DNA of 64,000 nucleotides from Oscillatoriophycideae cyanobacterium NC_groundwater_1537_Pr4_S-0.65um_50_18 (GTDB taxonomy: Bacteria > Cyanobacteriota > Cyanobacteriia > Elainellales > Elainellaceae). Below, piece by piece: positions 1 to 64,000 of this stretch. The notes under the pieces are model-generated. The model had not been told where the DNA came from and ran no database searches. It worked only from the letters and a program-made list of their open reading frames with translations. Position numbers and translations under genes: made by a program. Location of the stretch: NCBI GenBank assembly GCA_016208305.1, contig JACQYI010000036.1:140481-204480 (forward strand). The letters run 5' to 3'. How positions within the stretch are numbered: the first letter of the stretch is position 1; every line of letters begins with the position of its first letter.

Positions 1-679
1 TTAAGCCTTTGTAGCCCCAGCCCATCGCCTGAGCTGCTTGCAGCACTTGGGCGATCGCCCCGGCCTGATCTCTGGCATCTCGCACAACGCCTTTTTTGCC
101 CACTTTTTCTTTTCCCACCTCAAACTGAGGCTTGACCAGCAGCACGAGTTCGCGGGGCGCTTGCAGCAGATGCCATAGGGCGGGCAAAACCTTGGTCAGC
201 GAGATAAACGACACATCCACCACGCCCAAATCTGGGTAAGGCCGATCGAGTCCGTAGAGGGTTTCAGGCTTTAAATGACGAATGTTGGTGCGTTCGCGGA
301 GGATGACTCGCGGATCTTGGCGCAGGCTCCAGGCCACCTGTCCATAGCCGACATCAACGCCGTAGACTCTTTGGGCACCCGCCTGAAGCAGGCAGTCGGT
401 GAAGCCCCCGGTCGATATGCCCCCATCAAGACAAACGCGATCGCCCACCTGAATTTGAAACTCTGCCAGCGCTTTTGCTAGCTTTTCACCCCCTCGTGAG
501 ACAAAGGGCGATCGCTGCTTCACCAAAATTTCAGCTGCCACATCTACTTCTGTGCCAGGTTTATCAACTAACTGTTGATTGACCCGCACTTCGCCAGCCT
601 GAATCAAGCGCTGAGCCTGTTGACGAGACTCGCAGAGATGGCGTTCCACCAGAAGAATATCGAGGCGTTGTTTGGGCAA
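1..679 (-). CDS. tlyA: TlyA-family rRNA methyltransferase, C-terminus cut by window edge
   Basis: The minus-strand frame is open from a TTG at 679 to the window edge, giving about 226 residues of a protein usually near 270. The first 60 residues form an S4 RNA-binding domain (QRLDILLVERHLCESRQQAQ, then a GEVRVN turn). An FtsJ-like Rossmann methyltransferase follows, with VSRGGEKL, LDGGISTGGFTDCLLQAGA and VDVSFISLTKVLP. TlyA proteins 2'-O-methylate cytidines of rRNA and were first named hemolysins. An in-frame TAG lies seven codons before the TTG, and no ATG exists between them, so TTG is the only reasonable start; no clear Shine-Dalgarno is present. The family is sure; the exact start is less so. 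The last visible codons (GWGYKGL) match the family and continue outside the window. Confidence 0.85.
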   Translation of the reverse strand, partial: MPKQRLDILLVERHLCESRQQAQRLIQAGEVRVNQQLVDKPGTEVDVAAEILVKQRSPFVSRGGEKLAKALAEFQIQVGDRVCLDGGISTGGFTDCLLQAGAQRVYGVDVGYGQVAWSLRQDPRVILRERTNIRHLKPETLYGLDRPYPDLGVVDVSFISLTKVLPALWHLLQAPRELVLLVKPQFEVGKEKVGKKGVVRDARDQAGAIAQVLQAAQAMGWGYKGL

Positions 680-749
680 GGGTCGGAGGATAGTTCGCTA
701 ATTAACGGAGGGGCATAGCCCAACCCCCAGATTACTAGACTTAACCCGG

Positions 750-797
750 CTATGAAATTTATTTTAGGAGGCACGTCTCCCAAAATAAATTTCATAG
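750..797. repeat. Near-perfect 48-bp palindrome (dispersed hairpin, copy 1)
   Basis: Arms 750-770 and 777-797 are 21 nt each with one mismatch around a 6-nt centre; the outer arm reads CTATGAAATTTATTTT. The same outer sequence forms the perfect palindrome at 35786-35833, so this is a dispersed repeat rather than a gene-specific terminator. It sits between the 3' end of the peroxidase gene and the start of tlyA and could still stop transcription from the right. Confidence 0.8.
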
Positions 798-812
798 ATG
801 AAAGCATCAAGG

Positions 813-2072
813 CTATACAGCCTCTAGCAAAGACTGGGCGAGATAGCCATCCTGATTGGCGACACCGGGCAACGTAAAGAAATAGCCGCCGCCGATCGGC
901 TTAATATACTCCTCTAGAGGTTCTCCGTTGAGGCGGTTTTGAACGCTCTCAAAGCCACGTTGCACATCCTGTTGAAAGGCGATAAACAGCAGCCCCATAT
1001 CCAACTGTCCGGCCTGATCAATGCCGCGCGAGTAGTGAAACCCTTTGCGCAGAATCCGGTTGGCTTCAGTTGCGGGCGTGCGCGGATTTGCCAACCGAAT
1101 ATGGGCATCTAGCGGGATCTTTTGGCCTTTGGGGTCTTTAGCATAATTCGGAATATCCTCTTCATGCGAGTAGCCCAAAGGCGCGCCAGTATCTCTAGAG
1201 CGTCCCATAATTTCTTCCTGTTCATCGAGGGCGGTGCGATCCCAAAACTCGACAAACATCCGAATAATTCTCACCACTTGGTAAGAGCCACCAATCGCCC
1301 AAGGTGGCTCGCCACTCTCGCGCTGTACCCAGACCAACCGATTCATCAAACGGCTGTCTTGGGAGTTGAGATTGGCCGTGCCGTCCTTAAACCCCAGCAA
1401 ATTACGAACCGTTGTGCGGCGAGGGTGAGCATCGGCATCAGGTTGCTGAAACCCTGTAATTTGCCAGCGCAGCACTACCAGCCCAGAGAGCTGTTTGAGA
1501 ATGTCTCGGAGTGCGTGAATATTGGTTTCGTTGTGGTTAGCGCAGAACTGCAAGAGCAGATCGCCGTGACAAAGGGCAGCATCGAGGCGATCGTTCGGGA
1601 ATTTAGGCATTTCTGTGAGATGCTTGGGGCGCAATGCCGCCAGCCCGTAGCGATCGTCAAACAGGGAGGCTCCTGCTGAAACGGTCACGGTCAGGTTGTC
1701 AGCCGCAAAACTGGCACCCAAAATGCCTGATCCGCTCGGAGGATATCGGGGATCGAGAGGTTCTAACCTGCCGCCAGTCATCAAGTAGTTGATCCGCTGG
1801 GTCAGGGTTTGAAATAGCCCTGTGAGTTCTGCTGGCGATCGCGCTGTGACATCGAGTGCCACCACCAGCGCCGCCGCCACTTCTGGCGTGACAATGCCGG
1901 GCTGGTGAATCCCCCAAAAAGGGATTGTTCCTGCATGGTTTGCCGCAGCGTTCACGCTGGCCTGGGCACGATCGCCCTTTAGACCGAAGAAACTGATGGC
2001 TCCTGTGGTGGCGATCGCAGAAGCGCCGACTAAGAATCCTCGACGACTCAAACGCCCTAGTTGTTGTGACAT
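813..2072 (-). CDS. efeB: Dyp-type heme peroxidase / EfeB, Tat-exported
   Basis: A 419-residue protein with a twin-arginine signal near its start (LSRRGFLVGAS followed by a hydrophobic stretch ending at AQA), so it should be exported folded with its heme. The GxxDG motif of dye-decolorizing peroxidases is GFKDGTAN at about residue 226, and the heme-ligand region GFHYSRG is near 343. EfeB-type enzymes work with EfeO in ferrous iron uptake and have been proposed to release iron from heme. I chose the ATG at 2072 over 2102 because AAGGGTGAG precedes it, the Tat signal then starts properly, and the earlier start would overlap efeO. It lies 13 nt downstream of efeO and is probably co-transcribed. 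No EfeU permease is in the window. Confidence 0.88.
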   Translation of the reverse strand: MSQQLGRLSRRGFLVGASAIATTGAISFFGLKGDRAQASVNAAANHAGTIPFWGIHQPGIVTPEVAAALVVALDVTARSPAELTGLFQTLTQRINYLMTGGRLEPLDPRYPPSGSGILGASFAADNLTVTVSAGASLFDDRYGLAALRPKHLTEMPKFPNDRLDAALCHGDLLLQFCANHNETNIHALRDILKQLSGLVVLRWQITGFQQPDADAHPRRTTVRNLLGFKDGTANLNSQDSRLMNRLVWVQRESGEPPWAIGGSYQVVRIIRMFVEFWDRTALDEQEEIMGRSRDTGAPLGYSHEEDIPNYAKDPKGQKIPLDAHIRLANPRTPATEANRILRKGFHYSRGIDQAGQLDMGLLFIAFQQDVQRGFESVQNRLNGEPLEEYIKPIGGGYFFTLPGVANQDGYLAQSLLEAV

Positions 2073-2085
2073 GGATCGCTCACCC

Positions 2086-3090
2086 TTAAACACCAATGAC
2101 ACCGCGCAGTTGAGCCAGGTTTTCGGCCAGCCTTGCCAGATCGGCCTGCAAGATCTGCTTATCTCTCAGGGTTAATTTGTCGTAGGTCATGAACCCGCCA
2201 TCTGGAAGCGAGTATTTTTCCAGCATTTGATTCACGGCGGCAAAGTCGGTATCAATCTGCTGAAGTAAGGCCGGATTGACCCGCATCACGAGAGGCCGCA
2301 CGAGTTCGACAATTTTCTCAGAACCTTCTACGTTTGCCTTAAAAGACCAGAAATCCATGCGGCTGTAGCGGTCTTCCTCGCCTGTGATCTTGCCTTGCGC
2401 CACCTCTTCGATCAACTCCGAAGCGCCTCTCACCATGTCTCGTGGCTCAATTTCTAGCGAAGCCACACAGGTTTCTAGCGCAGTCAAATCCTCCATGAGT
2501 TTTTGGGCAAAGGGTTCGTATCCCTGGGTGGTGTTGTATTTGAACAGCCCCATCTCAATCCGATGAAATCCTGTAAATTCGGGATCCTCTTCACCCGTGA
2601 ATTCATCGACCCGCAGATCGATCGCTCGATCAAATGCATCAAAGGATTCTGCGATCGGTTCAATACGCTCCCAGCCCAAGCGCGATGAGCCATACAGCGA
2701 TTTTGCCCCGGCTGTATCTCCGGCAATCACGCGATCGGTAAACACCTTGGCATCAACCAATAGCCGATCCACTTCCTGAACAACATAGGCTTTGTAGGCT
2801 GAAACTGCCTCTTCTAGCTCGGCTGGCTGAATGGCAGGATTGAGGTTAGGCGTCAGGATAATGCCGTCTTCGCCCCCTTCACCGCCTTCACCGCCTTCAC
2901 CTCCCTCGCCCCCTAACCCTTTGCGACAGGGATCAAGGGTTTGAGCAGAAGCACTTGAAATCAAATTCACTGAGACAGCCGGGGACTCCAGAGAATGAGG
3001 GCTGGATAGTTCTACTACAGGACTGGCGCTCGCGATCAGATACGTGCCAACCCCAATCCAGATTTTAGTCTTTGTATTCATAACTGACAT
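2086..3090 (-). CDS. efeO: EfeO-like imelysin (M75) iron-uptake protein
   Basis: 334 residues. A hydrophobic N-terminus is consistent with export. A low-complexity Gly/Glu linker (repeats of GGE, around residues 60-76) comes from a 9-bp tandem repeat near 2866-2916. From about residue 85 the protein is an imelysin/M75 domain: ELEEAVSAYKAYVVQEVDRL, then FTGFHRIEMGLF near 172-183 carrying the HxxE metal-site motif. It lacks the cupredoxin domain of E. coli EfeO. The role inferred from the family is binding periplasmic iron for uptake, with the co-directional EfeB peroxidase as partner. An ATG three codons in (3081) is an alternative start. Confidence 0.85.
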   Translation of the reverse strand: MSVMNTKTKIWIGVGTYLIASASPVVELSSPHSLESPAVSVNLISSASAQTLDPCRKGLGGEGGEGGEGGEGGEDGIILTPNLNPAIQPAELEEAVSAYKAYVVQEVDRLLVDAKVFTDRVIAGDTAGAKSLYGSSRLGWERIEPIAESFDAFDRAIDLRVDEFTGEEDPEFTGFHRIEMGLFKYNTTQGYEPFAQKLMEDLTALETCVASLEIEPRDMVRGASELIEEVAQGKITGEEDRYSRMDFWSFKANVEGSEKIVELVRPLVMRVNPALLQQIDTDFAAVNQMLEKYSLPDGGFMTYDKLTLRDKQILQADLARLAENLAQLRGVIGV

Positions 3091-3153
3091 AAGTTCTCAA
3101 AAGCACGGTGAAGGAAGCTTCCCGATAGGGGAATCGATAGTCTCAACAAAAAT

Positions 3154-3168
3154 TGAGAATTAATCGCA
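3154..3168. promoter_or_regulatory. Possible Fur-like operator in the efeO/piuC divergent spacer
   Basis: The 270-nt spacer between efeO and the dioxygenase gene must hold both promoters. The 15-mer TGAGAATTAATCGCA is a 7-1-7 inverted repeat with five of seven positions symmetric, resembling the TGATAAT-n-ATTATCA core of Fur sites. Both flanking genes belong to iron-responsive families, which is the main reason for listing it. The match is weak. I see no other gene in 3091-3360. Confidence 0.3.
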
Positions 3169-3360
3169 AGAGTACCATAAGTCGTAGTCTGTGAAAATGC
3201 TTGATATAGGCAAATTTAGCGATCGCCTTTCTCTAAAACTTGGTCAGGCTTCTCAATTTCGCTGGCTCAGTAATGCCTATAGACCTGTGATATGGTGAGT
3301 TTATCCCTGCCCAAAAAGCTGCTTTTATTGCCAGAATTCGTTATTAACTGAGCCGGATTA

Positions 3361-4032
3361 ATGCTTCTTTATATTGCTAATGTTTTGACGGCTGACGAAT
3401 TAGACCGCCTTCATTCTCAACTCAACTCAGATGACTTTATCGACGGCAAAGCCACTGCTGGCTGGCATGCTCGTCTGGTCAAACGCAACACCCAACTCCG
3501 GAGTGATGCGCCCATCCTGCCCAAAGTACAAAGCGTGATTGAGCAAGCGCTAAAGCAGAATCCGCTGTTTCAAATGGCCGCCTTGCCCAAAACCCTCAGC
3601 CCCATCCTGTTCAGCCGCTACGAAACGGGCATGAGCTATGGCAGCCATGTGGATAATGCGTTTATGGGAGATGCTACCCGAATGCGATCGGATTTGTCGC
3701 TGACGCTGTTTTTGAGTGAGCCAACAGCCTATGCAGGCGGTGAGTTAGTGATTGAGTCTACTCAAGGGGAACAGTCGTTTAAGCTGGATGCAGGCTCAAT
3801 GGTGCTTTATCCCTCTTCGACACTGCATCGGGTGGAACCTGTGGTAGAGGGTGTGCGCATGGCTGCTGTAGCTTGGGTGCAAAGCCTTGTAAAAGAAGTG
3901 ACTGAGCGTGAAATTTTGTTTGACCTGGAAACAGCCCGTCAGGCGATTTTTGCTAAGCATGGCAAAACAGCAGAGTTTGATTTGCTGTCAAAAACTTATG
4001 CTAATTTACTCAGAAAGTGGGGCGACTTGTAG
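3361..4032 (+). CDS. piuC: PiuC-like Fe(II)/2-oxoglutarate dioxygenase (PKHD-type hydroxylase)
   Basis: A 223-residue cytosolic protein close to the usual PiuC length. The iron ligands are visible: HxD in YGSHVDNAF at about residues 95-103 and the distal His in LHRVEPV at about 155, followed by the 2-oxoglutarate-binding Arg in GVRMAAVAW. The family start LLYIANVLTADELDRLHSQL is also typical. PiuC-type enzymes are usually found next to outer-membrane iron receptors and are induced by iron starvation; their substrate is not established. Here the gene is divergent from efeO-efeB, which fits an iron-related role. Confidence 0.87.
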   Translation: MLLYIANVLTADELDRLHSQLNSDDFIDGKATAGWHARLVKRNTQLRSDAPILPKVQSVIEQALKQNPLFQMAALPKTLSPILFSRYETGMSYGSHVDNAFMGDATRMRSDLSLTLFLSEPTAYAGGELVIESTQGEQSFKLDAGSMVLYPSSTLHRVEPVVEGVRMAAVAWVQSLVKEVTEREILFDLETARQAIFAKHGKTAEFDLLSKTYANLLRKWGDL

Positions 4033-4115
4033 GACTTTGTAAGATTGCCCCTAATAAGATTGTCCCTAAAGGGTATTTGAAAAATCAGAATTGCTGCCCG
4101 AACCGCCCTCTATAT

Positions 4116-4140
4116 CCCCCAATTCTGGGGGACTTTGAAC
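4116..4140. repeat. Intergenic repeat unit CCCCCAATTCTGGGGGACTT
   Basis: A palindromic core (CCCCCAATTCTGGGGG) followed by ACTTTGAAC. A related, longer hairpin occurs at 17893-17954, so this is one unit of a dispersed non-coding repeat. The remainder of the 4033-4513 spacer is AT-rich, must contain the promoter for the ABC exporter, and shows no credible gene; the short open frame running through it is not supported by composition. Confidence 0.55.
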
Positions 4141-4513
4141 AGAATTTAGCCATGTGCTTCGCTCACACCAGCGAACGCAAGTTCCTCAAAATTAAGGGGC
4201 AAATTGCTTATTGCTGACCCAAACATTTTAAGCGGCCGCCCAAATATGCTACATGCGTGTTACAATGTGTAGTCATAAACTTTGGAAAGTCTTTTCAGCC
4301 TGTTGCCTTTATAAATTTCCCTCAGATCCAGATAGAGAGATCTAGATAGAGCCGCATCTAATCAGCGTTGCTGTATCGGCTCAAATCCTCTAGCTGCCAA
4401 GATTTGAATACCCAAGCTTCCACAGCCGTCTTTATCGTTTATCACCGCCGTTTATCACCTCTGAGTGTCATCGTTATCTACCCCATGCCAACACCCGGCA
4501 AGGACAAAGTATC

Positions 4514-6331
4514 ATGCAAAAACTTCTAGATATTCTGCAATATTATCGATCGTACTGGACGATTTCGATCTTAAGTATTGCGGCAAGTAGCTCTTTTGAA
4601 ATTATTGATCTGGCGGTTCCTTACACGATCGGACAGCTTTTAAACGTGCTCTCAGGGCAATCCTTAGATACCTTTCTTCAGACAGGTATTGATCAAATAG
4701 CCCAAGGGATCGGTCAGACGGGCGATCGCAATTTTGAGCTGATGGTATTGCTTAGCATTATCTTTGTGGTCACGGTCGTGCGTGCGCCGCTTCAGCCTTG
4801 GCTAGGCGGCTGGTTTCACTGGGATATTTCTTTTAGAGCAAGGCGAGATCACTCTATAGAAGCCATTTCTAAAGTTCTAACGCTGCCGCTAGAGTTCTAC
4901 GATGAAAATAACCCTGGACGAATTGCAGGTCGGGTGGCGCGAGGGCTGTCAAACCATACTTGGACTTATCCTGAAATTGCTGGACAAATGATCCCTAAAG
5001 GCTTTCGAGTGCTGGGAATCTTTGTGATTATTCTGCTGATTGAGTGGCGAATTGCGCTGCTTTTTCTCCTTTCCTTTGCTGTCATTCTCAGCTTCACAGT
5101 CAAGAATCTGATCCACCTGATTAAGAAAGAAGAGCGGCTGGATAAATACGAAGAAAATACTGAAAGTCATACTTCTGAAATCATCACCAATATCAAAACG
5201 GTGAAAGCCTTTGCGACAGAGGCAGATGAGCTAAAGCGACAGCAGAAGAGAATTGAACGGCAATTTAAATTTCTCAACTACCGCATTCATCTGGGGTATA
5301 CCAAGCTGTTTTCCTGGCAGCGATTGGTGATTGAATCTTCAGTGTTTTCGGTGCTGGCTCTCACGCTATGGGCAACAGTGCAGGGGCAAATATCTCTAGG
5401 CCATTTTGTCACCACGCTAACCGTGTCTAGCATGGCCTATGCTGAGCTAGAGCCCATTAGCCAGCTTTCGGAAGTGTTTGCCCGTCGCTATGCCTCTATG
5501 AAAAGCCTGCATGAGTTTTTGGCGCTGCCCAGCGGCAAAGATGCAGCCAGTCTAGAGGATGCGCCTGAGGCAGTTCGCAACTATCAATTTACGGGTAAGG
5601 TGCATTTCGATCGCCTCAGTTTTGGCTATGACGAGAAGCAGCCTGTTCTGCAAGATATCAACCTGCTGATTGAACCCAATCAGACTGTGGCGTTAGTTGG
5701 GCGATCGGGTTCGGGAAAATCAACGCTGGTTAAGCTACTCTTCCGCTACTTTGACCCCCAACAGGGTGGAATCTTGATCGACGGACAGGATGTGCGATCG
5801 CTGGATGTGACGGGTTATCGTAAGCGGCTGGCGATCGTTCACCAAGAGGTGGATGTGTTCAACGGCACGCTGCTAGATAACCTCACCTATGGCAACCCTA
5901 ATGTATCGATGGCAGAAATTCAGGAAGCCTGTGACATTGCCCGCGTGGATGAGTTTGTGCGGCTGCTGCCCAAGGGCTACAAGACCGTCGTGGGAGAGCG
6001 AGGCGTGCGCCTCTCAGGGGGACAGCGACAGCGATTGGGCATTGCTCGCGCTTTGCTCATGAATCCAGATGTGCTGGTATTTGACGAAGCGACTTCTAGC
6101 CTAGACTATGAGTCAGAGCGATCGATCCAGCTTGCCATGCGCAGCATCTTGGGGACACGTACCACCATTATCATCGCTCACCGTTTGAGTACTGTGCGTG
6201 AGGCCGATAAAATTGTCGTTCTTGATAGCGGTCGCATTCTTGAAGTGGGCAGCCACCATGAGTTGCTGCATCATGGCGGTATCTATAACCGCCTACATAA
6301 GCTTCAAGAAACAGGTGAGCTGTTAGTGTAA
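4514..6331 (+). CDS. ABC exporter half-transporter (fused permease-ATPase)
   Basis: 605 residues with the MsbA/LmrA-type layout: an N-terminal six-helix membrane domain (about residues 15-320) and a C-terminal ATPase. Walker A is GRSGSGKST near residue 396, the signature is LSGGQRQRLGIARALL near 500, Walker B is VLVFDEATSSLD near 520, and the switch His is in IIIAHRLSTV. All catalytic residues are present, so it should be an active homodimeric exporter in the cytoplasmic membrane. Substrate cannot be told from sequence; lipids, peptides or drugs are all possible. It is monocistronic, with its own terminator just downstream. Confidence 0.9.
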   Translation: MQKLLDILQYYRSYWTISILSIAASSSFEIIDLAVPYTIGQLLNVLSGQSLDTFLQTGIDQIAQGIGQTGDRNFELMVLLSIIFVVTVVRAPLQPWLGGWFHWDISFRARRDHSIEAISKVLTLPLEFYDENNPGRIAGRVARGLSNHTWTYPEIAGQMIPKGFRVLGIFVIILLIEWRIALLFLLSFAVILSFTVKNLIHLIKKEERLDKYEENTESHTSEIITNIKTVKAFATEADELKRQQKRIERQFKFLNYRIHLGYTKLFSWQRLVIESSVFSVLALTLWATVQGQISLGHFVTTLTVSSMAYAELEPISQLSEVFARRYASMKSLHEFLALPSGKDAASLEDAPEAVRNYQFTGKVHFDRLSFGYDEKQPVLQDINLLIEPNQTVALVGRSGSGKSTLVKLLFRYFDPQQGGILIDGQDVRSLDVTGYRKRLAIVHQEVDVFNGTLLDNLTYGNPNVSMAEIQEACDIARVDEFVRLLPKGYKTVVGERGVRLSGGQRQRLGIARALLMNPDVLVFDEATSSLDYESERSIQLAMRSILGTRTTIIIAHRLSTVREADKIVVLDSGRILEVGSHHELLHHGGIYNRLHKLQETGELLV

Positions 6332-6357
6332 TAGAACGCAGCCAGCATTAACGTAGC

Positions 6358-6419
6358 AAAAGAGCGATCGCTTTTCTCACGATGAAACTTCTCATCCTGT
6401 AGAGGGCGATCGCTCTTTT
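6358..6419 (+). terminator. Rho-independent terminator of the ABC exporter gene
   Basis: Arms 6358-6371 (AAAAGAGCGATCGC) and 6406-6419 (GCGATCGCTCTTTT) are perfectly complementary over 14 bp with a 34-nt loop, and the right arm runs into a T tract. The stem contains HIP1 palindromes. Because the arms are symmetric (A-run left, T-run right), it can also stop transcription arriving from the opposite strand. Confidence 0.75.
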
Positions 6420-6476
6420 TACTGGGCGTTAATTAATTCATTAGCTGACTAAGCCATTAAACGGCTTAAATGCTAG

Positions 6477-7016
6477 CTATGCGTTTTCCCAAATCTGGCG
6501 AACCGTACCGGGAAGAAATTGAGCAATCTCTTGGATTCGCTCCGACGGTAGCTCAGCTTTAGTAGCTGAGAAAACTGCTCCTACCATATCTTCTGCCTTA
6601 ACGTGAGCGGGCAGACCTGCTTCCTGCTGTACACGGAACAGGAACGTTTTATCTTCTATTTTTAGAGTAGGCCGAATGCGGCTAAGGAAATGAACCAGTG
6701 GGTTCGTGTCTTGCCAAAGATCTTCTACTTCGGTCGCTAGAGGTGTAGCCGTGTAGATGGTTTTATCGTCGTTATTTTCCACCAAGGGTGCATGTAGGTC
6801 TTCGGCAACATGATCGACTGCTTCATTGGTCATCAAGTCGCGCATCGTGCGAAAGACGACTTCTGTAATATCTCTGGCATCATACAAATCAGCGAGTTTG
6901 CCTTGAGCCATCACCTTTTCTAAAAATGAGCGATGTTGACCCGAAGGAACTTCTCTAGTATTCGTGACTTCGGTGGCATCATTTACAGAATTAGCGTTGT
7001 AAGTCTCATCTAGCAT
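6477..7016 (-). CDS. DUF2267 family protein
   Basis: 179 residues, soluble and acidic, with no signal peptide. From about residue 28 it matches the DUF2267 pattern: a region like FLEKVMAQGKLADLYDARDI, then TEVVFRTMRDLMTNEAVDHV and an acidic DLHAPL segment, followed by a second helical half. The first 25 residues are Asn/Thr-rich and probably disordered. The function of DUF2267 is unknown; such genes often appear among stress-responsive loci. It is transcribed away from the glycosyltransferase at 7736 and has no operon partner. Confidence 0.7.
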   Translation of the reverse strand: MLDETYNANSVNDATEVTNTREVPSGQHRSFLEKVMAQGKLADLYDARDITEVVFRTMRDLMTNEAVDHVAEDLHAPLVENNDDKTIYTATPLATEVEDLWQDTNPLVHFLSRIRPTLKIEDKTFLFRVQQEAGLPAHVKAEDMVGAVFSATKAELPSERIQEIAQFLPGTVRQIWENA

Positions 7017-7735
7017 AGGTTTCTCTCATCCTTAATGTGTAAACGACAGATAATCTGCAATCGCTATAGAATTAGCTGCAAGCGATTCAGTTGTCTGTAG
7101 CATCACACAGGTTAAGAAAACTTAGCATTCCTCTAAAGTTTGAGATTTGTATAAATGGGCTTGCTCTTTTTGCTTGTTCTTTTATCTACTCTTGGCGATC
7201 GAAAATAGGATTTCTGCAGGATGAGTTAGCGCAGCGTAACCCATGCTGTCAAAGGTTTTCATCTCTTGGAAAAGCCTAATAAATGAGTCTGGATACACTG
7301 TTACAGAAAAGATCTGTCAGTCAATCAGGAGCTTTTAGGCAACCAGAGCTGTTCACTCAGTCGATACCTTGACAGCAAATAAAGATCTATCCGATTTTCA
7401 GGACTGAGTCCATCTGAAGAGAGACAAAATTTTTATTAATTACATCGAAAATGATGATGAGCGGTTCATGTAGCAGGTTTATCGATGGATTGAGGGTTTG
7501 CGATCGATTGAGTAGGTGATGGGACAAGCTTTTGGGATAGATTTTGGAATTGCAGCTGGAATTACAGGATCTTAGAGAAGAGGTCTCAGAGAAAAGTCTT
7601 AGACGGGAATCCCCCATAGGCGCTACTGCTCGAAAATGTGCTCAAGAATGATGCTCAAGAAACGATAGAACTCCAGTCTTAACCCTAATTGCTACCTGAA
7701 GCTTAGCCAAATACCCTAGATGGGAAAGGACTTTT
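7017..7735. other. 719-nt divergent spacer with a dispersed repeat
   Basis: No convincing gene on either strand. It must contain the promoters of the DUF2267 gene (leftward) and the glycosyltransferase gene (rightward). At 7305-7324 lies AGAAAAGATCTGTCAGTCAA, which recurs exactly, in the opposite orientation, at 17623-17642; the neighbouring TGTCAGTCAATCAGG is repeated at 17745-17759. The repeat pieces suggest a remnant of a small mobile or palindromic element. Confidence 0.5.
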
Positions 7736-8965
7736 ATGCAGAGTGATTGCTTACCAGCAGTTGCGACAGTTTCGCAATGCCCAATTGCCGCTCGTTTAGC
7801 GGTACCTCTGGTGGCAAAACAGCCTTTAGAGCAATGTAGTACCTGCGTCATTATTCCAGTGCGCAACGAAGCAAAAACGATAGGGGCAACCCTAGATGCT
7901 TTGCGAACTCAAATTGATCTACAAGGATATCCTCTAGACTTCGCCACCTATGAAGTCATTGTGCTGGCCAATAATTGTACTGATGATTCGGCTGCGATCG
8001 CTCGTCAATATGCGACACGCTACCCTGAGTTTATCCTCCACGTTGTAGAAAAAGCGCTGCCTCCCTCTCAAGCCTATATTGGGTATGTTCGACAGCTTCT
8101 CATGGATGAAGCCTACTCGCGGCTAATAGGTTTAGGCCAAAATCGGGGCGTTATCGCTTCTACCGATGGTGATACTCGCGTTGCCCCGACCTGGATAGCC
8201 GAAACCCTAAAGGAAATTCATCAAGGTGCCGATGCAGTCTCTGGTCGTCTGTTGACCGATCGGTGCGATCGCGCCTCACTCGATACCTACACGCGCACCT
8301 GCTATTTGCGGGCGGTAGGCTATGGCTATCTCGGTGTAGAACTAGAGGCTTACATTGATCCTGATACTTTTGATCAGTTGCCGCGCCATCATCAGCACGG
8401 GGGTGCGAGTCTGGCTGTCACGGCTGAAATGTACGCGATCGCCGGAGGAATGCCTGCGGTTCGCACGCCTGAAGACGTTGCCTTTTATCAAGCCTTGGTG
8501 CGAGTTGGCGCTCGGTTTCGCCACAGCTTGCGAGTACAGGTCTTTACCTCGATTCGACAACAGGGACGCACAGATAACGGTATGGCAAACCAACTGCATC
8601 AGTGGAGCTTGGGTCGCCAACCTCAGCTAGTCGAGTCGGCGGCTGCCCTTGAAACTCGCCTTCAGGGGCGCAGACATCTGCGTAAATTGTGGAACGCTAT
8701 GCTGAGAGGCTATCAGCCGCAAGAGCAAGAGATTAACGCGATCGCTAAGCTATTGCATATTAGCCCTCAATGGCTTAGCCATAGGCTGGCGCAGTACGAT
8801 TCGTTTGCTGAGCTATTTGGGTTAATTGAGCAACGCCAAGGGCAGGAAGGGCATTGGCAAAAAGCATGGAAACCTGTAGATATTCGGCAGGCGATCGCTG
8901 ATTTGCGAATTCGAGTCAATCGCTTACGCTCTAAGGACTTGTTGGGAAACTCTGGTCTTAGCTAA
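7736..8965 (+). CDS. Family 2 glycosyltransferase (GT-A fold)
   Basis: 409 residues. After a 35-residue N-terminal extension the GT2 fold starts with TCVIIPVRNEAKTIGATLDA (about residues 37-56), continues with YEVIVLANNCTDDS, and has an acidic metal/nucleotide-sugar motif, ASTDGDTRVAPTWI, near residues 140-153. A GGASLAVTAEMYAIAGGMP segment follows, and the last 150 residues are helical and family-specific. No membrane helices are evident, so it is probably cytosolic or peripheral. It faces the convergent methyltransferase/PIG-L/ACAD genes at 9356-11973; I infer that the four genes form one pathway. Donor and acceptor sugars are unknown. AAAGGA lies just upstream of the ATG. Confidence 0.85.
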   Translation: MQSDCLPAVATVSQCPIAARLAVPLVAKQPLEQCSTCVIIPVRNEAKTIGATLDALRTQIDLQGYPLDFATYEVIVLANNCTDDSAAIARQYATRYPEFILHVVEKALPPSQAYIGYVRQLLMDEAYSRLIGLGQNRGVIASTDGDTRVAPTWIAETLKEIHQGADAVSGRLLTDRCDRASLDTYTRTCYLRAVGYGYLGVELEAYIDPDTFDQLPRHHQHGGASLAVTAEMYAIAGGMPAVRTPEDVAFYQALVRVGARFRHSLRVQVFTSIRQQGRTDNGMANQLHQWSLGRQPQLVESAAALETRLQGRRHLRKLWNAMLRGYQPQEQEINAIAKLLHISPQWLSHRLAQYDSFAELFGLIEQRQGQEGHWQKAWKPVDIRQAIADLRIRVNRLRSKDLLGNSGLS

Positions 8966-9009
8966 TAGAGCGTTAACGATATGAACCACTCCTAGCCGTA
9001 CATCTCGTC

Positions 9010-9122
9010 GTTAGGGGAGCAGATATTTTGAGTGATGAGAGAGGGGGATGATGGGAAAGCGAACAACGGCGATTGCATCATCCCATTCTCCCGCTCTTGT
9101 AACATTGAGAGGCTCCCCTAAC
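9010..9122. repeat. Long imperfect inverted repeat in convergent spacer
   Basis: GTTAGGGGAGC at 9010-9020 is the exact complement of GCTCCCCTAAC at 9112-9122. Between them, a G-rich segment (9040-9056) can partly pair with a C-rich segment (about 9075-9098). A transcript would fold into a long rod. It lies 3' of the glycosyltransferase gene and could be a terminator, a processing signal or a small structured RNA. Confidence 0.5.
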
Positions 9123-9264
9123 TGCCAGATATGCCCCTCTTAGCCGCTTCGCTAATCTAGTTGTATGTGACAGAATTGCTCTGTGATTTTGCCATAAATA
9201 GCCGCTCGATCGCTTTAGGAAACGGGTTGCACTCTAGCTGCATAGGCTTAAGATCGGGACACGA

Positions 9265-9292
9265 CTGTAGGGAGATTAGACTCTCCCCACAG
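9265..9292. terminator. Hairpin, possible bidirectional terminator
   Basis: CTGTAGGGAGA (9265-9275) pairs with TCTCCCCACAG (9282-9292), ten of eleven positions, around a 6-nt loop. No strong T tract follows on either strand, so termination efficiency is uncertain, but its place between the convergent glycosyltransferase and methyltransferase genes suits a terminator. Confidence 0.45.
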
Positions 9293-9355
9293 CCGCTAAC
9301 CTGCCATCTGGGCGAACAGAGGGCTAGCTGAGTTGATTTGCTTTATTGTAAATCA

Positions 9356-9970
9356 TCATGCAACGCGTTGGAATAAATCTAATCTGTATTCTGCTTCTCG
9401 TTGTCCTGCAAGGTGCTGTAAGGGTTGAGGAGACAGTGACAAAAACGAGTCATGAACGTCATCACCGCTGAGGGGATAGTCACGGGCATACAAAGTCCAA
9501 TGAACGAGGAGTAGATGTCCGCCCGGTTCTAAATGGTTGAGGATAAGCGTTTGAGTCTTGTGTAAATCCTCTAGAGACAGGTAATATCCCACCTCTGAAA
9601 CCAGAATTAGATCAAACTGTTCTTCGGGAAACTGCTGCGGAATTTGCATGATCTCAAACCGAACTTGCGGTTGATTTTGGCACCGCTGAATAGCCTTGGC
9701 TTGGGCAATCTGAGAGACATCTACAGAGAGCAGCTTCTCGCAGCGATCGCCCAATTGATGCGTCAAAACTCCAATAGAGCCACCCATCTCAAACGCAGAG
9801 CGATACAGTGGTTTTGGGAGAGCAGCGATCGTGGCCGCATACTTTTTAGCCTCATATTCGCTCGTTTCAAACTGCCACGGATCTGGATTCTCACCGTAGA
9901 TTTTTTCGAAGTAGCTGGGCGGCAAAGACTGGGATGAGGGCTGAGATGAGGAAGGGTGTGATAGAGTCAT
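9356..9970 (-). CDS. NodS-like SAM-dependent methyltransferase
   Basis: 204 residues from the chosen ATG at 9970. The start overlaps the stop of the PIG-L gene as ATGA, a standard arrangement for coupled translation, so the upstream ATG at 9997 is less likely. After a Ser/Gln-rich leader, PSYFEKIYGENPDPWQFETS and YEAKKYAATIAALP are typical of the NodS family, whose founding member N-methylates deacetylated chito-oligosaccharides. The SAM-binding loop FEMGGSIGVLTHQL departs from the usual GxGxG but matches this subfamily. DLILVSEVGYYL is motif IV. Next to a deacetylase, an N-methylation of a freed sugar amine is a reasonable inference. Confidence 0.82.
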   Translation of the reverse strand: MTLSHPSSSQPSSQSLPPSYFEKIYGENPDPWQFETSEYEAKKYAATIAALPKPLYRSAFEMGGSIGVLTHQLGDRCEKLLSVDVSQIAQAKAIQRCQNQPQVRFEIMQIPQQFPEEQFDLILVSEVGYYLSLEDLHKTQTLILNHLEPGGHLLLVHWTLYARDYPLSGDDVHDSFLSLSPQPLQHLAGQREAEYRLDLFQRVA

Positions 9971-10740
9971 GGCTGGTTCTCCAGATAGATTTCCCAAGGG
10001 TGAGAAAAATGTTTGAGCATATCGGCGCTTAAGCGAAATCCCTGGGGATCATCGTCGATTAGTTCTGTCGTTTGAGAGCGATAGGCCGCGATCGCCTCTT
10101 GCTTCAGTTCCACCACAGTTTGAATATCGAGTCTCCAGGCATTCACCATCTCCGGGTTAAGTCCGTCACCCCTCTGGGTCAAGTCCCAGTCCCAAATGGG
10201 ATACTCTAGGATTCGTAGAGCAGTCGAGATACCAGAGTGACTTTGCTGCAAAGCTGCCTGCAAAATCTGCCAGGTGGCGCGATGGTCAGCATGGGGATCT
10301 TGCCGCCAGGGCAAAAAGATGACTTGTGGCGCGATCGCCTCTAAGTAACGCCAACAGGCTAAAACTGCTTCGTCAAAGCCTGGATCTTCTGGCGTCGGCA
10401 CAGCACCATCAGGCAGTCCCAAAAACTGTATGTGGCTAGCCTCAATGCCCAAGATCTGCATGGCTGACTGCGTTTCTGCTGCCCGTAGCGATCGCAGGAC
10501 GGCTGCTGGATATTTATGTGAGTTAGGGTGAGACATTGCCCCATCGCTCACCACTAAAATCTGCACATTACAGCCTAGAGATTGCAGTAGGGCGATCGCT
10601 CCTCCACAGCCCAGGCATTCGTCATCGGGATGGGGAGCCACCACGAGGACAGGGCTTTGGGCAATCCGCTCAATTGAGTATAGAGGAAGCGTTTCAGGAC
10701 TCGATAACACAGAACTTTCTAGGTCGGCATTTCTCAGCAT
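9967..10740 (-). CDS. PIG-L family (LmbE-like) N-deacetylase
   Basis: 257 residues, the usual size. The zinc-site motif PHPDDE sits at about residues 36-41 in VLVVAPHPDDECLGCGGA, and the second metal ligand is in DPHADHRATW near 145. Family members deacetylate N-acetylglucosaminyl groups of lipids, cofactors or antibiotics. An AGGAG precedes its ATG inside the end of the acyl-CoA dehydrogenase gene, which stops 6 nt upstream, and its own stop overlaps the methyltransferase start. These contacts make a tight three-gene operon. Substrate unknown. Confidence 0.88.
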   Translation of the reverse strand: MLRNADLESSVLSSPETLPLYSIERIAQSPVLVVAPHPDDECLGCGGAIALLQSLGCNVQILVVSDGAMSHPNSHKYPAAVLRSLRAAETQSAMQILGIEASHIQFLGLPDGAVPTPEDPGFDEAVLACWRYLEAIAPQVIFLPWRQDPHADHRATWQILQAALQQSHSGISTALRILEYPIWDWDLTQRGDGLNPEMVNAWRLDIQTVVELKQEAIAAYRSQTTELIDDDPQGFRLSADMLKHFSHPWEIYLENQP

Positions 10741-10746
10741 GGAAGG

Positions 10747-11973
10747 TTAATTCTCCTGAGTCTTCCATAGACCTTCAGCCGATCGAGTTTGGTTGAGGGC
10801 ATATTCACCAACGTTGGCTAAAACTGCGTCAAAATTGGGTTGCCGCAAATATAGCGTTAAGTCTCGAACAATTCGTTCTATAGGATACGGCGGCATTAAA
10901 CCTCGTGTTCCGACCGATCGCTCACAGAGCTGCATCATATCCATACAAATCTGCTCAATTGCCGTTCGCATCATGTTGGCGTAGGCAATAATACGAATAG
11001 CTTCAGGCTGTTCCTCATCCGGATTGCCGCCAAATGTGGGTGCGTATTGCGCTAGCTGTGCGGCTGCTCCTTGTAGCCAGAGATTGCCACTTTCCAAGGC
11101 GATCGCCATTTGTCCTAAACGCGCTGCTTGGTAGGGGTCAGAAGTTCGCTTTAAGCCTTGCAGATACTTTCGGGTTTCATCAAACAAAGCTTCGGCACCG
11201 CCAAGCTGTACGGCAGCAAAGCGAATGGCACCTCCCGACAGCCAGGGCTGGCGATGGTAGTCATCGGGGTTGCCAATTAGCGATCGCGCCTCTAGCTCGA
11301 CGCCGCTAAAGTCAACTTTGTAGCTGGCGGTTGCCTTCATGCCAGGAGGCTGCCACCAAGACGGATCGGCGCTAGTAACCACTTCATCGAGAGGCACCAC
11401 ACACATCTGCCATCGTCCGTCCGGCAGCGCGCCATTTACGAAAGGACGATCGACACAGCCCACACCTGAGCAGAAAGTCTTAGAGCCTTCTAGGCGATAT
11501 CGTCCATCTTCTAATGGAATCAGCCGCACGCCATCAGATGCCTCTGCATTCCAAACGCCGAAAACCTTGTGGCGATCGCGAACATCGCTGGCATACCGTT
11601 CGATCTGCTCCTGTGTGCCGAAGGTTTGTACAAGCTGTAGCCCGTTGATATGACCTTCGTAGATGCGCCCAACGGCCAAATTGCCTCGTCCTATTTGCCG
11701 CAGCAATCGCAACAGGGTGTGAGTCGCTTCTGCCTCAATTCCTACACCTGCACCTCCTAAGTCCTGACGGAGTGGTACCGTGAGCAAACCCGATCGCCGC
11801 AGGTGATCAAACTCTTCTACAGGTAACATGCCTTGGTGATCGATCGCTGCCGCATGGGCAGAACAGAAGTCAGCGACTTCTGCTGCCCGCTCCAGAATTT
11901 CTTCGGGAGACAGAGGGCAAGGTTGGCTCGCGTTAAGCACTACAAACGGACGGGTGATATCAGCAATACTCAC
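10747..11973 (-). CDS. Acyl-CoA dehydrogenase-like flavoprotein
   Basis: 408 residues with the three-part acyl-CoA dehydrogenase layout. The helical N-terminal domain includes GLLTVPLRQDLGGAG; the central beta domain has FGVWNAEASDGVRL and LEGSKTFCSGVG, the flavin/substrate region; the C-terminal helical domain ends with LTLYLRQPNFDAVL. The usual catalytic Glu cannot be assigned by eye, so this may be an amine- or sugar-lipid-directed relative rather than a fatty-acid beta-oxidation enzyme. It is first in the operon with the PIG-L and NodS-like genes, in a genome stretch with no other beta-oxidation genes. That context suggests a biosynthetic or tailoring role. Confidence 0.8.
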   Translation of the reverse strand: MSIADITRPFVVLNASQPCPLSPEEILERAAEVADFCSAHAAAIDHQGMLPVEEFDHLRRSGLLTVPLRQDLGGAGVGIEAEATHTLLRLLRQIGRGNLAVGRIYEGHINGLQLVQTFGTQEQIERYASDVRDRHKVFGVWNAEASDGVRLIPLEDGRYRLEGSKTFCSGVGCVDRPFVNGALPDGRWQMCVVPLDEVVTSADPSWWQPPGMKATASYKVDFSGVELEARSLIGNPDDYHRQPWLSGGAIRFAAVQLGGAEALFDETRKYLQGLKRTSDPYQAARLGQMAIALESGNLWLQGAAAQLAQYAPTFGGNPDEEQPEAIRIIAYANMMRTAIEQICMDMMQLCERSVGTRGLMPPYPIERIVRDLTLYLRQPNFDAVLANVGEYALNQTRSAEGLWKTQEN

Positions 11974-12459
11974 TTAATCTCTCACAGGCTCATTGTTTTA
12001 TATCTGCATCAACTACTCAATTCATGAATAGTAGTATTTCTGTAAAAATCCTTTGTTGGGCGGGCTTGTCCCTGCAACAAAAAATCTTACCCTTTAGGAC
12101 TACCTATTTAGGGTCAATCACTCTAAATTCAGTAGTGGAATTAGTCTTAATCATCAAACCAATTTGTCAAATACACCTCTATCTAAGAGCTGATTTAGTG
12201 AATTAGTAAAGCTTACCCCGCAAGGATTTCAGTCTCGTAGATCACTCAAGTTTGTTACTACAGCAACCTATTCTGCAACTGATATTTAAAGCTACATCGG
12301 ATCGGGCGTTGAAGATAAATTCGTAGAAAGCAGAGAGGATTGTTCTCTAAAGTCATTTGCTTCAAGACTTGCGCCCCTTGCTTGAGTATCTGCTCTCAAT
12401 TACAGGCTGTAGGCAGGAACATAGATCAAAGCCAAGCTTGCTGGCAAGCTTTTCAGCCA
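11974..12459. other. Spacer between phosphoketolase and the ACAD operon
   Basis: AT-rich 486-nt region with no supported gene. It must contain the leftward promoter of the ACAD/PIG-L/NodS operon. AAGCTTGC at 12434-12441 and GCAAGCTT at 12444-12451 form a short perfect inverted repeat 9 nt beyond the phosphoketolase stop codon, a possible weak terminator for that gene. Confidence 0.4.
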
Positions 12460-14949
12460 TCATCTAGCCGTTCCTTCTGCCCCTGTTTCGGCTGGAGTAT
12501 TACCTGACTCGATCGATAAAGTAGAGGGTTTTCCATCAGCATTGCTATAGTATCCCCATTTCCAGTTTTGAATCTCAGGCATGTCTTCACCGTATGTCGT
12601 GATGTATTGTTTGTGCTCGATCAGCTTGTTGCGAATAATTTGTTTGACGTAGGCACCCTGGTCTTTAAAGGTGGGAAGGCGATCGATCGCATCATTGGCT
12701 AAGTGAAACCGATCTAAATCATTCACGACTGTCATGTCAAACGGAGTCGTCGTCGTTCCCTCTTCTTTGTATCCCCGCACATGCAAATTACCGTGGTTTT
12801 TTCGACGATAGGTGAGTCGATGAATTAACCAGGGATAGCCGTGAAACGCAAAAATGATAGGTTTGTCGATCGTAAAAATTGAATCAAAGTCGCGATCGGA
12901 TAGACCATGTGGATGTTCGCTCTGGGGCTGAAGGGTCATCAGGTCAACCACATTGACTACTCGAATCTTCATGTCTGGAAGATGACAGCGGAGGAAATCC
13001 ACGGCTGCTAGAGCTTCCAAGGTGGGCACATCACCCGCACAGGCCATGACAACATCGGGTTCGCTCTGGCTGCTACTGCCTGCTGAATTGCTGCTGTCAT
13101 TGCTCGCCCATTCCCAAATTCCTAGACCTGTTGTGCAGTGTTTCACCGCATCATCCATATTTAGCCACTGCAATTCCGGCTGTTTACCTGCCACGATCAC
13201 ATTTACATACTGGCGACTGCGTAGACAGTGATCTGCAACCGAAAGCAGCGTATTGGCATCGGGGGGTAGATAGACACGAACAACCTTAGCTTTTTTGTTG
13301 GTTACGACATCTAGAAAACCCGGATCTTGATGGCTAAATCCATTGTGATCCTGTCGCCACACATGGGAAGTCAGCAGATAGTTGAGAGAAGCGATCGATC
13401 TGCGCCAGGGAATGTCAATGCAGCTTTCTAACCACTTTGCATGTTGGTTAAACATGGAATCAACAATGTGAATAAAGGCTTCATAGCAAGAAAAGAAACC
13501 GTGACGACCTGTGAGCAGATAGCCCTCTAGCCAACCTTGACACATATGTTCACTCAGCACTTCCATAACGCGACCGTCGAATGCAATGTGGTCGTCGGTT
13601 GGCAAGATTTCGGCTGTAGAAACGCGATTGGTGACTTCTAAAACTGCATTGAGGCGATTTGAATTGTTCTCATCAGGACTCATAACACGGAAGTTGCGGC
13701 TATCTAGATTGAGCTGCATCACATCTCGCAGAAACTGCCCTAGAATGCGGGTAGATTCTGCCATCTCGGTTCCAGGTGCAGAAACATCAAAACCGTAGCT
13801 CCGAAAATCTGGTAGTTTCAAATCTTTGAGCAACAAGCCCCCATTCGCATGAGGATTGGCACCCATCCGCCGATCGCCTTTGGGCGCAAGCTCTGCCAGT
13901 TCTGGTATCAGCCTGCCGCTTTCATCAAACAGGGTGTCGGGCTGATAACTTTTCATCCAGTTTTCTAACAGCTTCACATGCTCTGGATTGCTTGCCATTT
14001 CTGCAAGGGGCACCTGATGCGATCGCCAAGAGTCTTCTGTTGGCTTGCCATCAACTTCTTTTGGCCCTGTCCAGCCTTTGGGCGATCGCAGAATAATCAT
14101 CGGAAAGGGCTGACGATCATGATTGCCAGGAGTGCGGGCTTGCTGCTGAATGGATTGAATCTCGGCAATCACGGTGTCCAAGGTTTTTGCCATCAGCGCA
14201 TGCATCGTTTCTGGATCAGACCCTTCAACAAAATAGGGCTTGTACCCGTAACCTACGAATAGGCTCTCTAGCTCATGCTGAGGCAAACGAGCCAGGACGG
14301 TCGGGTTAGCGATTTTGTAGCCATTCAGGTGCAAAATGGGCAACACGGCTCCATCCCGTGCGGAATTCAGAAACTTATTAGAATGCCAGCTAGTGGCTAA
14401 AGGCCCTGTCTCAGCTTCTCCATCACCAACGACGCAGGCAACAATCAGGTCAGGATTATCAAAAGCTGCCCCATAGGCATGAACCAGCGCATAGCCCAAT
14501 TCTCCTCCTTCGTGAATTGAACCTGGAGTCTCAGGAGCGGCATGGCTTGGAATGCCTCCTGGGAAAGAGAACTGTCTGAATAATTGCGCTATTCCTTCTG
14601 CATCCTGAGAAATACTGGGATAAAGTTCGCTGTAGGTACCCTCTAAATAGGTATTGGCAACCATTCCAGGCCCACCATGTCCAGGGCCAGCAATGTAAAT
14701 CATGTTCAAGTCTTGCGCTTTGATCACGCGGTTGAGATGAGCATAGATAAAGTTTAGACCAGGTGTCGTGCCCCAATGCCCCAACAGCCTAGGCTTGATA
14801 TGCGCCAAGCTCAGAGGCTCTCGCAAGAGTGGATTTGCCAGTAGATAAATTTGCCCCACTGAAAGATAGTTTGCGGCACACCAGTAGGCATGGAGCTTAC
14901 GCAGGTCGTCAGTAGATACATCCCGCTGGGCAGAAACTGTAGTAGTCAT
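12460..14949 (-). CDS. xfp: Xylulose-5-phosphate / fructose-6-phosphate phosphoketolase
   Basis: 829 residues, normal length for this thiamine-diphosphate enzyme. It cleaves xylulose-5-P (or fructose-6-P) with phosphate into acetyl phosphate plus glyceraldehyde-3-P (or erythrose-4-P). Landmarks: [20 protein letters not shown] near residue 80, the ThDP/Mg motif [11 protein letters not shown] near 170, and [19 protein letters not shown] in the second domain. AGGAGAA lies eight bases before the ATG. Immediately upstream is a decayed acetate kinase gene, the usual partner that turns acetyl phosphate into acetate and ATP, so the acetyl-P made here must now be used otherwise (phosphotransacetylase, or another acetate kinase elsewhere). 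Probably part of the operon that starts at the ThrRS-like gene. Confidence 0.95.
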
Positions 14950-14968
14950 CAGCTTTTCTCCTGAGAAC

Positions 14969-15359
14969 TCAATTTTTCAGACACTGAATCGATTCTTGAG
15001 CTATCATCAATCCTTCCTCAACGGGAATCACATAAACATGCAAATGAGAGTCTTCGGTGGTAATACATCCTTCTCGATCGATTATCTTTTGATTGCGATC
15101 GCCATCCAGCTTTAAACCGCACCACTCAAATCCTGCGAACTTTCCCTCTGATGACTTCGGCATCCATTGGGGCAGCGACAGTGCAGCGATCGCCTCCCTG
15201 CGCCCTCGATGCCCGATTAGTTGCTGGGCAAAGAGCCAGTCCTAGGCTCGGTAGATAGCTGCTTCGTGATCTTGAACCTGATAAGCAGCATTTCGTTCAA
15301 TTTGAACAACCTCAAACTTGAGTGAAGCACTGCCCGCATTAGAAACCAGAACATTACAT
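14969..15359 (-). pseudogene. ackA: Acetate kinase remnant (N- and C-terminal ends only)
   Basis: Read on the minus strand from 15358, the frame gives NVLVSNAGSASLKFEVVQIE, the acetate kinase start. It breaks at TAG (15246-15244) and resumes, in frame, to end with CGLKLDGDRNQKI and YVIPVEEGLMIAQESIQCL, the acetate kinase C-terminus. Only about 130 codons remain of about 400; the catalytic centre and ATP-binding middle are gone. At the start, ATG (15359-15357) is followed directly by TAA, consistent with a single inserted T after the original ATG. The last 64 codons stay open from an internal ATG (15163), but they encode no functional kinase. Its position between DUF6582 and xfp matches the known xfp-ackA pairing. 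Confidence 0.8.
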
Positions 15360-15363
15360 GACT

Positions 15364-15753
15364 TTAGTGAGCTGGATTTTGAGCATGAGGCTTGCGGCTT
15401 AACTCATGCCAGCTTTTCTCTTCGACATGAACTTCGTAATACTCTGCTGCCTTCTGGATATTGGTAAAAGCGAGATCACGCTCTTGATCAGAAACATCCT
15501 GCACTTGATCAAATCGTGCCAAAGCATTCTTGACATGGGAAGCATCAGTCAAGGGTTCTTTTCGCTGCTTCGGAAAAGCAAACGCTGTATCCGGCAGATG
15601 CTTTCGATCTTTCGTAGAGAGTTCTCCCTGCTGGGTGTGAGGCTGCCAAGTTGATTGCATCTTCACTTGCATCTCCTGATAGTAGATAGTAAGGATTTTT
15701 AGCGTTGCTGATCTTTCGAGATATTGAAGCCGCTTAAGAAACTCCTCCATCAT
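15364..15753 (-). CDS. DUF6582 family protein
   Basis: Up to 129 residues. The C-terminal 80 residues carry the conserved block: DRKHLPDTAFAFPKQRKEPL, then DASHVKNALARFDQV, a DQERDLAFTNI helix and EEKSWHELSRK. It looks like a small helical, possibly DNA- or phage-head-associated, module, but its function is unknown. The start is uncertain: the ATG at 15660 (98 residues) has AGGAG 12 nt upstream, while the longer form adds 31 residues unlike the family. It lies 34 nt after the ThrRS-like gene and 4 nt before the acetate kinase remnant, so it is probably in the same transcript. Confidence 0.72.
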   Translation of the reverse strand: MMEEFLKRLQYLERSATLKILTIYYQEMQVKMQSTWQPHTQQGELSTKDRKHLPDTAFAFPKQRKEPLTDASHVKNALARFDQVQDVSDQERDLAFTNIQKAAEYYEVHVEEKSWHELSRKPHAQNPAH

Positions 15754-15787
15754 GCTTAATTTTCGGGGAATGCAACTCTACCGATCG

Positions 15788-17020
15788 TTAGAACTTTAGA
15801 TTCGATTGCAGCAATCTTTGCTCAAGTTGAGCAAGGCTCATTTCCTGCTGCTCTGAAGCCCCCAAACATCGTAGATTTAGCGTTTGGCTATTGGCTTCCT
15901 GCTCACCCACAATTGCAATCAAGGGAATTCTACGCTTGGAGAGCGCCCGGATTTTTTTGCTGATCGTGCCATCCTCGTTGTAAAGCTCTGCCCGAATCTG
16001 CAATTGCCGGAGTCGAGAGAAAATTGCTTTAGCCCAAATAGAGGCTTTATCAGAAATAGAGGCGATCGCAATTTGTGTAGGAGCCACCCAAACGGGGAGA
16101 ATGCCGCGATGGTGCTCTAATAAGATACCAATCCAGCGCTCTAGCGATCCTAAAACGGCTTGGTGCAGCATAACCGGGCGCTCCAAGTCTCCCTGCTCAT
16201 TGACAAAGGCTAGATCAAAGACTTGCGGAAGATTAAAATCAATCTGAAACGTACCACATTGCCACGATCGCCCCCATTGATCTTGCAAACTAATTTCAAG
16301 TTTGGGGCCATAAAAGGCTCCTTCATTCGGTGCCAACTGGTAACTGTGACCCAAAGATTGAACTGCCGCAATCAACAATGACTCAGCCCGATCCCACAGG
16401 TGATCAGACCCAAGCCGTTGCTGCGGTCTGAGGGAAATTTGGAGAGAAAACTGCTCATAGCCAAAGGCTTTGTAAATCTGCTGCACCATCTTGAGGAAGT
16501 TGCCAATTTCACCCTGCACATCCGACTCGCGACAAAAGATATGGGCATCATCCTGGACAAACTGTCGCAGTCGCATACAGCCCGATAACGTGCCAGAAAG
16601 CTCATTGCGATGGCAAATGCCAAACTCCATCAATCGCATCGGATGCTCTCGATAGCTGCGCTTGTGGGATTGATAAATGGCAATATGAGCAGGGCAAGAC
16701 ATTGGCTTCAGCGCATAGTCAGGGCGGATCACTGCCGATTCATCATCTGCCGCAGCATTGTCTGCCTTAGCTACACTGCCAACCACAAACATCCCCTGAC
16801 GAAACTTTTCCCAATGCCCTGAGCGCTCCCACAGCGATCGACTGAGAGCAATGGGCGATCGCACTTCTTCAAAGTCATGGGCTTGATAAACATGCCGCAT
16901 CAAATTCTCAACGCTGTGAAACAGGCGTAATCCCTGAGGGTGCCAAAACACCATTCCTGGACTATGTTCCTCAAAATGGAACAAATCCATATCCCTCGCA
17001 AATTCACGATGATCTGCCAT
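15788..17020 (-). CDS. thrS: Short threonyl-tRNA synthetase (catalytic and anticodon domains only)
   Basis: 410 residues against about 610-640 for a standard ThrRS. It starts directly at the class II catalytic core (DMDLFHFEEHSPGMVFWHPQ) and lacks the N-terminal TGS and Ser-editing domains. Zinc-site and active-site signatures are intact: LKPMSCPAHIAIYQ (Cys ligand), ICHRNELSGTLSG with FVQDDAHIF (motif 2), and RPVMLHQAVLGSLERWIGIL (motif 3). An anticodon-binding domain ends the protein (VWVAPTQIAIASIS). Full-length ATG is preceded by AGGAGA. Duplicated ThrRSs, one lacking editing, are known in cyanobacteria such as Anabaena; a housekeeping copy presumably lies elsewhere. Upstream are two Thr-rich small ORFs and an attenuator-like terminator. 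Confidence 0.88.
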   Translation of the reverse strand: MADHREFARDMDLFHFEEHSPGMVFWHPQGLRLFHSVENLMRHVYQAHDFEEVRSPIALSRSLWERSGHWEKFRQGMFVVGSVAKADNAAADDESAVIRPDYALKPMSCPAHIAIYQSHKRSYREHPMRLMEFGICHRNELSGTLSGCMRLRQFVQDDAHIFCRESDVQGEIGNFLKMVQQIYKAFGYEQFSLQISLRPQQRLGSDHLWDRAESLLIAAVQSLGHSYQLAPNEGAFYGPKLEISLQDQWGRSWQCGTFQIDFNLPQVFDLAFVNEQGDLERPVMLHQAVLGSLERWIGILLEHHRGILPVWVAPTQIAIASISDKASIWAKAIFSRLRQLQIRAELYNEDGTISKKIRALSKRRIPLIAIVGEQEANSQTLNLRCLGASEQQEMSLAQLEQRLLQSNLKF

Positions 17021-17162
17021 TTGACTTCTCCTAATGTCTCAATAGTGGGTAATAAGAAATCTCTAAGTCAGCTTTTAAGAGTCGAATAAGTTGCCACATC
17101 AATCTATCGCCACGTCTCCTTTAGCGTGACAAATAGTGATATTCCAGCAGTCTCTTTAGGGA

Positions 17163-17243
17163 CTAGCGCACGAAGATAGCGGCGGTCATAGCAGTTGTAA
17201 TCGCAGGAGTAGTTTTCATGATCGATAACATAGTAAGCAGCAT
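17163..17243 (-). CDS. Thr-rich upstream ORF 2 (26 codons)
   Basis: ATG at 17243-17241, TAG at 17165-17163. Six of 26 residues are Thr; the core reads MKTTPAITTAMTAAIFVR from an internal in-frame ATG at 17219. AGGTG lies shortly before the first ATG. It sits between the attenuator-like terminator and the ThrRS-like gene, 142 nt before its start. I infer a second Thr-sensing or translation-coupling element, but unlike the first leader it has no T-run hairpin behind it, so this is less certain. Confidence 0.45.
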   Translation of the reverse strand: MLLTMLSIMKTTPAITTAMTAAIFVR

Positions 17244-17291
17244 GGCACCTAGCCCGAATCTTTCAGCCTGAATTTGACCTAAATTTGACCT

Positions 17292-17325
17292 AAAAAAGTG
17301 CCCCCCAGCGCTTGTCTGGAGGGCA
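17292..17325 (-). terminator. Attenuator terminator upstream of the ThrRS-like gene
   Basis: On the minus strand TGCCCTCCAG (17325-17316) pairs with CTGGGGGGCA (17308-17299) over ten positions, one of them G-U, around a 7-nt loop. The stem is followed by C and six T (17297-17292). It begins 34 nt after the stop of the Thr leader peptide and about 270 nt before the synthetase, so it would block the synthetase unless disrupted. CCCTCC of its first arm is complementary to GGAGGG at 17371-17366 inside the leader ORF, giving a mutually exclusive antiterminator. Confidence 0.8.
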
Positions 17326-17359
17326 ACTCAAGTTGTAAGACTGGTTTCAGCGCAACCCC

Positions 17360-17422
17360 TTACGACCCTCCGGGATGGATGGTAGTGGTGGTCGTGGTAG
17401 TGAGGGCGATCGCGACTTTCAT
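17360..17422 (-). CDS. Threonine leader peptide (seven consecutive Thr codons)
   Basis: A 20-residue ORF, MKVAIALTTTTTTTIHPGGS, with Thr codons ACT ACC ACG ACC ACC ACT ACC at 17401-17381. It resembles the design of enterobacterial thrL and of pheM before pheST. If charged tRNA-Thr is scarce, a ribosome stalled in the Thr run leaves GGA GGG (17371-17366) free to pair with CCCTCC of the downstream terminator arm and so prevents termination. If translation proceeds to the stop, the ribosome covers GGAGGG and the terminator forms. No clear Shine-Dalgarno is visible. Function is inferred from architecture. Confidence 0.75.
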   Translation of the reverse strand: MKVAIALTTTTTTTIHPGGS

Positions 17423-17451
17423 AAACAGAAATATTGTGTTTTGATATATCT

Positions 17452-17481
17452 TCTTTAACTCAGTTTCTGAGGGATTGTCAA
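17452..17481 (-). promoter_or_regulatory. Candidate promoter for the Thr leader / ThrRS transcript
   Basis: On the minus strand TTGACA (17481-17476) is a perfect -35, followed after 18 nt by TAAAGA (17457-17452) as a moderate -10. A start near 17445 would leave a leader ORF beginning about 23 nt downstream. Confidence 0.5.
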
Positions 17482-17622
17482 GTATCCGAAAAGATAAACT
17501 AAAAGACTAATAGGTTTAAATAGCGCATTTAACTAACAAATTTAACAACAATAAGCTAGCCCAAAATATCCTTTATTAATCTCTAATTCAAGTAAATTAG
17601 GCTGTAGGATTTCAGGGTTATG

Positions 17623-17754
17623 GTTGACTGACAGATCTTTTCTATAGGTTAGGCAGAACAACGTAAAACCCTAACAATAGCAGGATTTGTTGGGTGACGC
17701 TGACGCCAATCCAACCTAGGCAAGAATAAGGGTTTCAAGAGTTTTGTCAGTCAA
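17623..17754. repeat. 132-bp segment with 10-bp terminal inverted repeats
   Basis: TTGACTGACA at 17623-17632 and TGTCAGTCAA at 17745-17754 are exact inverted repeats. The left end continues as a 20-bp exact inverted match to 7305-7324, and the right end TGTCAGTCAATCAGG recurs at 7315-7329. Inside is the common cyanobacterial hairpin GTTGGGTGACGC ... GCCAATCCAAC. It looks like a small non-autonomous element; no target-site duplication is clear. Confidence 0.5.
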
Positions 17755-17892
17755 TCAGGTTCTAGACATAGTGTTGATTTTTTTGAAACACTACCGGATT
17801 TCAGATCAGGCTAATCCAAAGATCGTCTTAAAGTTGTTACGTAGACCTAGAGAATGTTTGAAAAGTGTTAAAAGTTCTGCATTCGCCCCTCA

Positions 17893-17954
17893 CCCCCCCA
17901 ATTCTGAGGAACTTTCAAGCCCATTTTTGTTCAAAGTCCTCCAGAATTAGAGGG
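17893..17954. repeat. Hairpin repeat related to the unit at 4116-4140
   Basis: CCCCCAATTCTGAGGAACTT on the left and the complement of a CCTCCAGAATTAGAGGG segment on the right form a long imperfect stem with a pyrimidine-rich loop. The left half matches the repeat at 4116. It lies in the divergent spacer upstream of the histidine kinase gene. Nothing else in 17955-18097 looks like a gene. Confidence 0.5.
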
Positions 17955-18097
17955 ATTCAGGAGGCTATCCGAGTCGCAATCGGCACTTTTCCAACCTCCT
18001 CTTAAAGAGTTGATACATCCGTAGGTTCGCGATTCCTGTTTTGAAGAAGCTTGTGTCAAGATAGAGTGGAAAATAGTCTCATAAAGCCTTGAGCGCT

Positions 18098-19963
18098 ATG
18101 AAAAGCAATCTGCATCCTGTTCAGAGGATTAATGATTGCAGCCTGGCTGAAGCAGAAGTTTCCCATCTCAACCAGCGGTTGCACTATCTCATTCAGGTCA
18201 TTCAGCAGCTTACGGCTGCCCGTGATCTAGATGCCATTATGGCTGCTGTCCGAACAGGGGCGCGTCAGTTGACAGGTGCCGATGGTGCAACCTTTGTCCT
18301 GCGGGACGGAGAGCTATGTCACTATGCGGATGAAGACGCTATTAGCCCTCTCTGGAAAGGAGGACGCTTCCCAATGAGCGCCTGCATTAGTGGTTGGGTC
18401 ATGCTAAATCAGCAATCTGTCGTCATCGAAGATATCTATGCTGATTCCCGTATTCCTGCTGACGCCTATCGCCCTACATTCGTTAAAAGTTTGGCAATGG
18501 TTCCTATCCGGACTCGCGATCCCTTAGGGGCGATCGGTAATTACTGGGCAACGCCCCATGTCCCCTCCTCTGAGGAAATGAAATTACTTCAGACTCTAGC
18601 CGATGCTGCCGCTGTCGCGCTAGAAAACCTTTATCTTTATGAGGAACAAGAGCAAAGAATTCAAGAACGCACAGCTCAACTTCAGAAAGCACTTGACTTT
18701 GAAGCATTGCTCAAGCGGATTACAGACAGGGTGCGCGATAGCTTCGATGAACGCCAGATTTTGGCGACTGTCGTGCAAGAAGTTTTTCAGGGACTAGCTT
18801 TGAGCCATTGCAAAACCACGCTTTATGATCTAGAGCAGGCCACCTGTTACGAGTATCAGGATTCTGTTTTAACAGTGACTCGTGGGAGTGCTGGAGCAAT
18901 GGCCGAGTTTCCGGCGCTACAGTTTCACCGTTCACAAGCTGAAGCCTTTCAATTTTGCTGCCTACCCCAGCCCGCCTTGTCTACGATTCCTGCGGTGCTC
19001 TTGGTTTGCCCAATTGTCGATGATCAGAGCCTACTGGGCAATATTCGACTCCAGCGAGCCTCAACCAATCCGTTTTTAGATCTCGAAGTTCGCTTGGTGC
19101 AACAAGTCGCAAATCAATGTGCGATCGCTCTGCGGCAGGCACGGCTACATGAAGCTGTGCAGGCTCAGGTTACTGAACTAGAACGGTTGAATCAGCTCAA
19201 AGATGATTTTCTCAGCACGGTTTCTCACGAACTGAGAACGCCAATGACCAATATCAAAATGGCAGTGCAAATGCTAAAAGCCCGGTTGGGTGCAATAGAT
19301 CTGAAGCCGCAGTCAGAGCTGAGTACAGATGTGATTTTGAGTCAGGTCAATTTTTCCAAAGTCATGGACTATGTGCAAATCCTGAGTCACGAATGCCAGC
19401 GAGAAACAAATCTGATTAATGATCTGCTAGACCTCACTCTCCTTGAGGCAGAAACAACGCCAGGTATGCTGCAAGATGTGGTACTGCAAGAGTGGATTCC
19501 TCAAATTGCTGAGTCTTTTAGAGAGCGTATCCAGCAGCGACAACAAATATTACAGATTCAGATTCCAGATCAGGTACCCAGCTTGAGAACAAACCTGACG
19601 GTTTTGGAGCGAATTCTAACGGAACTTTTACAGAACGCCTGTAAGTACACACCTGCTGGGGAAACTATCACCGTGTCTGCCCTGATCTGTAAGACAAAAC
19701 AGGCAAACGTTGCCTTGCCCCTGTCACCTCCCGCTTTTATGCTGGTCGTCAGTAATTCGGGTGTGGAAATCTCAGATAGCGATCGCACCTGTATTTTTGA
19801 TAAGTTTTACCGCATTCCCAACAGCGATCCCTGGAAGAATGGAGGAACAGGCTTAGGGCTGGCCTTGGTTAAGCGATTGGTAGAACAGCTATCGGGTTCA
19901 ATCGAGGTATGCAGTTGCGATAATGTTGTCTGTTTTACGGTGAAATTGCCTCCTTTGGGATGA
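18098..19963 (+). CDS. GAF-domain sensor histidine kinase
   Basis: 621 residues from ATG 18098 (a TTG three codons earlier is the only alternative). A first GAF domain spans about 35-175 (LDAIMAAVRTGARQLTGADG at its start; ISGWVMLNQQSVVIEDIYAD), followed by a short coiled coil and a second, weaker GAF-like region to about 355. The HisKA H-box is FLSTVSHELRTPMTNIKM with the phospho-His near residue 376. The ATPase has ELLQNACKYTPAGE (N box) and a FDKFYRI ... GGTGLGLALVKRL G/F-box region. No transmembrane helix, so it is a soluble kinase sensing a cytoplasmic or light/ligand signal. No Cys suited to bilin attachment is obvious in the first GAF. No response regulator adjoins it. Confidence 0.88.
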   Translation: MKSNLHPVQRINDCSLAEAEVSHLNQRLHYLIQVIQQLTAARDLDAIMAAVRTGARQLTGADGATFVLRDGELCHYADEDAISPLWKGGRFPMSACISGWVMLNQQSVVIEDIYADSRIPADAYRPTFVKSLAMVPIRTRDPLGAIGNYWATPHVPSSEEMKLLQTLADAAAVALENLYLYEEQEQRIQERTAQLQKALDFEALLKRITDRVRDSFDERQILATVVQEVFQGLALSHCKTTLYDLEQATCYEYQDSVLTVTRGSAGAMAEFPALQFHRSQAEAFQFCCLPQPALSTIPAVLLVCPIVDDQSLLGNIRLQRASTNPFLDLEVRLVQQVANQCAIALRQARLHEAVQAQVTELERLNQLKDDFLSTVSHELRTPMTNIKMAVQMLKARLGAIDLKPQSELSTDVILSQVNFSKVMDYVQILSHECQRETNLINDLLDLTLLEAETTPGMLQDVVLQEWIPQIAESFRERIQQRQQILQIQIPDQVPSLRTNLTVLERILTELLQNACKYTPAGETITVSALICKTKQANVALPLSPPAFMLVVSNSGVEISDSDRTCIFDKFYRIPNSDPWKNGGTGLGLALVKRLVEQLSGSIEVCSCDNVVCFTVKLPPLG

Positions 19964-20287
19964 GCGATACTGACAGAGGTGCTTGTTCTGGCTATGAGAT
20001 TTATTTTGAGAAGAAGTACCCTTAAAGGGAATATCATAAATCCTCTCTCAGCAATAGAATGAAGCTGTCGCAGAGCCAAAACTTTAAAGAAATCTTTTTG
20101 GGTACCTCCCATATTTTCAGATTTATTGAGCTTTAGTACGAGCATCTCGCCTAGCCCGCAGGTGAGGCTTTGTCAAAACGCAAGCAAGATGCCCGCATTA
20201 CCCATCTTTTTGCAGCAACGTTCGTGACGCTGCACCTCTCCGAAAGAACATGTCAATACCGATCCTCAAGCAGTAAGGACAAATCTA
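19964..20287. other. Spacer with a decayed half of the palindromic repeat
   Basis: 324 nt without a supported gene. CTATGAGATTTATTTTGAGA at 19992-20011 matches one arm of the palindromes at 750-797 and 35786-35833 with one substitution, but the partner arm is lost. The RNase T2 promoter must lie in the right half. Confidence 0.45.
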
Positions 20288-21274
20288 ATGGCAGCGCTGA
20301 AAAAATGTTTGTTATTTGCCATCTCTTTATGCTTCTGTTTAACGTTGTTGTCTAAAACCGCTTATGCGCTCATTTCTTTGGATGATCGATTTGTTCCAAG
20401 GGAAGCTTGTGAGGCAGTGTCGTCCATCAGACAGGGAATCAACCCAGGGAATATTCGACTGACCCCTCAACAGGCTTACCCAGTCATTGGAAAGAACCGA
20501 GAGAACGCTTCCCATTACTTACTGAGAATTGCAGAAGCTGAACCGCCAACGCGCTGGGTACCTGTGCAGTGTGGAGAACTTTTAGATTCTTCTGCTCCTG
20601 TAAATCCAGAGAACTTAGATTACTTACTGGCTCTAAGCTGGCAGCCCTCTTTTTGTGAAACGAAGCCCGATAAACCAGAGTGCCAGAGCCAAACAGCGCA
20701 GAGGTTTGATGCGACCCATCTGGTGTTACATGGCTTATGGCCTCAGCCAAAACAAAATATTTATTGCAATGTCAGTCCTGAACTGAAACGTCTTGATCAA
20801 GAAAATCGATGGTCAGAGCTGCCGCCCATAGACTTATCTGAAGAAACAAGCACTGCATTGGCTGATAAAATGCCGGGATTTGCTTCAAATCTGCATCTGC
20901 ATGAATGGTATAAGCATGGAACTTGCTATAGCGATTCACCAGAGGAATATTATCAAGAGTCGATCGCCCTGTTGGATCGAGTGAATAACTCCCCCATTCA
21001 AAATCTATTTGCTAGTAACATTGGCAATTTTCTATCCTCGACTGAAATTCGCGATCGGTTTGATCAAGCCTTCAATCCAGGAGCAGGAAGCAAAGTTCAA
21101 GTGCAGTGTAAAAGAGATATCAACGAAGATCGCAATAATATGGTGGTCGAGCTACAGATTAACCTTAAAGGCGATATTCAGAGCGATACATCAATGGCAG
21201 AACTCTTGGAAGCGGGTCAAACGGTTGCGGCTGGTTGCTCTCTAGGAGAAATCGATCCAGCAGGTTTTGATTAA
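20288..21274 (+). CDS. Secreted RNase T2 family ribonuclease
   Basis: 328 residues with a classical signal peptide (LKKCLLFAISLCFCLTLLSK, cleavage near TAYA). Both T2 catalytic segments are complete: CAS-1 as LVLHGLWP near residue 146 and CAS-2 as LHEWYKHGTC near 203, so both catalytic histidines and the Glu/Lys-His group are present. The enzyme should act in the periplasm or outside the cell on single-stranded RNA, for instance in nucleotide scavenging. Six to eight cysteines fit disulfides. It is followed after 42 nt by an EEP-fold nuclease gene on the same strand. T2 RNases are patchily distributed in cyanobacteria, so gain by transfer is possible but not shown. Confidence 0.9.
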   Translation: MAALKKCLLFAISLCFCLTLLSKTAYALISLDDRFVPREACEAVSSIRQGINPGNIRLTPQQAYPVIGKNRENASHYLLRIAEAEPPTRWVPVQCGELLDSSAPVNPENLDYLLALSWQPSFCETKPDKPECQSQTAQRFDATHLVLHGLWPQPKQNIYCNVSPELKRLDQENRWSELPPIDLSEETSTALADKMPGFASNLHLHEWYKHGTCYSDSPEEYYQESIALLDRVNNSPIQNLFASNIGNFLSSTEIRDRFDQAFNPGAGSKVQVQCKRDINEDRNNMVVELQINLKGDIQSDTSMAELLEAGQTVAAGCSLGEIDPAGFD

Positions 21275-21316
21275 TCACGGTAGTCCTCAAAAGGTAATGA
21301 TCTGGAGCTGGACAGT

Positions 21317-22438
21317 ATGCGCATTGCTGCATTCAACGTTGAAAACTTGTTCTCCCGTGTCCGCGCGATGAATCTCGAAGATTGGGAAGCGGGAAAGCCC
21401 ATCCTCACCGAGTACAGCCGCCTGAATAATCTGCTGCTGGAACCTGAGTACGCCCCTGCCACCCAGGCCGAAATTCTTGAATCTCTCGATCGGTTAGGTT
21501 TGCTGAAGAGTGATACCTCTCAATATGCCATCTTGCGGCAGAATCATGGGGCACTTTTGAAAAGACCCCGAAACGCTTCACCCGAAGTTGTTGCCACAGG
21601 TCGCGGAGATTGGATTGGCTGGGTAGAACTCAAAACTGAGTCTGTCAATGAAATAGCCATGAAGATGACAGCGCGTGTGATTCAAGATGTTAATGCAGAT
21701 ATCCTGGCCGTGGTTGAAGCCGAGAATCGAATTGCTCTAGAACACTTCAATGATCAGCTTCTAAAGCCGATCGCGGCTGATTATAGAGAGACTATGCTGA
21801 TTGACGGCAATGATGAACGGGGAATTGACGTTGGTATCCTGACAAAGCCGGGATTCCAAATTGAGTCAATGGTGAGCCACATTAATGACATGCAGAAGGG
21901 AGACACGCAGAAGGATGAGCCTATCTTTAGCCGCGACTGCCCAGAGTTTACGATTCGGGTTGGTGAATTGCGTGTACTCGTCATGGTCAATCACTTCAAG
22001 AGTAAGGGGTTTGGCTCCCAGGCATCGTCGAATGCAAAACGCCAGTTGCAGGCGCAGCGAGTCAGAGAAATCTACGACCAACGCAGAAGTGAAGGGATAG
22101 AGTTAATCGTTATCACTGGAGATTTGAATGACACGCCAGCGAGCAAGCCTCTAGCCCCACTGCTTGCAGATGGCTCAGATCTTCGCGACATTAGCACGCA
22201 CTCCGCCTTCTTAAGCGATGGCCGACCAGGGACTTATGGCAATGGCACAGCGTCGCAAAAAATCGACTATTTACTTCTCTCTCCAGCACTGTATGCCCGC
22301 GTTAAAGGAGGAGGTGTTTTCCGGAAGGGCGTGTGGGGAGGGAAGAACGGCACTCTTTTCCCTCACTATGCCGAAATGACCCAAGCCATTCATGCCGCAT
22401 CGGATCACGCTGCGATTTGGGCAGACATCGAGCTATAG
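21317..22438 (+). CDS. Endonuclease/exonuclease/phosphatase (EEP) family protein
   Basis: 373 residues. EEP signatures occur in order: MRIAAFNVENLF (metal-site Asn), DILAVVEAENRIALEHFN (Glu), RGIDVGILTKPGF, VMVNHFKSKGFG (His), VITGDLNDTPASKPL (Asp/Asn), and KIDYLLLSPAL with SDHAAIWADIEL (catalytic Asp-His) at the end. All metal-binding positions are present. No signal peptide is visible, in contrast to the RNase T2 gene 42 nt upstream. It could be a nuclease acting on DNA or a phosphodiesterase. GGAG precedes the ATG. Probably co-transcribed with the RNase. Confidence 0.85.
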   Translation: MRIAAFNVENLFSRVRAMNLEDWEAGKPILTEYSRLNNLLLEPEYAPATQAEILESLDRLGLLKSDTSQYAILRQNHGALLKRPRNASPEVVATGRGDWIGWVELKTESVNEIAMKMTARVIQDVNADILAVVEAENRIALEHFNDQLLKPIAADYRETMLIDGNDERGIDVGILTKPGFQIESMVSHINDMQKGDTQKDEPIFSRDCPEFTIRVGELRVLVMVNHFKSKGFGSQASSNAKRQLQAQRVREIYDQRRSEGIELIVITGDLNDTPASKPLAPLLADGSDLRDISTHSAFLSDGRPGTYGNGTASQKIDYLLLSPALYARVKGGGVFRKGVWGGKNGTLFPHYAEMTQAIHAASDHAAIWADIEL

Positions 22439-22499
22439 CGATGCTGAGCCAGACATTCCTATCCTCAGACACCAGGCTGCCAAGTCACTTCCGGTTCAC

Positions 22500-23252
22500 C
22501 TAAATGCCCTTTAACAGTCCACCCGTGACATTCATTGCAGTGCCGCTAATCCAATCTCCCGACTCTGCCAATAAATAGCTGACGGCATGGGCAACAGGTG
22601 CTGGCCCTACAATGCCCAGTGGAAACTGCTGCTGATACAAATCTTTCTCTGCCTGGGTCATATGAATATCGGTGCCCGTACCAATCATGCCGGGAAGGAT
22701 GCAGTTGACTAAAATACCGTGAGCCTCTAGCTGAGTTGCCAAACTGCTGGTCATGCCAATTAGCCCTGCTTTGGCCGCAGAATAGGCAGGCGTATGCTGT
22801 GGAAAAGCCTGTCGAGCAGATACAGAACTAATGGTGACAATTTTGCCTCGACGCTGCGCCATCATGTGGGGCAGTACAGCTTGAATCATCCACCATTGCC
22901 CATTTAGATTTACCTCAATGACATTGCGCCATTCCGTCTCGCTAATTTCCCAGGCTAACCCTGCTGGCGCATCCAAGCCAGCCACATTGACTAGGGCATC
23001 AATGCGACCGAAATCTTTCAGAATGGTCTGAATCAGAGACTTCACAAGCTCAACATTGGCAATATCGACAAAGTAAGCGCGAGCATTGCCCCCGGATTCA
23101 GACAGACTCTGCTGCACTGCCTTGACCTTCTCAGCTTGAATATCTGCTAACGCTAGGGTTGCCCCCTGCTTTGCCAGATGACGAGCAATGCATTCTCCAA
23201 TCCCCTGAGCTGCCCCTGTCACAATGACGACTTGATTTGCGATCGCGTTCAT
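22500..23252 (-). CDS. Short-chain dehydrogenase/reductase
   Basis: 250 residues from the ATG at 23252; an upstream ATG at 23270 adds six unlikely residues. Classical SDR signs: VIVTGAAQGIGECIARHLAK (NAD(P) loop), NVAGLDAPAG, ISSVS with the catalytic Ser, and YSAAKAG with Tyr and Lys. ADIQ after the second strand has an Asp that favours NAD(H). The segment GMIGTGTDI and the ending SGTAMNVTGGLLKG resemble FabG-like and sugar/alcohol dehydrogenases. Substrate unknown. It is convergent with the nuclease gene pair. Confidence 0.87.
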   Translation of the reverse strand: MNAIANQVVIVTGAAQGIGECIARHLAKQGATLALADIQAEKVKAVQQSLSESGGNARAYFVDIANVELVKSLIQTILKDFGRIDALVNVAGLDAPAGLAWEISETEWRNVIEVNLNGQWWMIQAVLPHMMAQRRGKIVTISSVSARQAFPQHTPAYSAAKAGLIGMTSSLATQLEAHGILVNCILPGMIGTGTDIHMTQAEKDLYQQQFPLGIVGPAPVAHAVSYLLAESGDWISGTAMNVTGGLLKGI

Positions 23253-23474
23253 AAGAAAGCCTAAAACCATTAACCTACCAGGAGTATACCTGAATCACTT
23301 TTCTGATCCTCAGGCAGTGCTATCAAGTCACCGTAGGACTATAACGCTCTGGGTGCAGTAGCGGTCAGAGAGGGGAAATAGCATCGGGTTACGCCCGACT
23401 CTCACTTTCCTCTCTCCCAAACCCATAACCAGACGGGCTAAGGTGTAAGCATAGCTGCTTCATTTCCCCCGCTA

Positions 23475-26400
23475 ATGCCTCCTTCAGACCCCACTCGCAC
23501 TGCCGCTATTCTTGCTGCCAATGCCCGATCGCTTCAGATCTTAGAGCGATCGCTAGGGCTAAACCTGGGGCAATTCTCACTCATTTTGGTGCGCTGCAAC
23601 TACAGTCGGCTGCGGCAAATGATTTTGGCAGATCTCCAGACCACTTCCCCCCTGGCTATGCGAGAGCTGCGGCTGTCTCCCCATACTTCCAGCCTCCATA
23701 AAGCGATTCAGGGGCTAGAAGGCGATCGTCCTCAAGTACTGATGGTGACAGGGTTAGAGTCTGTGGGACATTTGGAGTCGCTGTTGGCCGGGGCAAACCT
23801 GGTACGCGATGAATTTCGTAAAAACTTCCCCTTGACGCTGGTGCTGTGGACAACCGATCAGGTATTTCAAACCCTCACGGAAGTCGCCCAAGATTTCAGA
23901 AGCTTTGCGGCTGGATCGATCGCCTTCAAATTCCCAGTTGATCAGCTAATTTACTCGCTGCGGCAGCATGCCGATCAGCTGTTTGAAACCTTGCTGTATG
24001 CTGGGGGTGATCGCTTTTTGCCCAACAGCGCCCTGCATCTAGATATCGCATCACCGCTGCGAACAGAGCTAGAGTTTGCCGTACAAGACATCCACAGCAG
24101 CGGTCAAGAGCTTGATCCTGAGCTACAAGCCAGCATTGACTTTTTGCGCGGGCGAGATGCCCAGTCACGCCTAGAAATGGATCGCGCCAAGATCTTCTAT
24201 GAGCGCAGTTTGGCCTTCTGGACAAGTCAAGAGTCAGCGCAGAAATTGGCGCAGGAATCTGTACAGGAATCTGCCCAGGAATCCGCGCAGCCGAGCGATC
24301 GCCCTTCTGCCGCCCACTACCGTGAACGTAAAGCCTGCCTGCTGTTTCATTTGGGCTGCTGGTGGCGACGACATGCGCGCATGCGCCGCGCCGAATACCC
24401 TGCGGCCTTACTCAAGGCCAAACAATACTTCCAGGATTGCCTAGCTATCTTTCGGGAAGATGGCAGGCAAGAGCTGATTGCGCGATTTATCACCACCCTG
24501 GGGCAAACGCTGCAAAAGCTAGAAGACTGGCAGGCGCTAGAGGCGATCGCCCAGGAAGGGTTAAGTCTGCACCAGCAATATGATGATCCGCTGCGGTTGG
24601 CTCAAGATTACGGCTTTTTGGCAGAGGTGGCGCTGGCGCGATCGCAGCGATCGTCTGCACAGGACTTGCCCCTGGCAGAAGCCGACTGGAGAGAAGCGAA
24701 AACCTATGCAGAACAGGCGCTAGAAATTCTCGATCGGGCAGAGCAAAACTTAGGAAGAACCTTGACCCAACCGCAGATGGCTAAGGCAGTTGGGCAAGAT
24801 TCACAGGAAGGAATTCACAAAACTTTATCAAAACCAGAAAATCAAGATGTATTGAATAATACGGGTGCAGGTTCTGGGGGCGGTCTTGGCGCGAGTGCTC
24901 CTTGGGAAGAAGACAGTTTGGCCTTGGCAGAGGCAGTGCATCGCGGCTGGTATTTGCTGCTGCTGTCGCGATCGCTCGCTAGATTGGGAGAGCGATCGGC
25001 GGCGATCGGGCATCTAGAGGCCGCCCGCCGAGATACCCGTCCCCAGGCCGATCCGACGCTCTATATTCATATTCTGCAAGCCCTTCAGTCGCTTTACTTT
25101 GCCCAAGCGCGCTACTTGGCAGCCTTTCGCATGAAACAACAGCAGCGCATCGTCAAACAGCAGTATGGCTTTACGGCTTTTGTGGGGGCCAGTCGGCTAG
25201 AGCCGCTGCAAATTGCCAATCAGGGCGAGCTATCTCCTTCGGTAGCCGAAGCGGTGGTAATTCAAGAAATTGCGGCTTCGGGTCGGCAGCAAGATGTGAC
25301 TCGGCTGGTGGCGCGAGTCAGCCTGCCCAGAGACAAGCTCACCGTGATTCATGGGGCTTCAGGCGTAGGCAAAAGCTCGATTCTGGCTGTAGGCTTGATT
25401 CCGGCGCTCCGGCAAAAGCAGACGATTGAAGCGCGACAAATCTTGCCTGTTCTGGTGTCGGTGTATAACGGTTGGGTGGTCAGCCTAGAGCGAGAAATGA
25501 CCCGCGAGTTAGAGGCGCTGGGCGAAACGCCCCTCAATTCACCAAGTTTTTCGCGGGTGGCCGATCCCCCCTCGTTGATCCGGCAACTCCAGCAAAACTC
25601 CGATCGCAATCTCTATACAGTTCTGATTTTTGATCAGTTTGAGGAGTTCTTTTTTGCCTATCCCGAAGTGCGGCAGCGCCTATCATTCTATTTGTTTCTC
25701 AAAGACTGCCTCAATATTCCCTATGTCAAAGTTATCCTGTCGCTGCGAGAAGATTATCTGCACTATTTGCTAGAGATCGATCGCGTTGCTGATCTAGAGG
25801 TGATTAACCACGATATCCTCAGCAAGCAGATCCGCTATCCTCTAGGCGATTTTACCCCCAAAGATGCCCGCACTGTCATTCGCAGCCTCACTGCCCGATC
25901 GCAGTTTTCTTTAGAGGAATCCCTCGTCACACGCCTGGTGAGCGACCTAGCCGGATCGCTGGGAGGCGTCCGACCCATCGAGCTGCAAGTGGTAGGGGCA
26001 CAGCTTCAGGATGAGAATATTACCACTCTAGCGGAGTATCAAAAGCTCGGAAATTTTCCTAAAGAGACTCTAGTTGAGCGATCGCTAGAGGGGGTGATTC
26101 GAGACTGCGGCGCACCTAATGAAGCAATTGCAAAAGTGATTCTATTTTTGCTGACCACCAAAGAAGAAACTCGACCGCTCAAAACTCAAACGGAACTCAC
26201 GGAAGAACTGACGCTGGCAAAAATCTCCCACACGCGAGAACAGCTTGAGCTAGTGTTAGAAATTTTGGTGGGTTCAGGGCTGGTGCTCAAAATTCCTGAA
26301 GATCCAGAACCGCTGCACCAGCTTGTCCATGACTATTTGGTGCGGTTTATTCGCAACCCGCAAGAATCGGATTCTGATCTGCGGGTACAGCTCACTGCGG

Positions 26401-29400
26401 CTCAAGCCGAGATGGCGTCCGTGCAGGCGCAGCGCGATCGCTTTGCCGCCGCCAATCGCGACCTAGACGAAGCCAACCAAAGGCTCGATCAAACCAATCA
26501 AGACCTGGGCAAAGCCAATCAGGAGTTAGATCAGACGCGGCAACAGGAAAGACGCATCCGCAACCGCACAGCAGTATCAGCAGCAGCCTTGCTGATCATT
26601 GCTACCGTTATATCGACGGTGCTCGTCCGCGATGCTGAACAGGATGCACTGCTGGCCCAGCAAAAGCTAGAGGATGCCAGCCGGGAGACAGAAATTGCCG
26701 AGCGAGGCAAACAGCAGGCAGAGCGGCAAGCGCAAGAGGCCAGCGATCGGCTCAAAACAGCCAATCTTCAGCGCCGGACTGCCCAAACAGAGGTAGACCG
26801 CGCCCAACGAGAGCTGAGTGCTGCCCAAGCCAACCTCAAGCAGCTCCAGCAGGGAACCGCCCAAGCCAGCGCTGCCCGCCAGCAGGCCGAGGCGCGGGTC
26901 AAAACCGCCGAAATTAAACTCAGCCAAGCCGAGGCTGCCCTCTATCAGGCCAATGCGGCGGTTCGAGTGGCGCAGGCCGAGCAGCAGCAGGCACGGGTGG
27001 CGCAGCAGGAAGCCCTAGAAGGCACCCGACTGGAAAGAGCGGGCACAGCAGCGCTACAGCAGTTTCAGTTTTCTCAGGCAGAGGCGTTGGTAGCAGCCGT
27101 TAAAGCAGGCAAAGCCCTGAAGGCGATCGTTCAACCCGGTTCTGCCGTAAGCCGTCCGCTCGATCAATATCCGGCAGTTAGCCCGCTGCTGGCCTTGCAG
27201 ACCATTGCCGACAACATCCGCGAACAGGTGCAGGTGGGGGGCGATCAGGGCAGAATTCAGGCGGTACAGTTTAGCCCCAAAGGCGATCGCTTTATCACTG
27301 CCGGAGCCAACGGCAGCCTTCGCCTCTGGGATTTGCAGGGCAATCCTCTAGGGAAACCCATCACCGCCGATGCCAGTGGCCTGCGGGATGCGCGCTTTAG
27401 CCCCAATGGGCAGGCTGTCGTCACCTTGGGCAGCAGCGGCAGCGTTCGCCTCTGGGATTTGCAGGGCACCCTAAAACCGCTCAATTCTCCCCCAGTTACC
27501 AGCTTTCAATTGAGCGCCGACAACCAGATCGTTACGGCAGATATCGACAACACCCTCCGCATCTGGAGCTTGCAGGGTGAGGCGATCGCCTCGCTACCCC
27601 AACCGGAAGGCATTGTCAGTCTGCAACTCAGCCCCGATCGCCAACATCTGGCTATTTTGGGAGACAGTGGCGCAGTCAAGCTGATCGATTTGCAAAGCCA
27701 GGAAGTCGAAATCCTTGCCAACTTAGGGGCGACGAACGGCAGCCTCCAGTTCAGCCCTAACGGACGCTACTTGGCTCTGAGTAACGGCAAAGCCACCGTT
27801 TCGCTGTGGAATCTGCAAACGCGCCAGGTTGCCCAAATTGGCGGGCAAATGGGCAACTTGCTCAGCCTTCAGTTCAGCCCTGACAGCCAGTATTTGGCCA
27901 CAGCCGGAGAAGAAGGGACGCTGCGGTTGTGGGAAGTGGGCGATCGCTTCTGGCGTGCCGAGCCGTTCATCCAGCTTGTCGGGCGGGGTAGCGAATTTGC
28001 CGTTTTTCAGGGGCATCGGGGCACCATTCGCGGCATGCAGTTTAGCCCCGACGGTCAGATGATCATGACCCGCAGTGACGACAACACGCTGCGGCTGTGG
28101 GATCTGCGCGGCAACCCGATCGCCCTCCTGCGCGGACATCGCGGCAAAATCGAGGCTATGCAGTTTAGCCCCAACGGTCAGACGCTATTGACAGGTGGAG
28201 CCGATGGCACCGCTCGTCTGTGGAATCTGCGTGGCAACCCGATCGCTGAATTGCCTGATCAGCAGGGTGACTACCGCGATCGCATGAGCCTGCACTTTAG
28301 CCCCACGAGTGAGCAGTTGATTACAGGCGGCAAAGACGGCATCACCCGCCTCTGGTCTTTGCAGGGCAATCTTCAACGGGAGCTGAGCGATCGCCTCAGA
28401 GACATTCAAGACCTTCAGATCAGCGCCAACGGACAAAAGCTGGCAGTGCTGGCTTACGGAACCTTGGGCACAACCATTCGCATCTGGGACGCGCAAGGCA
28501 ACCTGCTGCACAAGTATCCTGAGCCGCAAACCAACCAGTTTAACCAAGACAATCTGCATGACTTGCGCCTGAGTCCAGAGGGGCAAGTCGTAGCGGTGCT
28601 AGGCGATCAGACGACCCCAAACGGCAATCCTGCCCAAGACATCGTCCGGCTTTGGAACTTACAAACCAATCGGGTCAGAGCTTTGTCTCAGACGGGCATC
28701 CTGAGCTTGCAATTTAGTCCAGACGGCCAGCAGTTAGCGACAGGCGGCACCAACGGAACGCTCAACCTCTGGGATCGACAGGGTAATTTGATCCGATCGC
28801 TCTCAGGCAGCACAAGTGGAATTCTAGCCCTCCAGTTCAGTCCTGAGGGTCAGCGGTTAGCCACCGGAGAAGCTGATGGGGCGGTGCGACTGTGGGAGTT
28901 GCAAAACGGGCAGGGCGATCGCACTACCACCTTTACAGGACATCGCGGCAACGTGCTGGCGGTACAGTTCAGCCCTGACGGTCAGCGGCTGGCGACGGGT
29001 GGAGCCGACGGCACCGCCCGCCTGTGGAACCTGCAAGGAAGTCAACTAGCCGAATTTCGCGGCCATCAGGGCAGCATTCTCAGCCTGCAATTTCGAGCCG
29101 ACGGACAACGCCTCGCCACCCGCAGCGAAGACGGCACCACCCGCCTCTGGAGCCTGCAAGGACAGCAGATCGCCCAATACGACGGCTACCAATCTGCTCT
29201 TAGTCCAAACTGGCAGCAGATCGCCACTGTAGGCAAAGCCCCCTCCAAAATAGAGAACGATCGCCTCAGCCGCGTTCGCCTTTGGCAAATCAACGACCTT
29301 AACGGTCTGCTGACGCGAAGCTGCAACTGGTTAAAACCCTACCTTGCCCACGCCCCCGATTTAGACGAAAGCGATCGGCGGATCTGCGATCCAGAGCTTT

Positions 29401-29402
29401 GA
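23475..29402 (+). CDS. Giant STAND (nSTAND-type) NTPase with TPR-like, TM and WD40 regions
   Basis: 1975 residues in one frame. Residues 1-200: a cyanobacterial N-terminal domain (NLGQFSLILVRCNYSRLRQM; FPLTLVLWTTDQVFQTLTE). Residues 210-590: TPR-like helices, interrupted near 255-275 by a Gln-Glu-Ser repeat. Residues 600-960: NTPase with Walker A VIHGASGVGKSS near 623 and FDQFEEFFF as Walker B. Residues 970-1028 are coiled coil, then a hydrophobic segment SAAALLIIATVISTVLV near 1033-1050, then another coiled coil to about 1180. From about 1253, 15-16 WD40 repeats (typical unit QFSPDGQRLATGGADGTARL) would make two propellers. STAND proteins switch by oligomerising after ligand binding; some are antiphage sensors. 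No nuclease or protease effector is recognised here. The closing residues lack a further domain. Confidence 0.88.
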   Translation: MPPSDPTRTAAILAANARSLQILERSLGLNLGQFSLILVRCNYSRLRQMILADLQTTSPLAMRELRLSPHTSSLHKAIQGLEGDRPQVLMVTGLESVGHLESLLAGANLVRDEFRKNFPLTLVLWTTDQVFQTLTEVAQDFRSFAAGSIAFKFPVDQLIYSLRQHADQLFETLLYAGGDRFLPNSALHLDIASPLRTELEFAVQDIHSSGQELDPELQASIDFLRGRDAQSRLEMDRAKIFYERSLAFWTSQESAQKLAQESVQESAQESAQPSDRPSAAHYRERKACLLFHLGCWWRRHARMRRAEYPAALLKAKQYFQDCLAIFREDGRQELIARFITTLGQTLQKLEDWQALEAIAQEGLSLHQQYDDPLRLAQDYGFLAEVALARSQRSSAQDLPLAEADWREAKTYAEQALEILDRAEQNLGRTLTQPQMAKAVGQDSQEGIHKTLSKPENQDVLNNTGAGSGGGLGASAPWEEDSLALAEAVHRGWYLLLLSRSLARLGERSAAIGHLEAARRDTRPQADPTLYIHILQALQSLYFAQARYLAAFRMKQQQRIVKQQYGFTAFVGASRLEPLQIANQGELSPSVAEAVVIQEIAASGRQQDVTRLVARVSLPRDKLTVIHGASGVGKSSILAVGLIPALRQKQTIEARQILPVLVSVYNGWVVSLEREMTRELEALGETPLNSPSFSRVADPPSLIRQLQQNSDRNLYTVLIFDQFEEFFFAYPEVRQRLSFYLFLKDCLNIPYVKVILSLREDYLHYLLEIDRVADLEVINHDILSKQIRYPLGDFTPKDARTVIRSLTARSQFSLEESLVTRLVSDLAGSLGGVRPIELQVVGAQLQDENITTLAEYQKLGNFPKETLVERSLEGVIRDCGAPNEAIAKVILFLLTTKEETRPLKTQTELTEELTLAKISHTREQLELVLEILVGSGLVLKIPEDPEPLHQLVHDYLVRFIRNPQESDSDLRVQLTAAQAEMASVQAQRDRFAAANRDLDEANQRLDQTNQDLGKANQELDQTRQQERRIRNRTAVSAAALLIIATVISTVLVRDAEQDALLAQQKLEDASRETEIAERGKQQAERQAQEASDRLKTANLQRRTAQTEVDRAQRELSAAQANLKQLQQGTAQASAARQQAEARVKTAEIKLSQAEAALYQANAAVRVAQAEQQQARVAQQEALEGTRLERAGTAALQQFQFSQAEALVAAVKAGKALKAIVQPGSAVSRPLDQYPAVSPLLALQTIADNIREQVQVGGDQGRIQAVQFSPKGDRFITAGANGSLRLWDLQGNPLGKPITADASGLRDARFSPNGQAVVTLGSSGSVRLWDLQGTLKPLNSPPVTSFQLSADNQIVTADIDNTLRIWSLQGEAIASLPQPEGIVSLQLSPDRQHLAILGDSGAVKLIDLQSQEVEILANLGATNGSLQFSPNGRYLALSNGKATVSLWNLQTRQVAQIGGQMGNLLSLQFSPDSQYLATAGEEGTLRLWEVGDRFWRAEPFIQLVGRGSEFAVFQGHRGTIRGMQFSPDGQMIMTRSDDNTLRLWDLRGNPIALLRGHRGKIEAMQFSPNGQTLLTGGADGTARLWNLRGNPIAELPDQQGDYRDRMSLHFSPTSEQLITGGKDGITRLWSLQGNLQRELSDRLRDIQDLQISANGQKLAVLAYGTLGTTIRIWDAQGNLLHKYPEPQTNQFNQDNLHDLRLSPEGQVVAVLGDQTTPNGNPAQDIVRLWNLQTNRVRALSQTGILSLQFSPDGQQLATGGTNGTLNLWDRQGNLIRSLSGSTSGILALQFSPEGQRLATGEADGAVRLWELQNGQGDRTTTFTGHRGNVLAVQFSPDGQRLATGGADGTARLWNLQGSQLAEFRGHQGSILSLQFRADGQRLATRSEDGTTRLWSLQGQQIAQYDGYQSALSPNWQQIATVGKAPSKIENDRLSRVRLWQINDLNGLLTRSCNWLKPYLAHAPDLDESDRRICDPEL

Positions 29403-29448
29403 GTCACGATCCGGGTAATAACGCTATTCATCATCATTATTTAGATGA

Positions 29449-29655
29449 TTGCACGAGACGAGTAAGACCCATATCAAAAATCTGTTTACTCTCTACCCAA
29501 AGATAGTAGAAAAGCTCTTCCCTTTGTCAGAAAATTCTGTTTGGTATGGCGATCGCGATCATGCTCAGAAAACTTTTGAACGTCAACGCATCACAAGTTC
29601 TCTTATCTTGATTCTCTTGATCGTATTTATACTCGGCAACCTAAAAGTCAATTAA
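29449..29655 (+). CDS. Small hypothetical ORF, possibly a fragment
   Basis: 68 codons from TTG. The first 45 residues look protein-like (LYPKIVEKLFPLSENSVWYG, then DRDHAQKTFERQR) and the last 20 are hydrophobic. Just downstream, a different frame reads YLDSLDRIYTRQPKSQLTAE and runs straight into the ATG of the DUF3891 gene. This suggests a frameshifted remnant of an older gene or of an N-terminal extension of DUF3891. I do not recognise the family. Confidence 0.3.
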   Translation: MHETSKTHIKNLFTLYPKIVEKLFPLSENSVWYGDRDHAQKTFERQRITSSLILILLIVFILGNLKVN

Positions 29656-29672
29656 CAGCAGAGAAGCTTCAT

Positions 29673-30449
29673 ATGATCGTTAACTTAATTGAGAATGGTT
29701 GGGAAGTCATTTATCATCGTGCCCATGCTTTGCTAGCAGCTCAGCTTGGCGGACATTGGCGCAAAAAAGATTCTCCTGAGCGTCTTTATGAAACGCTGGC
29801 TGCCATCTCTCACCATGATGATCTGGCGCAAGAATGGCAAGGCAACCAACTCACGCCAACAGGCGCACCCCTAGACTTTAGACTCAGCTCTAGCGACTCC
29901 TTTGATGCGCTGGAGGAGTTAGTGGAAAACGCTCATTATCGAGGACGTTGGGTGACTTTGCTTACGTCCAAACATGTTTGTTTTCTGACTCAAGACAAGC
30001 AAGGCCAATCTCCTGAATGGGATCAGTTCTTGAAGAGACAAATGGAACTTCAGCAAGATTATCGCCAGCAGTTGGGGATTAGTGAAGAAGATGCAGAACG
30101 CGCTTATCAGTTTATGCAATGGTGCGATCGCTTCTCTTTAATTCTGGCGCAACGAGAAATTCCTGAGGACGGACGTTCTCTAGAAATTACGAGCGGCATT
30201 GATGGTCAGCGGTATGATGTGCGTGAGTTAGAGGATGGTCATCTTACGGTAGAACCCTGGCCGTTTGAAGATGAAAAATTTACCGTTAATATCGAAGCTT
30301 GCTATCTGTCAGAATTGAAATATGAGAGCAGTGAAGCGCTGATTGCAGCCATGCAACAGGCTCCCATTCAGGTGCTGGAGTGGACATTTACCCAAGTGCC
30401 TAGCCAAGAGGTGACTGAAAAAGAAAGCGTCATGGCTGGACGGGTGTAA
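29673..30449 (+). CDS. DUF3891 family protein
   Basis: 258 residues beginning MIVNLIENGWEVIYHRAHAL, the family's usual N-terminal block, with LLAAQLGGHWR and AAISHHDDLAQEW. The His/Asp-rich motif HHDD is reminiscent of HD-type metal sites, but catalysis has not been shown for the family as far as I know. The end (VPSQEVTEKE) is acidic. Cytosolic. It follows the giant STAND gene by 270 nt on the same strand and could be transcribed with it, though its own promoter is possible. Confidence 0.78.
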   Translation: MIVNLIENGWEVIYHRAHALLAAQLGGHWRKKDSPERLYETLAAISHHDDLAQEWQGNQLTPTGAPLDFRLSSSDSFDALEELVENAHYRGRWVTLLTSKHVCFLTQDKQGQSPEWDQFLKRQMELQQDYRQQLGISEEDAERAYQFMQWCDRFSLILAQREIPEDGRSLEITSGIDGQRYDVRELEDGHLTVEPWPFEDEKFTVNIEACYLSELKYESSEALIAAMQQAPIQVLEWTFTQVPSQEVTEKESVMAGRV

Positions 30450-30578
30450 ATCCCAGATATAGCCGTCACTTTCAGACAGAGAATCATGGATTCAATTAAG
30501 CCCAACCGTTTTTTGGAAGCGCAGCACTTCTAAAAAACTATGCCAGGTTCAGGAGATCGCAAAGTTCTCCAGCTTTTA

Positions 30579-30604
30579 GGGTTTTGTGGCGCGCCACAAA
30601 ACCC
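30579..30604. repeat. Perfect 26-bp palindrome
   Basis: GGGTTTTGTGGCG (30579-30591) and its exact complement CGCCACAAAACCC (30592-30604) abut with no loop; the centre contains GGCGCGCC. It lies between the convergent DUF3891 and GspE-type genes. There is no T tract on either side, so I class it as a dispersed palindrome that may also act as a roadblock rather than a canonical terminator. Confidence 0.7.
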
Positions 30605-30617
30605 CGATTTGAGATCC

Positions 30618-32354
30618 TTAAAATATTGGGTGCTGCTGATTGCAGGACAAATCGGTCTGGAATGTTTTTGGGGCGATGCTGTTTCGGGTCGCCTGAGCAG
30701 GCAGCGCTTCTCCCTGCTGTCGGGCAAAAGCGCTATGGGGCAAAACCCGGCGCACTTCCTCAACGGTGGTTAGCCCTTGGGTAATTTTGGCGATCGCCGC
30801 CATCAAAAACGAATCATACTGAATTTCATGCAGATAGCGACGCAGTTGGGTAACGGTGCCTTCGTAAATAATTTCTCGCACCCGGTCATCAATATTCAGC
30901 AGCTCAATCACGGCCTCTCTGCCCGAATAGCCTGACTGAAAACAGTGGGCACAGCCTTTACCTTTGCGCCAGCCGTGAGGGTTTGCCTCTTCTCGTTTCA
31001 AGCCCAAAAGTTTGAGGTCAGAAAGCGTTGGCAGGTAGGGTTCAGCACAGTGGGTGCAAACTTTGCGCACTAAGCGCTGAGCCACAATACCCAGCAGCGC
31101 ATCGCTAACCAATCCTGGATCAGGGCCAATGTCTTTGAGGCGAGGAATCACGCCGATCGCATCATTGGTATGTAGCGTCGTCAATACCAGGTGTCCGGTG
31201 AGGGCGGCTCTTACTGCCGTTTCTGCCGTTTCACTATCGCGAATTTCACCCACCATAATGATGTCGGGATCTTGGCGCAAGATCGCTCGCAACCCTGCTG
31301 CAAAAGTCATGCCAGCCAGCTCATGCACCTGGGTTTGGGTAATACCGGGCAGGACATATTCCACCGGATCTTCAACCGTAACGATGTTGACGGCATCTGT
31401 GGCGATCGTCTGGAGGCTGGTGTAGAGGGTGCTGGTTTTACCCGAACCCGTCGGCCCTGTAAAGATGATCATGCCCTGAGGTTCGCGCAGCCAGCCTTCA
31501 TAAATTTCGCGGGTGCGATCGGAAAAACCTAAGTCCTGTACGGTACTAAAGGTATTTTGCTGACGCAGCAGCCGCAGCACCGCTTTTTCTCCCGCTTCGC
31601 CTTTATGAGCTGCAATGCAAGGAATCATGCTCACCCGCATATCCAAGCCTTGCTCTGCCTGATCGGTCATGTAGCGTTCGCTAATTCTGCCGTCTTGAGG
31701 GCGACGGCTTTCGGCAATATCCATGTCGCACATGACTTTGAGCGAGACAATCACCCGACGACTAATCTCGGATGGCAGCGTGGTGACATGGCGCAAAATA
31801 CCATCAATTCGGAAGCGAACCCGCAGTCCGTCAGGTGCAGGAGCCAGATGAATGTCGCTGGCGCGGTTTCGCAGAGCGCTAGAAATTAAGGCCTTGATCC
31901 GTTCAATTTGGTTATCTACCTGCGACAGATAGAGTTCTGCCATTTCGGTGATGTCTTCTTGCTCTTGCTCGCCCGTCAGCGGATTGACATGCACTGAGGC
32001 ATTCAGACGCTTGGTATCGAGACTTTGCAGCCGACTCCATTGGCGATAGCTTTTCTCAGCGATCGCAATCACCCGAATATCGGTGCGGAGCTGAGCGCTG
32101 AGCTGCTGCACAATGCCATCCGGAAGCGCCATCGGGCTACCCACATAGAAGCAGTTTTGCCAGAGCAGCAGCGGCATTACAGGCGGCAGAGCATAGCGAT
32201 CGCCCAACATGCGCCAAAACCGAGAAGACAGCTCGCGATCGAGCAAATCGAGCCGAACATTGCCTTCGACATCCACTAACAGGTCAAGCGCCTGCTCACA
32301 AGTAATCTGCTGCTGCTTGAGCTGCTGCCAGGCAGTGAAAAGAATGGCTTGCAT
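30618..32354 (-). CDS. GspE/PilB-type secretion ATPase
   Basis: 578 residues. The N-terminal third is divergent from PilB. A GspE-type N2/C-terminal ATPase follows: RASDIHLAPAPDGLRVRFRI, Walker A IIFTGPTGSGKTSTLYTSLQ, the Asp box NIVTVEDPVEY, Walker B ILRQDPDIIMVGEIRD, and the His box HLVLTTLHTNDA. A CxxC...CxxC zinc element (VCTHCAEPYL and GCAHCFQSGY) is typical of extension ATPases. It powers pseudopilus or type IV pilus assembly. It is shorter than housekeeping PilB (about 670) and stands alone, without PilT or PilC beside it, so it is probably a second, PilB2/GspE-like copy. Its start lies 24 nt after the small secreted protein gene. Confidence 0.88.
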   Translation of the reverse strand: MQAILFTAWQQLKQQQITCEQALDLLVDVEGNVRLDLLDRELSSRFWRMLGDRYALPPVMPLLLWQNCFYVGSPMALPDGIVQQLSAQLRTDIRVIAIAEKSYRQWSRLQSLDTKRLNASVHVNPLTGEQEQEDITEMAELYLSQVDNQIERIKALISSALRNRASDIHLAPAPDGLRVRFRIDGILRHVTTLPSEISRRVIVSLKVMCDMDIAESRRPQDGRISERYMTDQAEQGLDMRVSMIPCIAAHKGEAGEKAVLRLLRQQNTFSTVQDLGFSDRTREIYEGWLREPQGMIIFTGPTGSGKTSTLYTSLQTIATDAVNIVTVEDPVEYVLPGITQTQVHELAGMTFAAGLRAILRQDPDIIMVGEIRDSETAETAVRAALTGHLVLTTLHTNDAIGVIPRLKDIGPDPGLVSDALLGIVAQRLVRKVCTHCAEPYLPTLSDLKLLGLKREEANPHGWRKGKGCAHCFQSGYSGREAVIELLNIDDRVREIIYEGTVTQLRRYLHEIQYDSFLMAAIAKITQGLTTVEEVRRVLPHSAFARQQGEALPAQATRNSIAPKTFQTDLSCNQQHPIF

Positions 32355-32378
32355 GAGTTTTGTAGAAAGACGAAGGAG

Positions 32379-32747
32379 TTATTGAGCAGCCTGACAAGGA
32401 CGACCTTGTTGATCGATCGCGACGCAAACTTCGCCGTTGTTGGTGTTGGAATATCGCATTAGACCTGGAGGAAGGCTGCGGTTGGTTTGGCTCACGGTAA
32501 TTTGGCGGTTGGGCAGGCTGGTATTTCTGCCGCACAGGCTGTTGAGATTCAGCGTGGTGCCTTCAGAGGTTTGCATATAACAGACTAAACTGTCATCGAC
32601 AAACTGCGCTGTCGGCTGTATCACTTGAGGCAAGGTTTCACCCCAGGCAGCGCCTGTCACGCTAACTATACCCGCCATAGAGCCAGCTATAGAGAAGGTC
32701 AGGGCGCTTGAGAAAAGAGCGATCGTTTTCATGGATTTCATCATCAT
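32379..32747 (-). CDS. Small secreted hypothetical protein
   Basis: 122 residues from ATG 32747, which overlaps the stop of the transporter gene (TAATG), implying translational coupling; two further ATGs follow at once (32744, 32741). Signal peptide: MKTIALFSSALTFSIAGS to a site near WGE. The mature part has four or so cysteines (VCYMQTSEG, NSLCGRN, GEVCVAIDQQGRPCQ), probably two disulfides. Not recognised. It follows the His-rich transporter, so a periplasmic partner role is conceivable. Confidence 0.7.
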   Translation of the reverse strand: MMMKSMKTIALFSSALTFSIAGSMAGIVSVTGAAWGETLPQVIQPTAQFVDDSLVCYMQTSEGTTLNLNSLCGRNTSLPNRQITVSQTNRSLPPGLMRYSNTNNGEVCVAIDQQGRPCQAAQ

Positions 32748-34234
32748 TAACCTATAACTTGCATTAATGCCTTCGCAGAGATCCCGCAACCGATGAGGGT
32801 GATTCCCACGGCGCTAAGAATCGGCAGTGCTCTGATAGAACGACTAGTGGAACGGCTGAACGTAGGTAGTTTCTGGAACAATTGCTTGGCGTAGACCAAG
32901 GCCAACCCTAAACCTGTCAGAACCCCTGCCAGCCCTAAACTGAAGGTCAACACCATTAATAACCCCAGAGTGACATTACCCAGGGCGATCGAGCTTAGCA
33001 GCAACACAAGCGCGGCCGGACAGGGAACAAGTCCGCCAGAGATACCTAGCGCCAGCAAGCTTCGCCAAGTCATGGGGCTGCCGTCCGTTTCGGGAAGATG
33101 TGTGTGGTGATGTCCGTGATGGGTGTGAGTGGGTGGGTGGGTGGGTGGGCGAGTGTGAATGGGTGGGTGAGTGGGTGGGTGATTATGGGTGTGAGTGTGG
33201 GGCGGGTGGTTATGATCAGGCTCGTGATGGTGATGCGTACCTAAGCTGTGATGAGATTCAGGATGAGGATGAATATGAGCAGCATGGGCATGTGCGAGAA
33301 CTGGAAGTGCAGAAGCTGGGTGACTCTGATTGATCCTTATGCGATCGCCTTTTTTCTTCATCCGATCGCGTAGTAAATTAATGCCAATCGCAACCACCAT
33401 CAAGCCTGAAATTAAACTGAGCCAGGGATAGATCTGTTCAGGCAAAATATACTGTGCTGCAAACAGTGTAATCAATCCTAGGACAAACACACCGATCGTG
33501 TGGGTAATGGTTGTGGTCAAAGCTAGGAAAATAGCGTGGCGTGGTGTCGCTCTCGTCCCGACCAAATAGGCTCCCACCATCGTTTTGCCATGTCCTGGCG
33601 TTAGGGAATGCATTGCACCCCAGACCAAAGCTCCGGCGATCGCGATCCACAGTCCTCTTTGGGCAAAATCTGGCAGGCCAGAGGCAGTAGCGTAGGTTTG
33701 CTGCGTGGGGGTAAAAATAAAGGATTTAAGCTGTTTACCTTGCAAAATAGTGGCAAGACAGCTCGAAGTTGAAATGCCTGGCAGAAACAAGTTGTAGTGA
33801 ATTTGCAAGGTCTGGATTGGCTGCTGCCAAGAATAGTCTAGCAGCACTGTGCTGTGGGTGTCGGGCGCAATTTTGCTAGAAAGCGGTATGTTCACTTGCT
33901 CTACAGATTGCACCTTGAGGGTTGCAGCTTCAGCTCCGTTGGTGAACCGAATTTTTTCACCCAAAAAGGCTTGCAGTTTAGCCGCATGGGTCTGCACTTC
34001 TGCAGGCGAAAGTTGACCATTGCGATCGCTATCAGCAAAAGCAACAAGACCTGTCGGAAAGGTCAGAGTCATCTGAGCATCGGTCGCGTTTATCCTCACT
34101 TCTGCTGCGGCCAAATCTGCCCAATGGGCTTGGCTAGGCGGTGCTGTAAAGAGTCCAATCAGCAAGATGCTTAACAGTACCAACAGGCTAAAAAAGCCAG
34201 TTCTGCGACTTGATCTGTAAAACCATCGATTCAT
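32747..34234 (-). CDS. NicO/RcnA-type transporter with periplasmic domain and long His-rich loop
   Basis: 495 residues. Signal/anchor at 15-35, then a periplasmic domain (HWADLAAAEVRINATDAQMT) carrying an EF-hand-like DSDRNGQLSPAE. The membrane part has the family motif HSLTPGHGKTMVGAYLVG near 210 and the second repeat GISGGLVPCPAALVLLL near 395, the NicO/UreH hallmarks of Ni/Co transporters. Residues about 310-390 form a cytosolic His-rich loop with blocks such as HTHTHNHPPTHPPIHTRPPT, built on a tandem DNA repeat of GTGGGT units. Metal binding and efflux or delivery are inferred; Ni, Co or Zn cannot be distinguished. It lies 3 nt after the TPR gene in a DUF4331-TPR-transporter cluster. Confidence 0.83.
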   Translation of the reverse strand: MNRWFYRSSRRTGFFSLLVLLSILLIGLFTAPPSQAHWADLAAAEVRINATDAQMTLTFPTGLVAFADSDRNGQLSPAEVQTHAAKLQAFLGEKIRFTNGAEAATLKVQSVEQVNIPLSSKIAPDTHSTVLLDYSWQQPIQTLQIHYNLFLPGISTSSCLATILQGKQLKSFIFTPTQQTYATASGLPDFAQRGLWIAIAGALVWGAMHSLTPGHGKTMVGAYLVGTRATPRHAIFLALTTTITHTIGVFVLGLITLFAAQYILPEQIYPWLSLISGLMVVAIGINLLRDRMKKKGDRIRINQSHPASALPVLAHAHAAHIHPHPESHHSLGTHHHHEPDHNHPPHTHTHNHPPTHPPIHTRPPTHPPTHTHHGHHHTHLPETDGSPMTWRSLLALGISGGLVPCPAALVLLLSSIALGNVTLGLLMVLTFSLGLAGVLTGLGLALVYAKQLFQKLPTFSRSTSRSIRALPILSAVGITLIGCGISAKALMQVIG

Positions 34235-34237
34235 AGA

Positions 34238-35644
34238 TTACCCTCCTAGTCCTGCGGCCAAATTCCGCGCGTTCTGGCTCGCTATGCCAAATTGCGGATC
34301 AATTTCTAGTGCCTTTTGAGCCTGGGTTTGTGCTTGTGCGGTGTTGCCAAGCGCCTTGTTAATTTCAGCAGCGCGGTCATAGAGGTTGGCATCGCGAATG
34401 CCTGTGGCGATCGCTTCCTGAATGACCTGCTGCGCCTGTTGCAGCTTGCCATTGGCCGAGAGTGCCCAAGCATAGGTACTCAACGTTTCGGCATCGCGGC
34501 GAATCTTAACCTCAGCCTCCATCAAAGGCAGTGCTGCGGCAATGTCCTGTGGATTGCCGCGTTCTAGCAGAAGCCGAGCCAAATCGCGCCGATGCCCGAA
34601 GGCTGCCGCTTCTTCTGTTCCCGTTGTCTGCCGGAGTAAAGATTCGGCTTGTGACCAGAGGGTTTGAGCCTGGGTGTCGTTGCCTTGCAGCCGTTGGATA
34701 CGGGCTTGTCCGCGCAAGATTAGCGAATCGAAGACTCTCGGCGTGCCTCTAGAGGTTGCCATGATATCGGCATAGTGGCGATCGGCTGCCCCATAGTCTC
34801 CCTGCCGGATTTTGAGCTGCGCCAGATTGAGGAGCGCGATCGGCAATCCGGGCTGGATGCGGAGGGCTTCGCGGTACAGCGCTTCGGCTTGGGCTAAGTC
34901 GCCTCGCTCATAGTAAAACCGACCTAGCAGCGTGCGGGTACGCGCTGAGCCAGTTAGCTCTCCAGGTTCCTCATTGGCGATCGCATCCTGAAAACTTTGC
35001 AAGGCTTCTGCATCTTTGCCCTGAGCCGTTTTAACCAGTGCCCGCAGGGTCAGAGAGCTAACGCTAGGCAGGATGTCAACCCATTGATCAACAGCCTGAC
35101 TCGCAATCTCTAACCTGCCCATTGCTAGATTAGAAGTGACTTGAATACCAATGGCCTCTTTGTTCCCTGGCTCTTGTGCCGCCAGCTTTAGCGCACCCGT
35201 AAAGTCATGTTTAGATTCGGCCACTCGTGCCAACAGCATCAGCGCATCAGAGTTGCCAAAGGGTAAACTCGATAGCGATCGCTGAGCCGATTGTTCTGCC
35301 AACAAATACCAATTGCCTTCGCCTGTGATCCTAGCCATCTGAAGATAGGCAGTAGCTAGCGAAGACTGACTCAAAACGCTAGTTGAATCTTGGCGTAATC
35401 GCTCTTGATGCAGCGCAATTTCTTGTTCAATCCGCGCGATCGGATTTTCCATCCGTTCAGCAGACTCAAAATAGCGATAGCGATAAGGTACGGCTGGCTG
35501 ATGCCAAAAACGGCTGGTCGCAGCCTCTAGACTCGACTGAAAATTAGATTGCGTTGCCACCAAAACGGTGGAGGCGATCGGTAGTCCTAGCAGCAAGGTG
35601 AGCCAAAAGGAACTAAGACGATGAGGAAGAATAAGCTGCTTCAT
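34238..35644 (-). CDS. Membrane-anchored/exported TPR protein
   Basis: 468 residues. An N-terminal hydrophobic segment (WLTLLLGLPIASTVLV) directs export. Several TPR motifs follow, the clearest being ARTLLGRFYYERGDLAQAEA with YREALRIQPGLPIALLNLAQ, and NLYDRAAEINKALGNTAQAQ near the end. It probably scaffolds periplasmic proteins. It sits between the DUF4331 gene (upstream) and the transporter gene (3 nt downstream), an arrangement that points to a shared function. Confidence 0.8.
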   Translation of the reverse strand: MKQLILPHRLSSFWLTLLLGLPIASTVLVATQSNFQSSLEAATSRFWHQPAVPYRYRYFESAERMENPIARIEQEIALHQERLRQDSTSVLSQSSLATAYLQMARITGEGNWYLLAEQSAQRSLSSLPFGNSDALMLLARVAESKHDFTGALKLAAQEPGNKEAIGIQVTSNLAMGRLEIASQAVDQWVDILPSVSSLTLRALVKTAQGKDAEALQSFQDAIANEEPGELTGSARTRTLLGRFYYERGDLAQAEALYREALRIQPGLPIALLNLAQLKIRQGDYGAADRHYADIMATSRGTPRVFDSLILRGQARIQRLQGNDTQAQTLWSQAESLLRQTTGTEEAAAFGHRRDLARLLLERGNPQDIAAALPLMEAEVKIRRDAETLSTYAWALSANGKLQQAQQVIQEAIATGIRDANLYDRAAEINKALGNTAQAQTQAQKALEIDPQFGIASQNARNLAAGLGG

Positions 35645-35737
35645 ACATATGTTTAGATCAATGATTTAGATCAATGATTTGCATCCATGATCAGAATGCG
35701 AATGAACTCAAAGGGGGTGTAGGGGCGTTGTCCCCAC

Positions 35738-35756
35738 GCAGGGGTTCCACCCCTGC
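35738..35756. repeat. Short hairpin GCAGGGGT-TCC-ACCCCTGC
   Basis: A perfect 8-bp stem with a 3-nt loop, inside a G/C-rich intergenic stretch (35711-35760) of the type common in cyanobacterial spacers. It resembles a tRNA T-arm by chance only; no acceptor or anticodon stem surrounds it. Confidence 0.45.
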
Positions 35757-35785
35757 ACCCGTTCATCACTTGTGAAGGATCGCTA

Positions 35786-35833
35786 TATGAAATTTATTTT
35801 GAGAGGCGCGCGCCTCTCAAAATAAATTTCATA
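35786..35833. repeat. Perfect 48-bp palindrome (dispersed hairpin, copy 2)
   Basis: Two 23-nt arms (left arm begins TATGAAATTTATTTTGAGAG) flank a 2-nt CG centre; all 23 pairs are exact. The outer 16 nt equal those of the palindrome at 750-797, while the centres differ, so the family is defined by its outer arms. It lies between the DUF4331 and TPR genes on their shared transcript, where it would form a very stable hairpin. Confidence 0.85.
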
Positions 35834-35870
35834 GCCGGATTGAGCCAGCCTTTTAGCTGAATAGCAGACG

Positions 35871-37172
35871 CTAGTTCGGCGTGGCTAGATAGGGGAAGTT
35901 GCTCAGCACAGGCTGATGACCCTGTCCGGGGTTGCCGGGAGTCCCTGCGTAGGAGACGTTGTCTGTGGTCACTGCACCGTTACTCAAGAGCGACAGCGCT
36001 ACATCGATCACATCATCCTCCAGCTTTCGGCCTCGGATGGGCGCGCCTAGACTATTGAGCGCATTGGCAAACCCGCTTGCCCCCGTGGTGTCAAACCGCA
36101 TGACATCGGGCAGCAGAGCCTTCAGCAATGCGGCGGTGCGAGCATCACTATTGCCCAAAGCCTTCAACGTGCCTTTGGCTTCCGTGATGACTCTGCCCAC
36201 AGCCCCGGTCGTGACTCGCGTGGGCTGCGCTCGGTTATAAGCTGCCAAATTGGTTTGGGTCAGGATCAGCGCTTCGTTAATACCGGGACGGCCAAACTGC
36301 TCCATTTGCTCAAATCTCCCAGTTCTGGCATTGGGAATCGCGATCGTAGTCCAGGCATCAAAGGTGGTTGCTTGGGTACCGCTTTGCAGCAGTCTCCGAG
36401 GGATGCGCACCACGATCGAGTTGACGTTGTAGTCTTTCGTAAAATCTTGAGCGGTTTCTGGAGTGCGGAATCCAACGCTAGGCCCTAATCCAGCTAAACC
36501 CGCTCGTACCCGGAAGAACTGATCAACGTCAAAAAAGAAGGGATCTTCTCGCAGTCCAGCAAAGATGTCGAGCGTGACACCATTGACCTTTACCGAGTTG
36601 ACGATAGGAGAACCAGCAGAAGTAATAGGTGTGGTGAGAATTCCTCTCCCAGCCGTGGTTTGAGAGATTGTGCGGGACTTGTTGCCCTCAATCACCGTTA
36701 TGCTCAACCGCTGCTGAAAGTTTCTATTGGGTTGAGAAAAGGTAAAGCGCAACGTGATGTTGGGATTGCCCGTAGGAATCGCATCATTGTTGCTGACTCG
36801 GGACAGTTTGAGATCGTACTGAGCTTGGTTACTGAAAAAATACTGCTGACGCGCCAGCGATCGCGGATTGGTATTGATCGCAAAAATCAGATCGTCCGCT
36901 TTAGCATTTGGGTTCTGATCGATTTCTCGAAAGGCATACAGATCCGTCAAACTTAGGGCACGACTGCGCGTATCAATGTCCCCATCATCGTGATCAGAGG
37001 CTTGAATCACAGGAGGTTTAACGGCAGTTGCTGTCACGCCCAAAGCGACCAATGCCACTGCTAGAGCAGAAGCAGTGAGGCCCAGCTTCATCCCACGCTT
37101 GGGGGCTTGCGCTCTCTGGAATAGAGAATGCCATAGGGCGATCGGAATATTACGTTTCGGCTGAGTCGCCAT
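35871..37172 (-). CDS. DUF4331 family secreted protein
   Basis: 433 residues. A long basic N-terminus precedes a hydrophobic signal (LTASALAVALVALGVTATAV). The mature start VIQASDHDDGDIDTRSRALS and LTDLYAFREIDQNPNAKADD are the DUF4331 signature; the Asp/His cluster SDHDDGD is a likely metal-binding site. The rest is beta-rich, with the conserved C-terminal DDVIDVALSLLSNGAVT. DUF4331 proteins have no assigned function. It is first in a cluster with the TPR protein and the His-rich NicO-type transporter, which makes a metal-handling role attractive but unproven. Confidence 0.85.
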   Translation of the reverse strand: MATQPKRNIPIALWHSLFQRAQAPKRGMKLGLTASALAVALVALGVTATAVKPPVIQASDHDDGDIDTRSRALSLTDLYAFREIDQNPNAKADDLIFAINTNPRSLARQQYFFSNQAQYDLKLSRVSNNDAIPTGNPNITLRFTFSQPNRNFQQRLSITVIEGNKSRTISQTTAGRGILTTPITSAGSPIVNSVKVNGVTLDIFAGLREDPFFFDVDQFFRVRAGLAGLGPSVGFRTPETAQDFTKDYNVNSIVVRIPRRLLQSGTQATTFDAWTTIAIPNARTGRFEQMEQFGRPGINEALILTQTNLAAYNRAQPTRVTTGAVGRVITEAKGTLKALGNSDARTAALLKALLPDVMRFDTTGASGFANALNSLGAPIRGRKLEDDVIDVALSLLSNGAVTTDNVSYAGTPGNPGQGHQPVLSNFPYLATPN

Positions 37173-37443
37173 CTCGGTTGTCTCCTTCAGACTGAAGATT
37201 GCGATTCATCCATTCTCGATAGATGCACAAAAGCCAACTCAGCAGCTAGCTTAGCTGGTGAAACCAAGGGTTCTCTCCGCTGGTGGATAGCCAATGGGTT
37301 ACTCAGTGATTTCTAGGAGATGAATGAATGCTGTCGTAGAAACATACGAGAATCCCCCCTAGTCGGATTGCAGTAATTTGAGTATTGGGTGGGTGAGCAG
37401 ATGGGAAACCAATAGCGTTACTAGAACGCCACACGCTGGAAAT

Positions 37444-37492
37444 GGTAGACGGGTAGATGGGCGAATGGAAAACTTTCATCCACCCGTCTACC
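37444..37492. repeat. Inverted minisatellite hairpin (GGGTAGAT-type heptamers)
   Basis: GGTAGACGGGTAGATG (37444-37459) pairs with CATCCACCCGTCTACC (37477-37492) at 15 of 16 positions. The flanks hold further degenerate 7-8-bp units (GGGTGGGT at 37387, CATCCACCC at 37493). A similar unit occurs at 44816. This is the heptamer-repeat class typical of filamentous cyanobacteria. 37173-37772 shows no supported gene otherwise. Confidence 0.65.
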
Positions 37493-37772
37493 CATCCACC
37501 CGCCAACTAGGGTTGTGTGGCGCACTCCGCACATCACACAGTTCAGCTTTTGGAAAATAAAAGAAATTTTCGTGCAGAAGAAACAAAGGCTAACCGCATA
37601 GCCACACGACAGCTCGATCACTCTGCAAAGGTGGCTACACCCTCAACTGAATATCGTCAGCAATGACTTTGTGGGCGAAACTCTGCATTTCCCCCGCAAA
37701 AAACCATCTGAAGCAGGATCAGAAGACGGTAGAGTCTGCTGAGTGATCCCATAGCGTCCAGCGATACTGGCC

Positions 37773-38270
37773 TCAGGATGTTTCTTGAACCGCTGAGCTA
37801 GGAATAAACATTCTCTGCGGAACTAGAGTCATTCTGGCGCGAGTTCTCAACCGCTTGCACAGCCTTAACTCTCTACCTTGGCGATTCCAGTACACTTGGT
37901 CAAAAACCTGATGCAGGATAAATAAGCCTCTACCGCAGTCGTCAAGCTCGTCAATGGTGTGACGATTTTCATCTGGGTTAACACCACAAGAGCAGCCTGG
38001 AGCAAATCCAACGCCTTGGTCAGTGATGATCCACCAGTATTGATTTTCATGGGAAAAGAACTCAACCGCGATCGTCTTGCCGGGATCTAGGTTGTTGCCA
38101 TGCTTGACTGCATTAACAAGTGCCTCTTGCAGTCCAAGGCGAAGGTCAGGCTGTAGACCAGCTGGCACATCAGCCAATAACAGATCCAAAACAGGGCACA
38201 AATGAAGAGTGGAGGCAAAACTGACAGTGCCCCACTTGCGACCTACCGGACGCAGTGAGATAGCAATCAC
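37773..38270 (-). CDS. RsbW-like anti-sigma regulatory kinase (GHKL ATPase)
   Basis: 165 residues with a single GHKL ATPase domain. N box: LGLQEALVNAVKHGNN; G1: ITDQGVGFAPG; G2: DDCGRGLFILHQVFD. The FSHENQYWWI strand lies between. This composition, without sensor or HisKA domain, fits anti-sigma factor kinases of the RsbW/SpoIIAB type, which bind a sigma factor and phosphorylate an STAS-domain antagonist. No antagonist or sigma gene is adjacent. Cytosolic. Confidence 0.83.
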   Translation of the reverse strand: MIAISLRPVGRKWGTVSFASTLHLCPVLDLLLADVPAGLQPDLRLGLQEALVNAVKHGNNLDPGKTIAVEFFSHENQYWWIITDQGVGFAPGCSCGVNPDENRHTIDELDDCGRGLFILHQVFDQVYWNRQGRELRLCKRLRTRARMTLVPQRMFIPSSAVQETS

Positions 38271-39269
38271 TCAGACAACCTCAGAGCTTTAGACTGAATC
38301 ATCAACAGATCAAAACGCAGCATCGCTAAAGACCTTATGAAACCCTTTATGAAACCGTAGAGCGATCGTTCACATCCACCTAAACTTCTGTCCGTATCAG
38401 CGAGAAGCGGTCTAAATAAGGCAATGGCAGACTAGACCTTAAGCAAAATCTTGGGCGAACCTGATGGCACTGCGCGGGTAACTAAAACTTTGACTAAACT
38501 ACATACAATCATAGCATGTTCGAACTGATCGTCCATTTGTATGGATATGAAAGTGTATTTGCGCCACTGGCATGTTGCGCTGTGGCATTGAGGAGCGCTA
38601 CACAAATCCCTAAATAATTACTATTTCGATATAAAGATCAGGCATTGTTTAGTCTAATTGTGAATTTTTCTTGGAAGGGCATGAAGCGCTCTTTTCAAAA
38701 ACCCTATGCACAAAGTAAGCAACATTGTAAATCGCTGAGCGTAAATTGCTGAGATGTTCGGTGTAGTCTAAAAGACCTCTGGCGTGAAGTATTTCGTAGC
38801 GATTCACGCCTTCAACAAAGCGTTCATATCATAAAGATCTAAGCCTCACCTCAGAGCGTTCAAAGTTATTCGAGCAGCTTGATGCGAGCCTTTTTAAGCG
38901 CTGACTTCAAAATCAACTGTTCCAGAACTGGGTTGGGCGATCGCTGTGGTGTCTACCGCTCTAAATACATCGGAAATCTATAGATATCGACTTCTGTACG
39001 GCCGTATTACGTACCGTATAGATATGTTTTTTTAGTGAAATTTCAGTGAAAGTAGGTAGAAGTACTGGATTTCTCCAGTGGAAAATGCAAGTCTAGTACT
39101 CACAGGCTACAGACTCATAAAGATCAACGAGCTTGTGCTGTAGGCAGGGCTGCAAGAGTTCAACAGATTGACTTAAGTAGATTGCACTTAAGTAGAGTGA
39201 CTGAGGCAGATTAAGTTAAATGGTAGGTTTGACAAGTGGTCTTTACTGACCTTGTGAAGGAGAGTCCGA
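38271..39269. promoter_or_regulatory. 1-kb regulatory spacer upstream of the WecG-like gene
   Basis: No credible gene in 999 nt. TATAGATAT occurs twice in direct orientation (38979-38987 and 39017-39025) flanking the palindromes TACGGCCGTA and TACGTA (38997-39013). Just after it comes GTGAAATTTCAGTGAAA (39035-39051). The dense symmetric motifs suggest operators for one or more regulators. AAGGAG at 39258 is the ribosome site of the WecG-like gene. Confidence 0.4.
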
Positions 39270-40079
39270 ATGGGCAACGTTAAAATACTGAACGCATCTA
39301 TCGATAATCTTTCAATGATGGAGCTGCTAGAGAATCTCAAGCAAGGAGTTGTTTACACCCCTAATGTTGACCACCTTGTTAAGTTGCAAGCCGATCGTGA
39401 GTTCTTTAAAGCTTACAACATGGCTGATTTCAAAGTTTGCGATAGCAAAGTTCTATTTTATGTTTCTAAGCTACTAGGCTGTCCTATCAAAGAAAAAATT
39501 TCGGGTTCCGACTTATTCCCAGCTTTTTATTGCTACCACAAAAACAACGAAGCGATTAAGATTTTCCTTTTGGGCGCACGCGAGGGTGTAGCGGCAGAAG
39601 CCCAAAAAAGGATTAATGCCCAAATGGGGCGTCAAATGATTGTTGGTGCCCATTCTCCTTCGTTTGGATTTGAAAAGAACGAAGCGGAATGTCAGAGCCT
39701 GATTGAGAAAGTTAATGCATCAGGCGCGACGGTTTTAGCCGTTGGTGTGGGTGCCCCTAAGCAGGAAAAATTTATCCACAAGTATAGAGATGCTTTCAAA
39801 CATGTGGATATCTTTTTGGCGATCGGTGCAACGATCGACTTTGAAGCTGGAAATGTTGCCCGCGCACCCAAATGGATTAGCGAGTTAGGTCTAGAGTGGC
39901 TCTATCGTCTCATCTCAGAACCCCGTCGTCTTTGGAAGCGCTACTTGGTTGAGGGGCCTAAGTTCTTCTGGTTTGTTTTAATGCAGGCTTTGCATCTATA
40001 CACTGACCCTTTCGCGAGTGATGATGATGAACCAGGCAACGGCAGCTACAAAAGCATGGCCGAAATTATAGACGCTTAA
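39270..40079 (+). CDS. WecG/TagA/CpsF family glycosyltransferase (GT26)
   Basis: 269 residues, typical family length. Key blocks: VVYTPNVDHLVKLQADREFF, FKVCDSKVLFYVSKLLG (catalytic Asp region), SGSDLFPAFYCY, IKIFLLGAREGVAAEA, VLAVGVGAPKQEKFIHK and APKWISELGLEWLYRLISEP. These enzymes add ManNAc(A) or a related N-acetylhexosamine to a lipid-linked sugar in polysaccharide or teichoic-acid-like polymers. A hydrophobic segment near the C-terminus (FFWFVLMQALHLY) would attach it to the membrane. Strong AAGGAG before ATG and a long regulatory upstream region suggest controlled expression; exopolysaccharide synthesis is the likely context. Confidence 0.88.
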   Translation: MGNVKILNASIDNLSMMELLENLKQGVVYTPNVDHLVKLQADREFFKAYNMADFKVCDSKVLFYVSKLLGCPIKEKISGSDLFPAFYCYHKNNEAIKIFLLGAREGVAAEAQKRINAQMGRQMIVGAHSPSFGFEKNEAECQSLIEKVNASGATVLAVGVGAPKQEKFIHKYRDAFKHVDIFLAIGATIDFEAGNVARAPKWISELGLEWLYRLISEPRRLWKRYLVEGPKFFWFVLMQALHLYTDPFASDDDEPGNGSYKSMAEIIDA

Positions 40080-40141
40080 GTCTGGGGTTCGAGTCTAGAG
40101 TTCGAGTCTGGAACTTAAGTCTAGAACTGAGAAGATTTCTG

Positions 40142-40169
40142 CAAAAAATTGCCCGCATTATGCGGGCAA
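40142..40169 (-). terminator. Rho-independent terminator, leftward
   Basis: TTGCCCGCAT (40149-40158) and ATGCGGGCAA at the right form a 9-10-bp perfect stem with a tiny loop; on the minus strand it is followed by T6 (complement of A at 40143-40148). It ends leftward transcription from the DUF3172 gene before the WecG-like gene. Confidence 0.65.
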
Positions 40170-40241
40170 CCTGAGCGAAAAGCTCACACTACAGTTTTGA
40201 AATAGAGAAATTTCTAGAATTCTCCTTAGAGATTGTCTCCT

Positions 40242-40284
40242 AAGCCCTGAATTGCCCTAGCGCAGCTCAGGGCTTTTGCTTTTC
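40242..40284 (+). terminator. Rho-independent terminator of the WecG-like gene
   Basis: AAGCCCTGA (40242-40250) pairs exactly with TCAGGGCTT (40267-40275) around a 16-nt loop, followed by TTGCTTTTC. It lies 160 nt beyond the glycosyltransferase stop and reads rightward. Confidence 0.6.
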
Positions 40285-40409
40285 GATTTCAGTGTTTTGG
40301 TTTCAGCGTTTCGATTAATCGGCTCTCAAGCGTTAAGGCGCTTTCGCAGGCGTACAAGATACACCTCAAAAACGCCCTAATATTTAATGGTTTTTGCTGA
40401 AGAGAGAAG

Positions 40410-40994
40410 TTAGCGGAAATTGTCTAGATCAGATGGAGCGCCTGCTCCGGTTGCATCCAGAAATAGATTTCGAGCTGCATCGGTCTGGTAAATACAGTCA
40501 ATCTTGGGCTTATTCTCAGCATTGTCCAAATTGCCCGTAAAGCCAAAGGTATTCATCCGATTCTTACATTCGTTGGCTTCTTGAGAAGTGATGAGATTCT
40601 TGCCTTGCAAGACGCCCCAGTTGCTACTGCGAATCACGCATCCCGGCTGCATCCGAGGCTGGGAAATATAGGCATTAAAGGGGCTAAAGGTCATAAAAGC
40701 GCGAATATCTACCGTGATAGCGCTGGCACCGTACTGAAGACAAATCTCAGGGCTAGGTGCTTTTTGGTCAATGTCGTAGCGAGTTGTGATCGTCCCCTGC
40801 CCGGTGGTGGAAATCGTACTGAACGAGGTGCCAATAAATACACCCACAACAAAGACTGCTATCAGGATGGCGATCGTAGCAGAATTGAGGATTGAAGCTG
40901 GCTTGTTGGGGATGGGATCTCGGTCTGGCATACGTTCCGGCGATCGATCTGAATATCGGGACTCTCGGGGTGGCACTCTCGGTCTACGGGTCAT
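40410..40994 (-). CDS. DUF3172 family membrane protein
   Basis: 194 residues. A basic, Arg/Pro-rich, disordered cytosolic start (RRPRVPPRESRYSDRSPER) is followed by one transmembrane helix (ATIAILIAVFVVGVFIGTSF) and a soluble domain with four cysteines: SPEICLQYGASAITVDIRAF, PGCVIRSSNWGVL, EANECKNRMNTFGF and KIDCIYQTDAARNLFL. This is DUF3172, conserved in cyanobacteria and chloroplast-bearing eukaryotes, of unknown function. Conservation across oxygenic phototrophs suggests a thylakoid or plastid-related role. Confidence 0.85.
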   Translation of the reverse strand: MTRRPRVPPRESRYSDRSPERMPDRDPIPNKPASILNSATIAILIAVFVVGVFIGTSFSTISTTGQGTITTRYDIDQKAPSPEICLQYGASAITVDIRAFMTFSPFNAYISQPRMQPGCVIRSSNWGVLQGKNLITSQEANECKNRMNTFGFTGNLDNAENKPKIDCIYQTDAARNLFLDATGAGAPSDLDNFR

Positions 40995-41193
40995 AAGCGT
41001 TGATGATGATAAATACCTTGCAGCTATCCCTAAACATTCTATCTCAGCGAATTGGCAGATCCCAATTCAGATAGGGAGGAGCTGGGCTGCAAAAAACAAA
41101 CGACAAGTTTCAGGAAATCCGAGAGGATTTTTTGTATTGTGAGATACAAAACTGTCGAAATTAGAGGATTGCTGTAGGCAAAACTCAAGATTA

Positions 41194-42096
41194 ATGAGGC
41201 ACAGCAGCCCCAAGCCGTGTCAAACCAGTGTCAAAATGAATGCAGGTCTTCTCTGCAATTTTAACAGTCTCATGGTAGCCAGCTCTCAGTCCTCTCTCGA
41301 TAGGGGACAACCCTATAAGCGATCGCTTTTTCGCAGTATTTTGGCAGATAGTCTCACAGTGTTTTGGGGCGAATGGCTTGATCTGCGCGTGCGGGTGCTG
41401 CAAGTTGTGGCTTCCGGATTGGTTTCTCCCCTGATCTATATCTTAGGTTTTGGGCTGGGCTTAGGCAGTGCCATGAACGTCAAGCCTCCCGTGGGCGACA
41501 GTTACCTTCAGTTTATTCTGCCTGGAATGGTGGCATTGTCCTCAATGACCATCAGCTTTGGCGGCACGACTTTCTCCATTTGCGGCGAACGGCTTTACTC
41601 CAAAACATTTGAAGAGATTTTGCTACTGCCCGTCCACCCTTTGGCGCTGTTTCTGGGCAAGATGCTGGCGGGTGTAGTGCGGGGGCTAATGACTTCAGCT
41701 TCCGTACTGGCAATTGCGATCATTTTCACCCAAGAGCTGGGATTCATCAGCCCGCTGTTTTTGCTGCTGCTGCTGCTTAACTGCGCCGTTTTTTCGGGAT
41801 TAGGGGTGATCGTAGGGCTAAACGTCAAATCTTTAGAGGGCGTGGGTCTCCTCAACAATTTCCTCATTGTGCCCATGTCCTTCTTGGGAGCCACCTTTTT
41901 TGACCCTAGCACCTTGCCCGCTGCGCTCAAGTTCATTGTCTATCTGTTGCCCTTAACCTACACCAGTTTGGGATTACGAGCGGCTGTCTTTCAACCGCTG
42001 AGCCAATTTCCTTGGTATAGCATCCCGATTCTCTTAATAACTGCTATTGTCTTGGGGGCGATCGGCGCGTACCAGTTTGCACACCAGCAAGACTAA
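41194..42096 (+). CDS. ABC-2 type transporter permease
   Basis: Up to 300 residues with six predicted membrane segments, including VLQVVASGLVSPLIYILGFG, a VLAIAIIF segment, and FLLLLLLLNCAVFSGLGVIV. A typical ABC-2 motif is ERLYSKTFEEILLLPVHPLA. The first 26 residues look non-homologous, and an ATG at 41272 (274 residues) gives the usual family length; neither start has a good Shine-Dalgarno. The partner ATPase is not adjacent. Substrates of such permeases include polysaccharides, lipids and drugs; none can be chosen here. Confidence 0.82.
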   Translation: MRHSSPKPCQTSVKMNAGLLCNFNSLMVASSQSSLDRGQPYKRSLFRSILADSLTVFWGEWLDLRVRVLQVVASGLVSPLIYILGFGLGLGSAMNVKPPVGDSYLQFILPGMVALSSMTISFGGTTFSICGERLYSKTFEEILLLPVHPLALFLGKMLAGVVRGLMTSASVLAIAIIFTQELGFISPLFLLLLLLNCAVFSGLGVIVGLNVKSLEGVGLLNNFLIVPMSFLGATFFDPSTLPAALKFIVYLLPLTYTSLGLRAAVFQPLSQFPWYSIPILLITAIVLGAIGAYQFAHQQD

Positions 42097-42130
42097 AGCA
42101 TGTTTTAAAATGAGTCTACTTTTAAAGCGC

Positions 42131-42163
42131 GCCTGCCAGGTAAAGTAAGTTTGCCAGGCAGGC
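42131..42163. terminator. Hairpin 3' of the ABC-2 permease gene
   Basis: GCCTGCC (42131-42137) and GGCAGGC (42157-42163) pair exactly. There is no T tract, so it may only stabilise the transcript end. Confidence 0.35.
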
Positions 42164-42274
42164 TCAGGGCAATGCTCATAGCCGCACAGCGCCTCAAAGG
42201 TTGCTCCTCAATCTAGAGACTAGAGATTTCGAGTCTCTGCTTTACCCTTATTCTTCAGGATTTATTCTCCAATC

Positions 42275-43783
42275 ATGTCATCTGACGATCTCCGCTCGAC
42301 CCGCCTTGAAAAAGTTGATCAACTGCGCCAGCTGGGATTGACGCCTTTTGCCTATCGCTGGGAAATTACTCACCAGGCCGCAGCGTTGCAAACCCAGTAT
42401 GCTGACTTACCCAATGGCGAAGAGGTTGCGGTAGAAGTGGCGATCGCCGGACGTATTCTTATCCGGCGGGTGTTTGGCAAACTGGCTTTTTTCACGCTGC
42501 AAGATGAAACGGGCACAATTCAGCTTTATCTAGATAAAAAAAAGATTGAGGCAGAAATGGCAGAAATAGATTCTGCCGCTTTTGATCACCTGAAGCAGTT
42601 AACCGACATGGGCGACTTTTTGGGCGTCAAAGGTTCAATTAAGCGCACAGACAAAGGTGAACTCTCCGTTAGCGTGAGTCAGTACGCCATTTTGACGAAG
42701 TCTTTGCTGCCCCTACCCGACAAGTGGCATGGCATTACAGATGTCGAGAAACGCTACCGCCAGCGCTATGTCGATTTGATTGTCAATCCACAGGTGCGAG
42801 ACACCTTTCGCAAGCGCGCCCTAATTACGGCTGCCATTCGTCGATATCTCGATCGCCAGGGGTTTATCGAGATCGAAACGCCCATTTTACAGAGTGAGGC
42901 AGGCGGAGCCGATGCTCGACCGTTTATTACCTACCACAACACGCTAGAGATGACGCTATATCTGCGTATTGCCACTGAGCTACATCTCAAGCGGTTAATC
43001 GTGGGCGGCTTCGAAAAAGTATTTGAGATGGGTCGCATCTTTCGGAATGAAGGCGTCTCGACGCGGCACAACCCTGAATTTACGTCGATCGAGGTCTATC
43101 AAGCCTATGGCGACTACAACGACATGATGGTTTTGACCGAGGGCATCATTGTTGCTGCGGCTCAGGACGTGCTGTCAACGTTGCAAGTGACTTATCAAGG
43201 GGAGGCGATCGACCTTACTCCTCCCTGGCGTAGAGTGACGATGCACGACTTGGTTAAGGAGCATACGGGGCTAGATTTTACCCAGTTCCAGACCTTAGAA
43301 GAGGCTAGAGCTGCCGCCCAAAAAGTGGGGGTGCCTAACGTTGAGAAATGCCAGTCGATCGGCAAACTGCTCAGCGAAACCTTTGAAGAAAAGGTCGAGA
43401 CAACCTTAATTCAACCCACCTTTGTAACGGACTATCCCATCGAAGTCTCGCCTCTGGCAAAGCCCCATCGCAGCAAGCCCGGACTGGTTGAGCGATTTGA
43501 GCTATATATCGTCGGACGAGAAACGGCAAATGGCTACTCTGAGTTGACTGATCCTATCGATCAGCGTCAGCGCCTAGAAGCACAGGCTGCTCGCAAAGCG
43601 GCGGGCGATCTGGAGGCGCAAGGTGTGGATGAGGACTTCTTGACGGCTTTGGAATATGGTATGCCGCCAACGATGGGGATGGGGATGGGCATCGATCGCC
43701 TGGTCATGCTGTTGTGCGACTGCGCCAGCATTCGAGATGCGATCGCATTCCCATTGCTGAAGCCAGAGTTTTCTGAAGAATAG
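42275..43783 (+). CDS. lysS: Lysyl-tRNA synthetase, class II
   Basis: 502 residues, full length. The N-terminal OB-fold anticodon domain has [20 protein letters not shown]. The class II core follows: [20 protein letters not shown] (motif 1 region), [20 protein letters not shown] (motif 2) and [19 protein letters not shown] (motif 3). It charges tRNA-Lys in the cytosol. No truncation or odd residue seen. It follows the ABC-2 permease gene by 178 nt and probably has its own promoter. Confidence 0.96.
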
Positions 43784-43789
43784 CAGCCA

Positions 43790-43840
43790 GTGGATTTTAT
43801 GTTTTTAACATCTGTACGGCCTGCAAAACATAAAATTCAC
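43790..43840. terminator. Hairpin downstream of lysS
   Basis: GTGGATTTTATGTTTT (43790-43805) pairs with AAAACATAAAATTCAC (43825-43840) at 15 of 16 positions around a 19-nt loop. It starts 7 nt after the lysS stop. The AT-rich stem is unusual for an intrinsic terminator and may be another dispersed palindrome. The rest of 43841-44175 is promoter space for the lipoprotein gene and holds no gene I can support. Confidence 0.55.
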
Positions 43841-44175
43841 TTTGCGTAATTAAGAGCTGTTGTAAAGTCGCTGATAAAGTTAGTCAGTCCGTCTAAAAAC
43901 GGGTGACAAGCCTAGCCTCGATCGGTTAGGACGGTGGGTAGATAATTTAACCCTCCTCAGTTTTCTGATTTAACCTCCTGATTTGAACCGGCGATCGAGT
44001 ATGTAGTGATACTAGTTTGAGAAATAGATGCGGCAGATTAATCTGCAAAACGCTTAAAGCTACCCAGCAGCCAAAATCGCAAATCTAAAATTCAACTAAG
44101 GTATGACAGTTCAAAAGAGTATGACAGCTTGACTGAGGGGCATTCACTATCAATTACTCTCAAAACGGTTTTCTG

Positions 44176-44793
44176 ATGAAATACGCTTTACGTTTTGCCT
44201 CTCTCATGGTGCTTGCAGCTCTGGTAATTTCTGCCTGCGGAAAAAGTCCAAGTACTGCTAGCAGTGCACCTGCACAGTCTCCCTTAGATACTGCGGCTTC
44301 TCCGGTTGCACCTTCGTCACTCCCCTCCGCATCTCCTGCTCCATCCGTCACAGCTTCCACGACAGATGGGCAAGTTTACAAAGAAAAAAATAACTTATTC
44401 GAGATTACTTTCCCTGAGGGTTACACCTACCAAGAAACAGGGAGCGGTTTGGCCTTTGTCTCTGGAGATCAAGGATTTGGCGGCTCTGTCGATTTTGGGG
44501 CAGCTCAGGGCAACAAGTTGACCAATGAGCAGCTTGAGAAAGCGCTTAAAGATGAGTATGAAAAGCGGCTAGAAGCGCTTGAGTGGCAGGAAACCAAGCC
44601 TCAGCCCGATGGCAGTATTCGCGTAGATTGGACAGGCAAAGATCCCCAGGGTAACGCCTTGGATGCTGTTAGCTTTGTCGAGCAACGGGGAGACACCATC
44701 TACATTCTCAATTTGTTTGGTGTCAACAAGTCCTACCAAGACTACAATAGCGATGCCGAAAAGATTGTGGGTAGCTATCGCGTTAAGCCCTAG
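44176..44793 (+). CDS. Lipoprotein of unknown function
   Basis: 205 residues. Signal peptide with lipobox VISAC (Cys at about 21), then a Ser/Ala/Pro-rich linker to about residue 60 and a globular C-terminal domain (YKEKNNLFEITFPEGYTYQE ... IYILNLFGV ... KIVGSYRVKP). The domain resembles the PsbP-like/DUF1795 fold in its pattern of beta strands, but this is a weak impression. It should be anchored in the periplasmic leaflet of the plasma or thylakoid membrane. Confidence 0.75.
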   Translation: MKYALRFASLMVLAALVISACGKSPSTASSAPAQSPLDTAASPVAPSSLPSASPAPSVTASTTDGQVYKEKNNLFEITFPEGYTYQETGSGLAFVSGDQGFGGSVDFGAAQGNKLTNEQLEKALKDEYEKRLEALEWQETKPQPDGSIRVDWTGKDPQGNALDAVSFVEQRGDTIYILNLFGVNKSYQDYNSDAEKIVGSYRVKP

Positions 44794-44813
44794 CGGTCAG
44801 TCAAGTCATAGTT

Positions 44814-44862
44814 GGCGGGTGGAGGAGTAGAGGGAAACTTCTCATCTACCCGTCTGCCCAGT
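44814..44862. repeat. Heptamer-type repeat hairpin
   Basis: GGCGGGTGGAGGAG ... CTCATCTACCCGTCTGCCC forms an imperfect inverted repeat made of the same degenerate units as 37444-37492. Confidence 0.5.
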
Positions 44863-44938
44863 ACGTCAGTTAATAATTGACAGATCAAAACCCTTCTAAT
44901 TTTCATGTGGCGCTATGCGCTCAAACCTAGTCAAACTT

Positions 44939-44975
44939 AATCCTGAAAGCCGCGTTTAGTAAAGCTTTCAGGATT
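44939..44975. terminator. Rho-independent terminator, probably bidirectional
   Basis: AATCCTGAAAGC (44939-44950) and GCTTTCAGGATT (44964-44975) form a perfect 12-bp stem with a 13-nt loop, followed by CATTCTTTCTT. It separates the lipoprotein gene from the convergent repeat-protein gene. Confidence 0.65.
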
Positions 44976-45100
44976 CATTCTTTCTTACAGCCGTAACTAT
45001 TGGACTTAGAGCATTTTTGCTAGAGGTTTTTGCTAGGGGGCTTACAGGGCAACAAGATGCCTGCAAGCTGCGCCTGGCAAAGATATCCCAAAACAAATCC

Positions 45101-46462
45101 TCAGGGGCTAGCCGATGGCTGCAAAGGTGGCGCAGAAATAACAGGGTCTTGGGTCGCCTGTTGAGTGGGTACAGCCAAAGAGCGATCGCGCTCTATTGCA
45201 GGAAGGTCGGGCTGAGTCGGCAAAGAAACGGGTTGATAAGCGTCAATGGCAGACTCTCTCTCTGGCTCACGGGTTTCTGCGGTGCCGCCTCTCGTCATTT
45301 GATCAAGTTGCTGGGTGCGAGCCGCAGTTTCCAACTCAAACAGCCGATCGCGCCACTGCTCAACCTGCCCATTGGCTTCATCATAAAGCGCCCGTCCCCA
45401 GCCAATTTGATTAGCTTCAACGATCGCAGCTTGTAGAGAATCTATATCCCCTTGGTTGGCCAACGCTTTGGCGCGATCGAGACGCGGCTGATCGTCAAGA
45501 ACTTCAATTTGCCGTCGCCAGCTGCTAATCATTTGTTGCGCTTCTTCGTAGCCATCTGTGCCAAAAATGACCTGCTGCGCTTGGCCAATTGCCGACTGTA
45601 GAGCCTCGGCATCTCCACTTTTGGCGAGACTTCTGGCCTGATTGAGGTGCGCCTTGGCCTCAGCAACTTGTGCTTGATTCATGCGCGATAGCAAATCTCG
45701 TGCAGAGTTAGAAGAGGATTTTCGCGTTTGCTGAGCGGCAGCGAGCACCTGCTTTTCCTCTCCCTCCTTGGCAACTTGCAAATTCCGCATCAGCTCTTGG
45801 TGCTGAGTCGTCGCCCAATACCGATTGCCCAACCCCAGCAAAAGTTTGGCAGAAACAATAACGCCATACCAATTCTTATCCTGAATTTTGCTTTGGGCTT
45901 CTTCGTAAATAGTTTCGGCCTGATGCCAGGTGTCTTGCCATTTTTGAATGCGATCGACTACTAGAGAATGGGTACGCACGTTCTGTGGAACTCTTTCGGC
46001 AATAGCGATCGCTTCTTGAAGATTGCCTTCTTGGTAGGCTTCCTCTCCCAACTGCAAAATGTCGGCTGACCATTTTTGCGTCATCCGATCGGCCTCAGCG
46101 TATAGAGGATGATCGCGAGGAATGTGACTAATCAACTGTAAGGCCGTCTGCAAATCCTGAGGCGTGCGGCGATTGGCTGCAATTTCTCCACAGTACAAGC
46201 GAGTTGCCGGATTGTCTTCTGACCAAGAATCAGACCAGGAGACCGTCAGGCACTTGGGCAAATCGGGCAGGCCAAAAAGTTGAGCCACAGCCCACAGCCC
46301 CAACCCGCCGGGTAAGAGCAGCATGGTCGGCACTCCCAGCCAGAGCCAGAGCCGGGTTAGATAGCGTTGGGTGCGAGTCGGGCGATCGTCTAATGGCGCT
46401 TTTGCTGTTCCTCGTAGCGATCGACTGCCCTTAAACCCAATTTTTTGCAATAGATTCGGCAT
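45101..46462 (-). CDS. Membrane-anchored helical repeat protein (cyanobacterial hypothetical)
   Basis: 453 residues. A basic cytosolic start is followed by a transmembrane helix (LWLGVPTMLLLPGGLGLWAV) and a conserved cysteine-bearing segment: LPDLPKCLTVSW and ATRLYCGEIA. The remainder consists of TPR-like helical repeats rich in Ala/Gln/Glu (EAYQEGNLQEAIAIAERVPQ; ALANQGDIDSLQAAIVEANQ). Such proteins are often labelled chromosome-segregation ATPase in cyanobacterial annotations, but no Walker motif is present here. Function unknown; a periplasmic or cytosolic scaffold is the most that can be said. Confidence 0.72.
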   Translation of the reverse strand: MPNLLQKIGFKGSRSLRGTAKAPLDDRPTRTQRYLTRLWLWLGVPTMLLLPGGLGLWAVAQLFGLPDLPKCLTVSWSDSWSEDNPATRLYCGEIAANRRTPQDLQTALQLISHIPRDHPLYAEADRMTQKWSADILQLGEEAYQEGNLQEAIAIAERVPQNVRTHSLVVDRIQKWQDTWHQAETIYEEAQSKIQDKNWYGVIVSAKLLLGLGNRYWATTQHQELMRNLQVAKEGEEKQVLAAAQQTRKSSSNSARDLLSRMNQAQVAEAKAHLNQARSLAKSGDAEALQSAIGQAQQVIFGTDGYEEAQQMISSWRRQIEVLDDQPRLDRAKALANQGDIDSLQAAIVEANQIGWGRALYDEANGQVEQWRDRLFELETAARTQQLDQMTRGGTAETREPERESAIDAYQPVSLPTQPDLPAIERDRSLAVPTQQATQDPVISAPPLQPSASP

Positions 46463-46864
46463 AGCCTAATTTCAGCATAGAAGAATCAACTTTAGACTCT
46501 GAATTTTCTGAATTCAGGTTGGGGAAGCTAAACAGGTGACTGATCAAACAAGCTTGGTTTCACCAGCATAACTTGGGTCTTTCAATCGGCAATGATTCTG
46601 AACCTGTTGTTTATTTTTTTGAAAGGCTTGTAGGGCAACTGTGAACTCTGGCTCTAATCTTGAAGTTTTGTAAATCTCATCTTTGCCAGGGCTGAGATCC
46701 GCTAACCTTTATGGCGAGTTGCTAGGTCAAGCTAGCTCGCTAAAATCAGCAGCGTCAATTTATCCCCGATCCTTGCAGTCAGATTCTTTTGTTTTGAGTC
46801 CTTGCCAGAAAGCGGCAAGCTTGCTAAAAATAAACAGCCCATTCCTGGAAACAAGCTTTGGGCG
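46463..46864. other. Divergent spacer
   Basis: About 400 nt between divergent genes; promoters for both must lie here. I see no small gene or structured RNA that stands out. An in-frame TTG at 46802 would extend the hydrolase gene by 21 codons. Confidence 0.4.
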
Positions 46865-48496
46865 ATGCCCTGGAAGGATCAGCCAGTCGCTGGCAGTGCC
46901 CTGTCTAGTTCAGTTGTGTTAGAGGTATCATCTGTGCTGGAATCGAGTCATCCAAAAGAGTCGTCGCGTCGTCGTGCAGCCCGTCGCCCGTCTTCGGTAC
47001 AGACTTCCCCCCAACCCGCATTGCCACCCCGCAAGAGCCGCTCTGAGGCTGAACCGTTAGAACGGCAGCGGCGAGCACCCTTGACTCCAGACACAGAGCG
47101 TAGAGGGCATGATGCCAGACGAGACTCGTCCCGCCTGGGAGGTGAGCCGTCTCGGCGCAGTTCACAATCGGCTAAGCGGACTACGGCAGGAAGCGCTGCA
47201 AATAGCCGTTTCCCCCTTAAGCCAGAAGCTGAACCCGGAACAGAGGCTAGAAATCAGGGAAATGCCCCCAAGCGCGGGAGAGGCGATCGCTCGGAGGGCA
47301 CCCCCCTCAAGCGCCAGCCCAGAACGAAGCGCGATCGTCGTCCGACTCCTCCGTTATTGCATTTAGTCCGCCTGCTGATTCTGGGTGTAGGGGTGGGAGC
47401 CATTGCTGGAACAGCGATTTCAGTTTGGAATCCTGCTATTCACCCCTCAGCCTCAGCGACTCAGCAAATTCACTCAGCAACGTTGGGCAGTGATAGTGGC
47501 GGCATGGGTCTAGGGCGATCGACCGCGGCAACTCTGCTGGCCAAAGGGCAAGAACTCACCGGACTGACGCCCAAGATCGTACCCATGACGCAAGAGAACA
47601 AAGATCTGGTGCCAGGGGCGTTTCTCGTCGATCTCGATACGGGCGACTACTTCAGCCTGAATGGATCGGCTGGATTTTCGGCAGCGAGCATGATCAAAGT
47701 GCCCATCTTGGTTGCCCTGTTTCAAGATGTGGATGCAGGTCGGGTACGGCTAGATGAAAAGCTGGTCTTGCAGCAAGTCGATGTGGGCGAAGGATCTGGA
47801 GATATGCAATATGCTCCGATCGGCTCAGAATATACGGTGCTGCAAACAGCAACCAACATGATTACGATTAGCGACAATACAGCCACAAACATGGTAATTC
47901 GTCGGCTGGGCGGCATTGATGTGCTAAACCAGCGCTTTAGCCAATGGGGATTACAGCAGACGGGCCTTCGCAACCTGCTGCCCGATCTGGCCGGAACCAA
48001 CCTGACCTCACCTAAGGAACTATCTATGCTTATGGCAATGGTGAGCCAGGGTGAGTTGCTGTCTATGAAGTCTCGCGATCGCGCCCTTGATATCATGCAG
48101 CGCACCGTCACAGATACGCTGCTTCCAACCTCTTTGGGTGAGGGCAGCACCATCTCTCACAAGACAGGCGACATTGGCTCTCTCGTGGGCGATACGGGCA
48201 TTATTGATATGCCCAACGGCAAGCGCTATGCCATTACCCTGATGGTGAAGCGTCCCCATAACGACGATCGCGCCCAAGAATTGATTCGTCAGATGGCTGG
48301 CACAGTTTACGACTATCTCAACCAATCAGTAGGCGGGCGCAGCGTTGTTCCGGCTGAAGGGTCTGCTCCAGAGGCTAATCCAGAGGTTAATCCAGAAGAA
48401 GCGTCAGGAGACCAGACTGATCCTAATCCTTCCGTTGACTCAGAGCCAAGTTTGGAGGAAGCGTTGCCTAATGATGGTGCGATGATGGTGCGGTGA
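46865..48496 (+). CDS. Class A beta-lactamase-fold serine hydrolase, membrane-anchored
   Basis: 543 residues from ATG 46865. Residues to about 160 are very basic and disordered (SSHPKESSRRRAARRPSS; many Arg/Pro). A transmembrane helix follows (VRLLILGVGVGAIAGTAISV). The hydrolase domain has the nucleophile in SAASMIKVPILVALF (SxxK, near 273), SDN in TISDNTATNM near 335, and KTG in SHKTGDIGSLVGD near 432, so all class A catalytic boxes are present. The tail is acidic (EANPEVNPEEASGDQTD). The long cytosolic basic tail argues for a cell-wall enzyme anchored to the membrane rather than a secreted resistance enzyme; activity against beta-lactams is not excluded. Confidence 0.85.
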   Translation: MPWKDQPVAGSALSSSVVLEVSSVLESSHPKESSRRRAARRPSSVQTSPQPALPPRKSRSEAEPLERQRRAPLTPDTERRGHDARRDSSRLGGEPSRRSSQSAKRTTAGSAANSRFPLKPEAEPGTEARNQGNAPKRGRGDRSEGTPLKRQPRTKRDRRPTPPLLHLVRLLILGVGVGAIAGTAISVWNPAIHPSASATQQIHSATLGSDSGGMGLGRSTAATLLAKGQELTGLTPKIVPMTQENKDLVPGAFLVDLDTGDYFSLNGSAGFSAASMIKVPILVALFQDVDAGRVRLDEKLVLQQVDVGEGSGDMQYAPIGSEYTVLQTATNMITISDNTATNMVIRRLGGIDVLNQRFSQWGLQQTGLRNLLPDLAGTNLTSPKELSMLMAMVSQGELLSMKSRDRALDIMQRTVTDTLLPTSLGEGSTISHKTGDIGSLVGDTGIIDMPNGKRYAITLMVKRPHNDDRAQELIRQMAGTVYDYLNQSVGGRSVVPAEGSAPEANPEVNPEEASGDQTDPNPSVDSEPSLEEALPNDGAMMVR

Positions 48497-48539
48497 TGGG
48501 AGGGTGTGATAAGGCGAGAGGGTGGTAGATGGATTGCTG

Positions 48540-50339
48540 CTATTTGATGTCAAAATTCAATGGCAAGCGGCTATAGACCCCAAGCGGATCAGAGTTCGAT
48601 CGCAAAATATCTAGCTCCTTACTGAGTTTTTGCACCTGCTGAGTCAGTGGATCGGTTGTGGCCTGTGTAGAAGCGCCCAGAAGTCTGCCGAGTTGCTCTT
48701 CGAGCGATCGGGGCTTGGGGTATTCTTCAATTTGCCAGTCTTCGTCTAAATTAGCTGCTTTAACAGCCGCTTTGATGGCATCTTCTAATCCGCCCAGCTC
48801 ATCGACAAGACCGAGATTTTTAGCCTGTAAGCCAGACCAGACGCGGCCTTGAGCAATCTCTGCCACCTTTGCTTTGGGCAAGCGACGCGACTCTGCCACG
48901 AGGCTAATAAACTGATCGTAAATTCGATCGACTACCCGCTGCCCGATCGCTAGCTCCTCAGGCGTTTTGGGGCGTGAGACTGTGCTGCTATCGGCTAGCC
49001 GTCCCGTTTTGACCGTATCCCACGTAATGCCGTTGTTGCTGGCAATGCCTTGAAGGTTGGGCAAAACGCCAAATACGCCAATTGATCCGGTAATTGTGGT
49101 GGGTGAAGCAAAGATTTGGCTGGCATTGGTAGCGATTTGGTAGCCGCCCGATGCTGCATAAGTTCCCATCGAGACCATGACAGGCTTTTTGGCTTTGGTG
49201 AGCGACATTTCACGCGCCACAAGTGCCGAAGCCGTAGCGCTGCCCCCCGGACTGTTGACCCGTAACACAATGGCCTTGACACTGTCGTCTTGACGCAGTT
49301 TGCGTAAGAGCCTAGCTAAGGCATCGCCCCCAATTTGACCTGTGCCGCCCTCACCGCTGACAATATCGCCCTCGGCATAGATAACGGCTATTTGATTGCT
49401 AGAGACTTGCCGATCAGCAGCCATTGCGGCGACATAGCTGGATAAGTCAATTTGGCGTAGGCTTTCACTGCCTTTTTCTTCACCCGTCAAGCCCTGAAGT
49501 TCGGCGATCACCTCATCTTCGTAGACCACTTTATCAATCAGTCCCGCAGCCTTGGCTTGTTCTGGCATTAACATACCCTGGCGATCGGCAATCGACTGAA
49601 TCTGCTGCGGCGTCAGCTTCCGGCTCTTGGCGGCAGCGTTGGCAAACTCATTCCAAAAATCGGTGAGCAAAGCCTGGGTTTGAGCCTTGGCTTCAGGGCT
49701 ATTCTGCGATCGCGTCAGCGGTTCAATCGCGGCCTTAAATTTGCCCACTCGCAAAATTTGCAGACCCACTCCATACTTTTGCAGTGCCCCAGCAAAGAAA
49801 GTGCTTTCAGAACTGAAGCCGTTGATTTCTAGCAGACTGCTGGGGTTGAGCAGCACCGTGTTTGCTACCGAAGCCAGGTAGTAATCTTTTTCCTGCCACT
49901 GCACGTCATCGTAAGCAAAGATGGGCTTGCCCGACTGCCGAAATCCTTCGAGCGCTTGCCGAACTTCTCGCAGCGTGGCAAAGCCCGAACCCGAACCTAT
50001 CGGCTGCACGCGACCATAGAGCAGTAGTCCTTTGATTCGATCGTCTGTGGTGGAGCGGCGAATGGCCTCGATAGCCGTTCGCAATGGAATAGAACCGCCT
50101 CTGCTGCCGCCAGATAATGCCGCCCCCAAAATAGCTGTAGGCTCTGCCGCAGTGCTAGAGTCAGTGATTTCTTCTGACAGATCAAAGGTCAGAATGGAGT
50201 CTGCCTCAACTTGAGGCCCTGTGTCTCGGCTACTCGAAGCGATCGCTACAAACAGTGCCGTCAGCCCAGCCATCCCTAGCGTACAAAACAGAATGATTCC
50301 AGCTAGGGTTGCAAACGTATATTTGAAAAAGTCGCGCAT
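48540..50339 (-). CDS. sppA: Signal peptide peptidase SppA, 67-kDa type
   Basis: 599 residues with an N-terminal membrane anchor (FATLAGIILFCTLGMAGLTA) and two tandem peptidase-fold halves, as in E. coli SppA. The catalytic Lys is in VGKFKAAIEPLTR near residue 200 of the first half, and the nucleophilic Ser in VSMGTYAASGGYQIA near 390 of the second. SppA degrades cleaved signal peptides in the membrane; in cyanobacteria it has been linked to light acclimation and phycobilisome changes. Intact in length and active site. Confidence 0.93.
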   Translation of the reverse strand: MRDFFKYTFATLAGIILFCTLGMAGLTALFVAIASSSRDTGPQVEADSILTFDLSEEITDSSTAAEPTAILGAALSGGSRGGSIPLRTAIEAIRRSTTDDRIKGLLLYGRVQPIGSGSGFATLREVRQALEGFRQSGKPIFAYDDVQWQEKDYYLASVANTVLLNPSSLLEINGFSSESTFFAGALQKYGVGLQILRVGKFKAAIEPLTRSQNSPEAKAQTQALLTDFWNEFANAAAKSRKLTPQQIQSIADRQGMLMPEQAKAAGLIDKVVYEDEVIAELQGLTGEEKGSESLRQIDLSSYVAAMAADRQVSSNQIAVIYAEGDIVSGEGGTGQIGGDALARLLRKLRQDDSVKAIVLRVNSPGGSATASALVAREMSLTKAKKPVMVSMGTYAASGGYQIATNASQIFASPTTITGSIGVFGVLPNLQGIASNNGITWDTVKTGRLADSSTVSRPKTPEELAIGQRVVDRIYDQFISLVAESRRLPKAKVAEIAQGRVWSGLQAKNLGLVDELGGLEDAIKAAVKAANLDEDWQIEEYPKPRSLEEQLGRLLGASTQATTDPLTQQVQKLSKELDILRSNSDPLGVYSRLPLNFDIK

Positions 50340-50409
50340 TTAAAGAAAATTGGGGAGAACAATTGAGAGATAGGGAATCGAGATAGAGAAATACCCGTGA
50401 AGAATACTC

Positions 50410-51501
50410 TCATAGTACCCGCTGCAACATGCCAGGCTGCTTCAGTCCTGCCAGCGTCGCATTTCCGGTGCAAAAAAGTACGGTCGCAAGCTCTGCGGTG
50501 AGTGCCTCCATTAACAGGTGCAATGCTGCTTCAGAGTCGGCTGCCGCCTGCAAAAAAGGCAGCGCCAGTCCAGCCAGATCTGCTCCTAGAGCGATCGCTT
50601 TTGCCCCATCCAATCCGTCGCGCAGACCCCCTGAAGCAATCAGCGGTATATGGGGGGCGATCGCTCGAATGTCGGTAATGCATTCGGCAGTGGGAATGCC
50701 CCAGTTGGCAAAGGTCTTGCCCAATCGTCGCTGGCGGTGATCCTGGGCGCGTTCGCTCTCCACCCTAGCCCAAGAAGTGCCTCCTGCCCCGGCCACATCA
50801 ATAGCGCTTACGCCTGCTGCTATCAGCTTTTGCGCCATGTCTGCCGAAATCCCGTTGCCCACCTCTTTGGCAATCACGGGCACAGGCAGCTTCTCGCACA
50901 GGAGGGCAATTTTATCCAGCAGTCCTCGAAAGTTAGTATCTCCTTGGGTTTGCACACACTCTTGCAGCGGATTGAGATGCAAGATCAAGGCATCGGCTTC
51001 TAGGCAATCGACTACGCGCTGGCATTCCTCAAAGCCATAGCGGTAGTTCAACTGCACCGCGCCCAAATTGGCAAACAGCAAAATATCAGGCGCTAACGAT
51101 CGCACCGCAAAGGTGGGTTCCACTTGAGGATTCTCGATCGCGACCCGCTGAGATCCCACGCCCATCGCGATGCGGTAGTGCTGGGCTACCGTTGCCAACC
51201 GATAGTTGATCGTCTGGGCTAACGCTGTGCCCCCTGTCATGGAAGAGATCAGCAGCGGCGCATTCAACACCTTGCCCAAAAAGCGGATAGACAGGTCGAT
51301 CTCGCTGCGATCGAGTTCTGGCAAACAGCAATGGCTAAAGCGATACCGCTCGAATCCGGTGGTCTGCTGAGACTGTACATCATCCTCTAAACAAACGCGC
51401 AGATGGTCAGCCTTGCGGTTCTGGGTTGCGGCGGCAGCCGGACTCGCATCAGGAGCAGATGGCGCAGATAAATTGGTTAACGGATTGGTCGAGGTATTCA
51501 C
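50410..51501 (-). CDS. fni: Type 2 isopentenyl-diphosphate delta-isomerase
   Basis: 363 residues. FMN-dependent TIM-barrel enzyme converting IPP to DMAPP in the MEP isoprenoid pathway. Features: [78 protein letters not shown] and a glycine-rich phosphate/FMN site VAGAGGTSW and [20 protein letters not shown]. The first 25 residues are Ala/Pro/Ser-rich and variable. Type 2 is the usual isomerase in cyanobacteria. Confidence 0.94.
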
Positions 51502-51572
51502 GGTTTAGGATGTGGGGCAAGCGAGGAAGGGATTAAGCTAGTGTGCCATGCGATCGCCCGAAAAATCACAAA

Positions 51573-52022
51573 TCAGCGGCGCTCAAATCCCCATTCGGCA
51601 TCTGTGAGAATGCGGGCGGTGCCAATGCCCGCCGCGATCGCCCCCACTTTGAACCCTGCCTGGACTGTGCCCTGTAAGCCTGCCGCCAGATCACCCCGCT
51701 GAAAGTACACTAACGCCTTATAGGCCGTGATGCTGGGCACCATGCAGATGATGCCCGGCAGCGAAAATAGCACCAAAGGGAGGTAGAGCGATCGCGATGG
51801 CACAATGCCTACCAGCCCGACAAAAAAAGCCCCTAAAAAAGTTGCACCCATGCTGCCCATGCCCAAATTTTCTGCTGTCAATCGCAGCAGGTGCCCTCCC
51901 ATGCCGATCGCCGCACAAATAAACAGGGCTTTGCGGGGCGTATTGAACAGAATCGCGAAACCCAAAGTGCCGACAAAGCTCAGCAGGGCGTTTAGCAAAA
52001 AATCCATGACCAGCATGTGCAA
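51573..52022 (-). CDS. ThrE-type threonine/serine exporter, C-terminal-half subunit
   Basis: 149 residues, about five hydrophobic helices (DFLLNALLSFVGTLGFAILF; GATFLGAFFVGLVGIVPSRS; PGIICMVPSITAYKALVYFQ). It matches DUF3815/ThrE_2, which is fused to the DUF1212 half in full-length ThrE but split here. The partner gene ends 10 nt upstream. Start could be any of three in-frame ATGs within six codons. Plasma membrane; export of Thr/Ser is inferred from the family. Confidence 0.8.
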   Translation of the reverse strand: MHMLVMDFLLNALLSFVGTLGFAILFNTPRKALFICAAIGMGGHLLRLTAENLGMGSMGATFLGAFFVGLVGIVPSRSLYLPLVLFSLPGIICMVPSITAYKALVYFQRGDLAAGLQGTVQAGFKVGAIAAGIGTARILTDAEWGFERR

Positions 52023-52031
52023 AGACCTGAA

Positions 52032-52892
52032 TTAAGAAAGACTCAAGCCTACCAGCGACATGCCCAGCATCATACCAAATGCCCCTCCGACCAGCAGCAG
52101 CAACGCATACACAACCCGCGTCATACCCGAAATCAGATCGAGCCGTACCAGATCAAGAGCCGCCGTCACCAGCGGCATACCCGGCACTAAAAATAGAACG
52201 GCTGCCAGAAAGGCCGAGTCTGGTATTTGAGGTATCCACCCGACCCAGAGCAGAGCTTTGAGGGCAAAATGGCACAGCAGCGTGGCGATCGCCGCACAAA
52301 TAACCGTAATGGCGATCGGGTTGAGATACCTACGGCTCAGCCGCATCCGTATCCCTTGCCCGATGCCCGATGCCACCATCGCCGCCATAAATTCCGGGGC
52401 ACTTCCTCCATTCAGCCCAGCAAAGGCACCGCAGGCGATCGCCACTGCCAGGATGATGAGCCGAGGGGAATAGAGAGGCGGCTTTGCTTCAATCTTGTCT
52501 AAAGCCAGCATGAGGCTGCTGGGCGTAGCATCATGGGGAATGTGCTGAGACAAAAACTCTACATCGCTCAGACGGCTCATGTTCACCCCAATGGTATGAA
52601 TTCGCGCCACTTGGGTATAGTGCATAGCGCCTCGATGCGCAGATGCCGTGATTCCAGTCAATGTGGTAAAAGCATCTAGCCGCTCTATTCCAAAAGTCAA
52701 AGCCACCTGCCGCATGGCTTCCTCAACGCGAAAGCTGACCGTGCCGCAGCGCAGCATCAATGTGCCAAACCGCATGACTACCTGCATTACCTGGGCGAGT
52801 TCGGCAGTCGTCATTTCAGAGGAAGGGGCGATCGGCTCAGACGGTATGCTTTCAAGCCTGCTGCTATCCGGCCTCTGGGTTCCGTCCGACAT
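52032..52892 (-). CDS. ThrE-type threonine/serine exporter, N-terminal-half subunit (DUF1212)
   Basis: 286 residues from ATG 52892, chosen because AGGGG lies six bases upstream; an ATG at 52937 is possible. The soluble N-terminal part has the DUF1212 block (LAQVMQVVMRFGTLMLRCGT, SFRVEEAMRQVALTFGI, AMHYTQVARIHTIGVNMSRL). Then come about five helices, including LIILAVAIACGAFAGLNGGS, FLAAVLFLVPGMPLVTAALD and a C-terminal pair. With the adjacent 149-residue half it completes a ThrE transporter. Function by homology: proton-coupled Thr/Ser export. Confidence 0.83.
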   Translation of the reverse strand: MSDGTQRPDSSRLESIPSEPIAPSSEMTTAELAQVMQVVMRFGTLMLRCGTVSFRVEEAMRQVALTFGIERLDAFTTLTGITASAHRGAMHYTQVARIHTIGVNMSRLSDVEFLSQHIPHDATPSSLMLALDKIEAKPPLYSPRLIILAVAIACGAFAGLNGGSAPEFMAAMVASGIGQGIRMRLSRRYLNPIAITVICAAIATLLCHFALKALLWVGWIPQIPDSAFLAAVLFLVPGMPLVTAALDLVRLDLISGMTRVVYALLLLVGGAFGMMLGMSLVGLSLS

Positions 52893-52987
52893 ACCGCCCC
52901 TAATCCTCTGAACGATAAAACACATCTCACAACACAAGCTCTATAGCTAATTTTGTGAGGAACCTAAAATCAGCAGCGCCAAAAAAT

Positions 52988-54883
52988 CTAGGGAGTATCG
53001 ACCAGATTGCCCTCAGGATAGTTGCTGATCTGGCGCTGAAGACTCGCCAAGGCGCGGTTGTAGTTGAGAATAGCCGTGAGGCTGTTGACTTCAGCCTGCG
53101 TTAGGGCAGTTTGCTGTTGCAAAACATCGGTCTGGGTACCCACACCCGCCTGAAAACGCAAACGGGCAAGCCGGAGAGCTTCTGTAGCGTTTTGAACAGC
53201 CAAGGCCGTCACCTGAATGTTGTCAAAGCTCGATCGCAGTGTCGAATAAGCCTGCTCAACCTGGAAGCGAATTTGCTCCCGATTGCTGGCAAATTGGTTT
53301 TCGGCGATCGCAATGTTGGCCTCAGCTTGATCCGCCTGTGCCCGAGACTGCCCCCCGTCAAAAATCGTCCAGCTCACACCCACTTCTGCGCTAAAGTTGG
53401 GCAGGAACCCCTGGTAAACAGGAGTATCCCGTCCGGCGTCGGCGTCGGCTGAGCTGTAGGAATCTAGCGTGCGAGACACCCCAGAGGAGGTTTGCAGAGT
53501 CACTTGCGGCTTTAATTGCGCTAAAGCTCTGCGACGGTTTTGCACAGAAATTTCGCGCTGCACAAGCTGCTGCTCTAGCTCAGCTCGGTTTCGGTAGGCT
53601 AAAACAATGCTTTGCTCTAGGCTCAAATCCCATACACCCGCAGGAACAATCGGATCAGCCGCAGTAATATCAACAGACTGCGATAAGCCAAGCTGCTGCA
53701 CGATCTGGCGACGGGCGATTTCTTGCTGGCTAATCTGCTGGGTCAAATCTTGCTCGGCATTGGCGCGATCGACTTCCGCTTGCAGTACGTCAAATCGGGT
53801 GCCAACCCCTGCCCGCTCTAGCGCCTGAGCATCCCTCAAGCTCTGCTCGGCCTGAGTGAGGGTGTCTCTAGCAATCCGCACCTGCTCGATCGTTCCCTGT
53901 AAATCGTAGTAATTATTCGTTACATCTAGAATGAGCTGCTCGGTATCGCTCTCAAGCTGCAATTCTTGAAAGCGCACTTGCCCCGCAGAAGCTCGAATAG
54001 AGGCCGATCGCTGTCCCGATGTGAACAGAGCATAGCTTGCCTGCACAGCCGCAGATAGAGATGTGCTATTTGACGAGTTTGTGCCATCAAACCCGGTACC
54101 GGTTGCATTTAAGTCGGGTTGATCTTGGGCTTGAAAATTTAACCCTGCACTGGCACTTACGGTAGGAAGGTTTTGCGCCTCTGCCTCCCGCAGAGCGGCC
54201 TGGGTACGCTCTAGCGTCAGCCGTGATTCTTGAAGGCTACGGCTGTTGCGAATGGCTAACTCGATCGTCTGCTTCAGCGTCAGCGGCTGGGTTCCTACGA
54301 TCTGCACTTCTTCGGGCTGAGTCGGAAAACTAAGAGGGTTGGGATCAGGATTGAGATATTCTGGCGCAGGTTCGTCCGATGAGCTTGTGTCAGCAGCGCT
54401 ATCAGCAGCACTAGGGGCATCATCCTCAACTGGAGTTTCTAGAGTTTCCGGTGCCTCTGGCGCTGCTTGGGGCAGCTCCATGCTGGGCGACTCTTCTGCC
54501 TGCGGCAGTTCCATACTGGGCGACTCTTCTGCCTGCGGCGCTTCTACTTGAGGCTTTTCTGGGAGGGAATCCTCTGCCTGAGGCTTTTCTGGCTGAGGCT
54601 CTTCTATTTGAGGCTCTTCTGCCTGAGGCTTTTCTCCCTGAGGCTCTTCTGGCTGGGAATTTTGAGAATAGAGCGTTGCCCCTTGCACTTTGGCTGGCGC
54701 GATCGCGCCAGCTTCAGCAGCACTGCGGGCAGTAGCCAGGAGGGCAGTTTTTTTGTCCTTGGCGTGGGTTAAATCGGCGCTAGCCTGACGGATAACGAGC
54801 GGGGCGGCTTGCGTGGGGGCGGCTGCGCATAGGGCAACTGCTGCACCGAGACCTAGAGTAATCAAAGAAGTGGGGGGTTGCAT
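52988..54883 (-). CDS. TolC-family outer-membrane channel with Pro/Glu-rich insert
   Basis: 631 residues from ATG 54883, which begins a clean signal peptide (SLITLGLGAAVALCAAAPTQ); an earlier in-frame start at 54970 would bury it. Residues about 70-165 are a low-complexity region of EEPQ/EKPQ repeats, including a 30-bp tandem duplication (54479-54538). The C-terminal 430 residues are two TolC repeats: LKQTIELAIRNSRSLQESRL and LEQSIVLAYRNRAELEQQLV, each leading to coiled coils. TolC trimers form the outer-membrane exit duct of efflux and type I secretion systems. No inner-membrane partner is adjacent. The long insert would lie in the periplasm and may reach through peptidoglycan. Confidence 0.85.
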   Translation of the reverse strand: MQPPTSLITLGLGAAVALCAAAPTQAAPLVIRQASADLTHAKDKKTALLATARSAAEAGAIAPAKVQGATLYSQNSQPEEPQGEKPQAEEPQIEEPQPEKPQAEDSLPEKPQVEAPQAEESPSMELPQAEESPSMELPQAAPEAPETLETPVEDDAPSAADSAADTSSSDEPAPEYLNPDPNPLSFPTQPEEVQIVGTQPLTLKQTIELAIRNSRSLQESRLTLERTQAALREAEAQNLPTVSASAGLNFQAQDQPDLNATGTGFDGTNSSNSTSLSAAVQASYALFTSGQRSASIRASAGQVRFQELQLESDTEQLILDVTNNYYDLQGTIEQVRIARDTLTQAEQSLRDAQALERAGVGTRFDVLQAEVDRANAEQDLTQQISQQEIARRQIVQQLGLSQSVDITAADPIVPAGVWDLSLEQSIVLAYRNRAELEQQLVQREISVQNRRRALAQLKPQVTLQTSSGVSRTLDSYSSADADAGRDTPVYQGFLPNFSAEVGVSWTIFDGGQSRAQADQAEANIAIAENQFASNREQIRFQVEQAYSTLRSSFDNIQVTALAVQNATEALRLARLRFQAGVGTQTDVLQQQTALTQAEVNSLTAILNYNRALASLQRQISNYPEGNLVDTP

Positions 54884-55169
54884 ATTATCAGTCTTTAATC
54901 CAGTCCGGAGTGCTGACGAAGCAGAGGAGACAACCTTAAGCAGAATACTGGCGAGGAGGGAAATTGGCAAATAGTAAGCTGCCTAATAATCTGCAAAACG
55001 CAAGTTAATAGGGCTAAATCAAGCCAGATTAACCAGAACTAGCATAGATTAGCATTGTCCTGAAGACAAATATTAATTCAATCAGCCGTCGCCAGCCATC
55101 ATCCAGGTAGATAGATTTATCCCTAACTTGTTTCCCTGAAAAGCAAAAAAATATTTCTTGATTTCTTAA

Positions 55170-55206
55170 TTCGCAATCGATCGCTAAAGGGGCGATCGAT
55201 TGCGAA
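55170..55206. repeat. Perfect 15-bp HIP1-containing hairpin in the serA upstream spacer
   Basis: TTCGCAATCGATCGC (55170-55184) and its exact complement (55192-55206) surround a 7-nt loop. It lies about 150 nt before serA and 290 nt upstream of the TolC-type gene start. Without a T tract it is not a standard terminator. The rest of 54884-55353 is AT-rich promoter space with no supported gene. Confidence 0.6.
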
Positions 55207-55353
55207 AAATGGAAGACTTTCAAACAATCGACCCTAGAAACATCCCCTTTGCAGTAAAATTGCCTTCTGTGGAAAGCCTGATGGCACCCTCTTGATTCAA
55301 GCTTTATAAATCAAAATTTGCACCCATTAACTGTCACCTAGCCCTTGTCCATC

Positions 55354-56940
55354 ATGCCTAAGGTTCTTGTTTCTGACCCCATCGACCAAGCTGGGATTGA
55401 TATTCTGTCTCAGGTTGCTCAAGTAGACATTAAGACGGCTTTGTCCGCCGATGAGCTTGTCCAAGCTATCCCAGACTATGATGCGCTGATGATCCGCTCT
55501 GGAACTCGCGTCACCAAAGAGGTGATTGAGGCAGGTAAGCAGCTCAAAATCATTGGTCGGGCGGGTGTCGGTGTAGACAACGTTGACGTTCCAGCAGCGA
55601 CCCGACGCGGCATTCTGGTGGTCAATTCTCCTGAGGGCAACACAGTAGCCGCAGCCGAACATGCGGTCGCGATGATGCTGGCCTTGTCTCGCCATATTCC
55701 TGATGCCAACCAATCCATTAAAGGGGGCAAGTGGGATCGCAAAAGCTTTACGGGCGTAGAAGTTTACAAAAAAACGCTAGGCATCATGGGTTTGGGCAAA
55801 ATTGGTGCCCATGTAGCCACTATTGCGCGATCGATGGGAATGCGTCTGCTGGCCTATGACCCTTTCTTGTCAAATGAACGGGCTGAGCAGTTGGGCTGTC
55901 AGTTGGTTGAGCTAGATTTTCTGTTTCGCGAATCCGACTACATTACGCTGCACTTGCCCAAGACTCAGGAAACCTATCATCTGATCAATGCCGAAGCGCT
56001 GGCAAAAATGAAGCCAACCTTGCGGATTATCAACTGCGCCAGAGGCGGCATCATTGACGAGGCAGCCCTCGCAGAAGCGCTGACTCAAGGCAAAATCGCA
56101 GGTGCTGCTCTCGATGTTTACGAAGAAGAGCCGCTTGGGGAGTCTGTCCTGCGATCGCTCGGTGCAGAAATCGTTCTTACCCCTCATCTGGGCGCTTCTA
56201 CCGAAGAAGCTCAAGTGAATGTGGCGATCGATGTGGCAGAACAAATTCGCGATGTGTTGCTGGGCTTGCCCGCCCGCTCAGCCGTCAACATTCCGGGTCT
56301 ACGCCCTGACTTGATGGAAAAACTGCGCCCCTATCTCCGCCTAGCTGAGACTTTGGGCAGCATGGTTAGCCAGCTAGCGGGAGGACGAATTGAGTCCCTT
56401 GATATTCGCTTGCAGGGTGAACTGGCCAGCAATGACAGCCAGCCCGTGGTGGTGGCCGCGCTTAAGGGATTGCTCTATCATGCGCTTCAGGAGCGGGTCA
56501 ACTACGTCAATGCCAGCATTGAAGCCAAAGAGCGCGGTATTCGGGTGATTGAAACCCGCGATGCTTCCTCCAAAGACTACACCGGATCGCTGCATCTATC
56601 GGCCAAAGGCTCTCTGGGTGAGCATTCGGTAACAGGCGCTCTGCTAGGCGACAATGAAATCCGGATTACGGATCTTGATGAGTTTCCTGTGAACGTGCCG
56701 CCTAGCCGCTATATGCTGTTTACGTTGCACCGAGATATGCCGGGGATCATCGGCAAGATTGGTTCTTTGTTGGGTGGGTTTAACGTCAACATTGCCAGTA
56801 TGCAGGTGGGGCGTAAAATTGTGCGGGGGGATGCAGTGATGGTGCTTAGCGTGGATGATCCCTTGCCGGACGGTATTGTGGCAGAAATCACCAAGGTTCC
56901 GGGTATCCGGGATGCCTATACGGTTACTTTGCCGGAATAG
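55354..56940 (+). CDS. serA: D-3-phosphoglycerate dehydrogenase
   Basis: 528 residues from ATG 55354 (a TTG three codons earlier is unlikely). Catalyses the first step of serine synthesis from 3-phosphoglycerate. The catalytic/NAD domain has IGRAGVGVDNVDVPAATRRG, TLGIMGLGKIGAHVATIARS, INCARGGIIDEAAL and TPHLGASTEEAQ with the active-site His. An intervening domain (SLDIRLQGELASNDSQPVVV) and a C-terminal ACT domain (RYMLFTLHRDMPGIIGKIGS) make this the long, type I form, in which the ACT domain may bind serine. Its neighbour prmA follows 110 nt downstream, a common cyanobacterial pairing. Confidence 0.95.
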   Translation: MPKVLVSDPIDQAGIDILSQVAQVDIKTALSADELVQAIPDYDALMIRSGTRVTKEVIEAGKQLKIIGRAGVGVDNVDVPAATRRGILVVNSPEGNTVAAAEHAVAMMLALSRHIPDANQSIKGGKWDRKSFTGVEVYKKTLGIMGLGKIGAHVATIARSMGMRLLAYDPFLSNERAEQLGCQLVELDFLFRESDYITLHLPKTQETYHLINAEALAKMKPTLRIINCARGGIIDEAALAEALTQGKIAGAALDVYEEEPLGESVLRSLGAEIVLTPHLGASTEEAQVNVAIDVAEQIRDVLLGLPARSAVNIPGLRPDLMEKLRPYLRLAETLGSMVSQLAGGRIESLDIRLQGELASNDSQPVVVAALKGLLYHALQERVNYVNASIEAKERGIRVIETRDASSKDYTGSLHLSAKGSLGEHSVTGALLGDNEIRITDLDEFPVNVPPSRYMLFTLHRDMPGIIGKIGSLLGGFNVNIASMQVGRKIVRGDAVMVLSVDDPLPDGIVAEITKVPGIRDAYTVTLPE

Positions 56941-57050
56941 CGGACTGCCTAGAGCGGTCTAGAAGCATCGGTTTGCCCAAATCTTGAGCTGACTAAAGTC
57001 GTTCTCATTATTCCTCAACCTTCAATCTTGAAATCAAATGGCCAATTTAG

Positions 57051-57941
57051 ATGGCGAGTAGCTGGTGGGAAATTCAGGTTGCTTGTGATCCGATCGCAGA
57101 AGACTTAGCCTATTGGCGACTAGATGACTTTGGCTGTCGGGGCACTGCTAGCGAAACCAAAGGCTACACCTGTTTAGTCAAAGCCTATCTACCGCAGTTC
57201 AAAGCTCAACAGCTAGATTTGGCTGCTTTGGCTCTGCGGATACAGCAGGATGCCCTATGTGCAGAATTTCCTGTGCCGCTGGTGCAATGGCACCTGATTG
57301 ACGAAGAAGATTGGTCGAGCAGTTGGAAAGATCACTGGCATCCCCAAGAAATTGGCGATCGCTTTCTTGTCAATCCTGCCTGGATACCGCCGCCGGAAAA
57401 CAGCGATCGCATTATCATCAAGCTCGACCCCGGCGTGGCTTTTGGGACAGGTGCCCATGCCACGACTCAGCTTTGTCTAGAATCCTTGGAGATGCGGATT
57501 AGCGAACCCAACAGTGACCTGGTTGTGGCGGATATTGGCTGCGGTTCTGGCATTCTCTCGGTCGGAGCTTTGCTCTTGGGGGCAAAGTTTGCCTATGCGG
57601 TCGATACTGATCCCCTTGCGGTTAAGGCAACCCACGAAAACCTGGAAATGAATCAGATTGATCCCGATCGCATCGTTGTGGCGGAAGGCAGCATTGAGCG
57701 GATCAAAGCGCTAATCTCCGAGCCTGTCGATGGCATTGTCTGCAATATTCTGGCAGAGGTAATCATCGAGCTAATTCCTCAGATGACCGATATCTCTAAA
57801 CCCAGCACATGGGGCATTTTGAGCGGCATCTTGTTGGATCAAGTCAAGCCGATCGCTGATGCGTTAGAGCAAAATGGCTGGGTCGTGGCCACCCTCTGGC
57901 GAAGACAGGATTGGTGCTGTTTGAATATCAGGCGATCGTAA
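57051..57941 (+). CDS. prmA: Ribosomal protein L11 methyltransferase
   Basis: 296 residues. N-terminal substrate-recognition domain ([20 protein letters not shown]) and a SAM-binding domain with [40 protein letters not shown] (motif I) and [16 protein letters not shown] (motif IV, NIL). PrmA trimethylates lysines and the N-terminus of ribosomal protein L11. Co-directional with serA; ends in a strong hairpin terminator. Confidence 0.92.
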
Positions 57942-57955
57942 GTTTTGATAAAAAT

Positions 57956-57989
57956 ATTTCCCTAAAGGCCGCGCGACCTCTAGGGAAAT
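57956..57989. terminator. Convergent terminator between prmA and moeB
   Basis: ATTTCCCTA (57956-57964) pairs with TAGGGAAAT (57981-57989), extended inward by AGG/CCT around a GC-rich loop. A-rich sequence on the left and GTTTGTT on the right allow termination in both directions. Confidence 0.7.
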
Positions 57990-58014
57990 GTTTGTTGGAT
58001 TAAACTCGCGATCC

Positions 58015-59190
58015 TCAGTACTGCGGCACCGACGAATCGACTTCTTGACTCCAAGCGTTAATGCCACCCACAACATTGACACCCTCAACGCCAGCGGTTT
58101 CTTTGAGAATGCCGATCGCCTTGGCCGATCGCCCACCCATCTTGCAGTGAACAATCAACTTGTGTCCGTTGAGCAATTCCTTGACCTTTGCTACGCCATC
58201 GCCGTTCTCAATGTCAGGCAAAGGCACGAGAACAGAGCCAGGAATGCGGGCAATTTCATACTCATTGGGATTGCGGACATCCAGCAGCACAAAATCCTGT
58301 GCGCCGCTGTCTAGGAGCTGTTTGAGTTCAGTTACTGTAATTTCTTGCATGGCTGCCTGCTGTTGTGCTTCTGCTGCTTTAGCTTGAGGAATACCACAAA
58401 ACTCTTCGTAGTCAATTAGCTTCTCAATCACAGGACGAACTGGATTAGGTCGCAGTTTCAGTTCGCGGAAGCTCATGTTTAAAGCGTTGTATAGCAACAG
58501 GCGACCGCTAAGCGTTTCCCCTGCTCCAAGAATGATCTTAACGGTTTCAGTCGCCTGAATCACGCCAATGATCCCAGGCAAAATACCCAAAACGCCACCT
58601 TCGGCGCAGGAAGGTACCAATCCGGGTGGTGGGGGTTCGGGGTATAGGTCGCGGTAGTTCGGCCCACCTTCATAGTTAAAAACGGTGGCCTGTCCCTCAA
58701 ACCGGAAAATAGAGCCGTAGACGTTGGGTTTATTCAACAGCACACAAGCATCGTTGACAAGATAGCGAGTCGGAAAATTATCCGTGCCATCTACCACAAT
58801 GTCGTAGGGTTCAACAATGTCTAGGGCATTCTCTGCGCTCAACCGAGTCTCATGCAAATCGACCTGGCAAAAAGGATTAATTTCCAGAATCCGATCTTTG
58901 GCGGACATGATCTTAGGCTTGCCCACCCAAGAAGTGCCGTGAATCACCTGACGTTGCAGATTGGAAAAGTCAACGATATCGAAATCGACGATACCAATGC
59001 GTCCAACTCCGGCGGCAGCCAAATACAACAGCAAGGGTGAACCTAAGCCACCTGTACCAATACACAGAACGCTGGCTGCTTTCAGACGCTTCTGCCCCTC
59101 TAACCCAACTTCTGGCAGGATGAGATGGCGAGAATAGCGTTCATATTCTTCTTTGTTTAACTGGACTTCGTCCAGATTGGGATTGAGCAT
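58015..59190 (-). CDS. moeB: MoeB/ThiF-type adenylyltransferase fused to a rhodanese domain
   Basis: 391 residues. E1-like domain: YSRHLILPEVGLEGQKRLKA, nucleotide loop LCIGTGGLGSPLLLYLAAAG, and VDGTDNFPTRYLVNDACVLL; no zinc-binding CxxC pairs are evident, so it may be a metal-free form. From about 285 a rhodanese domain (VLLDVRNPNEYEIARIPGSV) ends in HCKMGGRSAKAI with the sulfur-carrying Cys. Such fusions adenylate the C-terminal Gly of a ubiquitin-like sulfur carrier (MoaD, ThiS) and hand it sulfur, feeding molybdopterin, thiamine or tRNA thiolation. A JAMM peptidase gene lies upstream on the same strand. Confidence 0.9.
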   Translation of the reverse strand: MLNPNLDEVQLNKEEYERYSRHLILPEVGLEGQKRLKAASVLCIGTGGLGSPLLLYLAAAGVGRIGIVDFDIVDFSNLQRQVIHGTSWVGKPKIMSAKDRILEINPFCQVDLHETRLSAENALDIVEPYDIVVDGTDNFPTRYLVNDACVLLNKPNVYGSIFRFEGQATVFNYEGGPNYRDLYPEPPPPGLVPSCAEGGVLGILPGIIGVIQATETVKIILGAGETLSGRLLLYNALNMSFRELKLRPNPVRPVIEKLIDYEEFCGIPQAKAAEAQQQAAMQEITVTELKQLLDSGAQDFVLLDVRNPNEYEIARIPGSVLVPLPDIENGDGVAKVKELLNGHKLIVHCKMGGRSAKAIGILKETAGVEGVNVVGGINAWSQEVDSSVPQY

Positions 59191-59408
59191 GGCTAATTTT
59201 ACAAAAGGCAGGTTTTACAAGACTAAGGGATCAGGTTTGAGGGGTGTCGCCTGATTATTTCTATTAGAGCAGGTGTTTGACAATTGTGGATTCTAGATTT
59301 TGAATTCTAAAGAGTCTTGCTGATTTTGGGGACAGTTTTTTTATGAGAGCGGTGCGCCGTGATCCTCTGATGAAAATGCATCTGATTCAGCCCTGCCAAC
59401 TCAAGCCT

Positions 59409-59921
59409 CTAGAGAGAGGAAGGTTCAATCACCTTGAGCAGTTCAGATTGAAACCGGTGCTGGTCATCCAGACACCAAGAACGATAGTCGATCGCGCTTC
59501 CGTGATCTACAGAAATAATTAAATAAGAATATCTTGACCAAGCCATTGCTCGATCGCATTCTGAGGGTACAGCCCTATGGTCAGGATGAGAATGATAGAT
59601 ACCAATGATATCCAGATGGCGATCGCGTCCATGTCGCTGAGCTGCCAGCAAATCTTTCGGATCAATCCAATAGCGATCGGATTTAGCGTGGCTCTTTTGT
59701 CCTGGCTCATCTGTTTTTTCTGAAGTCTCTGAAATCAAGGAGGTCATGATTTCCTTGACTTCACTATTCCAGGCATTGAGCGTTTCCCACACCTCGACTA
59801 ATTTTTTTTGCTCCGTCATGAGATCAAGCTGCCCCAATAGCAAGCCACAGCACTCTTCCGGATAGGTGCGTTGGGCATGGGCGCAAATTTGCTGAAGGTG
59901 GGCAACGCTCATTTGCAGCAT
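59409..59921 (-). CDS. JAMM/MPN (M67) metallopeptidase
   Basis: 170 residues. The N-terminal Glu is in PEECCGLLLGQLD, and the zinc motif is HSHPDHRAVPSECDRAMAWS (HxH, then Ser and Asp), so all JAMM ligands are present. Bacterial relatives trim residues after the diglycine of ubiquitin-like sulfur carrier precursors or release carrier-linked products. The gene precedes MoeB-rhodanese on the same strand by 218 nt and follows the dienelactone hydrolase gene by 5 nt. A role maturing a sulfur carrier for MoeB is a reasonable inference; no carrier gene is seen in the window. Confidence 0.85.
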   Translation of the reverse strand: MLQMSVAHLQQICAHAQRTYPEECCGLLLGQLDLMTEQKKLVEVWETLNAWNSEVKEIMTSLISETSEKTDEPGQKSHAKSDRYWIDPKDLLAAQRHGRDRHLDIIGIYHSHPDHRAVPSECDRAMAWSRYSYLIISVDHGSAIDYRSWCLDDQHRFQSELLKVIEPSSL

Positions 59922-59926
59922 GGCAG

Positions 59927-60586
59927 CTAGGCGGCTAGATGCTGCTGAAGGAAGGCGATCGATTTTTTCCAGGCATCTGCTGCCGCCTCTGGTTTGTAGG
60001 CTTCAGGGCGAGCATCGTTAAAAAAGGCATGTCCGGCATTAGGGTAAGTATGGGACTCGATTGACTTACCCGCCTGCTGAATATCGGCCTCTAGCTGGCT
60101 GACCACCGCCGGAGGGACAAAATCATCTTCTGCCCCAAACAGACCCAAAACTGGAGCTGATAGCTTCGAGAAGTCTGGCTTGACATTGGGGTGAACCCCG
60201 TAAAAATCCACTACGGCAGCAATGCTGGAGCTGACGGTGGCAGCCAGCAAAGCTAGTTGTCCTCCCATACAAAAGCCCACGACGCCCAATTTGCTGCCAG
60301 TCACAGACTCCTGAGCGAGAAGATAGTCAATCGCCTTTTGCAAACTTTGAGCCGTTTGCTCGATATTCAGCGCCATAAACATCCGACCTGCTTCATCAGG
60401 AGAAGTCGTTGTTTCACCGTGATACAGATCTGGAGCCAGTGCCGTGTAGCCAAGGCTGGCAAAGCGATCGGTAACGGATTTAATATGAGGCACCAGACCC
60501 CACCATTCTTGGAGAACGACGATCCCCTGCCCATTGGGCGCTTCAGGTAAGGCCAAGTAGCCAATGTCTTGAATTTCTGTTCCCAT
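59927..60586 (-). CDS. Dienelactone hydrolase family protein
   Basis: 219 residues, alpha/beta-hydrolase fold. IVVLQEWWGLVPHIKSVTDR carries the conserved Glu region, VGFCMGGQLALLAA the nucleophile elbow with Cys in place of Ser (GFCMGG), FGAEDDFVP the Asp and PNAGHAFFND the His of the triad. The family hydrolyses dienelactone in chloroaromatic degradation, but in cyanobacteria the physiological substrate is unknown. Probably co-transcribed with the JAMM gene. Confidence 0.88.
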   Translation of the reverse strand: MGTEIQDIGYLALPEAPNGQGIVVLQEWWGLVPHIKSVTDRFASLGYTALAPDLYHGETTTSPDEAGRMFMALNIEQTAQSLQKAIDYLLAQESVTGSKLGVVGFCMGGQLALLAATVSSSIAAVVDFYGVHPNVKPDFSKLSAPVLGLFGAEDDFVPPAVVSQLEADIQQAGKSIESHTYPNAGHAFFNDARPEAYKPEAAADAWKKSIAFLQQHLAA

Positions 60587-60664
60587 AGTCTCTGGTCGTT
60601 AACCTTGTTGGTGATAATACGCTGCGCGCCCGTGCGCCGCTCTAACATGCTGCCCGAATACAAG

Positions 60665-61753
60665 CTACAGAACGCCGCACTGTCCCTGCTGCCTGAGCAG
60701 GTGATCGCACAGCACTAAGGCTACCATTGCTTCTACCATAGGCACTGCTCTCGGCAATACACAGGGATCATGTCGCCCTTTGGCAGCCAGCATCGTTTCT
60801 TCACCCGATTTTGTGACGGTGCGTTGCTCTTTGCGGATCGTAGCGGTTGGCTTAAAGGCAGCTCGGAGAATAATATCTTCTCCATTAGAGATCCCTCCCT
60901 GAATACCGCCCGATCGATTGGTTTCAGTCCGCGTATTGCCGTGATCATCAATATAAAAAGCGTCATTGTGTTCGCTACCTGTCAGCAGGGTTCCAGCAAA
61001 GCCTGAACCAATCTCAAAGCCTTTGCTGGCAGGCAATGACAGAACGCCCTTAGCCAGATCGGCCTCCAATTTATCAAATACAGGCATCCCCAAACCTTTA
61101 GGGACGTTGCGCGCCACACATTCCACCACACCGCCAACCGAATCGCCCGATCGCCCGATTTGCTCAATCAGCTCAATCATGCGATCGGCACATTCAGCAT
61201 CAGGGCAGCGGACAATGTTGCTCTCTACCTGCTCTAGCGTCACCGTACTTGGATCAACGACACCCTCTAAATCTTTGATGCGTTTGACATAGCCAATAAT
61301 CTCGACCCCTGCCACCTGTTTAAGAATTTTTTTGGCGATCGCCCCTGCCGCCACCCGTCCAATGGTTTCTCGCGCTGAAGAGCGGCCACCCCCCTGCCAG
61401 TTGCGGATGCCATACTTAGCATCATAGGTAGCATCGGCATGGGAGGGACGGTAAGTTTGCGCCATCTCATCGTAATCTTGAGAACGCTGATCTTTATTGC
61501 GCACCAAAATGGCGATCGGCGTGCCCAAAGTCTTCCCTTCAAACACGCCAGATAAAATCTCGCAGGTGTCTGCTTCCTTGCGGGGTGTCGTAATTTTACT
61601 CTGTCCCGGACGACGGCGATCGAGTTCAAATTGGATTTCTTCGAGTGAAATTTCCAATTGCGGGGGACAGCCATCGATGATGACCCCTACCCCTCCGCCA
61701 TGCGACTCGCCAAAGGTGGTGATTCGAAACAAGTGACCCAAGGTGTTGCCCAT
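60665..61753 (-). CDS. aroC: Chorismate synthase
   Basis: 362 residues. Last step of the shikimate pathway: EPSP to chorismate with reduced FMN. Signatures: [76 protein letters not shown] and [20 protein letters not shown]. Complete and of typical length. Confidence 0.97.
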
Positions 61754-61782
61754 AGCGCTCTAAAAATTCGTTCTTAGGCTGC

Positions 61783-62241
61783 CTATTTTAGCTCACTCTG
61801 AGAGCCAGATATGGGAGGATTCAAGGGTTGGTTTAAGGGTGATTCTTCAGATCGCCCGACAAGTTCGGGGTATGGATCACTCGATCGGGGCAGCGCCTTG
61901 ACTTCGTTGGTGGTCGCAATATGCCCGGTGTAAAAGGCTCCAGCTTCAATATCGAGTGAATTGGCGGTCACATCGCCCTCTAGCCTTGCCGTTCGACTGA
62001 GCGTTAGTCTCCCTGTAGCCACAACTTGAGCTTTGATTACGCCATGCACAATGATATTGTTTGCCCGTAGCTCTGGCCCTTCGATCAGACCCGTTTGAGA
62101 GATCTCTACATCTCCCCGCACCTCAACAGTGCCGTGTACAATCCCATCGACCCGCAGATTGCCCTCTATTCTTAAGTTGCCCTCAAACTCGCTGGTGGCA
62201 CTCAGATAAGTTAGCGATTTAATTGGCTTGCGATTAAACAT
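61783..62241 (-). CDS. Bactofilin (polymer-forming cytoskeletal protein)
   Basis: 152 residues from ATG 62241; a TTG eight codons upstream is less likely. The core is a right-handed beta-helix of about six short repeats, e.g. GNLRIEGNLRVDGIVHGTVE, VRGDVEISQTGLIEGPE and LTLSRTARLEGDVTANSLDI, with a Pro/Ser-rich tail. Bactofilins polymerise without nucleotide and place cell-wall enzymes. It directly follows an M23 peptidase gene, matching the common bactofilin-M23 pairing. Confidence 0.9.
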   Translation of the reverse strand: MFNRKPIKSLTYLSATSEFEGNLRIEGNLRVDGIVHGTVEVRGDVEISQTGLIEGPELRANNIIVHGVIKAQVVATGRLTLSRTARLEGDVTANSLDIEAGAFYTGHIATTNEVKALPRSSDPYPELVGRSEESPLNQPLNPPISGSQSELK

Positions 62242-62280
62242 GTTGGCAATCGGTTCGTTAAGCAAGTGGCTTAATGCAGT

Positions 62281-63138
62281 CTAATTCAGATAGTCCTTCG
62301 GATCTACCACATAGCCATTACGATACACTCCATAGTGCAAATGCGGTTCACGCGATCGCCCTGTACTGCCCAAATAGCCGATGATGTGGCTGCGATCCAG
62401 CACCATGCCTTCAGTAACGACAAGCTTTTCTAAATGCGCATAGAGAGTTCGATGGCCGTAACCATGATCGACAACCACCCGGTTGCCAAAGGACTGATCC
62501 CAGCCAGCTTTTTCTACGGTTCCAGGAGCGGTAACGTAGACAGGAGAGCCATAGGGAGCAATAAAATCGATACCCTGATGCAGTTCATAGCCCCATCCCA
62601 TGCCATCAGGACGCAACCCAAACAAAGAGGAAATTTTGGCTTTTTGGGCGATCGGCATGCCAGTAGGCCGAGCCTTCTCGCGCAGATAGGTCTCTTCTGA
62701 GATCGGCAGCGTCTTCCGCTGGAGCAGTTGCAGTAGGCTAGGAATTTTGTCTCTAGCCACGCTCAGCATGACTTCTGGCCTTGTCTTTGGCTTGTCTTGC
62801 AGAGAACTGGTCTGTAGCGCAGGATCAGGATTGAGATGAGAGCTATCTCTAATAGTGCCTTGACGGTCTTGACGGTCTTTTAAGATGCCAATTTTGGTTT
62901 CTAGAGCCTCAAGCCGTTCCAGGATGTTACCGGCTTCCTGAGTCAGCTGGACATTGCGTTGAGCAAGGCGCGTGTTTTGCTGTGCGTAAGAAAAGGCTGT
63001 GAACACGGCAGCGAACGGCAACCCAACTCCCAAAGCTAAGATAACCAGAGCGATCGCAGGACGAAAAGATAAAACAATGGGTTTCCTGCTCGTACAGGAG
63101 ATCACAATAGTGTAACGGTCAGATGTACGACGAATCAT
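62281..63138 (-). CDS. M23 (LytM) family metallopeptidase, membrane-anchored
   Basis: 285 residues from ATG 63138, preceded by AAAAAGGGG; an ATG at 63204 adds 22 hydrophobic residues and cannot be excluded. One transmembrane helix (AIALVILALGVGLPFAAVFT) is followed by a coiled coil (RLEALETKIGILKDRQDRQG) and a C-terminal LytM domain with ELHQGIDFIAP (HxxxD), then REPHLHYGVYRNG (HxH) as zinc ligands, plus HRTLYAHL. The catalytic set is complete, so it should be an active peptidoglycan endopeptidase. The bactofilin gene 39 nt downstream suggests it is spatially controlled by that polymer. Confidence 0.9.
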   Translation of the reverse strand: MIRRTSDRYTIVISCTSRKPIVLSFRPAIALVILALGVGLPFAAVFTAFSYAQQNTRLAQRNVQLTQEAGNILERLEALETKIGILKDRQDRQGTIRDSSHLNPDPALQTSSLQDKPKTRPEVMLSVARDKIPSLLQLLQRKTLPISEETYLREKARPTGMPIAQKAKISSLFGLRPDGMGWGYELHQGIDFIAPYGSPVYVTAPGTVEKAGWDQSFGNRVVVDHGYGHRTLYAHLEKLVVTEGMVLDRSHIIGYLGSTGRSREPHLHYGVYRNGYVVDPKDYLN

Positions 63139-63222
63139 GCCCCTTTTTCTTGATCCCCGTGTGAAGAATGACAGAAAGTGCCACAGCAGGTCAAGACTAA
63201 ACATTGTAAACCAAGCGATCCC

Positions 63223-63253
63223 TTAAGCGATCCCCAAGTTGGGGATCGCTTAA
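63223..63253. repeat. Perfect 13-bp hairpin in the psbA-M23 spacer
   Basis: TTAAGCGATCCCC (63223-63235) and its exact complement (63241-63253) around a 5-nt loop; AAGCGATCCC is also present as a direct copy at 63213-63222. It may act as a second terminator behind psbA or a dispersed repeat. Confidence 0.55.
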
Positions 63254-63322
63254 TTGTTAGTGAAGAGGCAGCTTGTATAAGCGATCGCTCTTTGAAAATC
63301 ATGCGAAAAGTAAAAATCATGC

Positions 63323-63350
63323 AAAAAGCGCCCTCCATCGGAGAGCGCTT
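63323..63350 (-). terminator. Rho-independent terminator of psbA
   Basis: On the minus strand AAGCGCTCTCC (63350-63340) pairs with GGAGGGCGCTT (63336-63326), with one G-U pair and a 3-nt loop, followed by TTTGC. It begins about 32 nt after the psbA stop. Confidence 0.8.
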
Positions 63351-63381
63351 CACAAGTTGACTCAAAAGGTCAAGCTCAAAT

Positions 63382-64000
<619 letters not shown>

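Follow-up and report, generated by a model that had tools for sequence, protein, structure and literature searches.

In enterobacteria, leader-peptide attenuators such as thrL and pheM, the latter controlling pheST, combine a short open reading frame (ORF) rich in cognate codons with an antiterminator arm near the end of that ORF and a terminator with a T run, all upstream of the cognate gene. The E. coli thr leader contains eight ACC codons, and under the selective charging theory the codon preferred in an attenuator leader is the one whose tRNA discharges first, the other isoacceptors staying charged, as is reported to have been verified for the Thr isoacceptors (PMC1183508). Bacillus subtilis thrZ encodes a second threonyl-tRNA synthetase (ThrRS) that is normally silent, with Thr starvation or a low ThrS level as inducers (PMC3315439), and in bacilli 2 or 3 adjacent T-boxes lie upstream of thrZ (PMC2494555). 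The Salmonella mgtCBR leader holds two ORFs, mgtM and mgtP, one of them rich in codons for a single amino acid; it responds to two signals, ATP and proline, and has been termed a singular example (PMC3641672). A second cyanobacterial ThrRS, T2 of Anabaena PCC 7120, is encoded by thrS2, whose mutant loses Thr-tRNA charging under zinc limitation, with a five-fold drop at low zinc; the word 'leader' is absent from the main text of that paper (PMC4787780). The locus described here bears on RNA-level sensing of tRNA starvation in cyanobacteria, a field in which passages of a 2016 leader-gene survey speak of no reliable data on attenuation (PMC4833913) and the part of another survey that counts T-boxes gives 0 of 13 cyanobacterial genomes (PMC2494555). 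No prior report of such a cyanobacterial thrS attenuator was found in the open-licence literature.

The window, by which we mean the whole 64-kb stretch of cyanobacterial DNA that was analysed, carries a short thrS gene preceded by the features collected in Table 1. A first-pass annotation had placed on the thrS strand a TTGACA box, a 20-codon ORF with seven Thr codons, a hairpin and a T6 run, all of whose coordinates proved correct, and had pointed out the complementarity of GGAGGG at the leader end to CCCTCC in the first terminator arm, which we confirm. Seven ACN codons stand in a row at just this one place in the window, and 100 dinucleotide shuffles contain no such run. In 28 of 32 loci a TTGACA lies ahead of the leader, its first base 53-98 nt from the leader start, and similarity among loci begins near it: mean identity of 13 relatives to the window is 0.10-0.38 upstream of 17500, rises to 0.56-0.80 across 17480-17301, falls to 0-0.44 across 17280-17121 and returns to 0.53-0.68 across 17120-17021. 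A simple scan of 14900-17700 returned no sigma-70-type promoter on the minus strand, and no Shine-Dalgarno sequence is evident before the leader. The hairpin with its T6 run sits ~270 nt before thrS and is the sole terminator-like site in the scan of 14900-17700; since shuffles average 2.8 such sites, the scan alone is no evidence. The combination of Thr leader, GGAGGG and complementary hairpin arm is real and beyond chance.

Table 1. Features of the thrS leader region and the short thrS gene in the window
Feature	Position	Strand	Basis
-35-like TTGACA of presumed leader promoter	17476..17481	-	Sequence; TTGACA also in relatives
Unit 1 leader ORF, 20 codons, MKVAIALTTTTTTTIHPGGS + stop	17360..17422	-	Counterpart in 31/31 relatives
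Seven Thr codons in a row, ACT ACC ACG ACC ACC ACT ACC	17381..17401	-	
Region 1, ACGACC; could pair with GGTCGT (17367-17362) as protector hairpin	17390..17395	-	Prediction
Region 2, GGAGGG, antiterminator arm in last leader codons, before stop	17366..17371	-	
Unit 1 terminator hairpin, 10 bp	17299..17325	-	Predicted
Region 3, CCCTCC, 5' arm of unit 1 terminator hairpin	17318..17323	-	Complementary to GGAGGG
T6 run of terminator 1	17292..17297	-	
Remnant of unit 2 leader, MLLTMLSIMKTTPAITTAMTAAIFVR; frame end differs from relatives	17163..17243	-	
Decayed unit 2 antiterminator/terminator; both terminator arms altered	17055..17122	-	
Short thrS, 410 aa, 5 Thr; ThrRS core and anticodon-binding domain	15788..17020	-	

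Relatives were drawn from several searches. A scan of genome contigs yielded nine cyanobacterial orthologues (L007-L015; 78-85% identity) among the best 80 of 139 relatives, the remaining 71 of those 80 being ThrRSs without a cyanobacterial title at 39-43% identity. Genome searches added L090, L092, L093 and L096; 18 of the 217 genomes in the family of genome G392 contributed L127-L143, one being L012 again; and a plasmid search added L124 and L125, which lie on two conjugative plasmids of Acaryochloris marina MBIC10699. The short thrS occurs in 10 of 388 genomes of the class, 4 of 36 of the window's own family and 6 of 63 of a further family, f13 (overlapping sets). With duplicates removed (L002, L087-L089, L091, L094, L095, L097, L107, L110-L120 and L126), 32 loci including the window have a readable upstream region; L132, where the contig ends 73 nt upstream, is excluded from all upstream counts. 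Thr-rich leader, GGAGGG-type segment and terminator-like hairpin are kept in 31 of 31 readable relatives, a conservation that supports the earlier reading of the region as Thr attenuation of thrS. The same annotation had allowed for an extension of control to DUF6582 and xfp, which the relatives do not support: neither was found among the first three or fewer ORFs listed behind thrS in the 31 relatives (at most three of at least 90 aa per locus, with ~1.5 kb at many loci and none at L135).

Covariance models of the region (R1 and R2) gave strong matches solely at the short thrS among the 388 class genomes: R1 matched in 33 of 388 genomes at E<=0.01, the ten thrS loci strongly (E<=8.7e-13) and the others at E>=1.5e-5, with scans of more than 40 genomes run under stricter filters that lose weak matches. 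A weak R2 match fell in one genome, G162. A wider regulon was not apparent at 16 weak R1 loci (L154-L169), none of which has an ORF with four Thr in a row at the match, a test blind to leaders with shorter Thr runs and, for L154, viewed off its match; L158 and L167 have such ORFs away from theirs. At the main ThrRS, inspection by eye of 700 nt ahead of the stretch matched in L001 showed no Thr leader.

The sequence holds the parts by which a ribosome-mediated attenuator is recognized, namely a cognate-codon ORF, a predicted terminator and a predicted antiterminator overlapping the leader end. We consider it very probable that the element, present at all 32 loci, is a ribosome-mediated transcription attenuator through which thrS would be transcribed only when Thr-charged tRNA is scarce. 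With ample Thr-tRNA, the ribosome would reach the leader stop and cover GGAGGG, leaving CCCTCC to pair with the GGGGGG 3' arm and transcription to end. With scarce Thr-tRNA, the ribosome would probably stall in the Thr run and leave GGAGGG free; the free segment would then pair with CCCTCC once that is made, before the 3' arm, and RNA polymerase would likely continue.

All 32 loci have this unit (unit 1), and in 30 of 32 a second complete unit, again with Thr leader, GGAGGG-type segment, hairpin and T run, lies between unit 1 and thrS, giving 62 units in total, each with a Thr leader, a GGAGGG-type segment and a hairpin. Among the 31 relatives L137 alone lacks the intact pair, as does the window itself. 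Two serial units would put the decision to RNA polymerase twice, multiply termination and tighten the off state, a second step that the window would have lost. Its second unit (17055-17243) is decayed and, judged from its letters, dead: it scores 31.8 bits with R2 against 62-95 bits in nine relatives, its leader remnant reads GGAGACGTGG in place of GGAGGGACGTGA, and CTCTTAA/AGAGAT replaces CCCTCC/GGAGGG in the stem, for -2.0 versus -15.7 kcal/mol in an intact one. The ThrRS tree places both the window and L137 within groups of tandem loci, the window in a clade of 8 rows supported at 98/98, and we therefore read the drawn tree as indicating an ancestral pair lost twice. At another locus, L127, a long insertion with what by eye resemble inverted repeats (2710-2959) separates region 2 from the terminator of unit 2. 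At L090, in genome G014, an in-frame TAG shortens thrS to 325 codons, and both upstream attenuator units look intact.

The degenerate second unit raises the question of whether the window's whole system is decaying, with unit 1 acting as a leaky constitutive terminator and thrS no longer properly regulated. The best region 1 helix of the window, ACGACC:GGTCGT, could be read the same way, in that it is not of the CCTTAC:GTAAGG type seen in many relatives. However, leader, GGAGGG, stem and T run of unit 1 are all intact and thrS is full length with its catalytic motifs, and we consider such decay unlikely.

For the attenuator units as a set, the constraint on the leader looks to be at the level of RNA and not of peptide, because GGA-GGG is almost never swapped for synonymous codons while the Thr codons vary. 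The exact hexamer GGAGGG is present in 56 of 62 units. Leaders end in Gly-Gly in 56 of 62, with GGA as the first codon in 55 and GGG in one, and with GGG as the second in 56 of 56; from the Gly codon frequencies of these thrS genes, GGA-GGG would be expected at a product of 0.048 (~5%). Gly is replaced by Arg in three units, always as AGA, which retains GAGGG. At L141 the unit 1 stop comes before the segment and GGAGGG is still present, and in unit 1 of L129, L130 and L142 one base of the segment is changed. Thr accounts for 465 of 1239 leader codons, distributed as ACC 185, ACT 167, ACA 63 and ACG 50 over the 62 leaders; all 62 carry 4-14 Thr codons, leader length ranges widely from 11 to 54 codons (by our choice of start), and the longest Thr run is only 2 in 7 of 62.

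GGAGGG also resembles a strong ribosome-binding site, which together with a gap of 84-123 nt from the end of the unit 2 leader to thrS, seen in 28 of 30 tandem loci, would suit translational control or reinitiation, the leader coupling ribosomes to thrS rather than controlling termination. We regard this as improbable. In the window no ATG or GTG follows the GGAGGG of unit 1 closely, the only nearby start being a TTG with a two-codon frame; thrS carries its own AGGAGA adjoining its ATG; and each leader has its own hairpin and T run, with the complement of GGAGGG placed in a hairpin arm in both units. More doubtful still is a unit that has nothing to do with thrS control and yields either a functional Thr-rich micropeptide from its leader or a small RNA that ends at an ordinary terminator. 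Such a gene would present a conserved short ORF, a promoter-like box and a terminator-like hairpin, as these loci do, but peptide sequence, length and Thr number vary widely while the GGAGGG nucleotides hardly do, the leader amino acid matches the downstream gene, and strong matches stand only before thrS in the 388 genomes. A T-box tRNA-binding riboswitch in place of a translated leader would share its logic and target gene class with Bacillus thrS/thrZ and is the least credible reading by far, given a Thr-codon ORF in 62 units, the zero count of the T-box survey cited above (PMC2494555), the lack of any Rfam family at gathering score in the window, where a cut-off of E = 10 admits just Thr_leader (E = 8), and no match at the thrS leaders of five relatives searched. 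Membership of the Rfam family Thr_leader (RF00506) was considered separately and rejected, the match scoring 13.9 bits against a gathering score of 55 bits.

We then return to the transcription attenuator, the stems of which are predicted. A hairpin followed by a T run is predicted in 62 of 62 units, the T run being weak in unit 1 of L096. Terminator helix cells are paired at 89.6% in unit 1 (32 rows) and 94.4% in unit 2 (27 distinct rows; alignment A6 excludes L127 unit 2 with its long insertion), compared with 27-68% when the helix is slid by 1-3 columns. Cells with a two-sided change number 13 in unit 1 and 11 in unit 2, counts that no shuffle out of 500 attains. For pairs with a two-sided change, by contrast, 38 and 78 of 500 shuffles equal the observed number, and for further pair types 95 and 392 of 500 do; a single column pair, changed from G-C to A-U with the U supplied by the T run, accounts for 11 of the 13 cells in unit 1. 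Covariation thus appears to back the terminator modestly, because shuffles match the pair counts and the two-sided cells are partly A paired with the T run. Of the covariation that the first-pass annotation proposed as a check, the terminator shows modest two-sided change; the region 2/3 helix of the antiterminator is nearly invariant, so that covariation says nothing on it.

All 60 RNAs truncated after region 3 are predicted to form the region 2/3 helix, which is nearly built in there (L127 unit 2 and L140 unit 1 excluded); inner extensions and spacers give median z of -0.65 and -0.95 against shuffles, with p<=0.05 in 9 of 60, which suggests that the inner extensions are modestly better than shuffles and that the spacers are not clearly tuned. 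For all 61 units folded (L096 unit 2 excluded) a 1:2 protector hairpin is predicted, no stabler than in synonymous recodings (median z -0.28 and -0.1); among its helices, some such as CCTTAC:GTAAGG, TCACAACC:GGTTGTGA and CCTCAC:GTGAGG are shared by members of a clade. In the window RNA the terminator is part of the energy minimum whether one folds the whole leader or just the piece freed by a ribosome at the fourth Thr codon; RNAalifold picks the terminator and not the antiterminator, and when the fold of the window RNA starts 11 nt past the stop, the terminator is all that forms. Static folding by itself does not show a switch in these models; the energy minimum keeps the terminator, and therefore the switch would have to be kinetic, decided during transcription.

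The short ThrRS has a class II core and an anticodon-binding domain; it matches PF00587 and PF03129 in Pfam, NCBIfam thrS at 441.6 bits (cut-off 383.65) and a PDB ThrRS core at E 1.3e-106. The motifs that contain the zinc ligands Cys/His/His are present in 32, 31 and 32 of 32 proteins. Pfam found no N-terminal editing domain in the 410 aa, only core and anticodon domain. The window genome also has a full-length ThrRS, which makes the short thrS product a predicted second ThrRS; the first-pass annotation is right to that extent, and the 'backup' role that it names is putative. A full-length ThrRS accompanies the short one in 10 of 10 genomes at least 90% complete, and a search of the incomplete genome G389 showed the short ThrRS alone. 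The short ThrRS shares 35% identity with the main ThrRS and 38% with a third ThrRS that two of the genomes carry.

The coding of the enzyme differs from that of the leaders. Thr makes up 191 of 12597 codons (1.5%) in 31 short thrS genes, the cut-off L090 gene excluded, compared with 4.6% in the main ThrRS and 4.0% in its last 400 codons (ten genes, longest open frames). The 71 other ThrRS cores, mostly proteobacterial by title, have 2.3%-6.4% Thr with a median of 3.4%; individual short thrS genes go up to 2.45% (L096) and so overlap with the bottom of these values. The 32 window ORFs that reach 250 aa (thrS included, spurious frames possible) have 5.5% Thr with ACC+ACT at 460 of 838, and another window ORF is about equally Thr-poor at 1.5%. 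No residue of the short ThrRS is more depleted than Thr, which across 394 aligned columns stands at 0.37 of its level in the main and 0.36 of that in the third ThrRS.

The few Thr codons that the enzyme retains are mainly ACA (88) and ACG (71), together 159 of 191, with ACT 27 and ACC 5. The ACC+ACT share is 32 of 191 as against 91 of 160 in the main ThrRS cores (Fisher p 3e-15, the Fisher tests and codon counts ignoring shared ancestry) and 352 of 465 in the leaders. No avoidance of C/T-ending codons was found in short thrS for Ala, Gly, Pro or Val. The ACC and ACT codons are read mainly by tRNA-Thr GGT, and the window genome has one tRNA-Thr gene each with GGT, TGT and CGT among 49 tRNA matches. 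Being Thr-poor and avoiding ACC/ACT, the enzyme should therefore still be translatable in the inducing state. The leaders are built of the codons that the enzyme avoids, as would be expected of a rescue enzyme, and this opposite choice in sensor and enzyme fits the selective charging theory. Both this coding and the tandem second unit were missed by the first-pass annotation. Elsewhere in the window genome, nine tRNA genes lie within 1.5 kb on a 16-kb contig (L215:688-2188; G000:C35), with anticodons mostly duplicating others in the genome; the array possibly belongs to a phage or plasmid.

The short thrS is accessory, patchy and partly plasmid-borne, and its neighbour genes differ between loci. 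Each of the A. marina plasmids, pREC1 (L124) and pREC2 (L125), carries a short thrS with both attenuator units; cysS, cobW and folE lie within the 13 kb read around that of pREC1, and a Fur-family regulator gene lies near that of pREC2. In Leptolyngbya sp. Heron Island J (L010:2002-3924), cobW of the COG0523 type and GTP cyclohydrolase I are upstream of the short thrS. The gene company on the two plasmids looks like that of zinc limitation, at which that of L010 and pREC1 hints; no such hint was seen among the few neighbours scanned per locus at L007-L009 and L011-L015. Passages on proteobacterial Zur regulons describe CysRS and ThrRS paralogues that keep their zinc ligands (PMC2770081). A role in resistance to a ThrRS inhibitor is equally possible. 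We note that at L007:4224-4300 an Rfam group II intron match (48.6 bits, opposite strand) precedes the thrS leader by a few hundred nt, and that the window holds a ribonuclease T2 family gene at 20288-21274 followed by an endonuclease/exonuclease/phosphatase family gene at 21317-22438.

Taken further than the attenuator itself, the observations could, tentatively, describe a mobile, famine-proof circuit, which we judge possible and somewhat short of probable. Serial attenuators would keep a spare ThrRS off until tRNA-Thr(GGU) is uncharged; the enzyme, nearly free of Thr and of ACC/ACT, could then be made; and the whole would spread between cyanobacteria, also by conjugative plasmids, as an inducible rescue when the main ThrRS fails, for example through natural inhibitors or zinc starvation. 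The loci yield 62 candidate attenuator units with exact predictions and a serial pair for one amino acid, the opposite Thr-codon choice of sensor and enzyme offers a clean natural case for selective charging theory, and the element could serve as a Thr-starvation reporter in cyanobacteria.

By analogy with the known systems, the element probably works as a thrL-type attenuator and parallels Bacillus thrZ in logic. With thrL and pheM-pheST it shares the arrangement of leader, arm and terminator set out above; unlike them it is cyanobacterial, has thrS as its target, mostly comprises two serial units and lies outside Rfam Thr_leader. As with the T-boxes of thrZ, the gene behind it is a second ThrRS gene; the differences are that sensing is predicted to go through translation of a Thr-codon ORF in place of a tRNA-binding RNA, and that the enzyme is without an editing domain. 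The tandem loci recall mgtCBR in having two leader ORFs, with the difference that both units are Thr-coded and each has its own hairpin and T run. Anabaena T2 is likewise a second cyanobacterial ThrRS, but it keeps subdomains N1 and N2, is impaired in editing and stands under Zur control (PMC4787780).
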